Source: Kordiimonadales bacterium IMCC3096 (lineage in GTDB: Bacteria; Pseudomonadota; Alphaproteobacteria; Minwuiales; Minwuiaceae). From it: 64,000 bases of DNA. Numbering within the stretch: the stretch's first letter is position 1; every line of letters starts with the position of its first letter. The stretch covers positions 3,191,501-3,255,500 of the forward strand of contig CP018227.1 in assembly GCA_016865035.1 (NCBI GenBank), in the 5' to 3' direction. Below are positions 1-64,000 of the stretch, in pieces. The position numbers were made by a program, and so were the translations under genes. The notes beneath the pieces are model-generated. The model did not search any database, had not been told where the DNA came from, and saw only the letters and a list, made by a program, of their open reading frames with translations.

Positions 1-70
1 ACAGGACACGCGGGCCATTGCCATGGACCTCGTGATAGATCTCGATCCCCCGGACATTCGCGAAAGGCAT
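1..70 (-). CDS. Alpha/beta hydrolase, N-terminus only (cut by window edge)
   Basis: Leftward gene that begins with ATG at 68-70 and runs off the left edge, so only about 23 residues are visible (MPFANVRGIEIYHEVHGNG and a few more). The pattern of a short strand, GIEIYHEVHG and then a G-P turn is the usual opening of alpha/beta-fold hydrolases of the proline iminopeptidase / haloalkane dehalogenase type. The catalytic triad lies outside the window, so the substrate cannot be judged. It starts 4 bases after the stop of the small gene at 75-434, so the two are probably one transcript. Confidence 0.6.
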   Translation of the reverse strand, partial: MPFANVRGIEIYHEVHGNGPRVL

Positions 71-74
71 CCGG

Positions 75-434
75 TCAGTCCTGCAAGCGCTGGTACAGTG
101 CGGCGATATAGGTGCGGTCTTCCTGAGCCAGCTCACCGGCCTCCAGTTCACGCAGGAAGTCCTCCAGATCCTCCCGCGTGCCGTCATGCAGGGACGGTCG
201 GGCCAGCATGGCCTCGATCGCGCTGCGGATGGAGTCGTCGTCCTCTCCGACCTCGATGGCCGGGGCGCTGCTGACGGCGGTGCCGGGCAGGCGTTCCACC
301 AGCACTTCCTCCCACTCCAGCGCAGCCTGATCCAGCATGGCAGCGGCGGCGCGGGCCGCGCTCAGTACGGTCTGGTCGTCCACTCCACCCAGCGCGTCCA
401 GTGCGGCAAGCAGGGCGTCACGATCAATGCTCAT
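75..434 (-). CDS. Small acidic protein of unknown function
   Basis: A 119-residue acidic, Ala/Leu/Glu-rich protein with no signal peptide or membrane segment. It is predicted to be largely helical. I recognise no family. The ATG at 432-434 is chosen over a TTG two codons upstream (440); a GGAG motif sits about 10 bases before the ATG. It lies 4 bases upstream of the alpha/beta hydrolase start and so is probably translated with it. It is divergent from the trans-sulfuration gene at 573. Codon use looks like that of its neighbours, which supports a real gene. Confidence 0.6.
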   Translation of the reverse strand: MSIDRDALLAALDALGGVDDQTVLSAARAAAAMLDQAALEWEEVLVERLPGTAVSSAPAIEVGEDDDSIRSAIEAMLARPSLHDGTREDLEDFLRELEAGELAQEDRTYIAALYQRLQD

Positions 435-572
435 TCTCAACAGTCTCCATCCGGGGTGCGCGCGGCGCCAGAAATGGTCTCTGACAGGGCGCTGGAATCT
501 CGTCTACCCTGCGCCATATCACGAATGCGAGGCCGGACCCAAGCGGCCCGCAATGGCGGCGACGGGGAAGAG

Positions 573-1748
573 ATGAAAAAGCAGCAGTCACCGGAAACCG
601 TGGTCGCCCAGGCCGCGGGCCATGTGGAAGCCGCCTCCCGTGGCCTGGCCCCCGGAATCTTTCCAGCCACCACCTATGAACGCGACCCGGACATGTCCCT
701 GCCCGGCGGCGCGGTCTACAGCCGCGACGACAATCCGGGCTTCGACGTGGCGGAGGAAATGCTCTGCACGCTGGAGCGGGGGGCGGAGGCCATGCTGTTC
801 GCCTCCGGCATGGCGGCGGCGGCATCCCTGTTCAAGGCCCTGCGCCACGGGGACCGGGTGATCCTGCCCCGGGTGATGTATTTCGCGCTGCAGGTCTGGG
901 TGCAGGGCTTCGCGGAACGCTTCGGCCTGCGGGTGGAACTGGTCGGCAATGACGCGGCTGACTATGTCGCCGCCCTGTCGAGAGAACCCGCCCGGCTGGT
1001 CTGGGTCGAGACGCCTTCGAACCCGCTCTGGACCGTGACCGACATCGCTGCCGTGGCACAGGCCTGCAGGGCCTGCGGGGCGACCCTGGCGGTGGACAAC
1101 ACGGTGCCGACCCCGGTGCTGACCCGTCCGCTGGAACTGGGGGCGGACATTGTCATGCATTCGGCCACGAAGGCGCTGAACGGCCATTCGGACGTGCTGG
1201 CCGGGGCGCTGGTGACGGGCAATGTGGATGATCCCCTGTGGCAGGGCGCGAAGGAGGAACGGCGGCTGGCCGGGGCGGTCATCGGGCCGTTCGAGGCCTG
1301 GCTGCTGGCCCGTGGCATGCGGACCCTGTTCGTGCGCATGGAGCGGGCGATGCAGAACGCCGCTGCCCTTGCCGAATGGCTGGATGCCCGTGAAGACGTG
1401 GCCGCTGTCCTCTATCCGGGGCTGCCGGGCCATCCGGGACATGCCGTCGCCGCGCGGCAGATGGTCGGTGGCTTCGGCACCATGCTCTCGGTCCGGACAG
1501 GCGGCGGGGAGGCGCGGGCGCGGGCGGTGAAGGGACAGTTGACGCTGTTCCGCCGCGCCACGTCGCTGGGCGGCGTGGAGAGCCTGGTGGAGCACCGCCG
1601 CACGGTCGAGGGACCCACCAGTCAGGCACCGGACGACCTGCTGCGGCTGTCCGTCGGGATCGAGGCTCTGGAAGACCTGAGAGCGGACCTGGCGCAGGCC
1701 CTGTCCGCAACGGCCTGGAATGAAACAACGGAAAAGGACGGGGAGTGA
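573..1748 (+). CDS. PLP-dependent trans-sulfuration enzyme (cystathionine gamma-synthase family)
   Basis: A 391-residue Cys/Met-metabolism PLP enzyme. The Schiff-base lysine is in the motif SATKALNGHSD (Lys about 200), preceded by a WVETPSNPLW block and an AVDNT aspartate that would contact the pyridine ring, all as in cystathionine gamma-synthase, beta/gamma-lyases and O-acylhomoserine sulfhydrylases. The C-terminal SLGGVESLVEHR segment is the usual substrate-carboxylate region. The frame stays open well upstream, but ATG at 573 is preferred because of the GGGGAAGAG upstream and because homology begins just after it. Which reaction it performs (synthase or lyase) cannot be settled from sequence. 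It is followed after 3 bases by a glutathione transferase, so the pair may be coupled in thiol or sulfur chemistry. Confidence 0.88.
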   Translation: MKKQQSPETVVAQAAGHVEAASRGLAPGIFPATTYERDPDMSLPGGAVYSRDDNPGFDVAEEMLCTLERGAEAMLFASGMAAAASLFKALRHGDRVILPRVMYFALQVWVQGFAERFGLRVELVGNDAADYVAALSREPARLVWVETPSNPLWTVTDIAAVAQACRACGATLAVDNTVPTPVLTRPLELGADIVMHSATKALNGHSDVLAGALVTGNVDDPLWQGAKEERRLAGAVIGPFEAWLLARGMRTLFVRMERAMQNAAALAEWLDAREDVAAVLYPGLPGHPGHAVAARQMVGGFGTMLSVRTGGGEARARAVKGQLTLFRRATSLGGVESLVEHRRTVEGPTSQAPDDLLRLSVGIEALEDLRADLAQALSATAWNETTEKDGE

Positions 1749-1751
1749 GTG

Positions 1752-2369
1752 ATGATCGATCTCTACACATGGGGCACGCCGAACGGACGCAAGGTCTCGG
1801 TAATGCTGGAGGAATGCGGACTGCCCTATCAGGCGTTCGCCGTGAACATCTCCAAGGACGAGCAGTTCGCGCCTGATTTCCTGAAGATCTCGCCGAACAA
1901 CAAGATCCCGGCGATTGTCGATTCAGATGGCCCGGACGGCAAACCGATCAGCGTCTTCGAGACCGGGGCGATCCTGATCTACCTGGCGCAGAAGACGGGA
2001 AAGTTCCTGCCCACGGATCCGCGGAAGTTCACCGACACGATGCAGTGGCTGATGTGGCAGATGGGGGGGCTGGGGCCGATGCTGGGGCAGGCGCATCATT
2101 TCCGCCGTTTCGCCCCCGAAACCATTCCCTACGCGGTTGATCGCTACACCAACGAGACCGCGCGGCTCTACGGCGTGCTGGACCGCCAGGTCGCCGCCAC
2201 AGGCTGGCTGGCGGCGGGCGAGTACACCATTGCCGACATCGCCTCCTTCCCCTGGATCGCGCGCCACGAATGGCACGGCCAGAAGCTGGAGGATTTCCCC
2301 AACCTGAAGGACTGGTACGACCGCATCTGGGCGCGTGAGCCGGTCAGGAAGGGTTTCGAGGTTCCCTGA
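1752..2369 (+). CDS. Glutathione S-transferase family protein (YfcG/YghU-like)
   Basis: A 205-residue protein with an N-terminal thioredoxin-fold GST domain starting MIDLYTWGTPNGRK and a helical C-terminal domain. The TPNGRK motif after the first strand is typical of the Nu-class YfcG/YghU enzymes, which use a Thr/Asn pair and two glutathiones and act as disulfide reductases rather than conjugating enzymes. NNKIPAIVD (cis-Pro) and SVFETGAILIYLA (glutathione gamma-Glu contact) are clear. The ATG at 1752 is chosen over the adjacent GTG at 1749. It begins 3 bases after the PLP enzyme, so the two are one operon. Confidence 0.88.
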   Translation: MIDLYTWGTPNGRKVSVMLEECGLPYQAFAVNISKDEQFAPDFLKISPNNKIPAIVDSDGPDGKPISVFETGAILIYLAQKTGKFLPTDPRKFTDTMQWLMWQMGGLGPMLGQAHHFRRFAPETIPYAVDRYTNETARLYGVLDRQVAATGWLAAGEYTIADIASFPWIARHEWHGQKLEDFPNLKDWYDRIWAREPVRKGFEVP

Positions 2370-2413
2370 CCGGGCACACGCGCGCCGCCGTCACCGTCGC
2401 CAACGTGAGGGGC

Positions 2414-4072
2414 TCAGGCCCCCTCCGCCAGTATTGCCCGCAGCTTGTACTTCAGGATCTTGCCGCCGACCGTTTCGGGGAAGGATTCCATCGGCACAAT
2501 GCGCTTCGGCGTCTCGAAACCGGCGAGCTGTTCACGCGCGAAGGCGATGATCGCATCCTCATCCAGCGTGGCACCCGGCTTGGGCACGACGCAGGCCGTG
2601 ACCATCTCGCCCCACCGGTCGTCGGGAACACCGACGACTGCGGCACGGGCAATTGACGGATGCTGCTGCAGCACGGCTTCCACCCGGATGGAAGAGACGT
2701 TCTCGCCACCGGACTTCACGATGTCCTTGTAGCGGTCGACCATGATGCGCAGGCCCTGTTCGTCATAGACGAAGCTGTCGCCCGAATGCAGCCAGCCGTC
2801 CTTCAATGCCTCCTTCGTCGCTTCCGGATCACGGTAGTAGCCGGAGAACATGGCGGGCGAACGATATACGGCCTCACCCTGGACTCCTGGCTGCCCACGC
2901 AGGTCGTTGCCGTCAGCGTCCATCACGGTGGAGGCCAGCATCGGCACGGGCAGTCCGACATGGTTCACTGCCGGTGCATTGCGCAGGTAGGTGTCCCGGT
3001 GCTGGTTGATGTGGAAGCAGTGACAGACGACGCACTCGGTCTGGCCGATGATCCCGTAGACACTCAGTTTCGGAGCGGTCATGCGGCGCAACTTGGCCAG
3101 CGAACCGGGAGCCAGCGGTGCCCAGCCGTAGAACATCACCTTCATGTTGGAAAGGTCATAGGCGGTTGGTGAATCCTCGACAGCCTTGATGAGGGACTCA
3201 ACGAACTGCGGGGATCCGCCAAAGAGGCTGGTGACGGCTTCTTTTGTGCAAGCCTGGGCCATGGCGTGTCCTTCGGGCTTTCGACCCATGATCACGGTGC
3301 CGCCTGCCAGCAGCGGGGCAATCATCATCAGCAGGTCACCGATATGGAATGTCATCGGGGTGAAGGTGCCTGCGCGCAATTCATTCTCGTGGTCCAGCCC
3401 CCGCGTCATCGACAGGGCGTGATTGTACCCGGTCATGTAGGCATAGGTGTGGGAGATCATCACCGCCTTCGGCTTCGCCGTCGTTCCGGAAGTGAACAGG
3501 ACTTCCCAGACGTCATCTGCATGGATCGTGACATCCGGATCCTCGATGCTCTGGTCCGCGATGAAGTCGTCAAAGGACGGGTAGCCGTCGTCCGGCCCCG
3601 CGCCGATCGACATGACCGGCTTTACGCCTGCCGCCTCGAACGCATGGCCCATGCGCTTCCACAGGTCGGCATCGACAATGGCGCAACTGGCCTCCATCCG
3701 TTGCAACCCGTCAGTGATGATGTCGGGAGCCATCATCACGTTCATCGGTGTGGCAACCAGCCCGGCCTTGGCGATGGCGATCTTCGACAGCCAGGCCTCA
3801 ATGGAGTTGTCGCAGAGCATGGCCACCCGCGCTGCATCCGGCAGACCCAGAGCCAGCAGCCCGTTGGCGACCCGGTTCACCAGTTCATGCGCCTGTCGGT
3901 AGGTGACGCGGGCGTGCTTCGGGTTGACGGTCGCATCCGGTGTGGCGACCAGGCATTCCTTGTCCGGGGTGCTCCACGTCACGCGCTCGAAGATGTCGCC
4001 CACCGACATGCGATTCCAGCGCTGGTTGTTGCGGCGGTTGCGAAAGTTCTCGACGTCGATCTCAATTTCCAA
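2414..4072 (-). CDS. AMP-dependent acyl-CoA synthetase/ligase
   Basis: A 552-residue adenylate-forming enzyme that should activate a carboxylic acid as acyl-AMP and then acyl-CoA. The P-loop-like motif FTSGTTAKPKAVMISH, the core YGIIGQTE block, the hinge LHSGDSFVYDEQGLRIMVDRYKDIVKSGGENVSS and a C-terminal GGKILKYKLR with the catalytic lysine are all present. The start is a TTG at 4070-4072 with a strong GGGGAGG 8 bases upstream; the first internal ATG (4009) would cut a conserved-looking N-terminal stretch. It lies 45 bases downstream of the cyclase-family gene and is probably the last gene of the leftward hydroxylase/cyclase/ligase cluster. The substrate is unknown; aryl or medium-chain acids are both possible. 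Confidence 0.9.
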   Translation of the reverse strand: MEIEIDVENFRNRRNNQRWNRMSVGDIFERVTWSTPDKECLVATPDATVNPKHARVTYRQAHELVNRVANGLLALGLPDAARVAMLCDNSIEAWLSKIAIAKAGLVATPMNVMMAPDIITDGLQRMEASCAIVDADLWKRMGHAFEAAGVKPVMSIGAGPDDGYPSFDDFIADQSIEDPDVTIHADDVWEVLFTSGTTAKPKAVMISHTYAYMTGYNHALSMTRGLDHENELRAGTFTPMTFHIGDLLMMIAPLLAGGTVIMGRKPEGHAMAQACTKEAVTSLFGGSPQFVESLIKAVEDSPTAYDLSNMKVMFYGWAPLAPGSLAKLRRMTAPKLSVYGIIGQTECVVCHCFHINQHRDTYLRNAPAVNHVGLPVPMLASTVMDADGNDLRGQPGVQGEAVYRSPAMFSGYYRDPEATKEALKDGWLHSGDSFVYDEQGLRIMVDRYKDIVKSGGENVSSIRVEAVLQQHPSIARAAVVGVPDDRWGEMVTACVVPKPGATLDEDAIIAFAREQLAGFETPKRIVPMESFPETVGGKILKYKLRAILAEGA

Positions 4073-4117
4073 TTCAGGTGCCTCCCCGGCGTTCGGTGTT
4101 CTTGTCTGCCCCGGTTC

Positions 4118-5056
4118 CTAAAGGATCGCCAGTGCGTTTGCAGGCGACCCGATGGCTCCGGGCAGATTCAGAGGTATCGCGGTCATCATGAAGTGCCAGT
4201 CGCCGCGCGCCTTCAGCGCCGGGGCGAGGGCAGAGAAGTCGAACATCTCGCCAAAGGCCATCCCCAGCAGCGGGATCATCCGCCGGTGCAGGGATCCGAT
4301 CTTCGGATCGCCCGGCACGACCTCGACGGCGGGGTTGTCACAGGTGATGGAGGCCACATGCCAGTTCCAGAGCTGGCGTGCCATGTCCTCCGACCCGTCC
4401 AGCCCGGCGTGGCGCACCGCGTTCGCATAGGCCTGTCGTCCGGCCGGATCGAGCGCGCGATAGGCCTCCACCCAGCCAAAGCGGATGCAGAGCATGTCGC
4501 CGGTCCGGATCGTCGTGCCCTGATGCGCGGCGGTGGCGCGCAGGTCATCGGCCGAGACGGGGTGCGGCGACAGCGGGTCGTAGTCCTGTCCCGTTTCCTG
4601 CATCCAGCCCGCAACGTCCAGCAGCACGCCGCAGCCGGCCATGCCGTGCTCCACCCAGTGTTCGATCCCCAGCCGTCCGCGACCCGGGTCGAACCCGTCG
4701 GCGATGCCGGTGTAATAGCCGTGTTCCCGCGCCCGGACGTGGCGCAGCCCGTCCCACTGGCTGGATGCCTGCATGAACAGCGAATCGACGCTGTCATCCA
4801 GCGTGTTGCGGTCCAGCGCATAGATGTCGTGATGCAGTGCCTTGCGCCCGAACAGGGGCGGAGCCGGTTCATCCAGCGGCAGCGAAAGGTTCACCATCTG
4901 ACCCGACTTCACCAGCGCCGCAGCGGCCCTCACGCGGTCCGGCGTCAGCAGGTTGATCGAGCCGAGATCATCGTCGCGTCCATGCACATCCCACGCATGG
5001 CGCATGTCCAGGCCTTCAACGATCGGCAATTCATCGTAGTCGGGCAGATCGCCCAT
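4118..5056 (-). CDS. Cyclase family protein (kynurenine formamidase-like metal hydrolase)
   Basis: A 312-residue protein of the PF04199 'cyclase' family, metal-dependent hydrolases that include kynurenine formamidases and related amide/lactone hydrolases. The metal-site segment reads SSQWDGLRHV, the form found in the longer subfamily rather than the short HxGTHxD form. Further conserved blocks include GTTIRTGDMLCIRFGW and CDNPAVEVVPGD. ATG at 5054-5056 has GGGGAGG upstream. It lies between the hydroxylase genes (158 bases upstream) and an acyl-CoA ligase (45 bases downstream), which suggests hydrolytic ring or amide opening after hydroxylation. That role is inference. Confidence 0.82.
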   Translation of the reverse strand: MGDLPDYDELPIVEGLDMRHAWDVHGRDDDLGSINLLTPDRVRAAAALVKSGQMVNLSLPLDEPAPPLFGRKALHHDIYALDRNTLDDSVDSLFMQASSQWDGLRHVRAREHGYYTGIADGFDPGRGRLGIEHWVEHGMAGCGVLLDVAGWMQETGQDYDPLSPHPVSADDLRATAAHQGTTIRTGDMLCIRFGWVEAYRALDPAGRQAYANAVRHAGLDGSEDMARQLWNWHVASITCDNPAVEVVPGDPKIGSLHRRMIPLLGMAFGEMFDFSALAPALKARGDWHFMMTAIPLNLPGAIGSPANALAIL

Positions 5057-5214
5057 TGCCTTGTCCTCCCCAGGATCACGGCATTGCAGAGCAGCGCCGT
5101 CGGCGGGGACTTTCGCAAGCCGGGGAATGTGCGGTCAAGCGGGTCCAGCACAAACGAGGGTGACCGCTGCGCCGTCGCCGCCTTCCACAGGTGTGATCGC
5201 TTGGGGTTTCCGGC

Positions 5215-5676
5215 CTACTGCGTGCGCGCGGCCAGCCCGGCAGCGCGGTGGATGCCCTTGCGGATGCGGCTGTAGGTGCCGCAGCGACAGATATTGGTCA
5301 TCGCCGCGTCGATGTCGCTGTCGCTCGGTAGCGGGTTCTCGGCCAGCAGTGCGGCGGCGGCCATGATCTGGCCGGACTGGCAATAGCCGCACTGCGGCAC
5401 ATCCAGCTCGGTCCAAGCCTGCTGCACCGGGTGGGAATTGTCCGTCGAGAGGCCTTCGATCGTCGTGATCTCCGCCGTGCCGACATCACTGACCGGCAGG
5501 ACGCAGGTGCGTGTCGCGACCCCGTCCAGATGCACCGTGCAGGCACCGCACAGACCCTGTCCGCAGCCGAAGCGGGTACCGACCAGACCGATGGTCTCGC
5601 GCAGGACCCAGAGCAGGGGCGTGTCCGGTTCGACATCCACGTCCATCGTCTGTCCATTCACCTTGAGTGTCAGCAT
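5215..5676 (-). CDS. iorA: (2Fe-2S)-binding small subunit of molybdenum hydroxylase (IorA-like)
   Basis: A 153-residue electron-transfer subunit of the xanthine dehydrogenase family. The N-terminal plant-type [2Fe-2S] motif is [15 protein letters not shown] plus a later Cys, and the C-terminal helical domain carries the second cluster motif CGYCQSGQ...CRCGTY, so all eight cysteine ligands appear present. No FAD-binding subunit lies next to it, as in two-subunit enzymes such as isoquinoline 1-oxidoreductase. It begins 13 bases after the stop of the large subunit. The gene symbol is by family resemblance; the substrate could be another N-heterocycle or an aldehyde. Confidence 0.9.
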
Positions 5677-5689
5677 GGTGGAACTCCGA

Positions 5690-7855
5690 TCAGATACTCA
5701 GGCCGTGGCGGCTCAGGGGCAGGGTGCGGATACGGCGCCCCGTGGCGGCGAAGATCGCGTTGGTCAGGGCAGCGGCAACCGGTGGCGCGCCAGGCTCGCC
5801 GAGGCCGGTCGGCGGCTCCGCACTGGGTACGAAATGTACTTCGACGTCCGGGGCCTCGTGCAGGTGCAGCACCTCGTAGTCGTGGAAATTGCTCTGTTCC
5901 ACCCGTCCGCCCCTGATGGTGATCTCGCAGCGCAGCGTGTTCTCCAGACCCCAGATCACCGCGCCATGTACCTGTGATTCGGCAATTGCAGGATTGACCA
6001 CGACGCCGCAATCGACGGCGCAGACGATGCGGTGGATCCGCAGTGTGCCGTCTTCGGTGAAGGAGATTTCCGCCACCTCGGCAACATAGGTCTCGAATGA
6101 CCGGTGTACGGCCAGGCCCTGGAACCGGCCCGGCGGTGGTCTGCCCCAGTCCGCCTTCTCCGCCACCAGATCCATCACGCCGAGATAGCGCGGTTCCTCC
6201 GCCAGCAGCCTGCGCCGGTAGGCGAGGGGGTCCTGACCCGCTGCATGGGCGCATTCGTCGATCGCCGCCTCCTTGCAGAAGCCGGAGAAGGAATGCTGCA
6301 CCGACCGGTGGGAGCCGTTCGGAACGGGGATGTCCATGATCTCGTCTTCGGTCTTCAGCTTGCCGACCGCATAGGGGAACGGATTGCTCTGCACGAAGGA
6401 TTTGCCAAGCCCCGCCAGCATGTTCACATCCCCCAGCAGGGCCTGGACCGGCAGCCAGGAGAACTCCGGGAAGTTGTCGGCAAGCACCTTCTGGAAGGAG
6501 GACGGGGAGGCGATCCGGGTATACCATTCCTCCGGGGTGCCGTCGGCCCCGAGCGCGATCTGGAACCGGGCGCGGGTGACCGGGCGGTAGAAGTCATGCT
6601 GCATGTCCTCTTCGCGCGTCCATAGAAGGCGCACGGGTTGCCCGACGTCCTTCGCGATGATGACCGCCTGTTGCACGAAGTCACTCTCCAGCCGCCGTCC
6701 GAAACCGCCGCCCAGATGCGTGACATTGACCTCGATCTCCTGCCGCGGCAGGCCCGTGACCACCGCTGCCGCCGCCGCTGCGCCATGCAGGTTCTGTGTC
6801 GGGACCCAGAGACGGCACGAAGTCGGCGTCACATGCGCAGTGCAGTTCATCGGTTCCAGCGGCTGATGCGCCAGGAACGGTGCCTGGTATTCGACGTCGA
6901 GGCGCTGGGCAGCGTCAGGAAAGGGTTCCCTGTCCATCTTCTGCATGGAGGCTTCGAGCATCAGGGTGAAATCTTCCGAGCTCCTGTCCGCGTTGGGGCC
7001 GTCGTCGAACCGGATGGCCAGTGCCTCCAGCCCCTTCAGCGCCCGCCAGTGACTGTCGGCAACGACGGCCAAGCCGTCATCCAGGGCCACGACCTTGCGC
7101 ACGCCCGGCATGGCCATCGCCGCGGCCTCGTCAAAGGACGCCACCTTGCCGCCGAACACCGGGGACTGCGCCACGGTCGCGTAGAGCATGCCGGGCAGTT
7201 TCACGTCGATGCCGTAGATCGCGCCGCCGCTGATCTTCGCGGGTGTGTCCAGCCGGGGAACCGGCCTGCCGATCAGTCTGAACCGGTCCGGCGTCTTCAG
7301 GACCGGATCGTCGGGGGGCGTCAGTTGCGCGGCGGCCTCCGCCAGTTCCCCGAAACCCAGCGACCTGCCGGACGGATGGCTGACGACGGACCCGGCGACG
7401 CTGCAGTCCCCGGGTTTCACGTCCCATCTCTGGGCGGCAGCCTCCACGAGCATCGCACGTGCCGCAGCACCCAGCTTGCGCAGCTTGAGCCAGTAGGAAC
7501 TGACCGAATTGCTGCCACCCGTGACCTGGATGAAGTAGGTCGGATTGTCGAAGGCCGGGTCGTAGGGGGCGAAGGTCGTCCGGATTCTGATCCAGTCCGC
7601 GTCCATCTCCTCCGCCACCAGCATGGTCAGAGCGGTCTGAACGCCCTGGCCCATTTCGGTGGAGGGGACGATGAAGTTGATGCCGCCGTCGGTGTCGATA
7701 TGCAGCCAGGCATTGCGGAACCGCTGCTCCTCCCGCGTCGTGGCGAAGGATGCGATGGGGTCCAGTTCGCGACTGCCGCAGCCGATCAGCAATCCGGCGG
7801 ATGCGCCGAGGCCCAGTTGCAGGAAACGGCGTCTGCTCAGTTCGGATACGCTCAC
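5690..7855 (-). CDS. iorB: Molybdopterin-binding large subunit of molybdenum hydroxylase (IorB-like), Tat-exported
   Basis: A 721-residue molybdenum-cofactor subunit of the isoquinoline 1-oxidoreductase / periplasmic aldehyde dehydrogenase type. The N-terminus has a twin-arginine signal ([15 protein letters not shown]) followed by LLIGC, so the protein may be exported folded and possibly lipidated at Cys26. LGGGFGRR and the near-C-terminal GLGEPGAPP, holding the catalytic glutamate, are typical of the family. The start is GTG at 7853-7855 with AGGA upstream. It heads the leftward cluster iorB-iorA-cyclase-acyl-CoA ligase, divergent from a TetR regulator. No c-type cytochrome or FAD subunit is nearby, so the electron acceptor is unknown. 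Confidence 0.92.
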
Positions 7856-7923
7856 GATTGTCCTTCCGGGTATTGGGGGCGACCGAAGTCCGCGCGTCGC
7901 AAGCCTGTTCGCAGGAACCAGCC

Positions 7924-7966
7924 TTCGTCAAATCAATTTGGGCAATATTTACAATATTCGTCAAAT
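7924..7966. promoter_or_regulatory. Direct repeat in the iorB-tetR divergent promoter region
   Basis: The 128-base gap between the two divergent starts is unusually AT-rich from about 7922 to 7980. It holds two exact copies of TTCGTCAAAT at 7924-7933 and 7957-7966, 33 bases apart (about three helix turns). Between and beside them are AATATT motifs at 7944-7949 and 7953-7958, and a TTTACA/TGTAAA dyad at 7948-7953 and 7968-7973. This is a plausible operator for the adjacent TetR protein; the assignment is inference. Confidence 0.45.
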
Positions 7967-7983
7967 ATGTAAAATCCCAGGCC

Positions 7984-8571
7984 ATGGATGACGTGGAAAC
8001 ATACGAGAATGTCCTCAGGGTCTTTGCCGGGTACGGGTTCGGCAAGGCATCGATGGCGGAGATTGCCTCGGCGGCGAATGTTTCACGGCAGACGCTCTAC
8101 AATCGGTTCCGGACCAAGAAGGCCGTGCTGAGCTGGGCGGCGGCAGGCTTTACCGAGGTCTGCATGGCGCGCGCGCTGGCACGGCTGGCGGAACCTGAAA
8201 CGGATGCCGAGACAGCGATGACAGGTTGCTTCATGGCATGGATCAGCGACGTGCTGCCCCTGCTGCGGTCCGCGCCGCACGGGGCGGAGATCCTGGACAT
8301 GGGGGTGGACACCCAACGCCGCGAGAACGTGGACCGCGTGGCCCGGATGTCGGCGCATCTGGCGGAGTTCATGCTGGATCGCGGTATCTGCCGGAACGCT
8401 TCGGACGCGGAGGGCCGCGCCTTTCTGCTGATCATGGCGTCGAAAGGTCTGTTGCTCGAGAGTCAGGACGTTGGGACCTTCGAGGCCGGGATGCGACGGG
8501 CGGTACAGGCGGTCCTGCTGCTGGGGCCGTCCGGTGAACCGAGTACACGGGAGGACTCAACGCATGAATGA
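7984..8571 (+). CDS. TetR/AcrR family transcriptional regulator
   Basis: A 195-residue regulator. Residues about 5-50 form the TetR helix-turn-helix, with GFGKASMAEIASAANVSRQTLYNRFRTKKAVL as the recognition region; the rest is an all-helical ligand-binding domain. ATG at 7984 is the first plausible start, though the N-terminus is short for the family and an upstream non-ATG start is possible. It is divergent from the molybdenum hydroxylase operon, which makes it the likely local repressor, and its 3' end overlaps the DUF1653 gene by 8 bases. Confidence 0.85.
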   Translation: MDDVETYENVLRVFAGYGFGKASMAEIASAANVSRQTLYNRFRTKKAVLSWAAAGFTEVCMARALARLAEPETDAETAMTGCFMAWISDVLPLLRSAPHGAEILDMGVDTQRRENVDRVARMSAHLAEFMLDRGICRNASDAEGRAFLLIMASKGLLLESQDVGTFEAGMRRAVQAVLLLGPSGEPSTREDSTHE

Positions 8572-8758
8572 CTGGACCCCGACGCACCGTCACTACAAGG
8601 GCGGGCTCTATCGCGTGCTGCACACGGCGCTGCACAGCGAGACGGAGGAGAAGCTGGTGATCTACCAGAGCGCCGACGGTCGTATCTGGGCCCGGCCCTA
8701 CGACATGTTTCACAGCCCGGACCCGAGCGGGGAGGGGAAGAGATTCCAGGAAATCTGA
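8564..8758 (+). CDS. DUF1653 domain protein
   Basis: A 64-residue protein that is almost entirely a DUF1653 domain: HYKGGLYRVLHTALHSET, EKLVIYQSADGRIWARPYDMF and a final FxEI. Proteins of this family are small, soluble and of unknown function. ATG at 8564 has GGGAGG upstream and overlaps the last 8 bases of the TetR gene, so the two are co-transcribed. Confidence 0.88.
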   Translation: MNDWTPTHRHYKGGLYRVLHTALHSETEEKLVIYQSADGRIWARPYDMFHSPDPSGEGKRFQEI

Positions 8759-8788
8759 GGGCCAGCGGAACGGTTGGCTCCGAACGGA

Positions 8789-9370
8789 TCAGGCTTCCGT
8801 GGCAGGCTTTGCAAATTGGTTGATGCGGCGCCAGGCAAGGAAGCTGACCGCGATGAAGCCGACCAGAAGCAGCACACTGGCGACCCCCCAGTTGCTCTCC
8901 ACTGATGCCATCACCATGTCCCCGAAGACATAACCGCCGCCGACCAGCAGCCCTGTCCAGAGAGCGCCCGACAAGGCGTTGAGCACAGAGAACTCCCGCC
9001 AAGGCATTGTGCCCAGACCGACCGGCAGGGCGCCGACCGTGCGCATGCCCTTCGGATAGCGATAGAGAAAGATGTAGAGTTTGCCGTAGCGTTTCATCAG
9101 TGCCGTTGCATTGCTCAGCGCCTTTCGTGTGAAAGCGCGGCGTCCCATCAACCCGGCTCCGTGACGCCTTGCCAGGTGAAACCGCAACTCATCACCGAGA
9201 TAGCCGCCACAGAAGGTGACGATTGCAACTGCGACCGGATCGAGTGCTCCAGCATACGCGGCATACCCCGCGAACAGGGGCAGTGCACCGCTCTTCAGGC
9301 TGCAATAGAGAAACAGAAGACCATAGACCCAGGGGCCATACTGCCTCAGCAAGTCGAAGATGGCGTCCAT
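8789..9370 (-). CDS. DedA/SNARE-associated (VTT domain) membrane protein
   Basis: A 193-residue integral membrane protein of the DedA family, implicated in undecaprenyl-phosphate or phospholipid flipping and envelope homeostasis. Diagnostic segments are GGYLGDELRFHLARRHG and the re-entrant-loop region YRYPKGMRTVGALPVGLGTMPWREF, which carries the conserved arginines. About five hydrophobic segments are visible. ATG at 9368-9370 is chosen because AGGAAG lies just upstream; the frame remains open for 29 more codons with no hydrophobic or family-like content. It converges on DUF1653 and is divergent from the acyl-CoA dehydrogenase pair. Confidence 0.87.
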   Translation of the reverse strand: MDAIFDLLRQYGPWVYGLLFLYCSLKSGALPLFAGYAAYAGALDPVAVAIVTFCGGYLGDELRFHLARRHGAGLMGRRAFTRKALSNATALMKRYGKLYIFLYRYPKGMRTVGALPVGLGTMPWREFSVLNALSGALWTGLLVGGGYVFGDMVMASVESNWGVASVLLLVGFIAVSFLAWRRINQFAKPATEA

Positions 9371-9529
9371 GGAGGCTTCCTGTTGTGGCGCTTGGAGTTT
9401 CGACGCTCTTACGATCCAGCCCTTGTCAGGGATCACCCGTGGCAATCGCGCGTTCACCAGGCCATGACAAACGGAGCTGACGTCGACTAGGCTTCGAGAG
9501 CTTCAGACGAGCTGGTTCAAGGACACCCA

Positions 9530-10732
9530 ATGACCGAATCTGCCATGATCAACTACGAGGCCTTTCGTGCTGAGGTCCGTGCCTTCCTGGCCGCGAACCT
9601 GCCCGATGACATCCGGGAGGCGACCCGTCTGACCGCCAGCATGTTCCCGCACATGCCCACCGCCATTGCCTGGCAGAAGATCCTGCACCGGCAGGGTTGG
9701 GCCGCGCCGCACTGGCCGGTCGAGTACGGGGGACCGGGCTGGGACCTGCGCCAGCAGATGATCTTCCGCGAGGAACAGGATCTGGCCGGTGCCCCGGCGA
9801 CCATCATGCAGGGGCTGTTCATGTGCGGACCCGTGCTGATGGGCCATGGCACGAAGGCGCAGCAGGACTACTACCTGCCGCGGCTGCTGTCGGCCGAGCA
9901 CATCTGGTGTCAGGGCTATTCGGAGCCTGCATCGGGGTCGGACCTGGCCAGCCTGAAGATGTCGGCGGTGCCGGACGGCGATGACTACATCCTGAACGGC
10001 AGCAAGATCTGGACGTCGAACGCGCACGAGGCGAGCCACATGTTCCTGCTGGTCCGAACCTCGACCGAGGGGCGACCGCAGCAGGGCATCACCTTCCTGC
10101 TGCTGGAGATGGACACGCCCGGGATCACCGTGGAGCCGATCATCAACCTGAACGGGGTGCAGGAGCAGAATCAGGTCTTCTTCGACGATGTGCGGGTGCC
10201 GCAGGCCAATCGCGTCGGCGCGGAGAATGACGGCTGGACCGTTGCCAAGTACCTGCTGGAGTTCGAACGGAGCATGAGCTACGCCGCGCCGCTGAAGAAG
10301 CGGCTGCGACAGATCCGCCGTTCCGCCTCGGAGGAGGTTGCTGCCGACGGCACCCCCCTGATCGACGACCGCGTGTTCCGGCGCAAGCTGGCGGAGGCGG
10401 AGATCAATGCCCGCGCCTTCATCGCCACGGAGATGCGGGTGAACGAGGAAACGGCGGCGGGTGGTTCCCCCGGTCCCGCGGCTTCCGTGCTCAAGATTGC
10501 CGGGGCGGATGCGCGTCAGGCGCTGGACAAGCTGTGGCTGCAGACCGTGGGGCTGAATGGCGTGCCGCTGCAGCCGGAGGCGCTGGTGCCGGGGAACAAC
10601 GTCGGCTCCCTGGTGCCGGACCATGCGCTGACGGCCATGGCGACCTGGCTGGATGATCGCTCCACCACCATTGCAGGCGGCAGTGCGGAGGTGCAGCGCA
10701 GCATCGTCGCCAAGGCCGTGCTGGGGCTGTGA
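9530..10732 (+). CDS. Acyl-CoA dehydrogenase, subunit A of a two-gene pair
   Basis: A 400-residue FAD-dependent acyl-CoA dehydrogenase. The N-terminal helical domain, the middle beta domain (GYSEPASGSDLASLKMSAVPDGDDYILNGSKIWTSNAH would span the FAD contacts) and the C-terminal helical domain are complete. Where medium-chain enzymes have the catalytic Glu in an EGT motif, this protein reads AGGSAEVQR. The next gene is a second dehydrogenase that begins within a few bases, an arrangement known from heteromeric FadE pairs acting on bulky or branched CoA esters such as steroid side chains. No catabolic partner for such a substrate is adjacent. Confidence 0.9.
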   Translation: MTESAMINYEAFRAEVRAFLAANLPDDIREATRLTASMFPHMPTAIAWQKILHRQGWAAPHWPVEYGGPGWDLRQQMIFREEQDLAGAPATIMQGLFMCGPVLMGHGTKAQQDYYLPRLLSAEHIWCQGYSEPASGSDLASLKMSAVPDGDDYILNGSKIWTSNAHEASHMFLLVRTSTEGRPQQGITFLLLEMDTPGITVEPIINLNGVQEQNQVFFDDVRVPQANRVGAENDGWTVAKYLLEFERSMSYAAPLKKRLRQIRRSASEEVAADGTPLIDDRVFRRKLAEAEINARAFIATEMRVNEETAAGGSPGPAASVLKIAGADARQALDKLWLQTVGLNGVPLQPEALVPGNNVGSLVPDHALTAMATWLDDRSTTIAGGSAEVQRSIVAKAVLGL

Positions 10733-10737
10733 CCGCC

Positions 10738-11889
10738 ATGACCTTTGCCCTCTCCGAAGAGCAGCAGATGCTGAAGGACAGCGTGGACCGGTTCGTGGCC
10801 CAGGACTATGGCTTCGATGTGCGTCGTGCACTGGCGGAGTCCGACCTGGGATACAGCGCGGACAACTGGCGGACCTTCGCCGATCTGGGCTGGCTGTCGG
10901 TGCCGTTCGCGGAGGAGAACGGCGGCTTCGGCGGCAGCCTGCGCGATGTGGCAACGATGACGGAAGCACTCGGCAGGGGACTGGTGACGGAACCCTTCGT
11001 GCCCTGTCTGGTCCTTGGCGGAAGGCTGGTTGAGATGCTGGGATCGGCGGAACAGCGACAAGCCATCCTGTCCCCCGTCATCGCGGGCGAGACTCAGCTT
11101 GCCCTTGCGCACACGGAGCGCCGCGCCGCCGGCAATCCGGCCTGCGTCGGCTGCACGGTTCAGGCGGACGGGGACGGCTTCCGGATCAGCGGCGAGAAGC
11201 ATCTGGTGCTGAATGGGCCGAGCGCCGACCTGCTGCTGGTCTCCGCCCGGTCAGGCGGTGCGGAGCGGGACCGGCAGGGTGTCGATCTGTTCGTGGTCGA
11301 TGGGCATGCCGACGGCATTCACCGTCGCGATTATCCCACCATCGACGGGCTGCGCGCAGCCGACATCACGTTCGACACTGTGCGGGTCGAAGGCGCTGCC
11401 CGACTGGGGGAGGCCGGCTCCGCCATCGACGCCATCGAAGCCGTGATCGATGAGGCAATCATCGCCTGCTGCGCGGAGGCTGTCGGCGTCATGGAAGTGC
11501 TGGTCCGCGACACGGTCGAATATGCCCGCACGCGCAAGCAGTTCGGCACACCGATCGGCAAGTTCCAGGCCCTGCAGCACAGGATGGTGGACATGTTCGT
11601 TGCCCAGGAACAGTCCCGTGCCCTGCTGCTCCAGGTGATCGGGGAATTCCAGGCGGGGGGCACGGAAGCGCGCAAGGCAGCCTCCGCCATCAAGGTGCAT
11701 GTCAGCCGCTCAGCCAGGCTGATCGGGGAGCAGGCCATCCAGATCCATGGTGGCATGGGCACAACGGACGAGCTGCACATCGGCCACTACGTCAAGCGCC
11801 TGCTGGCGCTGGAGGTCCTGTTCGGCGACACCGACTATCACCTGGACCGCTACGCCGCGCTGATCGACTCAGCCGGGCAGGACACCTGA
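10738..11889 (+). CDS. Acyl-CoA dehydrogenase, subunit B of a two-gene pair
   Basis: A 383-residue acyl-CoA dehydrogenase with the C-terminal RKQFGTPIGKFQALQHRMVDM and QIHGGMGTTDELHIGHYVKRL blocks that bind FAD across the subunit interface. The middle domain is less canonical than in subunit A. ATG at 10738 begins 5 bases after the stop of subunit A; a GTG at 10729 overlapping that stop as GTGA is an alternative, so coupled translation is likely in either case. The two proteins probably form one heteromeric enzyme. The 3' end overlaps the end of the convergent oxyR gene by 21 bases. Confidence 0.88.
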   Translation: MTFALSEEQQMLKDSVDRFVAQDYGFDVRRALAESDLGYSADNWRTFADLGWLSVPFAEENGGFGGSLRDVATMTEALGRGLVTEPFVPCLVLGGRLVEMLGSAEQRQAILSPVIAGETQLALAHTERRAAGNPACVGCTVQADGDGFRISGEKHLVLNGPSADLLLVSARSGGAERDRQGVDLFVVDGHADGIHRRDYPTIDGLRAADITFDTVRVEGAARLGEAGSAIDAIEAVIDEAIIACCAEAVGVMEVLVRDTVEYARTRKQFGTPIGKFQALQHRMVDMFVAQEQSRALLLQVIGEFQAGGTEARKAASAIKVHVSRSARLIGEQAIQIHGGMGTTDELHIGHYVKRLLALEVLFGDTDYHLDRYAALIDSAGQDT

Positions 11890-12777
11890 GATACCCGGCC
11901 TGTTCCGGATGATCTCCGCGATTCCCATCAGTTGGTTGGCCAGCGGACTTGTACGCCGCCAGACCATGCCGACGGTCCGCGCAGGCTGTGGCTCGGGGAA
12001 GCGGGCGACGGAGACGGGGGCGGAGCGGGTCTCGACGGGCATCGCCATCTCCGGGATCAGCGTAACCCCGAAGCCCGCACTGACCATCTGGACCAGCGTC
12101 GACAGGGAACTGGCGTCCAGCGTTTCGCGCGGGGCGGAGGCGGCGAGCTTGCAGAACGACAGGGCCTGATCCCTGAAACAGTGCCCTTCCTCCAGCAACA
12201 GCAGGCGCATCTGCCGCAGCATCTCGCTGTCCGGAACGGGAGCGTGCGCATCAGCTTCCGGTCTGACGAGCAGGAACTTCTCCGTGAAGAGCGCAGCCTC
12301 CGTCAGTGTTGGCTCGGAGACGGGCAGGGCGACGATGGCCGTGTCGAGCTGCCCTTCTCGCAGTTCCTGGATCAGGGTTGGCGTCAGGGTCTCGCGGATC
12401 ATCAGATCCAGCCCCGGGTGGACATCGGCGAGAACGTCCACGATGGCCGGCAGCAGATAGGGGGCAATCGTCGGAATGATGCCGATCCGCAACCGCCCGA
12501 CCAGCCGGTCCCTGGACGCGCGCGCCATGTCGCCAAGCTCATCGACCGCGCGAAGGATGCCCGTGACCCGCTGCGCGGTCTCCTCCCCGAATCGGGTCAG
12601 CCGGATCTGCCGGGCGCCGCGTTCGACCAGCGCGGTGCCGAGGGTTTCCTCCATCTCCTTGATCTGCATCGACAGTGCCGGTTGGGAGATGGCGCAGGCC
12701 TCCGCCGCGCGGCCGAAATGCCCATGCCGGGCCAGGGCATCGAAGTAGCGCAATTGCTTCAGGGTCAGATTGATCAT
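11869..12777 (-). CDS. oxyR: OxyR-type hydrogen peroxide sensor (LysR family)
   Basis: A 302-residue LysR regulator with an N-terminal helix-turn-helix (LKQLRYFDALARHGHFGRAA) and an effector domain. The segment LEEGHCFRDQALSFC places Cys200 and Cys209 nine residues apart, matching the peroxide-sensing Cys199/Cys208 pair of Escherichia coli OxyR, so this is a redox sensor rather than a generic LysR protein. It is divergent from katG, its classic target. ATG at 12775-12777 is preferred to a TTG two codons upstream; no strong ribosome binding site is visible for either. Confidence 0.92.
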   Translation of the reverse strand: MINLTLKQLRYFDALARHGHFGRAAEACAISQPALSMQIKEMEETLGTALVERGARQIRLTRFGEETAQRVTGILRAVDELGDMARASRDRLVGRLRIGIIPTIAPYLLPAIVDVLADVHPGLDLMIRETLTPTLIQELREGQLDTAIVALPVSEPTLTEAALFTEKFLLVRPEADAHAPVPDSEMLRQMRLLLLEEGHCFRDQALSFCKLAASAPRETLDASSLSTLVQMVSAGFGVTLIPEMAMPVETRSAPVSVARFPEPQPARTVGMVWRRTSPLANQLMGIAEIIRNRPGISGVLPG

Positions 12778-15125
<2,348 letters not shown>

Positions 15126-15149
15126 TCCGGCTTCAGCACCGGAATGATG

Positions 15150-15181
15150 GAAGGCCCGGCCGGTGAAACGGTCGGGCCTTC
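15150..15181 (+). terminator. Hairpin terminator after katG
   Basis: An inverted repeat GAAGGCCCG...CGGGCCTTC with a GTGAAA-containing loop begins about 25 bases after the katG stop. There is no long T tract, but the stem is strong and AT bases follow. It also lies just past the end of the convergent TetR gene (stop at 15188), so it may act in both directions. Confidence 0.7.
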
Positions 15182-15187
15182 TGCGTT

Positions 15188-15787
15188 TCAGGCGGCGTCG
15201 GACCTGCCGGTCAGCGCCAGCGCCGCCGTCTGCTGCATGACACGGACATAGCGTTCCTGCGGCCAGCCGCATTCGCGGCAAAGATGCTCCCAGTTCCGGA
15301 ACGCGAGCAGCATCCAGAGCCAGTCCGTTGCCTCTTCCTGCGTCAGATCCCCGGTCAGTTCGCCGTCCCGGTCCAGCGCGGCGATCGCGGCAGCGCACCC
15401 GTGCCGGATCGCCTGCATCCGGTCGTTCCAGGCCGTCATCGCGGCCTCGTCCGTGTCCTTCATTGCCTGCAGCGCCTTCGCCACCCCATGGACGACGGGA
15501 ATGTAGTTGCCGAGAGCATCGATCCAGGCGTCCAGCCGTTTCCGGCCCGTTGCTGCGGTGCGGCTCGGCACCAGCCGCCGCTCCACCTCGTTCTGCTCAT
15601 CGATATGACGGCTGGCTGCGACCAGCAGGTCGGCGCGGTTGGGGAAATGCAGGTACAGCGCCTGGCGGCTGATGCCGACAGCCCTGGAGATGTCCGACAT
15701 GCGCACGCCGCTGCCGCCACCGGCCTGAAGCAGGTCCAGCGTGGCCTGCAGGATGCGGTCACGGGTTGATGGGGTCTTTTCTGTCAT
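15188..15787 (-). CDS. TetR/AcrR family transcriptional regulator
   Basis: A 199-residue regulator with an N-terminal DNA-binding domain (about residues 8-55; VRMSDISRAVGISRQALYLHFPNRADLL) and a helical C-terminal domain containing several Trp residues. ATG at 15785-15787. It is divergent from an SDR-like gene and a DUF1772 gene across an 80-base gap filled by a nested palindrome, so it very likely represses both itself and that operon. Confidence 0.9.
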   Translation of the reverse strand: MTEKTPSTRDRILQATLDLLQAGGGSGVRMSDISRAVGISRQALYLHFPNRADLLVAASRHIDEQNEVERRLVPSRTAATGRKRLDAWIDALGNYIPVVHGVAKALQAMKDTDEAAMTAWNDRMQAIRHGCAAAIAALDRDGELTGDLTQEEATDWLWMLLAFRNWEHLCRECGWPQERYVRVMQQTAALALTGRSDAA

Positions 15788-15797
15788 GGCGGCAGTA

Positions 15798-15846
15798 TGA
15801 CGTCGCTTGACACGGTGTCAACTTGACACTATGTCAAGCGACGTCA
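15798..15846. promoter_or_regulatory. Nested double operator between tetR and the SDR/DUF1772 operon
   Basis: Two 15-base dyads lie side by side: TTGACACGGTGTCAA at 15807-15821 (perfect 7-base arms) and TTGACACTATGTCAA at 15823-15837 (6-base arms), with centres 16 bases apart. The pair sits inside a larger perfect inverted repeat with 15-base arms (15798-15812 and 15832-15846) centred at 15822. Tandem sites for TetR-family dimers in a divergent gap are known; the symmetric nesting is striking. Confidence 0.85.
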
Positions 15847-15867
15847 ACACGCAAACAGGAGAGCGAA

Positions 15868-16497
15868 ATGAACGTCATCATCTTTGGAGCGACCGGAACC
15901 GTTGGCGCACTTGCCGTGCGTCGGATGCTCGCCGACGGGCATCAGGTAACCGCCTTCGCGCGGCACCCGGAGCGACTGGAAATCAGCGACCCGGCCCTGC
16001 GGCTGGTGGCCGGGGATGCGGGGGACGAAGGGGCCGTGGCGGAGGCCATTGCCGGCCATGATGCGGTCGTGGTGACGCTGGGTGCCGGCACCTCGCGCAA
16101 GAGCGTCGTCCGCTCGACCGGCACCATGAACGTCATTCGCGGCATGCAGGCCCACGGCGTGTCGCGGCTGATCTGCCAGTCGACGCTCGGGGCGCATGAG
16201 AGCTGGAGCAACCTGAATTTCTTCTGGAAACGGATCATGTTCGGATTGCTGCTGCGCCCGGTGTTCCTGGATCACGAGCTGCAGGAAAACCTGGTGCGGG
16301 CGAGTGGTCTGGACTGGACCATCGTGCGGCCCAGCGCCTTCACCGACGGACCCGAGACCGATGACTACATGGAGGGTTTCGGACCGGAGGAACGGCGCCT
16401 GAAGCTGAAGATCTCACGGGCCGACATCGCCGCATTTCTGGCGCGCCAGCTCACCGACCGCAGCCGTGTCCGGTCTGCCGTCGCGATCTCTCACTGA
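15868..16497 (+). CDS. NAD(P)-binding atypical SDR (NmrA/SDR-a5-like)
   Basis: A 209-residue Rossmann-fold protein starting MNVIIFGATGTVGALAVRRML, where GATGTVG is the dinucleotide-binding glycine motif of atypical short-chain dehydrogenases. It lacks the classical YxxxK catalytic pair; the family includes NmrA-like redox sensors and flavin-reductase-like proteins. ATG at 15868 has AGGAG 6 bases upstream. It is the first gene after the nested operator and is followed by a DUF1772 gene after 24 bases. Confidence 0.87.
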   Translation: MNVIIFGATGTVGALAVRRMLADGHQVTAFARHPERLEISDPALRLVAGDAGDEGAVAEAIAGHDAVVVTLGAGTSRKSVVRSTGTMNVIRGMQAHGVSRLICQSTLGAHESWSNLNFFWKRIMFGLLLRPVFLDHELQENLVRASGLDWTIVRPSAFTDGPETDDYMEGFGPEERRLKLKISRADIAAFLARQLTDRSRVRSAVAISH

Positions 16498-16521
16498 ACA
16501 ACGACAACAGGGAACAGCACC

Positions 16522-17019
16522 ATGTCAAACGAACTCGTCTCCTGGTCCATGCTCGCCCTGGCCATGCCAAGTGCGGTGGTCGCCGGTGTCTTCATGACCT
16601 TTTCCGATCTGGTGATGCCGTCCCTCGGCCGTGGCGACGCGGCGACGGGCAGCGCAGCGATGCAGATGATCAACCGGAAGGTCTATCGATCGGTCTTCCT
16701 TGTCCTGCTGGTCGGGCTGGTGCCGGTGTCTGCTGCGGCAGCGATTGCTGCGGCGATGCTGGCTCAGCCGGTGGCCTTGCCCTGGCTGGTGGCGGCGGCC
16801 AGTCTCTACCTGTTCGGCGTCTTCGGCGTCACCGTGGTTGCCAACGTGCCCATGAACATCCGCCTGGACGGAATGTCATTGGCCGGAGGCGAGGCACAGG
16901 CCTACTGGCCGGACTATGTCGGTGGCTGGCTGCCCTGGAACCATCTGCGCACCCTTGCCGCGGCAGGCACCGCCGTCTGCTACATGGTCGCGGCGGTGCT
17001 GCTGGCTCAGGCAGGGTGA
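16522..17019 (+). CDS. DUF1772 (anthrone oxygenase-like) membrane protein
   Basis: A 165-residue protein with about four hydrophobic segments and the DUF1772 features GVFMTFSDLVMPSL near the N-terminus, FGVTVVANVPMN in the middle and a final WNHLRTLAA segment. Some fungal relatives are anthrone oxygenases; most bacterial members are uncharacterised. It lies 24 bases after the SDR-like gene, so the two form a TetR-controlled operon, perhaps for redox handling of a quinone-like or toxic compound. That function is inference. Confidence 0.85.
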   Translation: MSNELVSWSMLALAMPSAVVAGVFMTFSDLVMPSLGRGDAATGSAAMQMINRKVYRSVFLVLLVGLVPVSAAAAIAAAMLAQPVALPWLVAAASLYLFGVFGVTVVANVPMNIRLDGMSLAGGEAQAYWPDYVGGWLPWNHLRTLAAAGTAVCYMVAAVLLAQAG

Positions 17020-17021
17020 GT

Positions 17022-18887
17022 TCAGGCGACCTCTTCCCGGGCCAGGAAGCCGCCGGACTGCCTGGCCCAGAGTTCGGCATAGAGACCATCCCGGTGGATC
17101 AGTTCCGCATGCGTCCCCTGCTCGACGATGCGGCCCTGATCCATCACCACCAGACGGTCCATGGCCGCGATCGTTGACAGGCGGTGGGCGATGGCGAGCA
17201 CGGTCTTGCCCTCCATCAGGCTGTAGAGGCTCTGCTGGATTGCGGCCTCGACCTCCGAGTCCAGCGCACTGGTTGCCTCGTCGAGGATCAGGATCGGCGC
17301 ATCCTTCAGCAGGACACGGGCAATGGCGATGCGCTGGCGCTGGCCGCCGGACAGCTTCACACCGCGCTCGCCCACGTGGGCGTCATAGCCCCGGTTGCCC
17401 TTCAGGTCCTCCAGATCGGAGATGAAGTCATGTGCTTCCGCTTTCCGCGCGGCGGCGATGACCTGTTCCCGCGTGGCCTCGGCGCGCCCGTAGGCGATGT
17501 TCTCCGCGACTGTCCGGTGCAGCAGGGACGTATCCTGCGTCACCATGCCGATGGCGGCCCGCAGGCTGTCCTGCTGCACGGCGGCAATGTCCTGGCCGTC
17601 GATCAGGATGCGACCGCCTTCAAGGTCGTGAAACCGCAGCAGCAGGCTGACCAGCGTGGACTTGCCCGCGCCGGACCGTCCCACCAGCCCGACCTTCTCC
17701 CCCGGTTTGATTGTCAGGGACAGGCCGTCGATGACGTTGGCGGTCTGCTCCGGCAGGACCTTGCCATAGTTGAAGTGGATGTCCTGCCAGGCGATCTCGC
17801 CCTCCTGTACGCTCAGCGGCCTGGCGTCAGGGCGGTCAACGACGCTGCGGTCGCGGGCGATGGTATCGATGCCATCCATCACGACGCCGACATTCTCGAA
17901 CAGGTTGGCGACTTCCCAGAGGATCCAGTTGGACATGCCGATCAGGCGCAGCACCAGCCCGACGGCAAATGCTATCGCGCCGGTGGTGATGATCTCGTGC
18001 GACCAGAGCGCGATGGCGACCGCGCCGATCCCGAAGATCAGGAAGGCATTGAGCGTCGCCAGGGAAGCCGAGAGCGCCGTGGACAGCCGCATCTGGCCGT
18101 AGACCGTGCCGAGGAAGCGTTTCATGCCACTTCGGGCATAATCATCCTCGTAGTTGGCGTCGGCGAACATCTTCACCGTACCGATGTGGGTGTAGCTGTC
18201 GACCACGCGTCCGGTGACATCGGCGCGGGCATCGGCCTGGGCGCGGGACACCTCCGCCAGCCGGGGAATGAACAGCCGCAGGATCACCAGATAGCCGACC
18301 AGCCAGGCCAGCATCGGCAGGACCAGTCGCCAGTCGGCGCTGGCGAACAGGACCAGTGCGCTGGCGAAATAGACCGCGACGAACAGCAGGATCTCGGAGG
18401 TCTTCAGCACGACTTCCCGCACCGCCAGCGCGGTCTGCATCATCCGCGCGGCCACCCGGCCCGCGAAGTCGTCCTGATAGAAGGCCATGCTCTGACGCAG
18501 CAGGTAGCGGTGCGATTCCCAGCGCGTCCGCATGGCGAAGTTGCCCAGCAGCCCCTGATGACTGATCGATTCGCCGACGAAGTAGAGCAGCGGATAGAGC
18601 ACCACGACCATCAGGGCGATCAGCACCAGATCAATGCCGTGCTCGTTCCAGAGCTGGTCGGGCTGTGTCGCGGACAGCCAGTCCACGATGTCGCCCAGGA
18701 AGGCGAACATGAGCACCTCGACGATGGCGATCGCGACGGAGAACAGCGCACTGATCACGATCAGCGGCAGGAAGGGGCGGGAGAAGTGAATGATGAAGCC
18801 CAGGAAGCGGGAGGGTGGCTTCGTCGGCACCGTGTCGGGAAAGGAGTCCACCCGCGATTCCAGCCAGTCATAGAATCGCGAAATCAT
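17022..18887 (-). CDS. ABC exporter, fused permease and ATPase
   Basis: A 621-residue half-transporter. Residues about 30-340 form a six-helix ABC exporter membrane domain and the C-terminal third is the ATPase: Walker A GRSGAGKST near residue 402, signature LSGGQRQR near 510 and Walker B ILILDEATSALD near 530, followed by an AHRLST switch. Such proteins act as homodimers exporting lipids, drugs or peptides, and the substrate here is not evident. Its stop is only 2 bases from the end of the convergent DUF1772 gene. It is divergent from the ABC-F gene across 124 bases in which I see no distinctive site. Confidence 0.92.
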   Translation of the reverse strand: MISRFYDWLESRVDSFPDTVPTKPPSRFLGFIIHFSRPFLPLIVISALFSVAIAIVEVLMFAFLGDIVDWLSATQPDQLWNEHGIDLVLIALMVVVLYPLLYFVGESISHQGLLGNFAMRTRWESHRYLLRQSMAFYQDDFAGRVAARMMQTALAVREVVLKTSEILLFVAVYFASALVLFASADWRLVLPMLAWLVGYLVILRLFIPRLAEVSRAQADARADVTGRVVDSYTHIGTVKMFADANYEDDYARSGMKRFLGTVYGQMRLSTALSASLATLNAFLIFGIGAVAIALWSHEIITTGAIAFAVGLVLRLIGMSNWILWEVANLFENVGVVMDGIDTIARDRSVVDRPDARPLSVQEGEIAWQDIHFNYGKVLPEQTANVIDGLSLTIKPGEKVGLVGRSGAGKSTLVSLLLRFHDLEGGRILIDGQDIAAVQQDSLRAAIGMVTQDTSLLHRTVAENIAYGRAEATREQVIAAARKAEAHDFISDLEDLKGNRGYDAHVGERGVKLSGGQRQRIAIARVLLKDAPILILDEATSALDSEVEAAIQQSLYSLMEGKTVLAIAHRLSTIAAMDRLVVMDQGRIVEQGTHAELIHRDGLYAELWARQSGGFLAREEVA

Positions 18888-19011
18888 TGCGGATGGGCTC
18901 CAGCGTTACCGGTCTCGGATCGGGGTGGTCCGGACTATCTAGCCATCCGGACGAATTTCTCAAGCGCGGCGCTCTTCCATCGGACGGTCACTGGCCTTAA
19001 GACTGCGCGCC

Positions 19012-20832
19012 ATGGCTCCACCCCTTCTGCATCTGCGCGACGTGCACCTGACCTTCGGCGGCAAACCGCTGCTGGACGGCGCGGAGATCGTTGTCTCGGC
19101 CGGGGAGCGTGTGTCACTGGTCGGGCGCAATGGCTCCGGCAAGTCGACCCTGCTGAAGATCGTGGCCGGGATCGTGCAGGCCGACAGTGCGGATTCGTTC
19201 CTGCAGCCCGGCACCACCCTGCGCTATCTGCCTCAGGAACCGGATCTTTCCGGCCACGCGACGGTGCTGGATTTCGTCACCGAGGGGCTGGCCCCTGGCG
19301 ATGATCCCTATCGCGCGACATCCCTGCTGGAGCAGCTTGGCCTCAGCGAGACCGCCGATCCGACACACCTGTCGGGCGGGGAGGCGCGGCGGGCGGCGCT
19401 GGCGCGGGTGCTGGCCCCGTCACCGGACATCCTGCTGCTGGACGAACCGACCAACCATCTGGACCTGCCGGCCATCGAGTGGCTGGAGGCGGAGCTGAAG
19501 TCGATGCGCTCCGCCCTGGTGCTGATCAGCCATGACCGGCGCTTCCTGGAGAACCTGTCCGGCACCACGATCTGGCTGGACCGGGGGCGGACGCGGCGGC
19601 TGGACCGGGGCTTTGCCGCCTTCGAGGCCTGGCGTGACGAGGTGCTGGAGGCGGAGGAGCAGGAACTGCACCGCCTGGACCGCAAGATCGTCTCCGAGAC
19701 CGAATGGCTCCACAAGGGCGTCACGGCCCGGCGCAAGCGCAACATGGGGCGGCTCAGGAACCTGCACGCACTGCGTTCCGAACGGCGCAACTTCGAGCGC
19801 GCGCAGGGCAATGTCCGCATGGCGGCGGCGGAGGCGGAGCGTTCCGGCAAGCTGGTGGCGGAGGCGAAGGGGGTGACCCGCGCCTGGGGCGATCAGCCGC
19901 CGGTGGTGCGCGACCTGGACCTGCGGCTGCTGCGGGGCGAGACGCTGGCGATCGTCGGGCCGAACGGGGCGGGCAAGACCACCCTGCTGCGGCTGCTGAC
20001 CGGGGAGATCGAGCCCGACAGCGGCACGGTGCGGCTGGGAACGGCGCTGGAGACCGCCAGCCTGGACCAGCGCCGGGAGAGCCTGTCGCCGGACTGGAGC
20101 CTGATGGACGCGCTGACGGGCGGCGGCGGGGACGCAGTGATGGTCAATGGCCAGTCGCGTCACGTGGTCAGTTACATGAAGGATTTCCTGTTCGACCCGA
20201 AGCAGATGCGTACCCCCATCCATGCCCTGTCGGGTGGGGAGCGGGGGCGGCTGATGCTGGCGCGGGCGCTGGCGCGGCCGTCCAACCTGCTGATCCTGGA
20301 CGAGCCGACGAACGATCTGGATATCGAGACCCTGGACCTGCTGCAGGAACTGCTGGGGGACTATGGCGGCACCGTGCTGCTGGTCAGCCATGACCGCGAT
20401 TTCATCGACCGCGTTGCCGACGCCGTGCTGGTGGCGGAAGGCGATGGCGTCTGGCAGCGCTATCCGGGCGGCTATTCCGACATGCTGACCCAGCGTGGCT
20501 CCCGGCCCGGCAAGGCGGTGCCCACCGGTCAGCGGGCCACCCAGCGCCAGAAGGCGGCGCCCAAGGCACCGCCGCAGCGGCGCAAGCTCTCGTTCAAGCA
20601 GCAGCATGCGCTGGATACCCTGCCGGGCCGCATCGCCGACCTGGAGAAGGAGATCCAGACCCTGACGAAGGAACTGGCGGATGCCGGTCTCTTCCGACGC
20701 GACCCCGACCGATTCCAGGCCGCAACGGACCGGCTGGGTGCGGCCGAGAGCGAGAAGGAACAGGCCGAGGAATCCTGGCTGGAACTGGAAATGCTGCGGG
20801 AGGAAATCGCAGCCGAGCGGCAGGCGGGCTGA
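19012..20832 (+). CDS. uup: ABC-F family ATPase (Uup-like)
   Basis: A 606-residue soluble protein with two ATPase domains and no membrane segments: Walker A GRNGSGKST near residue 40 and GPNGAGKTT near residue 320, signatures LSGGEARR and LSGGERGR, and two DEPTN Walker B motifs. A charged linker (about residues 210-290) and a C-terminal coiled coil (about 530-605) preceded by a basic Pro/Gln/Lys stretch match Uup, a ribosome-associated ABC-F protein, rather than EttA. The symbol is by architecture. Its stop overlaps the start of the phosphatase gene by one base (TGATG). Confidence 0.9.
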   Translation: MAPPLLHLRDVHLTFGGKPLLDGAEIVVSAGERVSLVGRNGSGKSTLLKIVAGIVQADSADSFLQPGTTLRYLPQEPDLSGHATVLDFVTEGLAPGDDPYRATSLLEQLGLSETADPTHLSGGEARRAALARVLAPSPDILLLDEPTNHLDLPAIEWLEAELKSMRSALVLISHDRRFLENLSGTTIWLDRGRTRRLDRGFAAFEAWRDEVLEAEEQELHRLDRKIVSETEWLHKGVTARRKRNMGRLRNLHALRSERRNFERAQGNVRMAAAEAERSGKLVAEAKGVTRAWGDQPPVVRDLDLRLLRGETLAIVGPNGAGKTTLLRLLTGEIEPDSGTVRLGTALETASLDQRRESLSPDWSLMDALTGGGGDAVMVNGQSRHVVSYMKDFLFDPKQMRTPIHALSGGERGRLMLARALARPSNLLILDEPTNDLDIETLDLLQELLGDYGGTVLLVSHDRDFIDRVADAVLVAEGDGVWQRYPGGYSDMLTQRGSRPGKAVPTGQRATQRQKAAPKAPPQRRKLSFKQQHALDTLPGRIADLEKEIQTLTKELADAGLFRRDPDRFQAATDRLGAAESEKEQAEESWLELEMLREEIAAERQAG

Positions 20833-22268
20833 TGGTCGCGCCGGATCAGGGGCAGGGAAATCCCGGCAGCCTGATTCAGACTGACGATCAACCTGATTTT
20901 CCCACGCTGGAAAGCGAACTGCGCTTGCAGCAGGAATTGGCAGCCAACCGTCTGACGCCGGGCATCGTTGTCGTGCTGCTCGTCTTCGCGGGTCTGGGAA
21001 TCGGCAAGTACTGGGTCCACATTCCTCTGGTCGGCGGCGTGGTCTGGGGTTCCATCCTGCTGGTCCTGCTGTCGCTTCCGCTCTACCGGCTCTGGCGGCA
21101 GCGGACAGGTCGCGCGCTGCTGTTCAGGGGCACGGCCATCGGTCGGGCGTCCCTGATCTGGGCGTTCGCGATCGGGTGTCATTTTGCCTGGGCCATCACG
21201 TTCGCCATGCCCAACGACGACAACGTCGGACGCACGACCTTTGCGGTGATGGCCTTTGGTCTGGGCGGCATGACACTGGCCTCCACCTACATGATCCCGC
21301 GACTGACCATTGCCTTTCTGCTGCCGATGATCGCCGCGATGCTGTTTGGCTCCCTGGTCAGCGATCAGAACGTGTCGCCCCTCCAGAAGGTTCTGATGGC
21401 ACTGGGCTTCACCGGCACCGCCGGGGTCGCCATCAGGATGAACTGGCTGATCTTCCGCTCGGGTGTGGCAGCCATGGTGGAGCGCGAGGTGCATCGGCTC
21501 GAGGTCGTCCAGCGCCGGTCGGAGATGGCGGCGGCAAGCCGTATCCAGCGCCGCCTGTTGCCGGAGCCGACAGACCTGTCCGCAGGGGACGCGCGGTTCG
21601 ACCTTGCCGTCGCCCACCGCTCGGCGGAGGAAATGACCGGCGACCTCTATGACTTCTTCATGATCGACGGTCACCGGCTGTTCTTCATGGTCGGCGATGT
21701 CTGCGGCAAGGGCGTTACCTCCAGCCTGCTCATGGCCATGACCAAGGTGATGATGAAGAGCGCCGTGCTGCGCCATGACCGCGCGATCGGTGATGTGGCC
21801 GGTGAAGTCAGCCGGGAGCTGCTGCGGGAGGATCATGACAACCAGTTCGTGACCTGCTTCGCCGGTATTCTCGATACCGCGACGGGCACCATCGACTACT
21901 GCAATGCGGGCCACGAACCGGCCCGTATCATCACGACGGACAGTGCGGCACCGACCCACAGCCCGCGCGTCGGCGGGCCACCCCTCTGCGCCTTTGAGGA
22001 GGTTGACTACGAGAGCGGCCAGATCCGCCTCTCACCGGGCGCGACCCTGCTGATCGTCACTGACGGGGTGACCGAGGCACTGAACATGCAGCGTGACGAG
22101 TTCGGCGGAGAACGACTGGACCTGGCCATCGCCGCAACCGCGCACGATGTCGGCGTGGAGGCGATGCTGACAGGCATCAGTGGCCGGGTCGCAGAATTCG
22201 TGGGCGATCAGGACCAGTCAGATGACCTGACCATGCTCGCGCTGCGCTGGAACGGCCCCTCCGCCTGA
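20832..22268 (+). CDS. Membrane-anchored PP2C-type (SpoIIE/RsbU) serine phosphatase
   Basis: A 478-residue protein. Residues about 50-215 contain roughly six hydrophobic segments forming a membrane domain. After a short helical linker (about 225-250, rich in charged residues) comes a SpoIIE/RsbU phosphatase domain with MTGDLYDFF, VGDVCGKGVTSSLLMAM, YCNAGHEPARI, VTDGVTEALN and SDDLTML, which carry the metal-binding aspartates. Such enzymes usually dephosphorylate an anti-sigma-factor antagonist in partner-switching control; no antagonist or anti-sigma gene is adjacent. It starts at ATG 20832, overlapping the ABC-F stop by one base. Confidence 0.9.
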   Translation: MVAPDQGQGNPGSLIQTDDQPDFPTLESELRLQQELAANRLTPGIVVVLLVFAGLGIGKYWVHIPLVGGVVWGSILLVLLSLPLYRLWRQRTGRALLFRGTAIGRASLIWAFAIGCHFAWAITFAMPNDDNVGRTTFAVMAFGLGGMTLASTYMIPRLTIAFLLPMIAAMLFGSLVSDQNVSPLQKVLMALGFTGTAGVAIRMNWLIFRSGVAAMVEREVHRLEVVQRRSEMAAASRIQRRLLPEPTDLSAGDARFDLAVAHRSAEEMTGDLYDFFMIDGHRLFFMVGDVCGKGVTSSLLMAMTKVMMKSAVLRHDRAIGDVAGEVSRELLREDHDNQFVTCFAGILDTATGTIDYCNAGHEPARIITTDSAAPTHSPRVGGPPLCAFEEVDYESGQIRLSPGATLLIVTDGVTEALNMQRDEFGGERLDLAIAATAHDVGVEAMLTGISGRVAEFVGDQDQSDDLTMLALRWNGPSA

Positions 22269-22283
22269 GCCCGTCACCGACCC

Positions 22284-22751
22284 TCAGTTCATCGGGATCA
22301 GGTTCAGGTCGCGGTTGGTGCGGTCGAACAGGCGAAGGGCCTCGTCGGTGGCGTTGCGATAGCGGGCGGGGCGGGCGTCGAGGGGTTCGACGCGCTGGTG
22401 ATGGCTGGAGTGCGGCGTGAAGAATGTCTCACGTGCATTGCTGCCCAGATCGCGGCGGGTGCTGTAGTAGACGTCGAGCCTGTCGTGGCAGCCATCAAGT
22501 TTCCAGACGGAGCGGACGCGGACGAAGATCTTGGTCCGGACCGGCGTCGTGCCATGGCGCAGCGCCAGGGCGCGGGAGATCGCCTCGGCGAGATAGCGGC
22601 GATCCAGCGCGCAGGGCGCGGCGCCTTCGGTCAGGACCTGCACGTGCGGACTGTAGCCGGTGCCCTGCTGCGCCAGCGCGACAGACGGCAGCGCCTGACC
22701 CGCGAAGAGGGCGAGCAGGGGAATTCCGATCCAGGCATGCAGGCGGTTCAT
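22284..22751 (-). CDS. Secreted protein of unknown function
   Basis: A 155-residue protein with a Sec signal peptide (MNRLHAWIGIPLLALFAG...VALAQ, cleavage expected after ALA at about residue 27). The mature part is basic and holds a PCALDRRYL segment and a later DGCHD, whose two cysteines may pair. I recognise no family. ATG at 22749-22751 is the natural start because the signal peptide begins there. It converges on the PP2C-type phosphatase gene and is divergent from the MFS transporter. Confidence 0.72.
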   Translation of the reverse strand: MNRLHAWIGIPLLALFAGQALPSVALAQQGTGYSPHVQVLTEGAAPCALDRRYLAEAISRALALRHGTTPVRTKIFVRVRSVWKLDGCHDRLDVYYSTRRDLGSNARETFFTPHSSHHQRVEPLDARPARYRNATDEALRLFDRTNRDLNLIPMN

Positions 22752-22888
22752 CCGCAAAGCTTGCCTGCTGCGTGCCGCGTTTGGCAATGGGGGGCTGTGT
22801 CCAGTGGCATGGTCCGGAACGCCGCAGCGCGCTATAACGACTCGCAGGTGATCGCCGGAACAACCGGCGGCGGGTCGAGGAGACGTCA

Positions 22889-24166
22889 GTGAGTCGGTCA
22901 GATACAGCAGCACCCGTTGCGGCAGACGGGGTGGAGCAGACACGCGCGCAATGGATTCGCATTGTCGTGGTCGTCTTCCTGCCCTTTGCGTCAGGCTATT
23001 TCCTTTCCTATCTCTACCGTGCCCTGCCATCACTGATCGGCGACCGGGTACGTCATGATCTGGCGCTGGACGCGGATGTGCTGGGACTGGTCGGGGCGGC
23101 CTATTTCCTGGCCTTCGGACTGGCGCAACTGCCGCTGGGCATGATGCTCGACCGTTTCGGACCGCGCCGTTGTCAGGCCGTCCTGCTGCTGATCGCGGCG
23201 TCCGGTGCCGTGGTCTTCGGGCTGGGCGAGAACGCCGAAACGCTGGTCATCGGACGCGCCATGATCGGCCTCGGCTGCGCCGGCGGGCTGATGGCCTCCC
23301 TTAAGGCGATCACGCTCTGGTTCCCGCAGTCGCGCTGGCCATTGGTGAACGGCTGCCTGCTGGGCCTGGGCGGACTGGGGGCGCTGACGGCCACGACACC
23401 GGTCGAATTCCTGCTGGGGGATGTCGGTCTGGGCTGGCAGGAGCTGTTCTTCTACATCGCCGCCGCGACAGTCGCGTCGGCCCTGCTGATCTTCCTTGTC
23501 GTGCCGGAGAAGCCGGGCAGCACCGCCGCCATTCCCTTCCGGGAACTGCTGGGCAGCCTGCGCCAGATCTATGGCAGGCGCTATTTCTGGCGCATCGCGC
23601 CGATCGCGGTCCTGACCATGTCCACCGGCATGGCGATCCATGCCCAGTGGGCCGGCCTGTGGCTGAAGGATGTGGCGGGGTTCGAACAGGCCGGCGTTGC
23701 GGTCTACCTGCAGACTCTCTCCATCGCGCTGACTGTCGGCTTCGTGGCCGGTGGTGTGGTGGCCGATGTCCTTACCCGTCGGGGCGTGCCACTGAGCATG
23801 GTCATGGGAGGGGGCGTCATCGGGCTGCTGCTGGCCCAGGGCTCCATCGCCATGGAGGTCGATCCTCAGGCGCACTGGCCCTGGGTCCTGCTGGGCCTGA
23901 GTTCCAACATTTCCGCCCTGGCGTTCCCGCTGTTGTGTGGGCGCTTCGATCTGAAGCTGGCCGGACGGGTCAATACCGCGCTGAATGTGTTCGTCTTCAT
24001 CGGGGTCTTCGCCACTGCGTCCGGCATCGGCTGGGTCATCGACCAGTATCCGCGCACGGCGCTGGGCGGCTATGCCAGCGAAGGGTATCAGGTCGGTCTG
24101 CTGGCCATCATCGCTGCGGAATTACTTGCATTCATCTGGTTCATGGTCCCTGACAGGGGCAAGTGA
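22889..24166 (+). CDS. MFS transporter
   Basis: A 425-residue major facilitator with about twelve membrane segments. The loop 2-3 motif reads LGMMLDRFGPRR, the typical MFS signature, after a YFLAFGLAQLP helix; WFPQSRWPLVNG in the middle is common in nitrate/nitrite-like and organic-anion MFS branches. The start is GTG at 22889 with GAGGAG 6 bases upstream. An SDR reductase follows after 18 bases, so the two may be co-transcribed. Substrate unknown. Confidence 0.88.
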   Translation: MSRSDTAAPVAADGVEQTRAQWIRIVVVVFLPFASGYFLSYLYRALPSLIGDRVRHDLALDADVLGLVGAAYFLAFGLAQLPLGMMLDRFGPRRCQAVLLLIAASGAVVFGLGENAETLVIGRAMIGLGCAGGLMASLKAITLWFPQSRWPLVNGCLLGLGGLGALTATTPVEFLLGDVGLGWQELFFYIAAATVASALLIFLVVPEKPGSTAAIPFRELLGSLRQIYGRRYFWRIAPIAVLTMSTGMAIHAQWAGLWLKDVAGFEQAGVAVYLQTLSIALTVGFVAGGVVADVLTRRGVPLSMVMGGGVIGLLLAQGSIAMEVDPQAHWPWVLLGLSSNISALAFPLLCGRFDLKLAGRVNTALNVFVFIGVFATASGIGWVIDQYPRTALGGYASEGYQVGLLAIIAAELLAFIWFMVPDRGK

Positions 24167-24184
24167 CGTGAGAGGGAGGACATC

Positions 24185-24973
24185 ATGATTGATCTCAAGG
24201 GCCAGGCGGCCATCGTTACAGGTTCGGCCACCGGCGTTGGTGCTGCCGTTGCTCGGGCGCTGGCAGCAGACGGCTGCAATGTCGTCGTCAACTATACCCG
24301 CAGCGAGAAGGAGGCGCAGGAGACCGCGCAGGCCTGTCGCGATCTGGGGGTGGAGGCCATCACGGTTCAGGCCAACGTGGCGGAGGACGCGGACTGCAAG
24401 AAGCTCGTCGATGCCGCGATCGACAAGTGGGGCAAGCTCAATCACGTGGTCAACAATGCGGGCACGACCAAGTTCGCCGACCAGTCCGACCTGTCGGCCC
24501 TGACCGCGCAGGACTTCCAGGACATCTATGCCGTCAACGTCATCGGCCCGTACCAGATGGCGAAGTGGGCGGAGCCGCACCTGCGGTCCGCTGGCAAGGC
24601 CTCCATCACCAATGTCTCCTCCATCGCGGGGGTGACCGGCATCGGTTCCTGCATGGCCTATGCGGCGTCCAAGGGCGCGCTGAACACCATGACCATGTCG
24701 CTCGCCCGTTCACTGGGGCCGGAGATCCGGGTCAACACGATCTGCCCCGGCATGATCCAGTCCCGCTGGCTCGAGAACGGCATGGGCAAGGAGAAATATG
24801 ATCAGCTGCTCGCCAACCAGCAGCGCACCCTGCCGTTGCAGCGGGTCTCGACGCCGGAGGACAATGCCGAGATCATCCTCTGGCTGATCAAGGGCTCCGA
24901 ACTGGTGACGGGCGAATTCGTGATGGTTGATGGCGGCGCCCACCTGGGGTTCTCGCTGGCGATGGCGCGATAG
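24185..24973 (+). CDS. SDR family oxidoreductase (FabG-like)
   Basis: A 262-residue classical short-chain dehydrogenase/reductase. It has the NAD(P)-binding motif TGSATGVGAAVARAL, NNAG in strand 4, the catalytic Ser in SSIAG and the YAASKGALN Tyr/Lys pair, followed by NTICPGMIQSRW and a C-terminal GEFVMVDGGAHL. Length and motifs match 3-oxoacyl reductase-like enzymes, but the substrate cannot be inferred. It lies 18 bases after the MFS gene, with GAGGGAGG as ribosome binding site. Confidence 0.9.
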   Translation: MIDLKGQAAIVTGSATGVGAAVARALAADGCNVVVNYTRSEKEAQETAQACRDLGVEAITVQANVAEDADCKKLVDAAIDKWGKLNHVVNNAGTTKFADQSDLSALTAQDFQDIYAVNVIGPYQMAKWAEPHLRSAGKASITNVSSIAGVTGIGSCMAYAASKGALNTMTMSLARSLGPEIRVNTICPGMIQSRWLENGMGKEKYDQLLANQQRTLPLQRVSTPEDNAEIILWLIKGSELVTGEFVMVDGGAHLGFSLAMAR

Positions 24974-25006
24974 CGCGCAGCCGTTACTCGACGAAGATCG
25001 AGGTTG

Positions 25007-25043
25007 GTGTCACTCTGGGTTGCAGGCTGATCCGGAGTGACAC
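25007..25043 (+). promoter_or_regulatory. Hairpin just upstream of the tandem envelope genes
   Basis: GTGTCACTC at 25007-25015 pairs perfectly with GAGTGACAC at 25035-25043, and the stem can be extended by three more pairs including one G-T. The loop is about 13 bases. It ends 6 bases before the ATG at 25050, so a transcript would carry it in the leader where it could affect ribosome access; it could equally be an operator dyad or a terminator for the upstream SDR gene, although no T tract follows. Confidence 0.5.
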
Positions 25044-25049
25044 GAGACC

Positions 25050-25790
25050 ATGAGACAGATCCTGCTGACCGTCGCCACGTTGATGCTGGTGGGGCTGGCA
25101 AGCTGCCAGACCACCACCGGCGTCCCCGAGGCGCGGGAAGTCCGGGTGACCACGGCCATTGCCGGCGCGACCCCCCTGCGCGTTGAACTTGACGGCAATT
25201 ACTGTCTTGTGCCGCGCGGGGGCTATGCCGACGATTTCGAGGGGCGTATCTGGGCGGCCTTCGATGCGGTGGAGGGCAACTGGCGCAAGGTCGCCTACTT
25301 CATCACCTGCCACGACTATCAGGCGATCCAGTCGAGCTTCATCCAGTCTCTTGCTGCCGAAGGGGAAGTCTCCGTCTTCATGCCCAATGGCGTGCCGAAG
25401 CGGTTTGCGGGCAGCCGGGCGACCTACATCGAAGCGATCATCCGCGCATGGGATGATCGCGATGTCCTTGAGGAGGGCAATGAGTCCCAGCAGAAGCTGG
25501 AGGAATTCTTTGCGCGCAGGGGGAGCCACAAGTCCCGCCGCATCGAAGGCAAAGCGCGGCTGGAACTGATCGAGAGTGACTCCTATGCCGCCTACTTTCG
25601 CCTGCCCTACCGTCACGTGCTGTCGGGCAGCTCCCGTGATCTGGTCCAGATCTTCGGCAAGACCGTGGTTGATGGCCTGCAGGTCCAGGTTGCGTTCACG
25701 ACAGACCGCAGCGTTCAGGCCGAGATCCGTGCAATGGATGTCATGAAGCGCCTGATCTACGGCCTGCTCGGCGAAGAGGCATCGGTTTGA
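25050..25790 (+). CDS. Putative lipoprotein, first of three tandem paralogues
   Basis: A 246-residue protein with a lipoprotein signal (MRQILLTVATLMLVGLASC, lipobox LASC, Cys19). The mature part opens with a strand-rich segment containing GNYC and, 35 residues later, ITC. A helical middle follows, and then a strand-rich C-terminal part (RIEGKARLELIESD...). The same GxC...C layout recurs in the next two genes. I recognise no named family. The stop overlaps the TTG start of the next gene as TTGA, which predicts coupled translation. A hairpin lies just upstream. Confidence 0.75.
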   Translation: MRQILLTVATLMLVGLASCQTTTGVPEAREVRVTTAIAGATPLRVELDGNYCLVPRGGYADDFEGRIWAAFDAVEGNWRKVAYFITCHDYQAIQSSFIQSLAAEGEVSVFMPNGVPKRFAGSRATYIEAIIRAWDDRDVLEEGNESQQKLEEFFARRGSHKSRRIEGKARLELIESDSYAAYFRLPYRHVLSGSSRDLVQIFGKTVVDGLQVQVAFTTDRSVQAEIRAMDVMKRLIYGLLGEEASV

Positions 25791-26476
25791 TCCGAACACT
25801 GGCCACCGTCGCATTGACGCTTTCGGTGCTGGCCGGCACGGGCACGGCGTCGGGGGCAGAGGTCCGGTTTCGTGCGGGGTCGGCGAATTTCGCGTTCGAC
25901 CTGCCTGCGGGCTATTGCGACGGGCTGTCTCCGGGCCCGACCGCAGCGGAGGGGCTGCAGCGCGATCTGGACCTGGTGCGTCAGCGTGGGGTCGAGGTGA
26001 AGGCGATGGCCATGCCCTGCGATCAGCTCAGCGGGCTGCGGTCGAATATCCGGCATGGGCAGACCCTGCGCGTTCTTGCCTTTGGCATCCTGACGCGGGA
26101 CGGGGGCGCGATCCCCGCCGATGGCAGTGGCGACGTGTTCTGGCAGGCCATTCGCAACAGCGCGCGCTACCTCAAGGCCTTTGCGTCACCTGACGCCATT
26201 CTGGATGTGGTGCGGGAGTTGCTGGACCAAAGGAACGTTCCGGCAAGGATCGCGGCAATCGAACTGGCGACGGACCGGGACCGGATTGGGGTTGCGGCGG
26301 CGGGCGAATTGGATCGTTCGGGCCGCCAGGACCCTTTCCGGGCGGCGGCGCTCGCGGAACCGATTGCAGGTGTTTTCCTTGTTACCTCGGTTGTGGAGTT
26401 CGCTACTGTATCCGGCGATACCGCGAGCCTGACGGCAGCACATGAGTTGCGCGCGGAACTGAGGGAAGTCGATTGA
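25787..26476 (+). CDS. Secreted protein, second of three tandem paralogues
   Basis: A 229-residue protein starting with TTG at 25787 inside the stop of the previous gene. The N-terminus is a Sec signal (MIRTLATVALTLSVLAGTGTASGA), without a lipobox Cys. The mature part begins FAFDLPAGYC and has a second Cys (AMPC) 34 residues later, matching its neighbours; the C-terminal segment ARIAAIELATDRDRIGVAAAGEL resembles the corresponding part of the third protein. The family is unknown. Its own stop overlaps the next TTG start as TTGA. Confidence 0.72.
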   Translation: MIRTLATVALTLSVLAGTGTASGAEVRFRAGSANFAFDLPAGYCDGLSPGPTAAEGLQRDLDLVRQRGVEVKAMAMPCDQLSGLRSNIRHGQTLRVLAFGILTRDGGAIPADGSGDVFWQAIRNSARYLKAFASPDAILDVVRELLDQRNVPARIAAIELATDRDRIGVAAAGELDRSGRQDPFRAAALAEPIAGVFLVTSVVEFATVSGDTASLTAAHELRAELREVD

Positions 26477-27243
26477 AGCGGTCAGTTGTCGGAGGAATTC
26501 TTGTCCTGCTGCTCGGCGTCACCGCCGGGTGTCAGTCCACCGCGCCCGTCGAGCCCACGACCAGGCAGCTTGCGGTTCAGCCGCTTGCGGGCATCGGGAC
26601 CATGACCCCGGCCGAGATGACCCGCGACCACGTCCGTTTTGCGCTGTCCGATCACGAACTGTCCGTCCGGCTGCCGGACGGTTTCTGTGTTGCCAGCGAG
26701 AGAACCCCTGCACACCTGCAGAGCGCACTGGCTGACTTCGACGTCAGTGTGCTGGAGATGAAGGTGCTCGCGACCTCCTGCGCGATGGTGGAGGGGAACG
26801 CTCCGATGGGGTTCCCGATCCCCATGGTCATTGCCGGACTGATGCGGCGGGAAGGCCTGCCGCTGGTCATGGATGAGGAATTCGGCGCGGACTACGCGCG
26901 CATGGTCCGGATTCTGGACCGCCACGACGACGACAGGATCCATCTTCTGGCCCGGGAACTGTTCCTGAAATCAATGATGGACAGGATCGAGACCGGTGGC
27001 GTCAGCGTTGGTCACCTGGACATACGCAGCCAGGACAACAGGATCCGGCTCGGATTGCTGGCGGAGGTTCCCGTCGATGGCGCCGATCGGAAAGTCTGGT
27101 TCTTCGCCGATTTCCTGGTGGGGCCGGTGGGCGACAGGTTGTTTGGAATAGGTCTTGTCAACGTTGACCTGAACCCGACACCGCCCGCGACAGACCAGGA
27201 CAGCGAGACGCTCTTCGACACCTTGCGCCAGGTAAGGAACTGA
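26473..27243 (+). CDS. Putative lipoprotein, third of three tandem paralogues
   Basis: A 256-residue protein starting at TTG 26473 within the previous stop. It has a lipoprotein signal (MKRSVVGGILVLLLGVTAGC, Cys20). The mature part contains LSVRLPDGFC and, 31 residues later, ATSC, the same Cys-pair layout as the two upstream proteins, and its VSVGHLDIRSQDNRIRLGLLA stretch aligns with their C-terminal region. I recognise no family. All three probably act together in the periplasm or at the inner face of the outer membrane. Confidence 0.72.
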   Translation: MKRSVVGGILVLLLGVTAGCQSTAPVEPTTRQLAVQPLAGIGTMTPAEMTRDHVRFALSDHELSVRLPDGFCVASERTPAHLQSALADFDVSVLEMKVLATSCAMVEGNAPMGFPIPMVIAGLMRREGLPLVMDEEFGADYARMVRILDRHDDDRIHLLARELFLKSMMDRIETGGVSVGHLDIRSQDNRIRLGLLAEVPVDGADRKVWFFADFLVGPVGDRLFGIGLVNVDLNPTPPATDQDSETLFDTLRQVRN

Positions 27244-27356
27244 TTACCTGAATTGCGTCGGCCTTGCCGGTTCTGTGGAGGTTCACGACCGGTCAATCCT
27301 CTGGCAACGCTGCAAAGGTCAAGGTTCAGGGGAATGGCCCTCCTCATGCAGAACGC

Positions 27357-27878
27357 TCATTCCTGCATCAGGGCACGCGGATGGACGACACGGTCGACCG
27401 CGCAGGTCCCGGGGCGAAGCTCGCCGAAGCCGTCGGGGAGGTTGAATGCCACCAGCGTCGCGGTGGCCATCCCGCCGGCCAGTTCCCGACGGGCCTCCCT
27501 GTCCGAGCGGTCCGCCAGACCTGCGGCCAGTTCCTCGATCCCCGGATTGTGCCCGATGAGCAGCAGGGTGCCTGCCGACCCGGCCTCCCGCCCGATGATC
27601 TGGCTGATACGGCTGGATTCGGCCAGATAGAGGGCCTTGAGGTAGCGGATCTCGATCTCCTGCCAGCCATTCGCGGCAGAGATGCCGTCCCATGTCTCCC
27701 GCGTGCGTCGGGCGTCGGAGCAGAGCACGAGATCTGGTTTGAGGTCGTTCTGCGCCATGTATGCGCCCATGGCCCGGCTGGCGGCCTGACCACGCGGGTT
27801 CAGGTTCCGTGCGTGGTCGACCTGCCCCGGGGCGGGAGCGGCGGCCTTGGCGTGTCGGAGCAGCAGGAGGCGGTGCAT
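27357..27878 (-). CDS. SixA-type histidine phosphatase
   Basis: A 173-residue member of the histidine phosphatase superfamily. It begins MHRLLLLRHAKA, where His9 of the RHA motif is the phospho-acceptor, and has CSDARRTRETW and LLLIGHNPGIEEL with the second catalytic His. Length and motifs match SixA, which removes phosphate from phosphohistidine of signalling proteins, although substrates vary in the family. It is divergent from ppk across 97 bases. The ppk-ppx pair handles phosphate polymers, but no direct link to this enzyme is shown. Confidence 0.88.
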   Translation of the reverse strand: MHRLLLLRHAKAAAPAPGQVDHARNLNPRGQAASRAMGAYMAQNDLKPDLVLCSDARRTRETWDGISAANGWQEIEIRYLKALYLAESSRISQIIGREAGSAGTLLLIGHNPGIEELAAGLADRSDREARRELAGGMATATLVAFNLPDGFGELRPGTCAVDRVVHPRALMQE

Positions 27879-27975
27879 GCGGCGAGTGTTGCAGGGGGCG
27901 TCAAATCACTGCAAGGGAAATGCTGTAAATCCGCGCGATCTTGTTGCATCGTCTGTCACGTAACTGAAGGAAGCC

Positions 27976-30153
27976 ATGATGAACGCGGCCAATGCTGAAC
28001 TGATCGAACCGGAACAGGGAGTGCCGGAAACTTCTGCCATCGGCATGGACTCGCCTGACCGCTTCATCAACCGGGAACTGTCCTGGCTGCAGTTCAATTC
28101 CCGGGTGATGCGCGAATGTCAGAATCCGCGCTATCCGCTGCTGGAACGTGTGCGGTTCCTGTCGATCTCCGCCTCCAATCTGGACGAGTTCTTCATGGTA
28201 CGCGTCGCGGCGCTGTGGGGCATGACCCAGGCCGATGTGAAGACGGTGACCCCCGACGGACTGACGGTCGCGCAGCAGCTGGAGAAGATCGACGAACTTG
28301 CCAACTGGCTGGTGGTGGAACAGCAGAATTGCTGGCGTGCGCTGCAACTCGAGCTTCGGGAAGCCGGCATCGCCATCGTCGTGGCAGACGAACTGACGCC
28401 GGAGGAGAGGGGATGGCTCGACACCCACTTTCTGGAACAGATCCTGCCCGTGCTGACACCCCTGGCGATCGACCCGGCACATCCGTTCCCCTTCATCCCC
28501 AATCTTGGCCTCGCGATGATCGCGCAACTGGTGCGCGACGGGGACAAGGAACTGCTGAATGCGGTGGTGCCGATCCCGCACCATGTTTCGCGCTTCGTGC
28601 GTCTGCCGGGCAACGAACTCCGCTTCATCCAGGTCAGCCAGGTCATCGCGCTCTACATGGCGCGCCTGTTTCCGGGGTACAGCATCGTCAGTCGGGGGCA
28701 GTTCCGCTGCATCAGGGACTCGGATATCGAGCTGCAGGAGGAATCCGAGGATCTGGTACGCACGTTCGAGTCCGCGCTGCGCCGCCGCCGTCGCGGACAC
28801 ATCGTGCGCCTGCAGGTCTCCGCGGACCTGAACGACCGGCTGCGCCGTCTCGTGGTGACGGAAACGGATGCCCGGCCTGATGACGTGATCAACATCGACG
28901 GCATGCTGGCCCTGGCGGATATCCGCCGCGTCATCGTCGATGACAAGCCGGAGCTGTTGTTCAAGCCCTACAATGCGCGGTTCCCGGAGCGTATCCGCGA
29001 ACATGGCGGCGACTGCTTTGCCTCGATCCGCGGCAAGGACCTGATTGTCCACCATCCGTTCGAGAGCTTCGATGTGGTGGTGCAGTTCCTGCGCCAGGCC
29101 GCGGAAGATCCCAACGTCGTGGCGATCAAGCAGACGCTCTATCGCACCTCGGACAATTCTCCCATCGTGGAGGCGCTGATCGCGGCGGCGGAGGCGGGCA
29201 AGTCCGTGACCGCGCTGATCGAACTGAAGGCCCGCTTTGACGAGGCTGCCAATATCCGCTGGGCGCGCGACATGGAGCGGGCGGGTGTGCAGGTGGTCTA
29301 TGGCTTCATGGAGCTGAAGACCCACGCCAAGCTGTCGATGGTGGTGCGGAAGGAGAAGGAGGGCCTGCGCACCTATTCCCATTTCGGCACCGGCAACTAT
29401 CACCCGATCACAGCGAAGGTCTATACGGACCTGTCCTACTTCACCGATGAACCGGCGCTGGGCCGAGACATCTCAGCGATCTTCAACTACCTGACCGGCT
29501 ATGCGAAACCGGAGCGGCTGGAGGAACTGGCCTATTCCCCGCACACCCTGCGCCAGCGCGTGATGCAGGGGATCGAGGCGGAGATCGCCCACGCGGAGGC
29601 GGGCCGCCCCGCGACGATCTGGGCCAAGATGAACTCGGTTGTGGACCCGGACGTCATCGACGGGCTGTACCGCGCCAGCCAGGCGGGGGTAGAGATCGAA
29701 CTGATCATCCGGGGCATCTGCTGTCTGCGCCCCGGTGTGCCCGGCCTGTCGGAGAATATCCGTGTGCGCAGCATCATCGGTCGCTTCCTGGAACACAGCC
29801 GTATCGTTGTCTTCGGCAATGGGGAGCCGCTGCCCGGTCGCAACGCGCAGGTCTACATCAGCTCCGCCGACTGGATGCCGCGCAATCTGGACCGGCGGAT
29901 CGAGAGTCTGGTGCCGCTGAAGAACGATACCGTGCATGCCCAGGTACTGGACCAGATCATGCTGGCCAACCTGAAGGATGACCTGCAGAGCTGGATCATG
30001 CAGCCGGATGGCACCTATGTCCGCGACAAGGTGGTCGGTGACGGGTTCAGCGCACATGAGTATTTCATGACCAATCCAAGTCTTTCCGGTCGGGGAAAGG
30101 CGCTGGAAGAAGGAGTCCGTCCGATCTCTCTCACCCTGGATGATGACGACTGA
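27976..30153 (+). CDS. ppk: Polyphosphate kinase 1
   Basis: A 725-residue PPK1 that reversibly builds inorganic polyphosphate from ATP. Domain order is the family's: N-terminal [16 protein letters not shown], head domain with [11 protein letters not shown], then two catalytic phospholipase-D-like domains. The autophosphorylated His is in THAKL, the [21 protein letters not shown] block follows, and the second conserved His is in [13 protein letters not shown]. The start could be either of the adjacent ATGs at 27976 or 27979; AAGGAAG lies upstream. Only 2 bases separate it from the exopolyphosphatase gene, so synthesis and breakdown are co-expressed. Confidence 0.97.
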
Positions 30154-30155
30154 CA

Positions 30156-31649
30156 ATGCCTGATTCGGTTGCCGCTGTCGGAACGGCAGAACGTGTTGCT
30201 GTGATTGATGTCGGCTCCAACTCGGTCCGGCTGGTGATCTTTGGCGACAGCGCCCGCGCACCGCTGAACATGCTGAACGAAAAGGCCTTCTGCGCCCTGG
30301 GCAAGGGGTTGCCGGAGACCGGGCATCTCAGCCCGGAAGGGGTGCGGAATGCCATCGCGACCCTGAAACGCTTTGCCTGGATGATGCGGGTCACCGGTGT
30401 GGACCGCACCGTTGCCTTCGCCACCTCCGCGGTCCGCGATGCCGTGGACGGGCCGGAATTCGTGGAACGGGTGCGCACCGAATGCGGCATCTCGCTGGAG
30501 GTGCTGTCAGGGCAGGGGGAGTCCCGCCTGGCGGCGTTCGGCGTCCTGTTCGGCCTGCCGGAAGCCGAGGGGATCGTAGGCGATCTGGGCGGCAGCAGTC
30601 TCGAACTGGCCCCCGTCGGCAATGGCGGCGCAGAGGCCGGCTTGACCTTGCCCGTCGGTCCCCTGCGGTTCGATGACGGCGATGCGGAATCCGGCGCGAT
30701 CCGAAAGGCCGTGCGACAGGAACTGCGCAAGGTCGAGTGGCTGGACAGCATGACGGGGCGTGACTTCTATGTCGTCGGGGGCACCTGGCGCGCGCTGGCG
30801 AAGCTGGATATCCAGCGGCGCGATTATCCGCTGCATATCGTGCAGGGGTACGAGATGCCGCTGGATCGCGCCCAGTCCCTGGTCGATCTGATCAGCCAGC
30901 AGTCGCCCGCGTCCCTGACGGATACCGAGACGGTCTCGAAGCGGCGCTTGCAGGTCCTGCCGCTGGCCTGTTCCGTGCTGGGTGCCGTGCTGGAACGCCT
31001 GCAGCCAAGGCGTCTCGTCTTCTCCGCACATGGGGTCAGGGAAGGCGCCTATCTCGAAACGCTCTCGGATGCGGACCGGCGCATTGATCCCCTGCTGGCC
31101 GCAGCGGAGGCCATGGCAGCGCAGGAGACGCGTTTCGGCGCCTCGATCGGGCATGAGATCTTCGCCTGGTGCAATCCGCTGTTCGAGGGTGAATCGGAAG
31201 TCGAGGTCCGTCTGCGGAGGGTGGCCTGCGTCCTGTCCGACATCGGCTGGCGCATGCATCCGGACTACCGCGCGACCCATGCGTTCAGGCGCGTGCTGCG
31301 GGCACCGCTGCTGGGCGTTGACCATACACAGCGGGCATTCATCGCCACCACCGTCCTGCGGCGCTATTCCCACAAGGCCAGTGGCGACGCGGTGATGGAG
31401 ATGCAGGCGCTGCTGTCGAACGACATGATCCGGCAGGCGAGCCGGATCGGAGCTGCGATGCGACTGGCGCAGACACTTGGCTGTGGCGCGCCGTCCGCCC
31501 TGACGGGCGCCACGATCGCGCGGGATGGAGACATGATAAGCCTGTCGGTGCCGGAGAAGCTGCGCGACCTGATCGGTGAGACCGTGGAGAGCCGCCTGAA
31601 GCGGCTGGCAGACAGTTTCGAGTGTTCAAGCCGGATCGTCAGCGTCTGA
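30156..31649 (+). CDS. ppx: Exopolyphosphatase / pppGpp phosphohydrolase (Ppx/GppA)
   Basis: A 497-residue Ppx/GppA phosphatase. The first part has the actin-fold ATPase motifs VAVIDVGSNSVRLVIF and VGDLGGSSLEL, with the catalytic Glu region ECGISLEVLSGQGESRLA between them. The C-terminal half is an HD-like helical extension as in the long Ppx proteins. It should release phosphate from polyphosphate ends and perhaps from pppGpp. It starts 2 bases after ppk, the common alphaproteobacterial ppk-ppx operon. Confidence 0.94.
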   Translation: MPDSVAAVGTAERVAVIDVGSNSVRLVIFGDSARAPLNMLNEKAFCALGKGLPETGHLSPEGVRNAIATLKRFAWMMRVTGVDRTVAFATSAVRDAVDGPEFVERVRTECGISLEVLSGQGESRLAAFGVLFGLPEAEGIVGDLGGSSLELAPVGNGGAEAGLTLPVGPLRFDDGDAESGAIRKAVRQELRKVEWLDSMTGRDFYVVGGTWRALAKLDIQRRDYPLHIVQGYEMPLDRAQSLVDLISQQSPASLTDTETVSKRRLQVLPLACSVLGAVLERLQPRRLVFSAHGVREGAYLETLSDADRRIDPLLAAAEAMAAQETRFGASIGHEIFAWCNPLFEGESEVEVRLRRVACVLSDIGWRMHPDYRATHAFRRVLRAPLLGVDHTQRAFIATTVLRRYSHKASGDAVMEMQALLSNDMIRQASRIGAAMRLAQTLGCGAPSALTGATIARDGDMISLSVPEKLRDLIGETVESRLKRLADSFECSSRIVSV

Positions 31650-31661
31650 GGGGGCAGGCAC

Positions 31662-32417
31662 CTACCAGATCGGCATGGCCGCAATGGCGGAGACCGCGCA
31701 CAGCCCAAGTGCCGCGCGCCGGAAAAGGCTCTCCGACGCAAGCGGGAACAGGCGCGAGCCGATGATCAGGCCGAGGCCATAGGCGGGACCGAGCACCAGC
31801 ACCAGCAGCAGTTGCTCCATGCCGATGAGTCCGTAGGCGAGGAACGTCAGGCCGCCGACCACCATCGTCACCGCGAACAGGGCGGTGACATTGTGCCTCA
31901 CGGCACGGGCGTCGCCTTCGCCACCCACCCAGAACAGGATCACCGGCGGCCCGTAGAAGCCGGCTATCCCCCCGGCGAGGCCGGACATCAGGCCGACACC
32001 TACCACCCCGGTGGTCGGAACCGGCTTTGTCCGCCGCCATCCGGCGGCCATGGCCAGCACGGCAACCAGCACCATCAGCGCAATGATCCAGCGCAGCAGG
32101 TCTATGGGGGCATGCGCCAGAATCCAGGTGCCACAGGGGGTGGCGATGGCGATGCCGATGATGATGGGCACCATCTCCCGCCAGTTGCAGCTTCGGACGC
32201 CCTGCAGGGTAAGGGGGAAGCCGAAGGTGGCGTTGATCATCCACAGCACCACGACGGCGATCTTCGGATCCAGCAGTGCACTGGACAGGGGTACGAAGAC
32301 CAGCGCAGCGCCAAAGCCGCTGAAGCCGCGGGTCATCCCGGCCAGCGCCATGGCAAGCGCCAGCAGCAGGGTCTCGAATGTCATCAGGGCGACGATGCCG
32401 TCGCCGATGACGTTCAT
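31662..32417 (-). CDS. TSUP family (TauE/SafE) membrane permease
   Basis: A 251-residue membrane protein with about eight hydrophobic segments in two repeats, each beginning with a Gly/Phe-rich helix (GMTRGFSGFGAALVFVPL and GLMSGLAGGIAGFYGPPVILFW), the hallmark of the TSUP/DUF81 family that exports sulfite, sulfoacetate or other small organosulfur anions. Its ATG overlaps the rnd stop as ATGA, so translation is coupled to rnd. The substrate is unknown, and nothing in RNase D suggests a shared role. Confidence 0.88.
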   Translation of the reverse strand: MNVIGDGIVALMTFETLLLALAMALAGMTRGFSGFGAALVFVPLSSALLDPKIAVVVLWMINATFGFPLTLQGVRSCNWREMVPIIIGIAIATPCGTWILAHAPIDLLRWIIALMVLVAVLAMAAGWRRTKPVPTTGVVGVGLMSGLAGGIAGFYGPPVILFWVGGEGDARAVRHNVTALFAVTMVVGGLTFLAYGLIGMEQLLLVLVLGPAYGLGLIIGSRLFPLASESLFRRAALGLCAVSAIAAMPIW

Positions 32418-33577
32418 TGCGTGGTGTCGAGCGGAATCTCCACGACTTCCTGCCCCCGGATGGCAAGGCCGAGACTTCCGGCCTTCAGCCGCAGCGCATC
32501 ATTGCCGAAGACTTCCCGCCGCCAGCCTTTCAGGGCAGGAATGTCCGCCGCGTCATCCGCTGCCAGTTTCTCGATATCCGGTCCCGGACAGACCAGTTTC
32601 TGTGCGACCCCATGGGCGGCACACTTGCGTTTCAGCAGTACCTTCAGCAGCTCGATCACCGGCAGCAGCGCAGGTGCCGGGGGCTCCGGGCGCTCGACCC
32701 TCGGCCAGGAGTCCTTTGGCTGGTCCAGCGCGGTCTTCACCGCCTCCATCAGTCCGGCACCGAATGGCCCGTCGGCAATCTTGCGGTTCAGGCTGCGGAT
32801 CGCAGCCAGCTTCTCCCGGTTCTCCGGCGGGTCGGACGCGATCTCCAGCAGTGCCTCGTCCCGGATAACGCGGTTGCGGGGCAGGTCACGGCGCTGTGCC
32901 TCCCGTTCCCGCCAGGCCGCGAGTTCCCGCAGCACTGCCAGGAACCTGGGCTTGTTGGTGCGGGCCTTTAACCGCTTCCAGGCGTCTTCCGGCTCGACCG
33001 AATAGATGGCGAGATCCGCCAGTGTCGCCATCTCGCCGCTGACCCAGGAGGCGCGGCCAGTACGTTCCAGATCCTCCAGCATGCGGTCGTAGACGGTGCG
33101 CAGATGGGTGACATCGGACAGCGCGTAGGACAGTTGCTTCTCGCTCAGCGGGCGGCGCGACCAGTCGGTGAAGCGGCTGGTCTTGTCGATGCTCTGGCCC
33201 GCCAGCTTGCGCACCAGCGCGTCGTAGGCGATCTGCTCCCCGAAGCCCATGACCATCGCCGCAACCTGGGTGTCGAACAGCGGGGTCGGTACCGTGCCGG
33301 TCAGGTTGACGAATATCTCGATATCCTGGCGCGCGGCATGGAAGACCTTGACGATGGTCTCATCGGCCAGCAGTGCCAGCAGCGGCTGAAGGTCGAGATC
33401 CTTCGCCAGCGGATCGATGATCGCGCCCTCGTCGGCCGGTCCGGCCAGCTGGACCAGGCAGAGCTTCGGATAGTAGGTGTTTTCCCGAAGGAACTCGGTA
33501 TCGATGGCGACATACGACTGCCCGGAGAGCCCGTCGACATAGCGCTGAAGTGATTCTGTGTCGGTAATGATCTGCAT
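32414..33577 (-). CDS. rnd: Ribonuclease D
   Basis: A 387-residue 3'-5' exoribonuclease for tRNA and stable-RNA 3' maturation. The DEDDy catalytic residues are visible: Asp and Glu in VAIDTEFLREN, Asp in FHAARQDIEIF, and Tyr/Asp in LSYALSDVTHL. One or two HRDC domains follow from about residue 205 (NRVIRDEALLEIA) to the C-terminus. ATG at 33575-33577. It overlaps the TSUP permease gene by four bases and is divergent from aspS, 150 bases away. Confidence 0.95.
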   Translation of the reverse strand: MQIITDTESLQRYVDGLSGQSYVAIDTEFLRENTYYPKLCLVQLAGPADEGAIIDPLAKDLDLQPLLALLADETIVKVFHAARQDIEIFVNLTGTVPTPLFDTQVAAMVMGFGEQIAYDALVRKLAGQSIDKTSRFTDWSRRPLSEKQLSYALSDVTHLRTVYDRMLEDLERTGRASWVSGEMATLADLAIYSVEPEDAWKRLKARTNKPRFLAVLRELAAWREREAQRRDLPRNRVIRDEALLEIASDPPENREKLAAIRSLNRKIADGPFGAGLMEAVKTALDQPKDSWPRVERPEPPAPALLPVIELLKVLLKRKCAAHGVAQKLVCPGPDIEKLAADDAADIPALKGWRREVFGNDALRLKAGSLGLAIRGQEVVEIPLDTTQ

Positions 33578-33727
33578 GGCGGTGGCTTATAGCAGATCAG
33601 CCGCGCTCGCCAGCAGGAACGCGCGCGCGGGCGCATGAACTGGCGGATCAACCTTGACAAGCGGGGCCATAGGGGCTTCGTTCCGGCGCGCCTTCTCCGA
33701 TCCGTTCCAACAGATGGTTTTCCGCTG

Positions 33728-35521
33728 ATGCACGCCTTTCGATCCCATACCTGTGGTGCCCTGCGCCGCGCCGACGTGAACACACCTGTCCGCCTGTCGG
33801 GCTGGATTCACCGCAAGCGTGACCATGGCAATCTGCTGTTCGTCGATCTGCGCGACCATTACGGCCTGACGCAGTGCGTGGTCGAGGCGGATGAGCCGGG
33901 CTTCGCGGAGGTCGATCAGGCGCGTGCGGAAAGCGTGATCACGGTGACGGGCCGCGTCGTGCCGCGCGATGCGGAGGCGGTGAACCCGGACCTGCCCACG
34001 GGCGAGGTCGAGGTCCGTATCGAGAGCGTCGAGGTGCAGAGCAGCACCGGTGACCTGCCGATGCCGGTGTTCGGCGATCAGGAGTACCCGGAAGACATCC
34101 GCCTCAAGTACCGCTTCCTCGACCTGCGCAGGGAGCGCATGCACCGCAACATCACCATGCGTTCGAAGATCATCTCGGCCATTCGCCGGCGGATGAACGA
34201 GGCCGGTTTCATGGAGTTCCAGACGCCGATCCTGACCGCCTCCAGCCCCGAAGGCGCGCGGGACTTCCTGGTACCCAGCCGCGTGCATCCGGGGCAGTTC
34301 TATGCCCTGCCGCAGGCGCCGCAGCAGTTCAAGCAGTTGCTGATGATCTCCGGTTTCGACCGCTATTTCCAGATCGCCCCCTGCTTCCGCGACGAGGATG
34401 CGCGCGCTGACCGTAGCCCGGGCGAGTTCTATCAGCTGGACGTGGAGATGAGCTTCGTCACGCAGGAGGATGTGTTCCAGGCCATCGAACCGGTGCTGGC
34501 GGGCACGTTCGAGGAATTCTCCGACTGGCCGGTGGTCGACAAGCCGTTCCCGCGCATTCCGTTCCGGGAGGCGATGCTGCGCTATGGCACCGACAAGCCC
34601 GATCTGCGCATCGCCGAGAGCATGGACATTCATGACGTGACGGAAGACTTCCGTGGCGGCGGTTTCGGGATCTTCGCCCGTTCCATCGAGAAGGGCGCGG
34701 TTGTGCGGGCCATTCCGGCGCCCGGTGCGGGTGGGCGTGCGCGCTCCTTCTTCGACGGCATGAACGACTGGGCCCGTCGTGAAGGTGCGGCAGGCCTTGG
34801 CTACATCATCTTCGGCGAGGAAGGCCCCAAGGGACCGATCGCCAACAATCTGGACGCCGCGCGGGTGGAGTCGATCCGTGCCGCGTGTGGCCTGAATGCA
34901 GGCGACGCCGTGTTCTTCGCCTGTGACCAGGCTGCCGGTGCCGCCAACCTGGCCGGCAAGGCCCGCGTGAAGCTGGCGGACCAGCTGGAACTGATCACAC
35001 GCAACCAGTACCGGTTCTGCTGGATCGTCGACTTCCCGCACTTCGAATGGAACGAGGACGAGAAGAAGATCGACTTCTCCCACAATCCCTTCTCCATGCC
35101 CCAGGGCGGGATGGAGGCGCTGGAGAGCATGGATCCGCTCGACATCCTGGCCTATCAGTACGACATCGTCTGCAACGGCATCGAGCTGTCATCCGGTGCC
35201 ATCCGGAACCATCGCCCGGACATCATGCTGAAGGCGTTCGAGGTTGCGGGCTATGCGGCGGAGGAAGTGGAAACCCAGTTCGCGGGCATGCTCAACGCGC
35301 TGCGCTATGGCGCGCCGCCCCATGGTGGTATCGCGCCGGGCATCGACCGTATCGTCATGCTGATCCTGGACGAGCCGAACCTGCGCGAGATCGTGGCTTT
35401 CCCGATGAACCAGCAGGCACAGGACCTGCTGATGGGCGCCCCGGCCCCGGCCGATCCGAAGCAGCTGCGCGAACTGCACATCCGCACCGTGCTGCCGAAG
35501 ACGGACAAGAAGGACGGCTGA
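33728..35521 (+). CDS. aspS: Aspartyl-tRNA synthetase
   Basis: A 597-residue class II synthetase. The N-terminal OB-fold anticodon-binding domain ([26 protein letters not shown]), motif 1, motif 2 ([24 protein letters not shown]), the bacterial GAD insertion domain and motif 3 ([12 protein letters not shown]) are all present. The open frame extends upstream, but ATG at 33728 starts the conserved protein ([13 protein letters not shown]). It charges tRNA-Asp; the gluQ gene at 58793 modifies the same tRNA. Whether it also charges tRNA-Asn is not decided from this sequence. Confidence 0.96.
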
Positions 35522-35527
35522 GACCGG

Positions 35528-35827
35528 TCAGAGGTGCCTGCGGAAATCCATGCGCTGATGCAGGATCCGCAGGACTATCGCGTCACCATTCTCACGTCGG
35601 TTGAAGAACACGACATGAGAACCTGACCGGACCGAGAGCAGGCCGGGTCTGATTTCGCTCGCGTCGCGATCATTGGCTTCAGACAGGCACAGTTTCTCGA
35701 AGGTTGCGTCGATGCGCGAGAGGTAGGAAATGACCTGCTCCGTGCCCCAGCGCTCCAGCGTGTACGCACCTATGGAATCAAGATCATCCTGAGCCTGGGC
35801 TGTGAGGATGAATCGAGCATTCTTCAA
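35528..35827 (-). CDS. ParE/RelE-family toxin
   Basis: A 99-residue toxin of the ParE branch: ILTAQAQDDLDSIGAYTLERWG in the N-terminal helices, and a C-terminal strand block SVRSGSHVVFFNRRENGDAIVLRILHQRMD. ParE proteins typically poison DNA gyrase, while related RelE proteins cut mRNA; the motif set favours ParE. The start ATG overlaps the stop of the antitoxin gene as ATGA. It converges on aspS, whose stop lies 6 bases from this gene's stop. Confidence 0.9.
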   Translation of the reverse strand: MKNARFILTAQAQDDLDSIGAYTLERWGTEQVISYLSRIDATFEKLCLSEANDRDASEIRPGLLSVRSGSHVVFFNRRENGDAIVLRILHQRMDFRRHL

Positions 35828-36072
35828 CGCTTCACGCCAAGGCGTTCAAGCGTGTCGTCAAGGCTGTAGGCTGCGAATTCGCCCCGTTCGGCCTGTTCCC
35901 AGCCGATGTCGATGGCTTCGCGTAGGCGGGCAAGCCTCGCTTCCTCGCTCATCTCCGCCTCGATCTGGCGGCGCAAGGCTTCGCGCACCACTTCGGAGGC
36001 ATTGTTATACAGTCCGCTTGCCACCTTCTCGCGCACATAGTCATTCAGCCGGTCGGTCAGTGAAACGTGCAT
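35824..36072 (-). CDS. ParD-type ribbon-helix-helix antitoxin
   Basis: An 82-residue antitoxin. The first 40 residues form a ribbon-helix-helix DNA-binding domain (MHVSLTDRLNDYVREKVASG, then NNASEVVREALRRQIE) and the acidic C-terminal part would wrap the toxin. ATG at 36070-36072 has GAGGAG 7 bases upstream; the longer open frame is not similar to the family. It is transcribed first and coupled to the toxin by a 4-base overlap. A dyad within its promoter suggests autorepression. Confidence 0.9.
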   Translation of the reverse strand: MHVSLTDRLNDYVREKVASGLYNNASEVVREALRRQIEAEMSEEARLARLREAIDIGWEQAERGEFAAYSLDDTLERLGVKR

Positions 36073-36097
36073 GGGATGCTCCTCTGCTTCGGGCTTG

Positions 36098-36126
36098 ATT
36101 GTACAGGCATTGACAATCCTTGTCTG
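36098..36126 (-). promoter_or_regulatory. Promoter and operator of the ParDE pair
   Basis: Read on the minus strand, CAGACA (36121-36126) and TACAAT (36098-36103) make a plausible -35/-10 pair with a 17-base spacer, 25 bases before the antitoxin start. The dyad GACAATCCTTGTC (36112-36124, 5-base arms) overlaps the -35 element and spacer, where a ribbon-helix-helix repressor would block RNA polymerase. By-eye assignment. Confidence 0.5.
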
Positions 36127-36194
36127 CACTTCGCGCGCGTCGGGCCTGCGTTCCGGGCAGGTGCCGTGCGGCAATTTCATGTATGCTCCGGCGC

Positions 36195-37412
36195 ATGACT
36201 GACTTTGCCGCATCACCGCAGAATGCCGGATATTTCACCCGTGACCGGGTGGGATTCCTGTTCCTGAACGTGGGTCACTTCTTCGACCACATGTTCATGC
36301 TGATCTTCGCCACGGTGGCCGTCGCGCTGGCCGGACAGGACGGCATGTCCTACCGCGAACTGCTGGAACTGCTGACACCGGCGCTGGTCATGTTCGGTGT
36401 CGGCTCCCTGCCTGCAGGCTGGCTCGCCGACCGCTGGTCGCGTGAAGGCATGATCGCGGTGTTCTTCATTGGCATCGGCGGCTCCTCCATAGCGACCGGC
36501 TTCGCCAACGAGAACTGGCAGATCATGGTCGGGCTGGGCGCCATCGGGACCTTCGCCGCCATCTATCACCCGGTCGGCATCGCCATGGTGGTCGAGGGGC
36601 AGGAGAAGGTCGGACGCGCCCTGGGCATCAATGGTGTCTGGGGCAACATGGGGCTGGCCGGGGCACCGCTGCTGACCGGCTGGCTGATCGCGATCTCGAG
36701 CTGGCGTGCGGCCTTCATCGTGCCTGGCATCGTGGCCATTCTTGTCGGGCTGGCCTACATCGCATTCTGCCGGCAGGGACGGGGGGTGGTCCGCGCGGCC
36801 AAGCGGACCGTTCCCGATCCCGGCGACCATGATCTGACCCGCACGGTGCTGATCCGCGTCGCGCTGTCCCTGGCCCTGACGATTCTCTTCGGTGGCCTGA
36901 TCTTCCATGCTTCCGCGGTCGTGCTGCCGAAACTGTTCTCGGAGCGTCTGGCCGACGTCACCAGCGACATTGGTGCGGTGGGGACCTATGCCGCCATCGT
37001 GCTGGCCATCGCCTCCTTCGCGCAGATTGTCGTCGGGCACCTGCTGGACCGGTTCCCGGCGCGGCGCATCCTGTTCCTGATCGCCCTGTTCCAGATACCG
37101 GCGCTGGCACTGGTGGCCTCGATCTCCGGCATTCCCATCGTGCTGGCCTCGGTGCTGATGATGGCGCTGATCTTCGGCGAGATTCCGATCCATGACACCA
37201 TCGTCACCCGCTATACCCGCGCCGCCTGGCGTGGTCGCGTGTTCGCGGTGAAGTTCGTGCTGGCCCTGCTTGTGGCTGCCGTGGTGCCGCGGCTGATCGG
37301 GTCCCTGCACGACAATTACGGGCTGGACGTGCTGTTCTTCGTGCTCGCCGCCGCCGCCGGCGGGGTCGCCCTCTCGGCGCTGATCCTGCCACTTGCCCGC
37401 AAGGCCGCCTGA
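36195..37412 (+). CDS. MFS transporter
   Basis: A 405-residue major facilitator with about twelve hydrophobic segments. The second-helix loop reads GWLADRWSREG, in place of the canonical MFS motif, and AIYHPVGIAMVVEG is a conserved block in fosmidomycin-resistance-like and related MFS branches. The start ATG at 36195 is the first Met before MTDFAASPQNAGYF; no strong ribosome binding site is seen. Substrate unknown. It stands alone between the toxin-antitoxin pair and the peroxiredoxin. Confidence 0.86.
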   Translation: MTDFAASPQNAGYFTRDRVGFLFLNVGHFFDHMFMLIFATVAVALAGQDGMSYRELLELLTPALVMFGVGSLPAGWLADRWSREGMIAVFFIGIGGSSIATGFANENWQIMVGLGAIGTFAAIYHPVGIAMVVEGQEKVGRALGINGVWGNMGLAGAPLLTGWLIAISSWRAAFIVPGIVAILVGLAYIAFCRQGRGVVRAAKRTVPDPGDHDLTRTVLIRVALSLALTILFGGLIFHASAVVLPKLFSERLADVTSDIGAVGTYAAIVLAIASFAQIVVGHLLDRFPARRILFLIALFQIPALALVASISGIPIVLASVLMMALIFGEIPIHDTIVTRYTRAAWRGRVFAVKFVLALLVAAVVPRLIGSLHDNYGLDVLFFVLAAAAGGVALSALILPLARKAA

Positions 37413-37580
37413 CACCGCTTCTGCCGGAGTTTCCAGGCTGTGAAGCCCGGGGAATTCGGCACCACGAATTTTTCTTTAAAATAATTCCAAAGAGCATTGA
37501 TTGCCGAGCCAAAGGCATTATCTCCATGGCACCGGGGCGGCCATGTCGCCCCACACAGATCCGAATGCAGGAGAATTTCG

Positions 37581-38114
37581 ATGCGCGTACCAAGTGTTAC
37601 CTTCAAGACCCGTGTCCGTGACGAAGCCGTCGGTGGTCCGAATCCGTTCCGCTGGCAGGACCGCACCAGTGACGAGATCTTCAATGGCCGTCGTGTCGTT
37701 GTCTTCGCGCTGCCGGGTGCCTTCACGCCGACCTGCAGCTCGACCCACCTGCCGGGCTACGAGGCCAATTTCGAGGCGCTGAAGGCCGAGGGTGTGGATG
37801 AGGTGATCTGCCTGTCCGTGAACGATGCGTTCGTCATGTTCCAGTGGGGCAAGAACCTGGGTGCGAAGAATGTCACCCTGCTGCCCGACGGCAATGCGGA
37901 GTTCACCGACAAGATGGGCATGCTGGTGGACAAGGGGAACCTCGGCTTCGGTGCCCGGTCGTGGCGCTATTCGATGCTGGTCGAGGACGGTGAGATCGTC
38001 GAGCAGTTCGTCGAACCCGGCAAGAGCGACCTCTGCGAGACCGACCCGTTCGAGGTCTCCGATGCCGAGACCATGCTGGCCGCCATCAAGGCCCGCAATT
38101 CCAAGGCGGCCTGA
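37581..38114 (+). CDS. Peroxiredoxin, Prx5-like
   Basis: A 177-residue thiol peroxidase of the Prx5 group. The active site reads [19 protein letters not shown] with the peroxidatic Cys, and [18 protein letters not shown] near the C-terminus has another Cys that may act in resolution. [14 protein letters not shown] and [12 protein letters not shown] are typical. ATG at 37581 with AGGAG upstream. The preceding gap (37413-37580) turns AT-rich at about 37465-37500 and probably holds the promoter. A hairpin terminator follows, so it appears monocistronic. Reduces hydrogen peroxide and organic hydroperoxides. Confidence 0.92.
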
Positions 38115-38144
38115 CACCGCCGTATCATTCCCGACTGAAGGTGA

Positions 38145-38178
38145 GGCCCTTCGCTGCAGACCGCAGCGGAGGGCCTTT
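38145..38178 (+). terminator. Hairpin terminator after the peroxiredoxin gene
   Basis: GGCCCTTCGCTGC (38145-38157) pairs with GCAGCGGAGGGCC (38163-38175) over 13 bases with one T-G pair, a five-base loop, and a short TTT run after the stem. It begins 30 bases after the stop codon. Confidence 0.85.
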
Positions 38179-38316
38179 CCGTTTCATCCCCGAAGGAATG
38201 CGCTATCCTGCTGGCCAGTGGGCGAAACGGAGCAGGCTGACAGTGCAGACAGAAGCCGGAACGCGCTGAAGCCTTTCGGTGTACGGCCTGAGAATTCCTG
38301 GGGAGGGACCGTGTCG

Positions 38317-39534
38317 ATGAAACCCTATGAAGGCATCCGGATCATTGATCCGACGCATGTACTGGCCGGACCGTTCTGCTGCTACCAGATGGCGTGGTTC
38401 GGGGCGGAGGTCATCAAGATCGAGGCGGTGGAGCCGCGCGACTTCATCCGCTACGCCAGTCCCGACGCGGAGCTTGCGGCGGCCGGACTGTCGGAGAGCT
38501 TCCTGGCCCAGAACGCCAACAAGAAGTCCGTGGTGCTGAACCTGAAGGACCCGCGCGGTCAGGACCTGTTCAAGAAGCTTGCCGCGACCTCGGACGCGAT
38601 GGTGGAGAACTTCCAGCCCGGCACCATGGCCGGACTCGGGCTTGGCTACGACGACATGCGCGCCGTCAACCCGAAGCTGGTCTATTGCTCCCTGACGGGC
38701 TTCGGCCAGACAGGACCGCTGCGGGACGTGCCGGCCTATGACCATCTGGTGCAGGGCATCTCGGCCATGGCGTCGATGCAGAACGGCACCACCGATCCGG
38801 TGCGTGTCGGCTTCCCGGTCATCGACTATGTGGTCGGACTGCTCGGCGCCTTCGCCCTCTCGACGGCGCTGTTCCAGGCGCGCGCCAGCGGGCAGGGGCA
38901 GTACGTGGATGTATCGATGCTCGATTCGGCGCTGATCATCATGGCGCCAGTGGTGCAGCAATGGCTGACCAGCCAGCGGATTCCGCAGTCGACCGGGCGC
39001 CGTGCATTCTCCGGCAGTCCCTTCTCCGGCATGTTCGAGACAGCGGACGGCATGCTGGTCACGGCGGCCAACACAAAGATCCAGGCCGCCTCCGTGCTGC
39101 GCGTGATCGGTCGGGAGGATCTGATCGACGACCCCGATGTGCTGGACTGGCATGGGCGACCGGAGATTTCGGACCGGGTGCAGCCGATCCTGTTCGAGGC
39201 CTTCGCGACCCGAACCGCGCTGGAGTGGGAGGCATTGCTGTCAGCCGCCTCCGTCCCCGCCGGAAAGCTGCGCGATGTGCCGGAGATCATGGCGCATCCG
39301 CATGTGCAGGAACGGGGCCTGCTGCACACGATCCCCGACGTGCCGGGCATCGGGCGGCCCATCGAGGTGATGGGGCCTGGATTCCGCATGGCCGATCCGG
39401 AGGCCATGATCCGCAATCCGAGCCCGCCGCCCGTCAAGGGTGCCGATACCCGCCACTACCTGCGCGAAGTCGGCCTGAGCGATGCCGACATCGATGGTCT
39501 GGTCGCCGACGGGGTGACGCTGGTCGCCGAGTGA
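38317..39534 (+). CDS. CaiB/BaiF class III CoA-transferase
   Basis: A 405-residue formyl-CoA transferase-like enzyme that moves CoA between carboxylic acids. Family landmarks include EGIRIIDPTHVLAGPFCCYQMAWFGAEVIKIE at the N-terminus, VLNLKDPRGQDLFKKLA, the VENFQPG block, YCSLTGFGQTGPLRD and DVSMLDSAL. The catalytic Asp expected after ANKKSVVLNLKD lies in the normal region. ATG at 38317 is used; a GTG at 38311 nearer to the GGGAGGG is an alternative. It is isolated from other CoA genes, so the substrate is open. Confidence 0.9.
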   Translation: MKPYEGIRIIDPTHVLAGPFCCYQMAWFGAEVIKIEAVEPRDFIRYASPDAELAAAGLSESFLAQNANKKSVVLNLKDPRGQDLFKKLAATSDAMVENFQPGTMAGLGLGYDDMRAVNPKLVYCSLTGFGQTGPLRDVPAYDHLVQGISAMASMQNGTTDPVRVGFPVIDYVVGLLGAFALSTALFQARASGQGQYVDVSMLDSALIIMAPVVQQWLTSQRIPQSTGRRAFSGSPFSGMFETADGMLVTAANTKIQAASVLRVIGREDLIDDPDVLDWHGRPEISDRVQPILFEAFATRTALEWEALLSAASVPAGKLRDVPEIMAHPHVQERGLLHTIPDVPGIGRPIEVMGPGFRMADPEAMIRNPSPPPVKGADTRHYLREVGLSDADIDGLVADGVTLVAE

Positions 39535-39610
39535 TCCGTCGCCGGGGATGAGACTTTGTTAACCCTGTTGCTGCACCTTGGATGCCATCTCAGATCCGGG
39601 TGGCGATGGC

Positions 39611-41227
39611 GTGAAACATCAGGCGGCGAAGGTGGTGTCGAAGAACCTGCAACGGGCGAACGGCCTGATGGCGCGTGGCCGTCCCGATCAGGCCCTGCAG
39701 GTCTTCGAACAGGCACGGCGAACAGCGCCAGGCGTCTTTGAAGTCCATTTCGGTCTTGCCCGTGCGCGGCAGGCGCTGGGGGACGCGTCGGGTGCCGTTG
39801 ATGCTTTCGGCACTGCGCTGGATCACGCACCGCCAGGCGACCCCAGGGCGCTGCTGGCGCTGGGACAACTTGCCCGTGACCTGAAGGCGGCGGAGCAGGC
39901 GGTCGGCTTCTTCCGTGCGGCCGCGCTGGCCACGCCGGGCAGTGTCGATGCCCAGACCGGTCTGGCCCATGCGCTGCGGGATCTGGGGCGGCAGGAGGAC
40001 GCGATCGAACTGTTGCAGTCGGCCCTGCGGCTGTCGCCGGACCAGAGTGCGCTGTGGACCGCGCTGGGTGCCGTGATGGCGGATCTGGAGGATCACGCCA
40101 ACGCTGAAACATTCCTGCGGGAGGGGCTGCGGCTGGACCCGAAGAATGGCGCGGCGGCAGGCAATCTGGCCGAACTCCTGTTCGCCATGGGACGGGCAGA
40201 CGATGCGGCTGAAACATATGAACTGGCCATGCGGTTGCGCCCCGACGATGCCGCGCTGCGATTCAATCACGCGCTCTTCGCGCTGGGTACGGGCGACCTG
40301 GAAACCGGCTGGCGCGACTATGAGGCGCGACTGGACAGGAGCTATCCGGGGTTCATCCGACGTGACCTGAAACACAGGCGCTGGGACGGTCGGGAAGTGC
40401 CGACAGGCCGTCTGCTGGTGCTGGCAGAGCAGGGGGTGGGCGACGAACTGCACTTCCTGCACTGCATCCGGGATACGGCAGAGCGGGTGCAGGAACTCTG
40501 GTGGGAATGCGATCCGCGCCTGCTCGACCTCTGTACGCGGTCGTTCCCGGACGTAAACTTCGTGCCCTGGCAGGGGTCGGACCGGCCCGGCTTCCATCGC
40601 GGCTATTACTGGCTCTCGGACGCACCGCGTTTCGATGCGGTGATCGAGGCGGGCAGCCTGCAGACGCTGTTCCGCCGCGACCTCGACGCGTTTCCGGCCA
40701 ACCCCGCCCTGCTCGGGCCGCGAGCCATGCCGCGACCGGCGGATGGCAGGCTGCGGGTCGGGATCAGCTGGACGAGCATCCACCGCAACCGGTTGCGTGA
40801 CCGCGGCTATGTCCCGCTGGAGCACTGGGGGCCACTGTTCGCGCTGGCGGGTGTGGAATGGGTCAACCTTCAGTACGGCGAGGTCGCGGAGGAGATCGCG
40901 GCGGCGGAGCAGCAGTTCGGTGTCAGGATCAGTCAGGTTGCTGGACTGGATCTGAAGGACGACTTCGATGGTACTGCGTCACTGATCGCGACCTGTGATC
41001 TGGTCATCGCACCAACCAACACCGTGCGCCAGCTTGCGGCCTCGATTGGTGTGCCGTCACTGGTGTTCTCGCGTCTGCCCTACGAGTTCGCGCTTGGGCA
41101 GGCGGTCAATCCGTTCTTCGCCAACATGCAGGATTTCGTCCGGCTGCCGGATCTCGACTGGACCCGCTGCATGCAGGATGTCGCAGGCCATGTCCGGGGA
41201 CTGGCAGACAGTCACGCAGCCGCCTGA
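39611..41227 (+). CDS. TPR protein with glycosyltransferase-like C-terminus
   Basis: A protein of about 538 residues. From about residue 10 to 240 it carries roughly six tetratricopeptide repeats (for example ALQVFEQARRTAPGVFEVHFGLARARQALGD in the first). The C-terminal half, with GISWTSIHRNR, WVNLQYGEV and a final DLVIAPTNTVRQLAASIGVPSLVF, resembles the nucleotide-sugar-binding half of glycosyltransferase families 9/41. The start is uncertain: GTG at 39611 (before KHQAAKVV) is preferred and a TTG at 39578 is possible. It may glycosylate protein or lipid. The 3' end overlaps the convergent ChaC-like gene by 16 bases. Confidence 0.78.
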   Translation: MKHQAAKVVSKNLQRANGLMARGRPDQALQVFEQARRTAPGVFEVHFGLARARQALGDASGAVDAFGTALDHAPPGDPRALLALGQLARDLKAAEQAVGFFRAAALATPGSVDAQTGLAHALRDLGRQEDAIELLQSALRLSPDQSALWTALGAVMADLEDHANAETFLREGLRLDPKNGAAAGNLAELLFAMGRADDAAETYELAMRLRPDDAALRFNHALFALGTGDLETGWRDYEARLDRSYPGFIRRDLKHRRWDGREVPTGRLLVLAEQGVGDELHFLHCIRDTAERVQELWWECDPRLLDLCTRSFPDVNFVPWQGSDRPGFHRGYYWLSDAPRFDAVIEAGSLQTLFRRDLDAFPANPALLGPRAMPRPADGRLRVGISWTSIHRNRLRDRGYVPLEHWGPLFALAGVEWVNLQYGEVAEEIAAAEQQFGVRISQVAGLDLKDDFDGTASLIATCDLVIAPTNTVRQLAASIGVPSLVFSRLPYEFALGQAVNPFFANMQDFVRLPDLDWTRCMQDVAGHVRGLADSHAAA

Positions 41228-41892
41228 TACGCGCGCACCTTGCGCGCCAGCTTCTCCAGGTAGCGGTCGCGCAGGCCAAGTTCCTGCAAGTGTTCCAGTG
41301 TCTGAAACAGATAGTCGGAGCAGGGACCCAGCCAGCCCTCCGCCCGCGCGATGCTGAAGGCCACCTTGTCGAGGTCGGTCTCGCCGCAATAGCGCGGACT
41401 CTTGCGGTTGATCACGAAGGTCGCGGCCCGCACCGGCCCCTGGTCGGTCTGTGCCCGCACCACGGTGGCACGATAGGCGTCCGAGATCATCTCCCGCCGC
41501 CACAGGATGCCCAGTTCGTCGCGCGCCTTCTCCGGTGCCACGCGAAAGGCCATGCCGGCGCATGATCCACCGCGGTCGAGGCCGAGCACCCGACCGGGCT
41601 GTTCCGGTGATCCGCGCCCCAGCGGGGTTTCCAGGCAGAACCGGCGATGCAGGCCGTGAATCCGGGCGATACGTTTCTCCTCGAAATGGAACGCCGGGTT
41701 CCAGATCAGGGAGCCGTAACCGAAGACCCAGATGTCCTCCTCCGGTGCGAAGCGGGCGATCGTCCGGTCACGCGATGCCTCCCGATCCTCGTCCGACAGG
41801 CGTGTCAGCAGACCACGGCGCTCCGCGTCCTGCATGAATTCCTCCAGCGCGCCGGCTGCGATGTTCTCGCGGGTCAGCGTCGGGTGGCTCAT
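41212..41892 (-). CDS. ChaC-like gamma-glutamylcyclotransferase
   Basis: A 226-residue protein with the ChaC signature FGYGSLIWNPAFHFEE and the later catalytic-Glu region LWRREM. ChaC enzymes break glutathione into 5-oxoproline and Cys-Gly. An N-terminal extension of about 45 residues precedes the domain. Its ATG overlaps the MFS stop as ATGA, so it is the last gene of a coupled three-gene operon (flavin monooxygenase, MFS, ChaC), which hints at handling of a compound that forms glutathione adducts. That link is inference. Confidence 0.87.
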   Translation of the reverse strand: MSHPTLTRENIAAGALEEFMQDAERRGLLTRLSDEDREASRDRTIARFAPEEDIWVFGYGSLIWNPAFHFEEKRIARIHGLHRRFCLETPLGRGSPEQPGRVLGLDRGGSCAGMAFRVAPEKARDELGILWRREMISDAYRATVVRAQTDQGPVRAATFVINRKSPRYCGETDLDKVAFSIARAEGWLGPCSDYLFQTLEHLQELGLRDRYLEKLARKVRAYQAAA

Positions 41893-43187
41893 GCATCCTC
41901 CCCCGCCGGGACGCAGTGGCTTTCACGGATGAACAGCGACAGCAGGGCGCCCAGTCCGGCGCAGACCGGCAGCACCAGCAGCGCGACCTGATAGTCGGCG
42001 ACGGAATAGACCGGAATGCCGGTCTCCGGTGAGACAGTGCCGTCCCAGGAGAGGTCGAGCACGATGCCGACGGCAGGCTGCAACAGGGCACCGCCGCCGA
42101 CGAACATGCCATTGACGAAGCCTGTTACCGCGCCACCGATGGACGGTGGCGACAGTTCCCGCGCCGCAGCCAGGCACACGATCATCGACCCGCCGAACAG
42201 GCCGACCAGGAAGATCATGATCTGGCGCTGCAACAGCGTCGGTTCGAACCCGTAGAGCATCACCACCCAGAGCAGCAGCGAGAAGAATGCCGCGTTCATC
42301 AGCGGCAGCTTGCGTCGCCGGAAGAAGTCCGACAGGAAGCCGCCCACCGGTCCGCCGAAGGCAAAGCCCACGGTCATGAGGGATGTGGAGAAGCCCGCGA
42401 CTTCGCGGTCCACGCCATGCATCAGCATGATGTGCGGGACACCCCACAGCAGGCCATAGGACAGGAAGGGACCGGAGAGCAGCAGGCCATAGAAGCCGAG
42501 CACCCAGTTCTGTCGGCGTGTCATGGCCTGTTTCAGGGACGTGCCCAGGCTCTGGGTGCCGGTGCGCTCGACGCGTTGTCCGTCCGGCCGGTCGCGCACC
42601 ACCAGCCAGATCAGCAGCGCCAGCACGGCACCCCAGATCCCGCTGGTCAGCATGGGGTCGCGCCAGCCGTATTGGTCGATCAGCCCACCCAGCGGTCCCT
42701 GCGCCAGAAAGCCGCCGAGCATGGCGTAGCCCATGGTCAGACCGGAGAACAGGCCGAAGCGGCTGGGCGGATGCCAGGCGGAGGCGATGGTCAGGGCGGA
42801 GATGAAGCCAACGGCGGACCCGGCGCCGACCAGGAAGCGGCCGGCGTAGGCAACCCAGATGTTCGGTGACAGCGCGAAGGCCATGACCCCGATGCCCACC
42901 AGCGCCATGCCGCCCGCCATCAGGATGCGCGGCCCCCAGCGGTCGAGCAGCAGTCCCACCGGCAGTTGCAGCACGGCATAGACGTAGAGGTACAGCGCGG
43001 CCAGATTGCCGGTGACTGCGGCGCCGACATCGAAGGCGGCCATCAGCGGATCGACCATCACCGAAGGCGCGGCCCGCTGGAAGAAGGCGTAGAAGAAGCA
43101 GTTCGCGGCCAGGAACCAGACGATCCAGGCCCTCAGGCCCCCGATCGCATGGATGCGGGTGACGGTGCTTGTCATGGTGTCGGTCAT
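41889..43187 (-). CDS. MFS transporter
   Basis: A 432-residue major facilitator with about twelve membrane segments. The loop 2-3 motif is VGLLLDRWGPRI and the loop 8-9 region reads GFLSDFFRRRKLP. The N-terminal region is related to the MFS protein at 22889 (both have an ALYLYVYAVLQLPVGLLLDRWG-like block). It overlaps both neighbours by four bases (ATGA at each end), so it is co-translated with the upstream flavin-dependent monooxygenase and downstream ChaC. Substrate unknown. Confidence 0.88.
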   Translation of the reverse strand: MTDTMTSTVTRIHAIGGLRAWIVWFLAANCFFYAFFQRAAPSVMVDPLMAAFDVGAAVTGNLAALYLYVYAVLQLPVGLLLDRWGPRILMAGGMALVGIGVMAFALSPNIWVAYAGRFLVGAGSAVGFISALTIASAWHPPSRFGLFSGLTMGYAMLGGFLAQGPLGGLIDQYGWRDPMLTSGIWGAVLALLIWLVVRDRPDGQRVERTGTQSLGTSLKQAMTRRQNWVLGFYGLLLSGPFLSYGLLWGVPHIMLMHGVDREVAGFSTSLMTVGFAFGGPVGGFLSDFFRRRKLPLMNAAFFSLLLWVVMLYGFEPTLLQRQIMIFLVGLFGGSMIVCLAAARELSPPSIGGAVTGFVNGMFVGGGALLQPAVGIVLDLSWDGTVSPETGIPVYSVADYQVALLVLPVCAGLGALLSLFIRESHCVPAGEDA

Positions 43188-44200
43188 GCGGCGGCTCTCT
43201 GGTCCAGTGCGAACGCTTCCGCCAGCAGTTCGTAGGACCGGACCCGCGCCGTGAAATCATGGCTGATGGTCACGACGACCAGTTCCTCGACACCATAGAG
43301 TTCGGCCAGCCGTTCCAGTTCCGCCTTTACCCTGTCCGGCGACCCGGAAACCGAGCGGTCGCGATTGGCCTCGATGATGGCGTAGTCGTGCGGGCTGTAG
43401 GGATAGGCATCCGCTTCCTCGGGCGTCGGGAACGGTCCCCACTCCCCCTTCATCAGCCGCAGCAGCCACAGGTCACGCGACTTGATCAGATAGTCTGCCT
43501 GTTCCTGGGTCTCGGCGCAGAGCGCGAAGACACCGATCGTGCCTTCCGGCTTCGGGCAGTAGGCGGAGGGCCTGAAATGCTGGCGATAGGCCTGCATGAT
43601 CCTGTCGCCGCCCTGGGTGTTGATGAAATGGGCGAAGGAGAAGGGCAGGCCGAAATGGGCCGCGTAGGTCGCACTGTCCGCCGATGAGCCAAGCATCCAG
43701 ACCTGCGGTGCCGTCGGGCCCAGCGGCTGCGCCTTGATGGCGGCGAAGGGGTGATCATCCTCCAGCGCGTCATTCATGAAACCGATGAGGTCGAGCACCT
43801 GCCGCGGATAATAGTCGATGGAGGCCTTGCCCGGTCCGGCCTGCAGGGCGCGGGCGGTGTGGCCATCGCTGCCCGGCGCACGCCCGACACCCAGGTCGAT
43901 GCGACCGGGATAGAGCGTCTCCAGCATCCTGAAGGTCTCAGCCACCTTCAGCGCGGAATAGTGGCTGAGCATCACGCCGCCCGAGCCGACACGCAGGTTC
44001 TGCGTTGCGCCCGCAATGTGCCCGATCAGGATTTCCGGCGCGGCACCGGCCAGCCCGCCGGAAGCATGATGCTCCGCCAGCCAGTAGCGGTGATAGCCCA
44101 GCCTGTCACAGGCCTGGGCCAGCGCGATGGATTCCCGGATGGCGTCCGCAGGTGTCGCACCTGCCCGAATGGGACTCTGGTCAAGGACACTCAGGCGCAC
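43184..44200 (-). CDS. LLM-class flavin-dependent oxidoreductase
   Basis: A 338-residue luciferase-like monooxygenase. It starts with GTG at 44198-44200 (VRLSVLDQSPI), with AGGGG upstream; the open frame upstream is not family-like. Landmarks include WLAEHHASGGLAGAAPEILIGHIA, GSGGVMLSHYSALKVAETF and RIDLGVGRAPGSD, the pattern of the large group of reduced-flavin-dependent oxygenases. It is first in a coupled operon with an MFS transporter and a ChaC-like enzyme. It is divergent from the DUF924 gene across 78 bases. Substrate unknown. Confidence 0.9.
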   Translation of the reverse strand: MRLSVLDQSPIRAGATPADAIRESIALAQACDRLGYHRYWLAEHHASGGLAGAAPEILIGHIAGATQNLRVGSGGVMLSHYSALKVAETFRMLETLYPGRIDLGVGRAPGSDGHTARALQAGPGKASIDYYPRQVLDLIGFMNDALEDDHPFAAIKAQPLGPTAPQVWMLGSSADSATYAAHFGLPFSFAHFINTQGGDRIMQAYRQHFRPSAYCPKPEGTIGVFALCAETQEQADYLIKSRDLWLLRLMKGEWGPFPTPEEADAYPYSPHDYAIIEANRDRSVSGSPDRVKAELERLAELYGVEELVVVTISHDFTARVRSYELLAEAFALDQRAAA

Positions 44201-44278
44201 GACAGGCCCCTGCGAGCGTGGTTGCGTTCGGTCTGCTGTTTGCTCATGGTTCCACGAGATAGCGCGCGGGAGAAACCG

Positions 44279-44830
44279 ATGGAAGACCCGAGAATTGCAA
44301 TGGTGCTCCGCTTCTGGTTCGAGGAACTGGCACCGGAGCAGCACTGGAAGCGTGACAGCGCCGTGGATGCTGTCATTGCCGAACGTTTCGGGGAGCTGAA
44401 CGGGCAGGCCGCGCGCGGCGACTGCGACGGCTGGCAGGGCAGCAGTGACGGTGCCCTGGCGCTGGTCATCACGCTGGACCAGTTCAGCCGCAACCTGTTT
44501 CGCGACAGCCCCGATGCCTGGGCCAACGACCCGAAGGCACTTGCCATTGCGACCACTGCCATTGAGGCGGGTTTCGATCAGCAGCAGCCAGAGATGCGCC
44601 GGTTCTTCTTCTATCTTCCGTTCGAGCATTCGGAGGTGCTGGCGATCCAGGAACGCTGCATGGACCTGTTCGCGCCGCTGGACCTGCCGGAGGCGCACAT
44701 GGCCGCAGTGCGCCGCCATCACGAGATCATCGAACGCTTCGGCCGCTTTCCGCACCGCAATGCCGTTCTGGGACGCGAAAGCACGGCGGAGGAGATCGCG
44801 TTCCTGAAGGAGCCGAACAGCGCATTCTGA
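44279..44830 (+). CDS. DUF924 family protein
   Basis: A 183-residue soluble, largely helical protein of the DUF924 family. It starts DPRIAMVLRFWFEELAPEQHW, and has LALVITLDQFSRNLFRDSPDAWANDPKAL, FFYLPFEHSE and a final RRHHEIIERFGRFPHRNAVLGR, all typical of the family. Its function is not established. ATG at 44279 has GGGAG 6 bases upstream; another ATG at 44246 would add eleven residues. The next gene follows after 11 bases. Confidence 0.9.
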   Translation: MEDPRIAMVLRFWFEELAPEQHWKRDSAVDAVIAERFGELNGQAARGDCDGWQGSSDGALALVITLDQFSRNLFRDSPDAWANDPKALAIATTAIEAGFDQQQPEMRRFFFYLPFEHSEVLAIQERCMDLFAPLDLPEAHMAAVRRHHEIIERFGRFPHRNAVLGRESTAEEIAFLKEPNSAF

Positions 44831-44841
44831 GGGACCGTCCC

Positions 44842-45237
44842 ATGTTGCGACTTCCGGTCATTGTCGTCAGCGCACTCCTGGTGTCGGCGGGTGCCGCAAC
44901 TGCGGGCGGTGATGCATCCGGCACCGGCTGGCGGGTCAGCGAGACAGGCTATCGCTGCGCTGACGGGACTGTCGTCGAACTGACGTACCTGTTCCATGAC
45001 CAACAGCCGGGTCTGGCGGTCATGGGGTTCCGGGGACAGCAGGTGGCGATGCGGCAGGTACGCAGTGGCTCCGGGGTGCGGTTCGCGGCGCTGGACGAAC
45101 AGGCCGGGCTGCGCTGGCATGTGAAGGGGCCTGTCGGATTCGTGGCGATGCTCGCGGCCGATCACACCGCAACGATGCAGGTTCTGGCCGATGATTGCCG
45201 GGAGACGCAGAGCCGCGCATACCATCTGCCACGCTGA
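44842..45237 (+). CDS. MliC-like secreted lysozyme-inhibitor protein
   Basis: A 131-residue protein with a Sec signal peptide (MLRLPVIVVSALLVSAGAATAGG). The mature part has a YRCADGTVVELTYL opening, a middle strand block and a closing LRWHVKGPVGFVAML, with a last Cys in LADDC that would pair with the first. This matches the PliC/MliC fold of C-type lysozyme inhibitors, though no lipobox is present, so it would be periplasmic. It follows DUF924 by 11 bases. Resemblance is by motif; the inhibitory Ser/Lys residues were not checked. Confidence 0.65.
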   Translation: MLRLPVIVVSALLVSAGAATAGGDASGTGWRVSETGYRCADGTVVELTYLFHDQQPGLAVMGFRGQQVAMRQVRSGSGVRFAALDEQAGLRWHVKGPVGFVAMLAADHTATMQVLADDCRETQSRAYHLPR

Positions 45238-45300
45238 TCTGCTTCCCCCCGCCGTCCCGCTGGGCCACCATGGCCGCTCAACATCTGGGGAGGTGGACCG

Positions 45301-46536
45301 ATGAGTGCAATTGCAGACGAACATCCCGAGGAACTGCGGCAGGTGGTGGACGGCCTGATCGCCTTCGCCGACAAGGAGATCCTGCCGCGCCATGCCGCCA
45401 ACCGGGACCTGTTCGAGGACGGGCGGCGCATCTACACGGAAGACGGGCGCATGTCGCCGCCGGTGGTCGACCTGATCCGTGAAGTGCGGATGGCGGCCTC
45501 GGAGGCGGGCTACTACCAGATGTGTGTGCCCGAGGCGCTGGGCGGCGGCGGGTTGGGCAACGAAGCCTATTTCGCCGGCTGGCAGGCCCTGTTCCACCAT
45601 TGCGGGCCGCAGAACTGGCTGATGCTCTATGCCATCAGCCACTGGGCCTTCGGGCCGAGCCGCCTGCTGGAGAAGGTCACCGACCGGGCGCGGGACGAGA
45701 TCCTGGAGCCGCTGATGTCGGGGGAGAAGGGCATGTGCTTCGGCCTGTCCGAGCCGGGGGCGGGTTCCGATGCCACGATGATCAGGACGCGTGCGGTCCC
45801 GGACGGCGACGGCTGGGTGATCGAGGGACGGAAGATCTGGACCACCAATTCCCCCATCGCCGACTACTGCATCCTGTTCGCCGTCACGGACGCGGAGCGG
45901 GCGGCGCAGAAGAAGGGCGGCATCTCCGCCTTTCTGGTGCCGACCGACGCGCCGGGCTTCGAGGTGCAGCGCATCGTCAAGATGTTCGGCCACATCGGCG
46001 GCGACGAGGCGGAACTGCGCTTCGAGGGGCTGCGGGTGGAACCCTGGCAACTGGTGGGCGATCTGCACCAGGGCTTTGCCATGGCGCTGTACGGCGTGTC
46101 GCTGGGTCGGATATACAATTCGGCGCGCGCGGTGGGGCTGGGGCGCTGGTCGCTGGAGCTGGCACTGGAATACGCCAAGGCGCGGGAGGCGTTCGGCAAG
46201 ACGATCTCGGAATATCAGGGGGTCACGTTCCCGCTGGCGTCGTCAGCGATGGAACTGCATGCCGCGCATCTGATGGGCATGAATGCGACGCGACTGCTGG
46301 ATCAGGGGCAGGCAGCGATCAAGGAACTGTCCATGACCAAGGCCTATGCGGTGGAGATCGGGGTGCGGGCCGTGGACCGCGCCATGCAGACCTTCGGTGC
46401 CATGGGCTTCACCAACGAGGTTGGTCTGACCGACGCCTGGCAGGCGCTGAGAGTGATCAATGTCGCCGACGGAACCAACGAGATCCTGCGTCGGACCGTC
46501 ATTCAGCGGCTGCTGAAAGGCGACATTGACCTGTAA
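45301..46536 (+). CDS. Acyl-CoA dehydrogenase
   Basis: A 411-residue FAD-dependent acyl-CoA dehydrogenase. It has CFGLSEPGAGSDATMIRTRA and IEGRKIWTTNSPIADY in the middle domain, and AREAFGKTISEYQGVTFPLASSAMELHAAHLM and FGAMGFTNEVGLTDAW in the C-terminal domain. The EGT position of medium-chain enzymes reads ADGTNEILRR. ATG at 45301 follows a GGGGAGG (about 9 bases). It stands alone; the next gene on the same strand is a LysR regulator. Substrate class unknown. Confidence 0.92.
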   Translation: MSAIADEHPEELRQVVDGLIAFADKEILPRHAANRDLFEDGRRIYTEDGRMSPPVVDLIREVRMAASEAGYYQMCVPEALGGGGLGNEAYFAGWQALFHHCGPQNWLMLYAISHWAFGPSRLLEKVTDRARDEILEPLMSGEKGMCFGLSEPGAGSDATMIRTRAVPDGDGWVIEGRKIWTTNSPIADYCILFAVTDAERAAQKKGGISAFLVPTDAPGFEVQRIVKMFGHIGGDEAELRFEGLRVEPWQLVGDLHQGFAMALYGVSLGRIYNSARAVGLGRWSLELALEYAKAREAFGKTISEYQGVTFPLASSAMELHAAHLMGMNATRLLDQGQAAIKELSMTKAYAVEIGVRAVDRAMQTFGAMGFTNEVGLTDAWQALRVINVADGTNEILRRTVIQRLLKGDIDL

Positions 46537-46543
46537 CAATCCG

Positions 46544-46714
46544 TTAACCCTCAGTCCGGTCGGAAGCGCGGCGGCGCCAGCGGCGGATCATGGCCAGGCT
46601 GCGGGGCTGCTCCGCGTCGGCGGCGCGTTCCGCCTGCTGGACGTCGGTGTGGCTCGGAACGTAGCCAGCCTGCCGGGTTGCGTTCATGTAGGAATTGCCG
46701 AGAATGCTGAGCAT
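46544..46714 (-). CDS. Small Arg-rich protein of unknown function
   Basis: A 56-residue protein, MLSILGNSYMNATRQ at the start, acidic in the middle and with a basic IRRWRRRASDR tail. ATG at 46712-46714 has AAGGAG about 10 bases upstream; the longer frame adds a non-family-like leader. It converges on the acyl-CoA dehydrogenase gene and is divergent from a LysR regulator across a 99-base gap with a perfect dyad, so the LysR protein may control it. I recognise no family, and it could be a false positive. Confidence 0.5.
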   Translation of the reverse strand: MLSILGNSYMNATRQAGYVPSHTDVQQAERAADAEQPRSLAMIRRWRRRASDRTEG

Positions 46715-46774
46715 GATGCTGTCTCCTTGGGTTCGTGTGTGAAGCGCTATCTGGTTCACGGACGCGCATAAAAC

Positions 46775-46797
46775 CAGTCAGAGAAATTTTCTGACTG
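46775..46797. promoter_or_regulatory. Dyad operator in the small-protein/LysR divergent region
   Basis: CAGTCAGA at 46775-46782 pairs perfectly with TCTGACTG at 46790-46797 across a 7-base AT-rich centre (gaaattt). It includes a T-N11-A core typical of LysR sites and lies 16 bases before the regulator's ATG, the usual place for autoregulation. Confidence 0.6.
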
Positions 46798-46813
46798 TAA
46801 GGTGGAGTTACAG

Positions 46814-47725
46814 ATGGACTGGTCCGACATGCCGCCGCTGGCAACCCTGCGCTCCTTCGAGGCAGCGGCCCGCCATCTGAACTTCACCGCTGCGGGCAGG
46901 GAGATGAACGTGACCCACGCCGCCGTCAGCCAGCAGGTCCGCAGGCTGGAGGAGCGTCTGGGGGTCAGCCTGATGGTGCGGGAGGGGCGCGGACTTGCCC
47001 TGACCGACGACGGGGCGCGGCTTGCCTGGCAGCTTTCGGAGGGCTTCGGGACGCTGCAGCAGGCCATCGCGGCCTTCACCGACAATGAGACGATGCGTGC
47101 CCTGAAGGTCACGGTCACACCGATCTTCGCGACCAGTTGGCTGATGCCGAGAATCGCGGATTTCCGGGCTTCCTACCCGGATATCGAGCTGATGCTGAAC
47201 CCGACCTTCGAACTGATGGATCTGCGTCGTGACAACTATGATCTGGCCATTCGCTATGGCCATGGTCGCTGGCCGAGGCTGGAAAGCGAGCCGCTGATCC
47301 CGTCTTCCTTCGTCGTGGTGGCGGCGACTTCCCTGGTCGGCAACCGGCGTATCCGGGAACCGGCAGATGCGGCGGACCTGCCGTGGCTGCAGGAGCTGGG
47401 GACAGATGAACTGAAGATATGGATGGAACGCCGCGGCGTGGTGGTGCCCCGCAAGAAGAACATCACGCACCTGCCCGGCTACATGATCATGTCAGCCCTG
47501 CGTGACGGGCAGGGCCTTGCCTGCACCGCGCGCGTCTTCGTGGAGGAGGACATCCAGGACGGTCGCCTGACCGTCCTGTTCGAGGACGAGGAAGGCGACG
47601 AGATGAACCCCGCTGCCTATCACATGGTCTGGCAACCCGGTCCCATGCGCGCCCCGCTGAAAGCCTTCGTCACCTGGCTGAAGCAGGTGGCGAAGGCTGA
47701 CTCGGACGGGCCGGGTATCGGCTGA
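46814..47725 (+). CDS. LysR family regulator (GcvA-like)
   Basis: A 303-residue regulator. The helix-turn-helix opens PPLATLRSFEAAARHLNFTAAGREMNVTHAAVSQQVRRLEERLG, the form typical of the GcvA/AmpR branch, and the effector domain begins with VTVTPIFATSWLMPRI. ATG at 46814 is used; a GTG at 46802 is possible. A dyad lies just upstream. Likely targets are itself and the divergent small protein; whether it also controls the neighbouring acyl-CoA dehydrogenases is unknown. It converges on the acyl-CoA dehydrogenase at 47732, 6 bases away. Confidence 0.9.
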   Translation: MDWSDMPPLATLRSFEAAARHLNFTAAGREMNVTHAAVSQQVRRLEERLGVSLMVREGRGLALTDDGARLAWQLSEGFGTLQQAIAAFTDNETMRALKVTVTPIFATSWLMPRIADFRASYPDIELMLNPTFELMDLRRDNYDLAIRYGHGRWPRLESEPLIPSSFVVVAATSLVGNRRIREPADAADLPWLQELGTDELKIWMERRGVVVPRKKNITHLPGYMIMSALRDGQGLACTARVFVEEDIQDGRLTVLFEDEEGDEMNPAAYHMVWQPGPMRAPLKAFVTWLKQVAKADSDGPGIG

Positions 47726-47731
47726 ACGGCA

Positions 47732-48871
47732 TCAAAGCCCGCGGGCGATGATTTCCTTCATGATCTCGTTGGTGCCGGCATAGATGCGCTGGACGCGGGC
47801 GTCGGCATACATGCGGGTGATGGGATATTCCCACATGTAGCCATAGCCGCCGTGCAGCTGCAGGCATTCGTCGATCACCTTGTTCTGCATGTCGGAGGTC
47901 CAGAGCTTGGCCATGGAAGCCGTTTCGGCATCCAGTTCGTTGACCAGCACCTTCGACAGGCATTCATCGACGAAGGTCCGGGCGACCTGGGCAATGGTCT
48001 TCATCTCGGCAAGCTTGAAACGGGTGTTCTGGAATTCCAGCAGCGGCTGACCGAAGGCCTTGCGTTCCTTGCAGTATTCCACCGTCATCTCGACGGCGGC
48101 TTCCATGGCGGCGGCGGCACTGATGGCCACCTGGATGCGTTCCCACGCCAGTTCCTGCATCAGATAGACGAAGCCCTTGCCTTCCTCGCCAAGGATGCGA
48201 TCGGCGGGAATGCGCACATTGTCGAAGAACAGCTCCGACGTGTCCTGCGCCTTCATGCCCAGCTTCTTCAGGCGGCGGCCCTTCTCGAAGCCGCTGTCAC
48301 CGCGTTCGACCATCACCAGCGAGGTACCCTTGGCACCCTTTTCCGGGTCGGTCTTGGCGACAACGATGACCACATCGGCGTTCCAGCCATTGGTGATGAA
48401 GGTCTTCTGGCCATTGACGACGAGCTCGTTGCCATCCTTCAGTGCCGTGGTCTTGATACCCTGCAGGTCCGAGCCCGTGCCCGGCTCCGACATGGCGATG
48501 GCACCGACCATCTCGCCGCTGGCCATCTTCGGCAGGTATTTCCGCTTCTGCTCCTCCGAGCCATAGCGGTTGATGTAGGGGGCCACGATCTCGTTGTGCA
48601 GCCCGAAGCCGAGACCCGTCAGGTTCAGCCGCTGCGTCTCCTCCATCAGGATCGCGCTGTAGAGCCGGTCAGCATTCGAACCACCGAACTCCTCCGGCAT
48701 CGACATGCAGAGGAACCCGAGTTCACCGGCTCGGGTCCAGGCTTCCCGGTCGACATAGCCCTGATCTTCCCACTTCTCGTGGTGCGGGGCCATTTCGTCC
48801 TCGAGAAACTTGCGAACAGTGCGACGGAAGATCTCGTGGTCTTCACTGAAGATCTGACGCTGCAAACCCAT
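47732..48871 (-). CDS. Acyl-CoA dehydrogenase
   Basis: A 379-residue acyl-CoA dehydrogenase. Motifs: AIAMSEPGTGSDLQGIKTTA, VNGQKTFITNGWNADVVIV, RKAFGQPLLEFQNTRFKLAEMKTIAQVARTFVDECL and LQLHGGYGYMWEYPITRMYADARVQRIYAGTNEIMKEI. The final motif carries AGT instead of EGT, as in long-chain or isovaleryl enzymes, where the catalytic Glu lies on another helix. ATG at 48869-48871. It stands alone on its strand; no electron-transfer flavoprotein gene is close. Confidence 0.93.
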   Translation of the reverse strand: MGLQRQIFSEDHEIFRRTVRKFLEDEMAPHHEKWEDQGYVDREAWTRAGELGFLCMSMPEEFGGSNADRLYSAILMEETQRLNLTGLGFGLHNEIVAPYINRYGSEEQKRKYLPKMASGEMVGAIAMSEPGTGSDLQGIKTTALKDGNELVVNGQKTFITNGWNADVVIVVAKTDPEKGAKGTSLVMVERGDSGFEKGRRLKKLGMKAQDTSELFFDNVRIPADRILGEEGKGFVYLMQELAWERIQVAISAAAAMEAAVEMTVEYCKERKAFGQPLLEFQNTRFKLAEMKTIAQVARTFVDECLSKVLVNELDAETASMAKLWTSDMQNKVIDECLQLHGGYGYMWEYPITRMYADARVQRIYAGTNEIMKEIIARGL

Positions 48872-48934
48872 GGCTCCAAGCCCTCCCCGGCTTCAGTCAA
48901 TTGAACAGGGATCGGTTATAGCGCGGGGCTCGCG

Positions 48935-50182
48935 TCAGTGACCAGCGGTCATCGCGGACTTTTCGAGTTGCCGGATCATCTTCAGGGTGTCGGCCAGCGG
49001 GCTCTCGGGATCCAAATTGTTCACGGCCGGCTCGGTGCTGACCGGTTCAGGCCCGGCAGCAGCCATGACGCGGATGATCTCGGAGACCAGCAGGGAGACA
49101 TCATACGGCTTCATGACGACGCCATCCATGCCGGCGGCGCGGAACGCCGCGCGATGCTCCGGCGAGTCGTGGCCGGTTACCCCCAGGATCGGCAGCCGGG
49201 ACCCGGCTGGTTCAGCGGCACGGATTTCCTGTGTGGCGGCAACACCGTCCAGTTCCGGCATCTGGATATCCATCAGCACCAGATCGACGTTGCCCGACAG
49301 TGCACGCTCCACGGCGGATCGGCCATTGTCGACCGTGATCACCTCATGCCCCAGCTTGCGCATCACCGCCTCCAGCAGGGCGCGGTTGATCAGATGGTCG
49401 TCGGCGACGAGCACGCGCAGACTGGCAACCGTTTCCTCACCTTTCGGGAGGTCGGAGGTGGCTTCGCCGACCTGTGCCTCACATTCGGGCAGCGCGATCT
49501 GCAGGCTGAAGCTGGAGCCGATACCGGGCTCACTGGTGACGGTAATGTCGCCGTTCATCTGCCGCGCCAGCCGCCGGGAGATCGCCAGGCCCAGCCCCGC
49601 GCCGGATTCCGCGTGCAGACGGCGTCGCTTCCAGGGCTGGAACAGGTCGTCGATCATAGCGGGTTCCATGCCGCAGCCGGTGTCTGCGACGACAAACCGA
49701 AGGCCGACGAGATCGCCCTGGTCATGTGCCGACATCCGGACGCTGACCTGACCGCCGGAGGTGAACTTGATCGCGTTGCCGATCAGGTTGAGCAGTATCT
49801 GGCAGATGCGCGTCCGGTCGCCACTCAGGGTGCGGTTGCACCGTTCCCCGAAGCGGGCTTCGAAGCGCAGGCACTTGTCGGCGGCCTGCGGTCCCATGAC
49901 CCGACCGACATGTTCCAGCAGTTCGACCGGCGAGAACGGTGCCTCCACCATCCGGAATCGGCCAGCTTCCATGCGTGACAGGTCGAGCATGTCGACAGAG
50001 AGGTTGCGCAGGCTGTCGGCGCAGGCACGGATGGTGTCCACCTGCCTGCGCTGTTCCCTGTCCAGCTGGCTAGTCAGCAGCAGTTCGGTCACGCCGAGCA
50101 GCCCGTTCAGGCTGTTGCGCATCTCGTGACTGACGGCCGCCAGCAGATCAGGACGGGCAAGACTCGGGTTGTGCGCCGACAT
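48935..50182 (-). CDS. Soluble hybrid histidine kinase with receiver domain
   Basis: A 415-residue protein without membrane segments or an obvious sensor domain. Near the N-terminus AVSHEMRNSLNGLLGV is the H box with the phospho-accepting His, then come the N box (LLNLIGNAIKFT), G1 (VADTGCGM) and G2 (GAGLGLAISRRL). A receiver domain follows at about residues 260-375, with LVLMDIQMPELDG holding the phospho-Asp and a MKPYD Lys. ATG at 50182 is used. It lies 81 bases after the iron permease stop and may be co-transcribed. No output domain or response regulator is adjacent. Confidence 0.88.
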   Translation of the reverse strand: MSAHNPSLARPDLLAAVSHEMRNSLNGLLGVTELLLTSQLDREQRRQVDTIRACADSLRNLSVDMLDLSRMEAGRFRMVEAPFSPVELLEHVGRVMGPQAADKCLRFEARFGERCNRTLSGDRTRICQILLNLIGNAIKFTSGGQVSVRMSAHDQGDLVGLRFVVADTGCGMEPAMIDDLFQPWKRRRLHAESGAGLGLAISRRLARQMNGDITVTSEPGIGSSFSLQIALPECEAQVGEATSDLPKGEETVASLRVLVADDHLINRALLEAVMRKLGHEVITVDNGRSAVERALSGNVDLVLMDIQMPELDGVAATQEIRAAEPAGSRLPILGVTGHDSPEHRAAFRAAGMDGVVMKPYDVSLLVSEIIRVMAAAGPEPVSTEPAVNNLDPESPLADTLKMIRQLEKSAMTAGH

Positions 50183-50263
50183 GTCATTCACGATGGTTTG
50201 CTCCGGTCCATTGCAACCGGAACATTTTGTCGGATCGGCGTTAACGAAGCCTTGCCGGAGCAA

Positions 50264-51946
50264 TCAGGCCCTTGGCCGGGACGCCTGCCTGATCGTGTGG
50301 CTCAGCAGGATCACGGGCACCACACCGGCCAGCACGATGGCGAGGGCACCGGGCGTGGCCTCCGCGAAACGTTCATCGACCGCATACTGGTGTGTCACCG
50401 TTGCCAGGGTCTCGAAGTTGAAGGGGCGCAGTGCCAGGGTCATCGGCAGCTCCTTCAGCGTATCGACGAAGACCAGCAGGGCGGCGGTCAGGCTGCTGGC
50501 GCGCAGGAGCGGCCAGTGAACGCGCCGTACCAGGTCAACAGGACCTGATCCAAGCAGCCGGGCAGCATCGTCGAGGGAGCGGGGCACCCGCTCGAACCCC
50601 GCCTCGGTCGCGCCGAAACCCAAAGCCAGGAACCGCACGGTGCAGCCGAACAGCAATGCGATCAGGGTGCCGGAGAGCAGCAGGCCACTCGACAGTCCGA
50701 ATGACTCGAACAGCCAGGCATCCAGGGCGTTGTCGAAGGCGGCGAAGGGGGCAAGGATACCTATTGCCAGCACGGAGCCGGGGATCGCGTACCCCATGCT
50801 GGCCAGGCGCGTACCCAGGCGGAGCAGCGGCGCGCCGCTCATGCGTCCGGCATAGGCCAGCCAGAGCGAAAGCACGGTCACGACCAGGGCGGCGAGGGCG
50901 GCAAGCTCCAGCGAGTTGAGCAGTGCGGACGCCAGGTCCCCGGTGAACAGGGCATCTATGCGGTGCCACGAGGAGCCTACCAGCAGGCTGAAGGGCAGCA
51001 GGAAACCCAGCACGACGGGCAGGGTGCAGAGCAGGGTCGCGGCCAGGGCCAGGGCACCATGCAGTTGCGCGCGGGCCTGCGCGGGGCGGGTTGAGCGGGC
51101 GTCGGTGAAGCGGCGATCGGCCCGTGCCCGGCGTTCCGCCAGCAGCAGGATCGCGACCGCCGCCACCAGCATCAGGGCAAGGCCGGACGCGCCCTCCAGG
51201 CTGCCCATGTTGATCCAGACGTGGAAGATGCCGGTCGAGAAGACGGGCACGGCGAAGAAGTCGACAGTGCCGTATTCGTTCAGTGTCTCCATCAGCGCCA
51301 GCGCGACACCGACGACGATGGCGGGGCGTGCCATGGGCAGGGCAACGCGCCAGAAGGCCGCGCTGGCCGACAGTCCCTGCATGCGCGCGGCCTCCACGGC
51401 AGCGCGGGACTGGGCCAGGAACGCGGTGCGGGTCAGCAGATAGACGTACGGATAGAGCACCAGCGTGATGATGATGATGGCGCCGGGCAGGCTTCTGATC
51501 TCCGGGAAGCTGTAGTCGGCGGCATTGCGCCAGCCGAACAGGTCGCGCAGCGTGCTCTGCACCGGCCCGGCATAGTCCAGCAGGTCCGTGTAGACAAAGG
51601 CGACGATGTAGGATGGTGCTGCCAGCGGCATCATCAGCGCCCATTCCAGCGTCCGGCGCAGCGGGAAGTCGTATGCCGCGACCAGCCAGGCCGCGCCGAC
51701 ACCGATCAGGGTCACGCCCGTTCCGACGCCCAGCGCCAGCAGGCTGGTGGTGATGGTGTAGTTGCCCAGGACCGTTCGGGTCAGATGCGGCCAGATCCCC
51801 GGCTCCACCGACAGCGCGAACCAGACAAGCGCACCGACCGGTAACGCAACAAGCCCCGTCGCGAGTATCGCGACGAGGCCAATTACGAGATAGCTTCTGT
51901 CATGTCCGCGACGGACGGCCGTCGGCGGCGCAACCGCAAGTGTCAT
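50264..51946 (-). CDS. Ferric iron ABC transporter permease (FbpB-like)
   Basis: A 560-residue permease with about twelve hydrophobic segments in two homologous halves, the fused form of the iron(III) transport permeases (FbpB/SfuB). EAA-loop motifs occur in both halves: EAARMQGLSASAAFWRVALPMARPAI and DDAARLLGSGPVDLVRRVHWPLLRAS. It follows its binding-protein gene by 24 bases, completing the membrane part of the system, but no ATPase gene is present in this operon. Probably iron-regulated through the upstream Fur-like site. Confidence 0.93.
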   Translation of the reverse strand: MTLAVAPPTAVRRGHDRSYLVIGLVAILATGLVALPVGALVWFALSVEPGIWPHLTRTVLGNYTITTSLLALGVGTGVTLIGVGAAWLVAAYDFPLRRTLEWALMMPLAAPSYIVAFVYTDLLDYAGPVQSTLRDLFGWRNAADYSFPEIRSLPGAIIIITLVLYPYVYLLTRTAFLAQSRAAVEAARMQGLSASAAFWRVALPMARPAIVVGVALALMETLNEYGTVDFFAVPVFSTGIFHVWINMGSLEGASGLALMLVAAVAILLLAERRARADRRFTDARSTRPAQARAQLHGALALAATLLCTLPVVLGFLLPFSLLVGSSWHRIDALFTGDLASALLNSLELAALAALVVTVLSLWLAYAGRMSGAPLLRLGTRLASMGYAIPGSVLAIGILAPFAAFDNALDAWLFESFGLSSGLLLSGTLIALLFGCTVRFLALGFGATEAGFERVPRSLDDAARLLGSGPVDLVRRVHWPLLRASSLTAALLVFVDTLKELPMTLALRPFNFETLATVTHQYAVDERFAEATPGALAIVLAGVVPVILLSHTIRQASRPRA

Positions 51947-51970
51947 GCGGTCACGATGTCAGATCACGCA

Positions 51971-52999
51971 TCAACTGGAAAGACCGGCGCGGTCCACCAT
52001 CTGGGCGGCGGCACGACGCTGGGCCGCGACATCGGCCAGGCTGACCGGATCTTCCTTGAATTCACCGAAGACGGCGATGACCGGAGCGATCGATACCCCG
52101 CCCAAGATCGGGAACTCGAAGTTCTGGGCGGCGTAGATTTCCTGCGCGTGCGGGCTGGTCAGATACTCGATCAGCTTGACGCCGTTCTCCGGGTGCCTGG
52201 CGTGCTTGGTGACACCGGCACCGGTGATGTTCATGTGTGCGCCGCGCCCTTCCTGGTTCGGGAACACGGGACGCACGGCCTCGGCGGCGGGGCGCTGTTC
52301 CGGGTCGGAGAGCATGATGCCGTAGTAGTAGGTATTGCCGATGGCGATATCGCACTCGCCCTGGGCAACGGCCTTGATCTGCGCGCGGTCATTGCCCTGC
52401 GGCTTGCGCGCCAGGTTGGCCTTCACACCCTGCAGCCACGTTTCCGTCCAGGCTTCACCATGGGACGCGATCATGGAGGAGATCAGGTCGATCATGTAGG
52501 GATGCGTGAACTGGCGGGCGCAGATCTTGCCCTTCCATTCCACGTCGGCCAGACCTTCGTAGGTCAGCGCGCGATCCGCCGCCACACGCTCACGGCTGGC
52601 ATAGAGCACGCGGCTGCGCTTGGTGATCGCGAACCAGCGGTTCTGGGGATCCCGGAAGTTCGCCGGAACGGCAGCCTCCAGCTTCGGGGAGGTCACCGAA
52701 CGCAGCACATCAGCCTCGACGAGGTCGGCCAGACGACCGGCGTTGGCGGTGATCACCACGTCGGCCGGCGTGTTGCGGCCTTCGGCAACCAGGCGCTCCA
52801 GCAGACCCTTGTTCGCGTAGACCATGTTCACCTTGATGCCGGTATCGGCGGTGAAGGCGTCGATCAGCGGCTGCATGAGGTGAGGCTGGCGGTAGGAGTA
52901 GAGGTTGACCTCCTCCGCAGCCTGCGCGGCACCCGCGGTCAGGCCGCAAAGCAGGGCGGCACCGGTTGCGAGGCGCGTGATGGATCCAAAGACTGACAT
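51971..52999 (-). CDS. Ferric iron ABC transporter substrate-binding protein
   Basis: A 342-residue periplasmic protein with a Sec signal (MSVFGSITRLATGAALLCGLTAGAAQAAE, cleavage after AQA). The mature part starts VNLYSYRQPHLMQPLIDAFTADTGIKVNMVYANKGLLERLVAEG, the usual opening of FbpA/FutA iron-binding proteins, and the later GNTYYYGIML holds the Tyr cluster that would coordinate Fe(III). ATG at 52997-52999. The promoter gap contains a good Fur-box match. First gene of the iron operon. Confidence 0.93.
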   Translation of the reverse strand: MSVFGSITRLATGAALLCGLTAGAAQAAEEVNLYSYRQPHLMQPLIDAFTADTGIKVNMVYANKGLLERLVAEGRNTPADVVITANAGRLADLVEADVLRSVTSPKLEAAVPANFRDPQNRWFAITKRSRVLYASRERVAADRALTYEGLADVEWKGKICARQFTHPYMIDLISSMIASHGEAWTETWLQGVKANLARKPQGNDRAQIKAVAQGECDIAIGNTYYYGIMLSDPEQRPAAEAVRPVFPNQEGRGAHMNITGAGVTKHARHPENGVKLIEYLTSPHAQEIYAAQNFEFPILGGVSIAPVIAVFGEFKEDPVSLADVAAQRRAAAQMVDRAGLSS

Positions 53000-53065
53000 G
53001 GCAGGCGAGTCCCTTTTTCAGAATGAGTTGCAAGATCAATAACAGCGCAGGATCACCGCTGCAAC

Positions 53066-53084
53066 ATCATTGATAATCATTTGC
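53066..53084. promoter_or_regulatory. Candidate Fur box
   Basis: ATCATTGATAATCATTTGC matches the classical 19-base Fur consensus at 13 of 19 positions, including an unbroken run over TGATAATCATT. Outer TGCAA/TTGCA arms at 53060-53064 and 53081-53085 are symmetric about it. It lies in the gap between the iron-binding-protein gene (start 52999) and the divergent DMT gene (start 53187), where an iron-responsive operator would be expected. Confidence 0.75.
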
Positions 53085-53186
53085 AGCACGGCAATTCGCG
53101 TCCCTGCCGCTGACCCGCAGTCCGCGCGGATGGCCATGCGTCTGTTTTGGATTGCCGCAGGGGCAGGACTGCGTAAGCTCCCGCGC

Positions 53187-54101
53187 ATGACAACTGCCTT
53201 ACCTCCCGTTGAAGAGAACGCGGCGTCGCGTTCCTTCAGTCTGATGATCTTCGTGCTGCTGATTCTGGTCTGGGGCCTGCTCTGGCCCTTCATGAAGATC
53301 GCCGTGGCGGAGATGTCGGTTCTCAGCTTCCGTGCCATCAGCTCGGTGCTGGCCGCGATCACCATGCTGATCGTGACACGGATCGCCGGGCACAGCCTGC
53401 GCGTCCCCCGTGACCACTGGGTTCCCCTGATCGTTGCCGGATTGTTCAATGTCGGGGCCTGGCTGTACCTGTCGGCGGTCGGCGTGACCCTGATCGAGGC
53501 CGGTCGCGCATCGCTGATCGCCTATACCATGCCGGTCTGGGCCTTTCTGATGGGTATTCCGCTGCTGGGCGAGAAGGTGACGCGCTGGCGCATTCTGGGT
53601 CTGGTCCTGGCCATGGCCGGGCTGGCCGTCCTGATGGGGGACGAGGCCAAGCGGCTGGGTGAGGCGCCCCTGGGTGCCCTGGTCATGGTGGCGGCATCGC
53701 TCTGCTTTGCCTTCGGAACCGTCTGGCAGAAGTACAATACCTGGCGCGTGCCGCATCTGACGGTGATGAGCTGGCAGATGGTGGTGGGCGCGACACCGAT
53801 CACGCTGCTGGCCATACCTGACCTGCTGGTCCTGCAACCGGTATCCTGGCAGGCGACAGCGGCAACGCTCTATGCCGGCCTGATTGCGCAGGTCTTCGGT
53901 GTGGCCGCCTATCTGTGGCTGGTGAAACGCCTGCCGGTGAAGACGGCATCGCTGTCTGTCATGCTGGTGCCTCTGGTCGGGCTTGGTTCCTCGGCAATCC
54001 TGCTGGACGAACCGCTCGGGCTGCCGGAGCTGCTGGCGACCGGCCTGATACTGGGGGCCATCGCGACGGTTTTTCCGAAGGATTTGCCGAAGACAAGATA
54101 G
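53187..54101 (+). CDS. DMT family (EamA) permease
   Basis: A 304-residue membrane protein with ten hydrophobic segments in two EamA repeats. The first repeat opens FVLLILVWGLLWPFMKIAV and continues with FRAISSVLAAITML; YTMPVWAFLMGIPLLGEKVTRWRILGLVL is the classic DMT signature. ATG at 53187 is the first Met before a plausible cytoplasmic leader. The methyltransferase gene follows after 14 bases. Substrate unknown; the family exports amino acids, metabolites or drugs. Confidence 0.88.
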   Translation: MTTALPPVEENAASRSFSLMIFVLLILVWGLLWPFMKIAVAEMSVLSFRAISSVLAAITMLIVTRIAGHSLRVPRDHWVPLIVAGLFNVGAWLYLSAVGVTLIEAGRASLIAYTMPVWAFLMGIPLLGEKVTRWRILGLVLAMAGLAVLMGDEAKRLGEAPLGALVMVAASLCFAFGTVWQKYNTWRVPHLTVMSWQMVVGATPITLLAIPDLLVLQPVSWQATAATLYAGLIAQVFGVAAYLWLVKRLPVKTASLSVMLVPLVGLGSSAILLDEPLGLPELLATGLILGAIATVFPKDLPKTR

Positions 54102-54115
54102 GGGAGGTTCAAAAA

Positions 54116-55120
54116 ATGACTGAGAAACGGGTGGATACCGTACGCCTGCAACGCATCTCGAAGGCCTATTGGGAGACGGGCGCCATGTATGCGGCCATCG
54201 ATCTGGGGGTCTTCACGCAGATCGCGGCAGGCGCGAATACCATCGCGAAGCTGGGTGAGGCCGTGGGGATCGGTGCACTGAACGGCGAGCGGCTGCTGGA
54301 TGCCCTGGCGGGGATGGAGCTGGTGACACGGGATGCGGACGGCACCTACGCCAACGCCCCCGATGTGGCGCGTTTCCTTGTGGAGGGAGAGCGCAGCTAC
54401 GCGGGTCCCTGGATGACCTTCATGCGGGAGAGCTGGGGCGACTGGGGCAGGCTTTCTGAAATCCTGAAGGAGCAGAAGACCGAGCCGCTGGGCATGTACG
54501 ATGACCTGACGGTGGAGAGTGCGCGCGCCTATCACAAGGCCACCTATTCCATCGGCATGGGCGCGGCCCGCAAGTTCCATCGGGAAGTCGATCTGACCGG
54601 CCGCAAGCGCATCATGGATCTCGGCGGCGGCTCCGGTGCCTACTGCATCATCGCCGCCCAGACCTGGCCCGGGATCAGTGCGGTGGTGCTCGATCTGCCG
54701 CCGGTCGTGACCGTGGCGCGGGAATTCATTGCGGAGAATGGTGTGTCCGACAGGGTCACGGCGGAATCCTGCGACTTCACGCGGGGGCCGTTGCCGTCCG
54801 GTTGCGACGTTGCGATCCAGGCCTCGAACCTGCCGATCTATGACCGCGAAACCTGGACCCGTGTCGTGGCACAGGTATTCGACGCGCTGGAGCCCGGCGG
54901 CGAGTACCATCTGATCGGCGAGATGCTGGACGATGACCGGATGGGGCCGATCGCCCCTGCGATGTGGGGACTCTACGAGGCGATACCGCACTCGATCGGG
55001 CATGCCCACACGATTGCCGAGTGCGTCGGCTATCTGGAGAGCGCCGGGTTCGAGGGGATCAGCGCGACGGAGTTCATTCCGCAGACACTGACGCGGGTGA
55101 CGGGGCGCAAGCCGGGCTGA
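54116..55120 (+). CDS. SAM-dependent methyltransferase (O-methyltransferase family 2-like)
   Basis: A 334-residue class I methyltransferase. An N-terminal helical dimerisation/winged-helix part is followed from about residue 160 by the SAM fold, with motif I RIMDLGGGSGAYCIIAA and the acidic AVVLDLPPVV that binds the ribose. This is the plant-type O-methyltransferase layout used for phenolic or polyketide substrates. ATG at 54116 has GGGGAGG 8 bases upstream. It probably shares a transcript with the DMT permease, which might export the product (inference). Confidence 0.9.
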   Translation: MTEKRVDTVRLQRISKAYWETGAMYAAIDLGVFTQIAAGANTIAKLGEAVGIGALNGERLLDALAGMELVTRDADGTYANAPDVARFLVEGERSYAGPWMTFMRESWGDWGRLSEILKEQKTEPLGMYDDLTVESARAYHKATYSIGMGAARKFHREVDLTGRKRIMDLGGGSGAYCIIAAQTWPGISAVVLDLPPVVTVAREFIAENGVSDRVTAESCDFTRGPLPSGCDVAIQASNLPIYDRETWTRVVAQVFDALEPGGEYHLIGEMLDDDRMGPIAPAMWGLYEAIPHSIGHAHTIAECVGYLESAGFEGISATEFIPQTLTRVTGRKPG

Positions 55121-55139
55121 TCAATGATCACCGGGCCGC

Positions 55140-56105
55140 TCAGTCCGGGACGGGCACGGGCTTCCTGAAGCGCATTCGCGAGATCAGACGCAACACGGTG
55201 ACGGCGGTCTTCGGCTGATCCATTTCCAGATGCAGGGCCGCGATGGCGAGCAGGTTGCCCGCCGGGTCGCCTTCCGCCGCGTGGTTCAGCATCTCCTCCA
55301 GCTTCTTCCTGCCCTCCGCGCCGATGCCGCTCACCTTCTCCGGGAACCGACGGCGCAGGTGCGGGACCAGCCGTGCCGAACCAAGCTGGACCAGGGACGG
55401 CTCGGCCCGCAGCGCGACGCGGGCATAGACCGTTGCCGCTCGCTTCAGGTCGCCGGAGACAAGCCTGTGCAATGCAAACAGCAGCATTTCCCCCTGCAGT
55501 CGGCGCGCGTTGCCCTGTCGGACTTCCACTGCCGGCAGCTTCTCCGGATCGGTGGCGACTTCCGGTGTCCAGACGCTGTCGAAGACGCCCGCGGTGAAGC
55601 CCGCATTGTCTCCCACCGCGGCGGGCAGGCCGCCGCCTTCACCGATGCTCGCGGCCCACTTGTCCAGGAAGGCGCGGCCCCCGTCACTGTTGTGCAGGCC
55701 AATGATGCCGTCTTGCATGGCTTCCGCGCCTTCCGACGGCAACAGGGTCACATCGATCCCGGGTTGTGCCAGCGGTTTCATCAGGGTTCCGACCGACCCG
55801 GAGCGCAGGCGGCAGTGGGAGTTGACGTAGAAGGCACGATCAAAGATCTCGCGATCCATGGCGCGGCGGCAACAGGTGGCGACACTGGCGGACGGATCAT
55901 CGGCCATGGAAATGACGATGTTGAAGACAGCCGTGCGCCAGAGCCTGTGGGTCGGACGGTTGGTCACGACGGCGATCGGGACGTCCGTGAAATGCTGGCG
56001 CACCGACCAGGCGGCCATCAGGGTCCGGTCGATCTGGGTCTCGTCGCTGTTCGCCACGAACAGCACGACCCATTCATTCTTCCGCTTCGTTTCAGGTGTT
56101 TGCAT
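55140..56105 (-). CDS. Protein of unknown function, glycosyltransferase-like
   Basis: A 321-residue protein. The first 60 residues (NEWVVLFVANSDETQIDRTLMAAWSVRQHF) look like the first beta-alpha-beta units of a GT-A nucleotide-sugar fold, but no clear DxD was found, so this is weak. The C-terminal part (about 215-300) is helical and repeat-like. ATG at 56103-56105 is used; a TTG at 56174 overlapping the DUF1501 stop as TTGA would add 23 residues. It is last in an operon with DUF1800 and DUF1501. Confidence 0.6.
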   Translation of the reverse strand: MQTPETKRKNEWVVLFVANSDETQIDRTLMAAWSVRQHFTDVPIAVVTNRPTHRLWRTAVFNIVISMADDPSASVATCCRRAMDREIFDRAFYVNSHCRLRSGSVGTLMKPLAQPGIDVTLLPSEGAEAMQDGIIGLHNSDGGRAFLDKWAASIGEGGGLPAAVGDNAGFTAGVFDSVWTPEVATDPEKLPAVEVRQGNARRLQGEMLLFALHRLVSGDLKRAATVYARVALRAEPSLVQLGSARLVPHLRRRFPEKVSGIGAEGRKKLEEMLNHAAEGDPAGNLLAIAALHLEMDQPKTAVTVLRLISRMRFRKPVPVPD

Positions 56106-56170
56106 CGCCCCAGACCTGCCTCGCTGCACCGCACCCGAGCCTAGCCCGGACGAATGGCTGATGCCACTTG

Positions 56171-57340
56171 TCAAAGTGTGCGGTGAAACATCTCCGGCGT
56201 CCTGTTCGCGGCGGCGAAACCAGGCAGGATGGTCTCACTGATTTCCGTCGGGCTGTAGGAAAGATGATCGGCAAGTGCTGCTGCAAAGACGTCCCGCAGA
56301 TCCCTGGTCGGACGCAGGTCCCGCGCCGCGACGCGGTCTGCCGGACGCAGGCCGGGCCAGTCAGCGATCATCCGCCCGCCCCGGACCGCTCCGCCCAGCA
56401 GCAGGGCCGAACCGCCGATGCCATGGTCCGAGCCCCCGGTTCCGTTCGGCTCCACTGTTCGACCGAATTCACTGGCGATCAGCACCACGGTCTGCGACCA
56501 GGCGTCGCCGAGCTTGGCCCGCAGCCGCGCGATCCCCTGATCCAGATCAGCGGAAAGTCGGTTCATGTGGAACAGCAGCGTGCCATGCATGTCCCAGCCG
56601 TCGCTGTCCATGGCAACGATACGTGGTCCGTCCGCGCGCGCCATCAACTGGCCGACCTGTTCCAGCAGACCGGCCATGCGACCGGAATTGGGGTCTCCGC
56701 CCATGCCGCCGGTCATTGCCTGCAACTCCCGCCCCTGTGGCAGCATCCTGGCCAGCAGCGGGTCATTGGCCCACAGTGGCACCAGACGGTCCACCAGTGT
56801 CGGGTCCGCGACCGGCAACTGTGACGGTGCCCAGGATCCGACAGGTGCCGCACCGCGCATGATCAGCGGCGTTCCCGCGCCAACCGACAGTCCGCGACGG
56901 GCGCTGTCCGGGCGCAGGGCAAGGGCGCGGTTGAGCCATCCGTCGGCGGAACCGTCGGGGCGGGCAAGCCCGCTCTCCAGTACGTTCTGCGCGTCGAAGT
57001 GACTCCGATCCTGATAGGGGGTGGAGATGGCATGAAATCCGATGAGTTGCTGCTGCTTCCAGAGTTCGCCGATGGTCGGCATGGCGCCGTGCAGGGAGAA
57101 GAAGCCGTCCAGCGGAAGCGTCGGAAAGGCGCTTAGTCTGCCGCGAATGTCCGCCAGATCCGGGTCGCCTGTTGGCGGAAGCATGCTCAGCCCATCCGCC
57201 CCGCCGCGCAGGATGATCATCAGGAAGCGCGGGTCCGGTCCTGTCGTGGCGAGTGATCGACCGGAAATGGAAGCCAGGGCCGAGGCACCGCTGAATTTCA
57301 GCAGCCTGCGGCGCGAGATATCGAAGCGGCGGTCCGGCAT
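56171..57340 (-). CDS. DUF1501 protein, Tat-exported
   Basis: A 389-residue protein with a twin-arginine signal (ISRRRLLKFSGASALA). Family landmarks are RFLMIILRGGADGLSMLPPTGDPDLADIRG at the start, IGFHAISTPYQDRSHFDAQNVLESG, and SEFGRTVEPNGTGGSDHGIGGSALLLGG near the end. DUF1501 proteins belong to the alkaline-phosphatase/sulfatase-like fold; some are thought to be periplasmic hydrolases. It follows the DUF1800 gene by 5 bases, the usual pairing. Confidence 0.92.
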   Translation of the reverse strand: MPDRRFDISRRRLLKFSGASALASISGRSLATTGPDPRFLMIILRGGADGLSMLPPTGDPDLADIRGRLSAFPTLPLDGFFSLHGAMPTIGELWKQQQLIGFHAISTPYQDRSHFDAQNVLESGLARPDGSADGWLNRALALRPDSARRGLSVGAGTPLIMRGAAPVGSWAPSQLPVADPTLVDRLVPLWANDPLLARMLPQGRELQAMTGGMGGDPNSGRMAGLLEQVGQLMARADGPRIVAMDSDGWDMHGTLLFHMNRLSADLDQGIARLRAKLGDAWSQTVVLIASEFGRTVEPNGTGGSDHGIGGSALLLGGAVRGGRMIADWPGLRPADRVAARDLRPTRDLRDVFAAALADHLSYSPTEISETILPGFAAANRTPEMFHRTL

Positions 57341-57345
57341 TGAGG

Positions 57346-58683
57346 TTATCTCCGTTGGAATTCAGGGGCCGAGAGCGCCAGCGCCAGCGCCTGACGCGGG
57401 CTCTCGGCCCGGCTGATCGCCATCATCGTGTCTTGGCCATACAACTCACCCATCATGTCCCTGGCCTGGATCATGGGGTCTTTCGGAAGGGGGGCCATCC
57501 GTTCCGCCATGGCGGCTCCGAAATCGACACGCCTGAGTGCCCGGTCCGGGGTGATCCAGGCCTCCGCCGTATCCGGCCAGCCCTTCGGTGACGGGGCCAT
57601 CCACGGGCGCTGTCCCAGTTCCACCAACGCATTCAGCACGCCACGGTTGGCCCCCTTCGCCCCGATACCGCGCAGGGCAGAGATGACAAGCTCGTCAGGT
57701 GTCTTCAGCTTGGTCAGGGGTATCCAGGCCGACTGTATTTCGATCAGGGCAAGAGCCATCTGTGTCAGATCGCCCTCTGTTTCGATGAACGTCCGGCTCA
57801 GGCGGGCGACAATCTCCGGCGCAGGCCGGTCCGAAACGAAATGGCGTGCGAGTTCCCTTGCAATGTTCCGGGCCGTTGCCGGATGAGCAGCGAGATCGCG
57901 CAAGGCCCGCTCTGCCTGGCCGATCCCGTCATCAGCATAGCCGACGCCCATGAGGTGACGGTCACCGGGCTCGTGGGCTGTTGCATGAAAATGGAACCCT
58001 CCACCCGACCCATGGCCGTCGGCGGGGCTGAGACTCCATCCGGTCAACATGAGAGCGAGTGACCGGACATCCGACTGCTCGTAGCCACCATCGACGCCCA
58101 GCGTATGCAGTTCAAGTACCTCCCGTGCCAGGTTCTCGTTCAGACCGCCGTCGCTGTAGCGTGCGGCGGGGGTGTTCGGGCCGAAGGACCTGGCGTTGTC
58201 GAGATAGAGGATCATGACGGGATGCTGGATGACGGCCAGTAGCAGATCTACGAACCGGCCGCCGACGTTGGGACGAATGGCTTCCCTCTCAAACCCACCT
58301 GCCAGACCGACGATCACGGGTTTCTTGCCGGTAACCGTGAAATGATCGGACCAGAAACGCACCCAGCGTTCGTGGAACGAAGTGGACGTGGTGACCGCCT
58401 GCCCGCTCCGGACAATGGCTTCGCGCACATACTGGGGACGATAGACATTCCGCAGCAGCGAGATCACGCCGGAGACGCCTTCACTGCGGATCGCGACCTG
58501 AAGCTGGCTGACCAGTTGATGCGAAGGTTCGAGAGAAGTCATCTCGGCGGAAACCGGGGCCGGGTTTGCAATCTGCGCCGCCAGCCAGCCCCGTGGATCG
58601 GACAGGGCGTCGCTGATCTCGTTCGGTCGGGCACCCATCCCAAACCGGACGGTCGCTATGGCTGCCTCCATCTGTCGGTTCAT
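57346..58683 (-). CDS. DUF1800 protein
   Basis: A 445-residue protein of the DUF1800 family. Landmarks include VRFWSDHFTV near residue 110, GLNENLAREVLELHTLGVDGGYEQSDVRSLALMLTGW, and a C-terminal DRALRRVDFGAAMAERM segment. No signal peptide is clear, so it may be exported with its Tat-bearing partner DUF1501. ATG at 58681-58683. The DUF1800-DUF1501 pair is widespread, but its function is not firmly known. Confidence 0.92.
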   Translation of the reverse strand: MNRQMEAAIATVRFGMGARPNEISDALSDPRGWLAAQIANPAPVSAEMTSLEPSHQLVSQLQVAIRSEGVSGVISLLRNVYRPQYVREAIVRSGQAVTTSTSFHERWVRFWSDHFTVTGKKPVIVGLAGGFEREAIRPNVGGRFVDLLLAVIQHPVMILYLDNARSFGPNTPAARYSDGGLNENLAREVLELHTLGVDGGYEQSDVRSLALMLTGWSLSPADGHGSGGGFHFHATAHEPGDRHLMGVGYADDGIGQAERALRDLAAHPATARNIARELARHFVSDRPAPEIVARLSRTFIETEGDLTQMALALIEIQSAWIPLTKLKTPDELVISALRGIGAKGANRGVLNALVELGQRPWMAPSPKGWPDTAEAWITPDRALRRVDFGAAMAERMAPLPKDPMIQARDMMGELYGQDTMMAISRAESPRQALALALSAPEFQRR

Positions 58684-58792
58684 CTACCGCGCTCCAGCAA
58701 ACGCTCTTCACATCTTGCGGATGCTACCATGCTACCGGCCAGGGTATCGTTACCGATTGCAACGCCGTGCAACTGCTGCCGGAATGGCGCGC

Positions 58793-59647
58793 ATGAGCTT
58801 CGTGACCCGTTTTGCGCCCAGCCCGACCGGATACCTGCATGTCGGGCACGCCCTGTCCGCCGTGCTGGCGCATGATCGGGCACGGGCGGTCGACGGACAG
58901 TTCCTGTTGCGGATCGAGGATATCGACCACACCCGGTGCCGCCCCGAGTTCGTCCACGCCATCCTGGCTGATCTCGGGTCCCTGGGCCTCACCTGGGAGG
59001 GACCGGTCTGGCATCAGTCCAACAGGATGCGCACCTATGCCACGGTGCTGGAACACCTGCAGGCGAGGGAACTCGTCTATCCCTGTTTCTGCACCCGGCG
59101 ACAGGTGGCCGAGGCCTCGCCGGGGAAGGGCTTCGACGGGCTGATCTATGGCGGCACCTGCGCCGGGCTTGGCCCGTCCGAGATCGATGCGCGGCTGGCC
59201 GACGGTGCGGTGCCCGCCTGGCGGTTGCGTCTACGGCATGCGCTTGGCCTGACCGGTCCGGTCACATGGCAGGACGAACAGGCCGGCCTGCAGCGCTGGG
59301 CGGGCGAGGGGCTGGGCGACGTGGTGCTGGCCCGCCGCGACATCGGCACCAGTTATCATCTTGCCGTGACCGTGGATGACGCCGCCCAGGGCATTACCCA
59401 TGTCATCAGGGGACGTGACCTGTTCCATCAGACATCCGTCCATGTTCTGTTGCAGAAACTTCTTGATCTGCCGAGGCCACATTATCTTCATCATCGGCTG
59501 GTACAGGACGTGCGGGGACGCAAGCTGTCGAAATCGGAAGGTGTTCGCAGCCTGCGCGACATTTTTGCGGATGGGACCGATGCAGTCTCCCTTGTAGGGC
59601 ATCTGCGGTCCATGATTGCGGGTGCAAGCCCGTGGGACAGTATCTAG
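58793..59647 (+). CDS. gluQ: Glutamyl-Q tRNA(Asp) synthetase
   Basis: A 284-residue truncated glutamyl-tRNA synthetase that attaches glutamate to queuosine of tRNA-Asp. It has the class I HIGH box (RFAPSPTGYLHVGH), the KLSKS box late in the protein, and a zinc site formed by CFC...YGGTC. The anticodon-binding domain of true GluRS is missing, as expected. ATG at 58793 starts MSFVTRFAPSP; upstream ATGs give no family-like extension. The DUF2062 gene follows after 34 bases. Confidence 0.94.
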   Translation: MSFVTRFAPSPTGYLHVGHALSAVLAHDRARAVDGQFLLRIEDIDHTRCRPEFVHAILADLGSLGLTWEGPVWHQSNRMRTYATVLEHLQARELVYPCFCTRRQVAEASPGKGFDGLIYGGTCAGLGPSEIDARLADGAVPAWRLRLRHALGLTGPVTWQDEQAGLQRWAGEGLGDVVLARRDIGTSYHLAVTVDDAAQGITHVIRGRDLFHQTSVHVLLQKLLDLPRPHYLHHRLVQDVRGRKLSKSEGVRSLRDIFADGTDAVSLVGHLRSMIAGASPWDSI

Positions 59648-59681
59648 TTTTGCGGGCCTTTTCGTTGGCCCCAGGGGAAAT

Positions 59682-60338
59682 GTGACGGTGAATGAACCCT
59701 CACGCGAGAGACGTGGACTGGTAACGAACCTGGGTCGGTTGACCCGGATGAGACTGATCGTGCCCCTGAAACGCGGACAGGCGCCGGCCGAACATGTCGC
59801 CCGTGGCGTCGCGGTCGGGCTGGCTGTTGCCTTCACGCCGACTGTGGGCGTGCAACTCGTTCTGGTGCTGTTGATCTGGATGCTGGCGAAGGCCGCCGGG
59901 CCAAGGTTCCACTTTCACGCGATCTCTGCCTTTGCATGGGTCTGGATCACCAACATCTTCACCATCGGACCGATCTATTATGGCTTCCTGCTGACCGGCC
60001 AGCTCATGCTTGGGCGGTTTGACGAGCTTGGCGGGATCGGACTGGATCAGTTCACCGCGCAACTGACGGCAATCGCCTCGGCGGACACCGGCTTTGTCGA
60101 GGCGCTCTGGGTTGGCACGCTGACGCTGTTCGATATCTGGGGCATCCCGCTGTTCCTGGGCTCGGTGCCCTGGGCCATATTCTTTTCCTGGATCGGCTAC
60201 GTCTGGTCGAAGCGCTTCATCGAGAGGTTCCGAGCCCGTCGCGCCCAGCGTCAGAAGATGACGCGGGAGAAGCGTGGCAGCCGCTTCAGGCGAACCAGCG
60301 CAGGGGGCACCGGACAGACGGAACAGCCCAGGATCTAA
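59682..60338 (+). CDS. DUF2062 membrane protein
   Basis: A 218-residue protein with the DUF2062 core: PAEHVARGVAVGLAVAFTPTVGVQLVLVLLIW, then FHAISAFAWVWITNIFTIGPIYYGFLLTGQLML and a final hydrophobic segment before a basic tail. GTG at 59682 with AGGGGAA upstream is used; GTG at 59688 is an alternative. About four membrane segments are seen. Function unknown. Confidence 0.87.
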   Translation: MTVNEPSRERRGLVTNLGRLTRMRLIVPLKRGQAPAEHVARGVAVGLAVAFTPTVGVQLVLVLLIWMLAKAAGPRFHFHAISAFAWVWITNIFTIGPIYYGFLLTGQLMLGRFDELGGIGLDQFTAQLTAIASADTGFVEALWVGTLTLFDIWGIPLFLGSVPWAIFFSWIGYVWSKRFIERFRARRAQRQKMTREKRGSRFRRTSAGGTGQTEQPRI

Positions 60339-60362
60339 GTGTCCCGAGGGCTGTGCCTGGCG

Positions 60363-61169
60363 TCAGTCGTCTGATCGCATTTCCGGCAGGATCGAGAGCG
60401 CAACGATCCGGGCGTCGCTGCGCGTGATGCCCGCACGCATGCGCGGGTGATAGAGCATGCGCAGCATGGTGTGATCCAGCTCCGTCAGATGCGCATGCGG
60501 GCTGTCGATCGCCAAGGTTGACGGCTGATCACCGGGCAGTGCGAACGGCAGGCCCATGATCCGCGACAGTTGCGAGACGATGCAGGCATGGGCGACCGGC
60601 GCCATCCTGTCTATCGGGATGAAGACGATTGCCTCCGCCAGGTGGGTGCCGCGCGCATTGACCTGCCCGGCGCAGACCGCGCCGGCGGCCCTGTAGCCCG
60701 ACAACAGGCTGTCGCGCCGGCTGTCGGAGGCGACGAAGCGGTCCAGCAGATCATTGTAGTGTCCGTCCAGCACCTCATCGAAGCGCGGTACGAAGGCGAT
60801 GATCACATCCGCGCCGATCCCCTGCGTCGTGCTGATCTGAAGTCCGGTCAGCGCTGCCAGGCGTTCAATCTGCGCCTCCGTCCATTGCCGGAACCGGGCA
60901 GGCGCGTCACCTGTCATCCGAACGGTGACCGGTTTGTCGTTCGACCAGCGGTAGAGGTGTGGATCGGGACGGTCGGCCGGACCGAAGGCAGCCGTGTCGA
61001 AGGCATCGAGAATCTGTGTGCCGCTCAACGACGCGGTTCCTGCCGTGTCCTGGGCCTGTACCTGGAGCGAGAGCGCCGCCAGTAACACGACAGCCGTGGA
61101 GACCGGGACCAGCAGCCGATCCAGAAGGCGCCCGGGCATCCGAAGAATGTTTGAAACCAGTACCAACAT
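60363..61169 (-). CDS. DUF2927 secreted protein
   Basis: A 268-residue protein with an N-terminal signal (LLVPVSTAVVLLAALSLQVQAQD). The mature part, with WSNDKPVTVRMTGDAPARFRQWTEAQIERLAALTGLQIS, VCAGQV and HACIVSQLSRIMGLP, fits the DUF2927 family, which has weak protease-like features. ATG at 61167-61169 is used; ATG at 61139 is nearer to the signal and also possible. It is divergent from pyrB across 146 bases and converges on the DUF2062 gene. Confidence 0.75.
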   Translation of the reverse strand: MLVLVSNILRMPGRLLDRLLVPVSTAVVLLAALSLQVQAQDTAGTASLSGTQILDAFDTAAFGPADRPDPHLYRWSNDKPVTVRMTGDAPARFRQWTEAQIERLAALTGLQISTTQGIGADVIIAFVPRFDEVLDGHYNDLLDRFVASDSRRDSLLSGYRAAGAVCAGQVNARGTHLAEAIVFIPIDRMAPVAHACIVSQLSRIMGLPFALPGDQPSTLAIDSPHAHLTELDHTMLRMLYHPRMRAGITRSDARIVALSILPEMRSDD

Positions 61170-61315
61170 GACCTGACCGTCACCCCACTCCTGACGATTC
61201 GCGCTCCATTCTAGCGGTCGTGTGACGGCGCCGACAGCGCGAAACCGTTCGGGATTCCGGGTGCATGGCGGATAGGGCTTGCACGATCCCTGTTCGTGCC
61301 TATTGTTCGCCGCCG

Positions 61316-62290
61316 ATGAAAGCACCGGACGCCTTACCCGATCTTCCTTTCCCCCATCGGCACCTTTTGGGGATGCAGGAGCTTTCCCGTTCCGACATCC
61401 AGTGCATCCTTGACCTGTCGGAGCAGTTCATCGAACTGAACCGGCAGGACAACAAGAAGCTGCGCGATCTTCAGGGCCGGACTCAGATCAACCTGTTCTT
61501 CGAGAACTCGACCCGGACCCGGACGTCCTTCGAACTGGCTGGCAAGCGGCTGGGCGCGGACACCATCAACATGTCCGTCGAGGCCTCGTCGACCAAGAAG
61601 GGCGAGACCCTGATCGACACCGCCATGACACTGAACGCGATGCACCCGGATGTGCTGGTGGTCCGCCATCCGGACTCCGGCGCGGTCGCGCTGCTGTCGC
61701 AGAAGGTGGATTGCGCGGTGGTCAACGGCGGTGACGGCCAGCACGAGCATCCGACCCAGGCTCTGCTGGACGCGCTGACCATCCGGCGCAGACTCAACCG
61801 GCTGGAGGGGCTGACGGTCGCCATCGCCGGCGACGTCATGCACAGCCGCGTTGCACGATCGAACATCTACCTGCTGAACACGATGGGCGCGCGGGTGCGG
61901 GTCATCGCCCCGCCGACCCTGCTGCCCAGCGGGATCGAGCGTCTGGGTGTCGAGGCCTTCACCGACATGCGGCGCGGGCTGCGCGATGTCGACGTGGTCA
62001 TGATGCTGCGCCTGCAGCGGGAGCGGATGCAGGGGTCCTTCCTGCCCTCCGTCCGCGAGTACTATCATTTCTATGGCCTGGATCACGAGAAGCTGTCGCA
62101 CGCCAAGCCCGATGCGCTGATCATGCATCCGGGACCGATGAACCGGGGTGTGGAGATCGATACCGAGGTCGCGGACGATATCCACCGCAGTGTGATCCGG
62201 GAGCAGGTCGAGATGGGTGTGGCAGTTCGAATGGCCGTGTTGCGCCTTCTGGTCGCCGGAGGCGGAAACGGGAATGGTGGCGATGCCTGA
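61316..62290 (+). CDS. pyrB: Aspartate carbamoyltransferase catalytic chain
   Basis: A 324-residue ATCase that joins carbamoyl phosphate and aspartate, the second step of pyrimidine synthesis. The carbamoyl-phosphate motif [20 protein letters not shown] and [11 protein letters not shown] are clear, and [12 protein letters not shown] near the end is the aspartate-side motif. ATG at 61316 starts MKAPDALPD; the upstream open frame has no similarity. It overlaps the pyrC' start by 8 bases, so the two chains are translated together. Confidence 0.96.
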
Positions 62291-63587
62291 GCAACGCCTG
62301 GCATATCTGAACGCCCGCCTGCTCGACCCCGCCAGTGGCCGTGACGAGGTTGGTCATGTCCTGATCGAGGATGGGCTGATCGCGGCTGTTGGTCCCGACA
62401 TCTTCCCCAACCGGGTACCCGACAGGACGGAAGTGATCGATCTGGATGGCCTGTGCCTGGCGCCCGGCCTGGTGGACATGCACGCGCGGATCGGGGAGCC
62501 GGGGGCGGAGCACAAGGAAAGCTTCGAGAGTGCAGCCGCCGCGGCCCGTGCCGGGGGCGTGACGACGCTGTGCACCCTGCCGAACACGGAGCCCGTGATC
62601 GATAACGTGGCGCTGGTCGAATATGTGCATCGGCGCGCCAACGAAGGCTCCGATGTCCACATCCGTCCCTTCGCCGCCGCGACCCAGGGACTGAACGGCA
62701 AGCAGTTGACGGAATTCGGCCTGTTGCAGGCAGCCGGTGCGGTGGCCTTCACGGACGGCGACCGGGCCATTGCCGATGCCACCGTGATGCGCCGGGCACT
62801 GAGCTATTCGACGGCCTTCGACGTGCTGATCGTGCAGCATGTGGAGGAACCGTCGCTGGCCCGCAACGGCGCGATGAACGAAGGTGAACTGGCCACCCGG
62901 CTGGGGCTGAAGGGTATCCCGACAGCCGCGGAGACGATCATGCTGGAGCGTGACATCCGCCTGGTGGAAATCACGGGTGCCCGCTATCACGCCGCGCATC
63001 TGACGACCGCAAAGGCACTCGACGCCATGCGCCGGGCGAAGGCGGAAGGCCTGCCGGTGTCCTGCGGGACAGCGCCGCATTACTTCGCCCTGAACGAGAA
63101 TGAGGTCAACGGCTACCGGACCTTTGCCAAGGTCTCGCCGCCTCTGCGTTCGGAGGATGACCGCCGCGCGGTGGTGGAGGCCATTCGCGACGGGACCATC
63201 GACGTGATCTCGTCGGGACATGCGCCGGAGGACCCGGAGGCCAAGCGTCAGCCGTTCGAGCAGGCGGCCTTCGGTGCCGCGGGGCTGGAAACCATGCTGG
63301 CGCTGGGGCTGCAGCTGCACATGAGCGAGGATGTGCCGCTGCTTTCCGTGCTGGCCTGCATGACCTGCAATCCGGCGCGCCTGCTGGGTCTGGACTGTGG
63401 TATCCTGCAGGCGGGCCACCCGGCGGATCTGGTGATCTTCGATCCCGGTGCGCCCTGGGTCGTCGACAGCAAGAAGTTCCGTTCCAAGTCCAAGAATTCG
63501 CCCTTTGACGAGCGGCCCATGCAGGGCCACGCTGTCCGCACCGTCGTGGAAGGCCGGACGGTATTCGTGCGGCGGGTGGAACGGTGA
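62283..63587 (+). CDS. pyrC: Dihydroorotase-like protein (PyrC'), probably inactive
   Basis: A 434-residue dihydroorotase homologue. Normal type I enzymes read DxHxHxRxPG at the first metal site; here it is [10 protein letters not shown], so the second His (now Arg69) is lost. The catalytic Asp of the TDHAPH motif is Gly312 in SSGHAPED. This is the pattern of the inactive PyrC' of Pseudomonas and many alphaproteobacteria, which holds PyrB together as a dodecamer. ATG at 62283 is used; ATG 62274 is possible. A working dihydroorotase must lie elsewhere. Confidence 0.88.
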
Positions 63588-63600
63588 TGGGGGCTGCGCC

Positions 63601-63822
63601 ATGTGGATGAAGATACTGATCCTGGTCGCAGTGGTGGCCGTCGTCATCTACGGCTTCCGCGCCATTGGCGGCAAACGGAGCAGCCGGTCGGGGACCAGTG
63701 ACACGTCTGGCCAGACGCCGGCCAGGGAAAATGCCGTCAATCTGATCCAGTGCGGCAATTGCGGCGCCTATACGCCGGAGGGCAAGTCCTGCAGCAGTTG
63801 CGGCAAGAATACGTCAGGCTGA
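63601..63822 (+). CDS. Small membrane protein with C-terminal zinc ribbon (PP0621-like)
   Basis: A 73-residue protein. Residues 4-18 (KILILVAVVAVVIYGF) form one membrane segment; the C-terminus has CGNCGAYTPEGKSCSSCG, four cysteines that would bind zinc. This resembles the PP0621 family of small proteins. ATG at 63601 with GGGGG upstream, 13 bases after the pyrC' stop, so it may share that transcript. Function unknown. Confidence 0.72.
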   Translation: MWMKILILVAVVAVVIYGFRAIGGKRSSRSGTSDTSGQTPARENAVNLIQCGNCGAYTPEGKSCSSCGKNTSG

Positions 63823-64000
63823 TTCCGGCGGTTCCGCGACAAGTTCATTTGTACGCTTGGCGGCGTGGAACAGGACCACGCGCAGGTTGCCGCTCTTCAT
63901 CGCGTCGGAGCGACGCTGCCAGTGGTCGACGATCCGCACCAGTTCCTGCAGCATCGTTGGCTGTTCGATATAGGATGCCATGGTCTCGACCGCGCGCTGC
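63814..64000 (-). CDS. C-terminal part of an unknown gene (cut by window edge)
   Basis: A leftward frame is open from the right edge to a TGA at 63814-63816, giving 62 residues (ending VVLFHAAKRTNELVAEPPES) without family match. Codon use resembles that of the neighbouring genes, and it overlaps the 3' end of the zinc-ribbon gene by 9 bases in a convergent arrangement. The start lies outside the window. Confidence 0.5.
   Translation of the reverse strand, partial: QRAVETMASYIEQPTMLQELVRIVDHWQRRSDAMKSGNLRVVLFHAAKRTNELVAEPPESA

Follow-up and report, generated by a model that had tools for sequence, protein, structure and literature searches.

The 49-base element that lies between a TetR-family gene (tetR) and a divergent SDR operon is very probably, taken as a whole, the autoregulatory operator of that divergently transcribed repressor gene. 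As judged from related loci, its two dyads, A and B, are the surviving members of an array of three (D1, D2 and D3), in which they correspond to D2 and D3. The element was studied in the window, that is, the whole 64-kb stretch of DNA that was analysed. Read directly, it runs from position 15798 as TGACGTCGC-TTGACACGGTGTCAA-C-TTGACACTATGTCAA-GCGACGTCA to position 15846, with a single C between the two dyads and a centre-to-centre distance of 16 bp. The outer arms (15798–15812 and 15832–15846) pair at 15 of 15 positions around a centre at 15822. The original prediction had described two 15-base dyads with the same arms, 16 bases apart (a distance measured from centre to centre), inside an outer inverted repeat with perfect 15-base arms centred between them, and this description is exact in the sequence. 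It had also stated that the element fills the gap between tetR and the SDR gene; the element does sit within this gap, but it covers only 49 of the 80 bp that separate the tetR start codon (15787) from the SDR ATG (15868). The features discussed below are collected in Table 1.

Table 1. Coordinates of the operator element, its proposed promoter elements and the flanking genes in the window.
Feature	Coordinates	Strand	Basis or detail
tetR, TetR-family repressor gene, 199 aa, presumed element binder	15188..15787	-	PF00440 and dyads kept by orthologues
D1 place over the tetR start, degenerate in the window	15781..15795	.	5 of 12 mismatches
Proposed tetR -10, CATACT, 16-bp spacer	15794..15799	-	Predicted from consensus scan
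Extra outer arm on the left, TGACGTCGC, symmetry specific to the clade	15798..15806	.	Pair counts over loci
Dyad A, corresponding to D2, TTGACACGGTGTCAA	15807..15821	.	7-bp perfect arms, centre 15814
Proposed SDR operon -35, TTGACA, dyad A left arm	15807..15812	+	Predicted; absent from consensus scan
Proposed tetR -35, TTGACA, dyad A right arm	15816..15821	-	Predicted from consensus scan
Dyad B, corresponding to D3, TTGACACTATGTCAA	15823..15837	.	6-bp perfect arms, centre 15830
Proposed SDR operon -10, TATGTC in dyad B, 17-bp spacer	15830..15835	+	Predicted
Extra right outer arm GCGACGTCA	15838..15846	.	Pair counts over loci
AGGAG, Shine-Dalgarno-like, 6 bp 5' of the SDR ATG	15857..15861	+	Read in sequence
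Divergent target gene, SDR-like NAD(P)H-binding protein of 209 aa	15868..16497	+	PF13460, 174.4 bits
Anthrone-oxygenase-like protein (PF08592; DUF1772 in the original prediction), second target-operon gene	16522..17019	+	50.5 bits, cut-off 27.3

The element stands out from its surroundings. Taken in its entirety, it consists of 24-nt arms in which 22 of 24 positions pair, and it is the best palindrome of this arm length in a scan of the 64-kb window; the next independent palindromes reach 17 of 24, and the maxima of 20 first-order Markov simulations of 64 kb range from 17 to 20. The dyad pattern TTGACANNNTGTCAA (TTGACA-N3-TGTCAA) has exactly two matches in the 4,291,441-base genome, both inside the element, where ~0.04 would be expected by chance (assuming independent bases and 65% GC) and a backward-read control pattern matches once. 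A search of the same genome for a wider regulon, with one mismatch allowed, returned only two extra sites versus three control matches.

The question of whose operator this is was addressed by genome comparison. Close orthologues of the window TetR (E ≤ 1e-54) were found in 26 of 385 genomes sampled from the class, in a search that scored at most eight candidates per genome and may have missed some orthologues; three more class genomes contain only distant TetR matches (1e-26 to 1e-31). In line with the original reading of the dyads as TetR operators, the tandem dyad pattern, sought in the same 385 genomes with up to two mismatches, stands beside tetR in 24 of the 26 orthologue genomes, with a 16-bp spacing in seven and a 15-bp spacing in 17 different ones, and is absent from all of the other 359 (0/359). 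The backward-read control of the tandem gave no match at either spacing throughout the 385 genomes. The association between tandem and orthologue has a Fisher's exact p of ~4e-36, a value that ignores relatedness; because the orthologues are related, the counts of genomes and loci are not counts of independent events. The two orthologue genomes without a tandem match are G087, which has three mismatches in the pair, and G201, from which D3 is gone. At the G201 locus (L040), D1, D2 and tetR are still in place, and the divergent SDR frame is interrupted close to its start; this operator may have decayed along with its target gene. In a phylum sample of 398 genomes, four gave a match at 1e-25, all from the same class and one of them a fragment.

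Exact dyads are concentrated in the same place. Of the 49 exact dyads found in 29 genomes that have an orthologue, 42 are at the tetR locus and seven elsewhere, versus five control matches. Because the tandem tracks the orthologue and the exact dyads are mostly found at the tetR locus, the element is best described as a local, TetR-linked operator. A wider regulon was rejected, as the seven off-locus sites looked like chance, except for one that is common to G128 and G231. This lone TTGACAGAATGTCAA, near position 1000 of loci L071 and L072 in two related genomes, lies between a dihydroorotase-like frame and a VVGAGISG frame (FAD/NAD-binding), both genes being named by eye, and is a possible second TetR target in the genus of G128 and G231.

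The array was then tabulated over 31 loci: to those of the 26 class genomes, G001 contributed two more, G003 and G589 one each, and a Tateyamaria omphalii plasmid one. Loci L066, a fragment lacking the N-terminus, and L067, the second G589 copy, were dropped, and L001, L002, L012–L018, L019, L020 and L048–L064 repeat loci already tabulated. The two tetR/SDR copies of G589 (L065 and L067) are ~102 kb apart on one contig and have identical operator stretches. With up to two mismatches of 12, D1 is present at 27 loci, D2 at 31 of 31 and D3 at 30 of 31; in G208, all three dyads are perfect. The D1–D2 spacing is 26 bp at 26 of the 27 loci that have D1 and 27 bp at one; the D2–D3 spacing is 15 bp at 20 loci and 16 bp at 10, and these two values are scattered over a poorly resolved protein tree, where the fewest changes that account for them number six.

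D1 overlies the tetR start codon; on the coding strand, its left arm is ATG-TCA-A, or GTG-TCA-A in L033. Every one of the 27 genes with D1 has TCA at codon 2, whereas further along (codon 4 onward) TCA makes up 36 of 266 serine codons; therefore, the gene start doubles as an operator. The D1-bearing proteins begin with M-S-S or M-S-R, and the four D1-less proteins with MTEK, MATE or MKNE. The four loci without D1, which are the window, G002 and the two of G001, form a single clade (100/100), and by comparison of the loci this clade lost D1 as a single event. Both remaining dyads, D2 and D3, are perfect at all four. Within the same genus, G003 and G006 have a more remote orthologue, at 50 to 52% identity, accompanied by the complete three-dyad array. 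Still more distant TetRs (33 to 40% identity; L010, L021, L022, L044, L045 and L046) have a similar recognition stretch and are found with paired TTGACA-N2-TGTCAA dyads, which are 25 to 30 bp apart and share the half-site, with one base less between the arms. Because these six TetRs carry paired N2 dyads, an array of two sites may have come first, with D3 gained later.

The dyads also contain candidate promoter elements. Read leftward, the right arm of D2 is TTGACA at 29 of 31 loci and TTGACG at two, and in the window it would serve as the tetR -35. The -10 proposed with it, CATACT, would place the start of the tetR transcript at or near the ATG; in the array, the leftward -10 would be located at the edge of D1, and its hexamer varies among relatives. 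No Shine-Dalgarno-like word was found 5' of tetR at 27 of the 31 loci, the window included, and the tetR mRNA is predicted to be probably leaderless. At the other four loci, a GGAG lies in the 16 bases that precede the tetR start, and their transcripts are perhaps not leaderless.

In the rightward direction, the D1-bearing loci and the window clade differ. The left edge of D2 reads TANTTG at 24 of the 27 D1-bearing loci, placed 17 bp after the TTGACA of D1 at 23 of those 24 and 18 bp after it in L032, and the two hexamers would together form the rightward promoter of these loci. The window clade is without the D1 -35 and without TANTTG. At the place of the proposed SDR -10, it has TATGTC at all four loci, a hexamer seen there at none of the 27 others; TATGTC agrees with the E. 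coli -10 consensus at three of six positions, a weak match, and the promoter scan did not report it. The absence of the D1 -35 and TANTTG from this clade, combined with the presence of TATGTC, suggests that the SDR promoter was relocated into the remaining dyad pair.

From these features we propose the following mechanism. One TetR dimer would bind to each dyad of an array that would hold the promoters of both directions. Dyad A would provide the tetR -35 and, in the window clade, the SDR operon -35, and the SDR -10 would fall inside dyad B. As the dyads would thereby supply elements of both promoters, bound dimers would shut off both tetR and the SDR operon. At 10.5 bp per turn, center spacings of 15, 16 and 26 bp correspond to helical phases of 154, 189 and 171 degrees; neighbouring dimers would sit on roughly opposite faces of the DNA, and those at D1 and D3 on roughly one face. 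Binding of two dimers is plausible in view of the conserved 15/16-bp spacing, and cooperativity between them is a guess. A ligand, which we would guess to be a quinone, an electrophile or a redox signal, would release the repressor.

The predicted binding unit is the inward TTGACA-N3-TGTCAA dyad, an assignment supported by comparison, since N3 is constant in D1, D2 and D3 while the spacer at the D2–D3 junction is 0 at 20 loci and 1 at 10. The window can also be read in another register, as an everted TGTCAA-N1-TTGACA at 15822 that would be bound by one dimer or tetramer in the middle of the element. The model for such binding is AotM of Mycobacterium bovis BCG, which controls an oxidoreductase gene and is linked to oxidative stress; this TetR-type protein is reported to bind TGTCAATGTTGACA within a 46-bp footprint (PMC11351531). 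AotM and the window share the TTGACA/TGTCAA hexamer, and the window has the everted form with a one-base spacer. The AotM motif is TGTCAA-N2-TTGACA, however, and the two systems are likened here by motif. The variable junction, together with the occurrence of D1 alone, without an everted partner at the junction distance, makes the everted register an improbable alternative to the inward dyad.

By the pair counts, the outer palindrome is mostly what two like dyads produce on their own, supplemented by nine pairs specific to the clade, and we take it as symmetry flanking the tandem, not as a device in its own right. Specifically, six of the 15 outer-arm pairs arise of necessity whenever two dyads share their arms, leaving nine extra pairs (15798–15806 with 15838–15846). 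These extra pairs were counted at 30 loci, L040 being excluded because it is without D3, and amount to nine of nine in the window, seven of nine in each of its three clade-mates and 0 to 5 (mean 3.0) at the 26 other loci. Left and right arms taken from different loci match at a mean of 3.1 of nine positions across the full set; for arms combined in this way inside the clade, the range is 6 to 9 of nine, with a mean of 7.5 that equals that of the real pairs. Cross-locus pairs thus match as well as real ones, and no covariation of the outer arms is found within the clade. Each outer arm has seven of nine positions invariant in the clade, versus 17 of 21 in the downstream spacer. The conservation of the outer arms in related genomes, raised in the original prediction along with that of the dyads, does not extend beyond the window's clade.

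Two further explanations assign the outer arms a role of their own. In the first, their GACGTC would be the site of a second regulator working with TetR in this clade: GACGT is found on both sides at three of the four clade loci and on the right side at all four, and its origin lies in the same clade from which D1 disappeared. Nevertheless, the pattern comes from four closely related loci only, in which the surrounding spacer is similarly conserved, and we regard a second regulator as very unlikely. In the second, which takes up the cruciform or hairpin of the original prediction, the outer palindrome would act alone, as a cruciform or as a hairpin in either DNA or RNA, a reading that the perfect 15-bp arms, a fold of the element strand at -23 kcal/mol (z -9.2) and the seven to nine of nine outer pairs at all four clade loci appear to favour, but that is extremely unlikely given that any tandem of two like palindromes folds strongly, that the arms are not more conserved than the downstream spacer, and that the extra pairs average only 3.0 of nine outside the clade and do not covary inside it.

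The presumed binder of the dyads is a TetR-family protein by Pfam. The window TetR matches TetR_N (PF00440) at 43.4 bits, above the gathering cut-off of 24. None of the 14 characterised NCBIfam TetR groups listed, which include ScbR-type, KstR, AcrR, MtrR, BetI, RutR and SlmA, reaches its cut-off (best 36.4 bits versus 150). The recognition stretch RQA(L/V)YLH is kept at 31 of 31 loci; the residue that follows is Y in L042, not F. A structure model, computed from three sequences, is all-helical with a mean pLDDT of 63.5 and is confident in the HTH only; with this weak model, Foldseek retrieved, among the matches listed, TetR-family structures at TM 0.44 to 0.68. The dimer geometry of the model was set aside in view of the three sequences, the low mean pLDDT and the confidence confined to the HTH. 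By sequence, the best solved relative is Mce3R (1.5e-10), followed by DarR (9.4e-08).

Two TetR-family dimers are known to occupy a single operator in QacR bound to IR1, whose dyad centres are much closer than 15–16 bp. DarR likewise accommodates two dimers, on a single operator whose palindromes overlap (PMC10636190; PDB 8sua, 8svd). In contrast to the window array, the DarR sites, as described in that paper, overlap in a 20-bp operator (ATACT-N4-AGTAT) on which the dimers touch, and the protein binds c-di-AMP and cAMP. A parallel in gene control is AcuR of Rhodobacter sphaeroides, a leaderless, autoregulated TetR whose operator overlaps its own promoter (PMC3017554). The AcuR paper, which names tetR of Tn1721 as a leaderless case, describes an alphaproteobacterial TetR-family autorepressor with a transcript that starts exactly at the ATG, no Shine-Dalgarno, and similar regulatory sequences in relatives, features that the window system shares or is predicted to share. 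Unlike the single AcuR operator TAATAGAC-n6-GTCTATTA, the operator here is made of two or three TTGACA-N3-TGTCAA dyads; the targets are divergent, whereas acuR-acuI-dddL unites regulator and targets in one operon; D1 enters the coding sequence in most relatives; and the leaderless start is a prediction. No earlier description of such an operator array was found in the literature searched, subscription papers aside.

The genes facing tetR vary in kind. Across the 31 loci, the first divergent frame encodes a clear NAD_binding_10 SDR at 17, a more NmrA-like protein at two, a flavodoxin-fold reductase at nine and an anthrone-oxygenase-like protein at two, and is not intact at one. The common theme of these divergent target genes is redox chemistry, and for this reason a quinone or an electrophile is possible as the ligand. 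On the other side of the tetR/SDR unit, and directly adjoining it, the window contains (11869–15125) a LysR protein most like OxyR (239.9 bits, short of the 329 cut-off) and a catalase-peroxidase (1326.9 bits). A catalase-peroxidase frame is next to tetR in loci L019 and L020 as well. The catalase-peroxidase and OxyR-like neighbours fit a redox role of the tetR/SDR unit.

The window element is thus an ordinary kind of device in an apparently undescribed, strongly constrained TetR subfamily. A more far-reaching reading, which we advance tentatively and would not yet favour, is that this subfamily, so far seen in Alphaproteobacteria only, relies on an array phased for three dimers, which would serve at the same time as two divergent promoters that overlap and as the beginning of the repressor's own coding region. 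D1 would then fix the first codons, ATG or GTG followed by TCA-AG, giving M-S-S/R; the 26-bp D1–D2 distance would represent the -35 + 17 + -10 geometry in both directions; and the D2–D3 distance would toggle between 15 and 16 bp. If this is true, the window clade would document, as a natural example, how a promoter moved within an operator after the loss of D1 and its -35.

Autoregulated TetR operators are common, and the interesting part is the dyad that overlaps the coding sequence and its loss. The 27 loci with a spacing-constrained array, drawn from many alphaproteobacterial families, form an evolutionary series together with the clade that is without D1. They offer a testable case of a DNA-binding constraint shaping the N-terminus of a protein, and of promoters shifting within operators. 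For an uncharacterised TetR group, the operator signature also predicts the local target, namely the neighbouring SDR, flavodoxin-fold reductase or anthrone-oxygenase-like genes.
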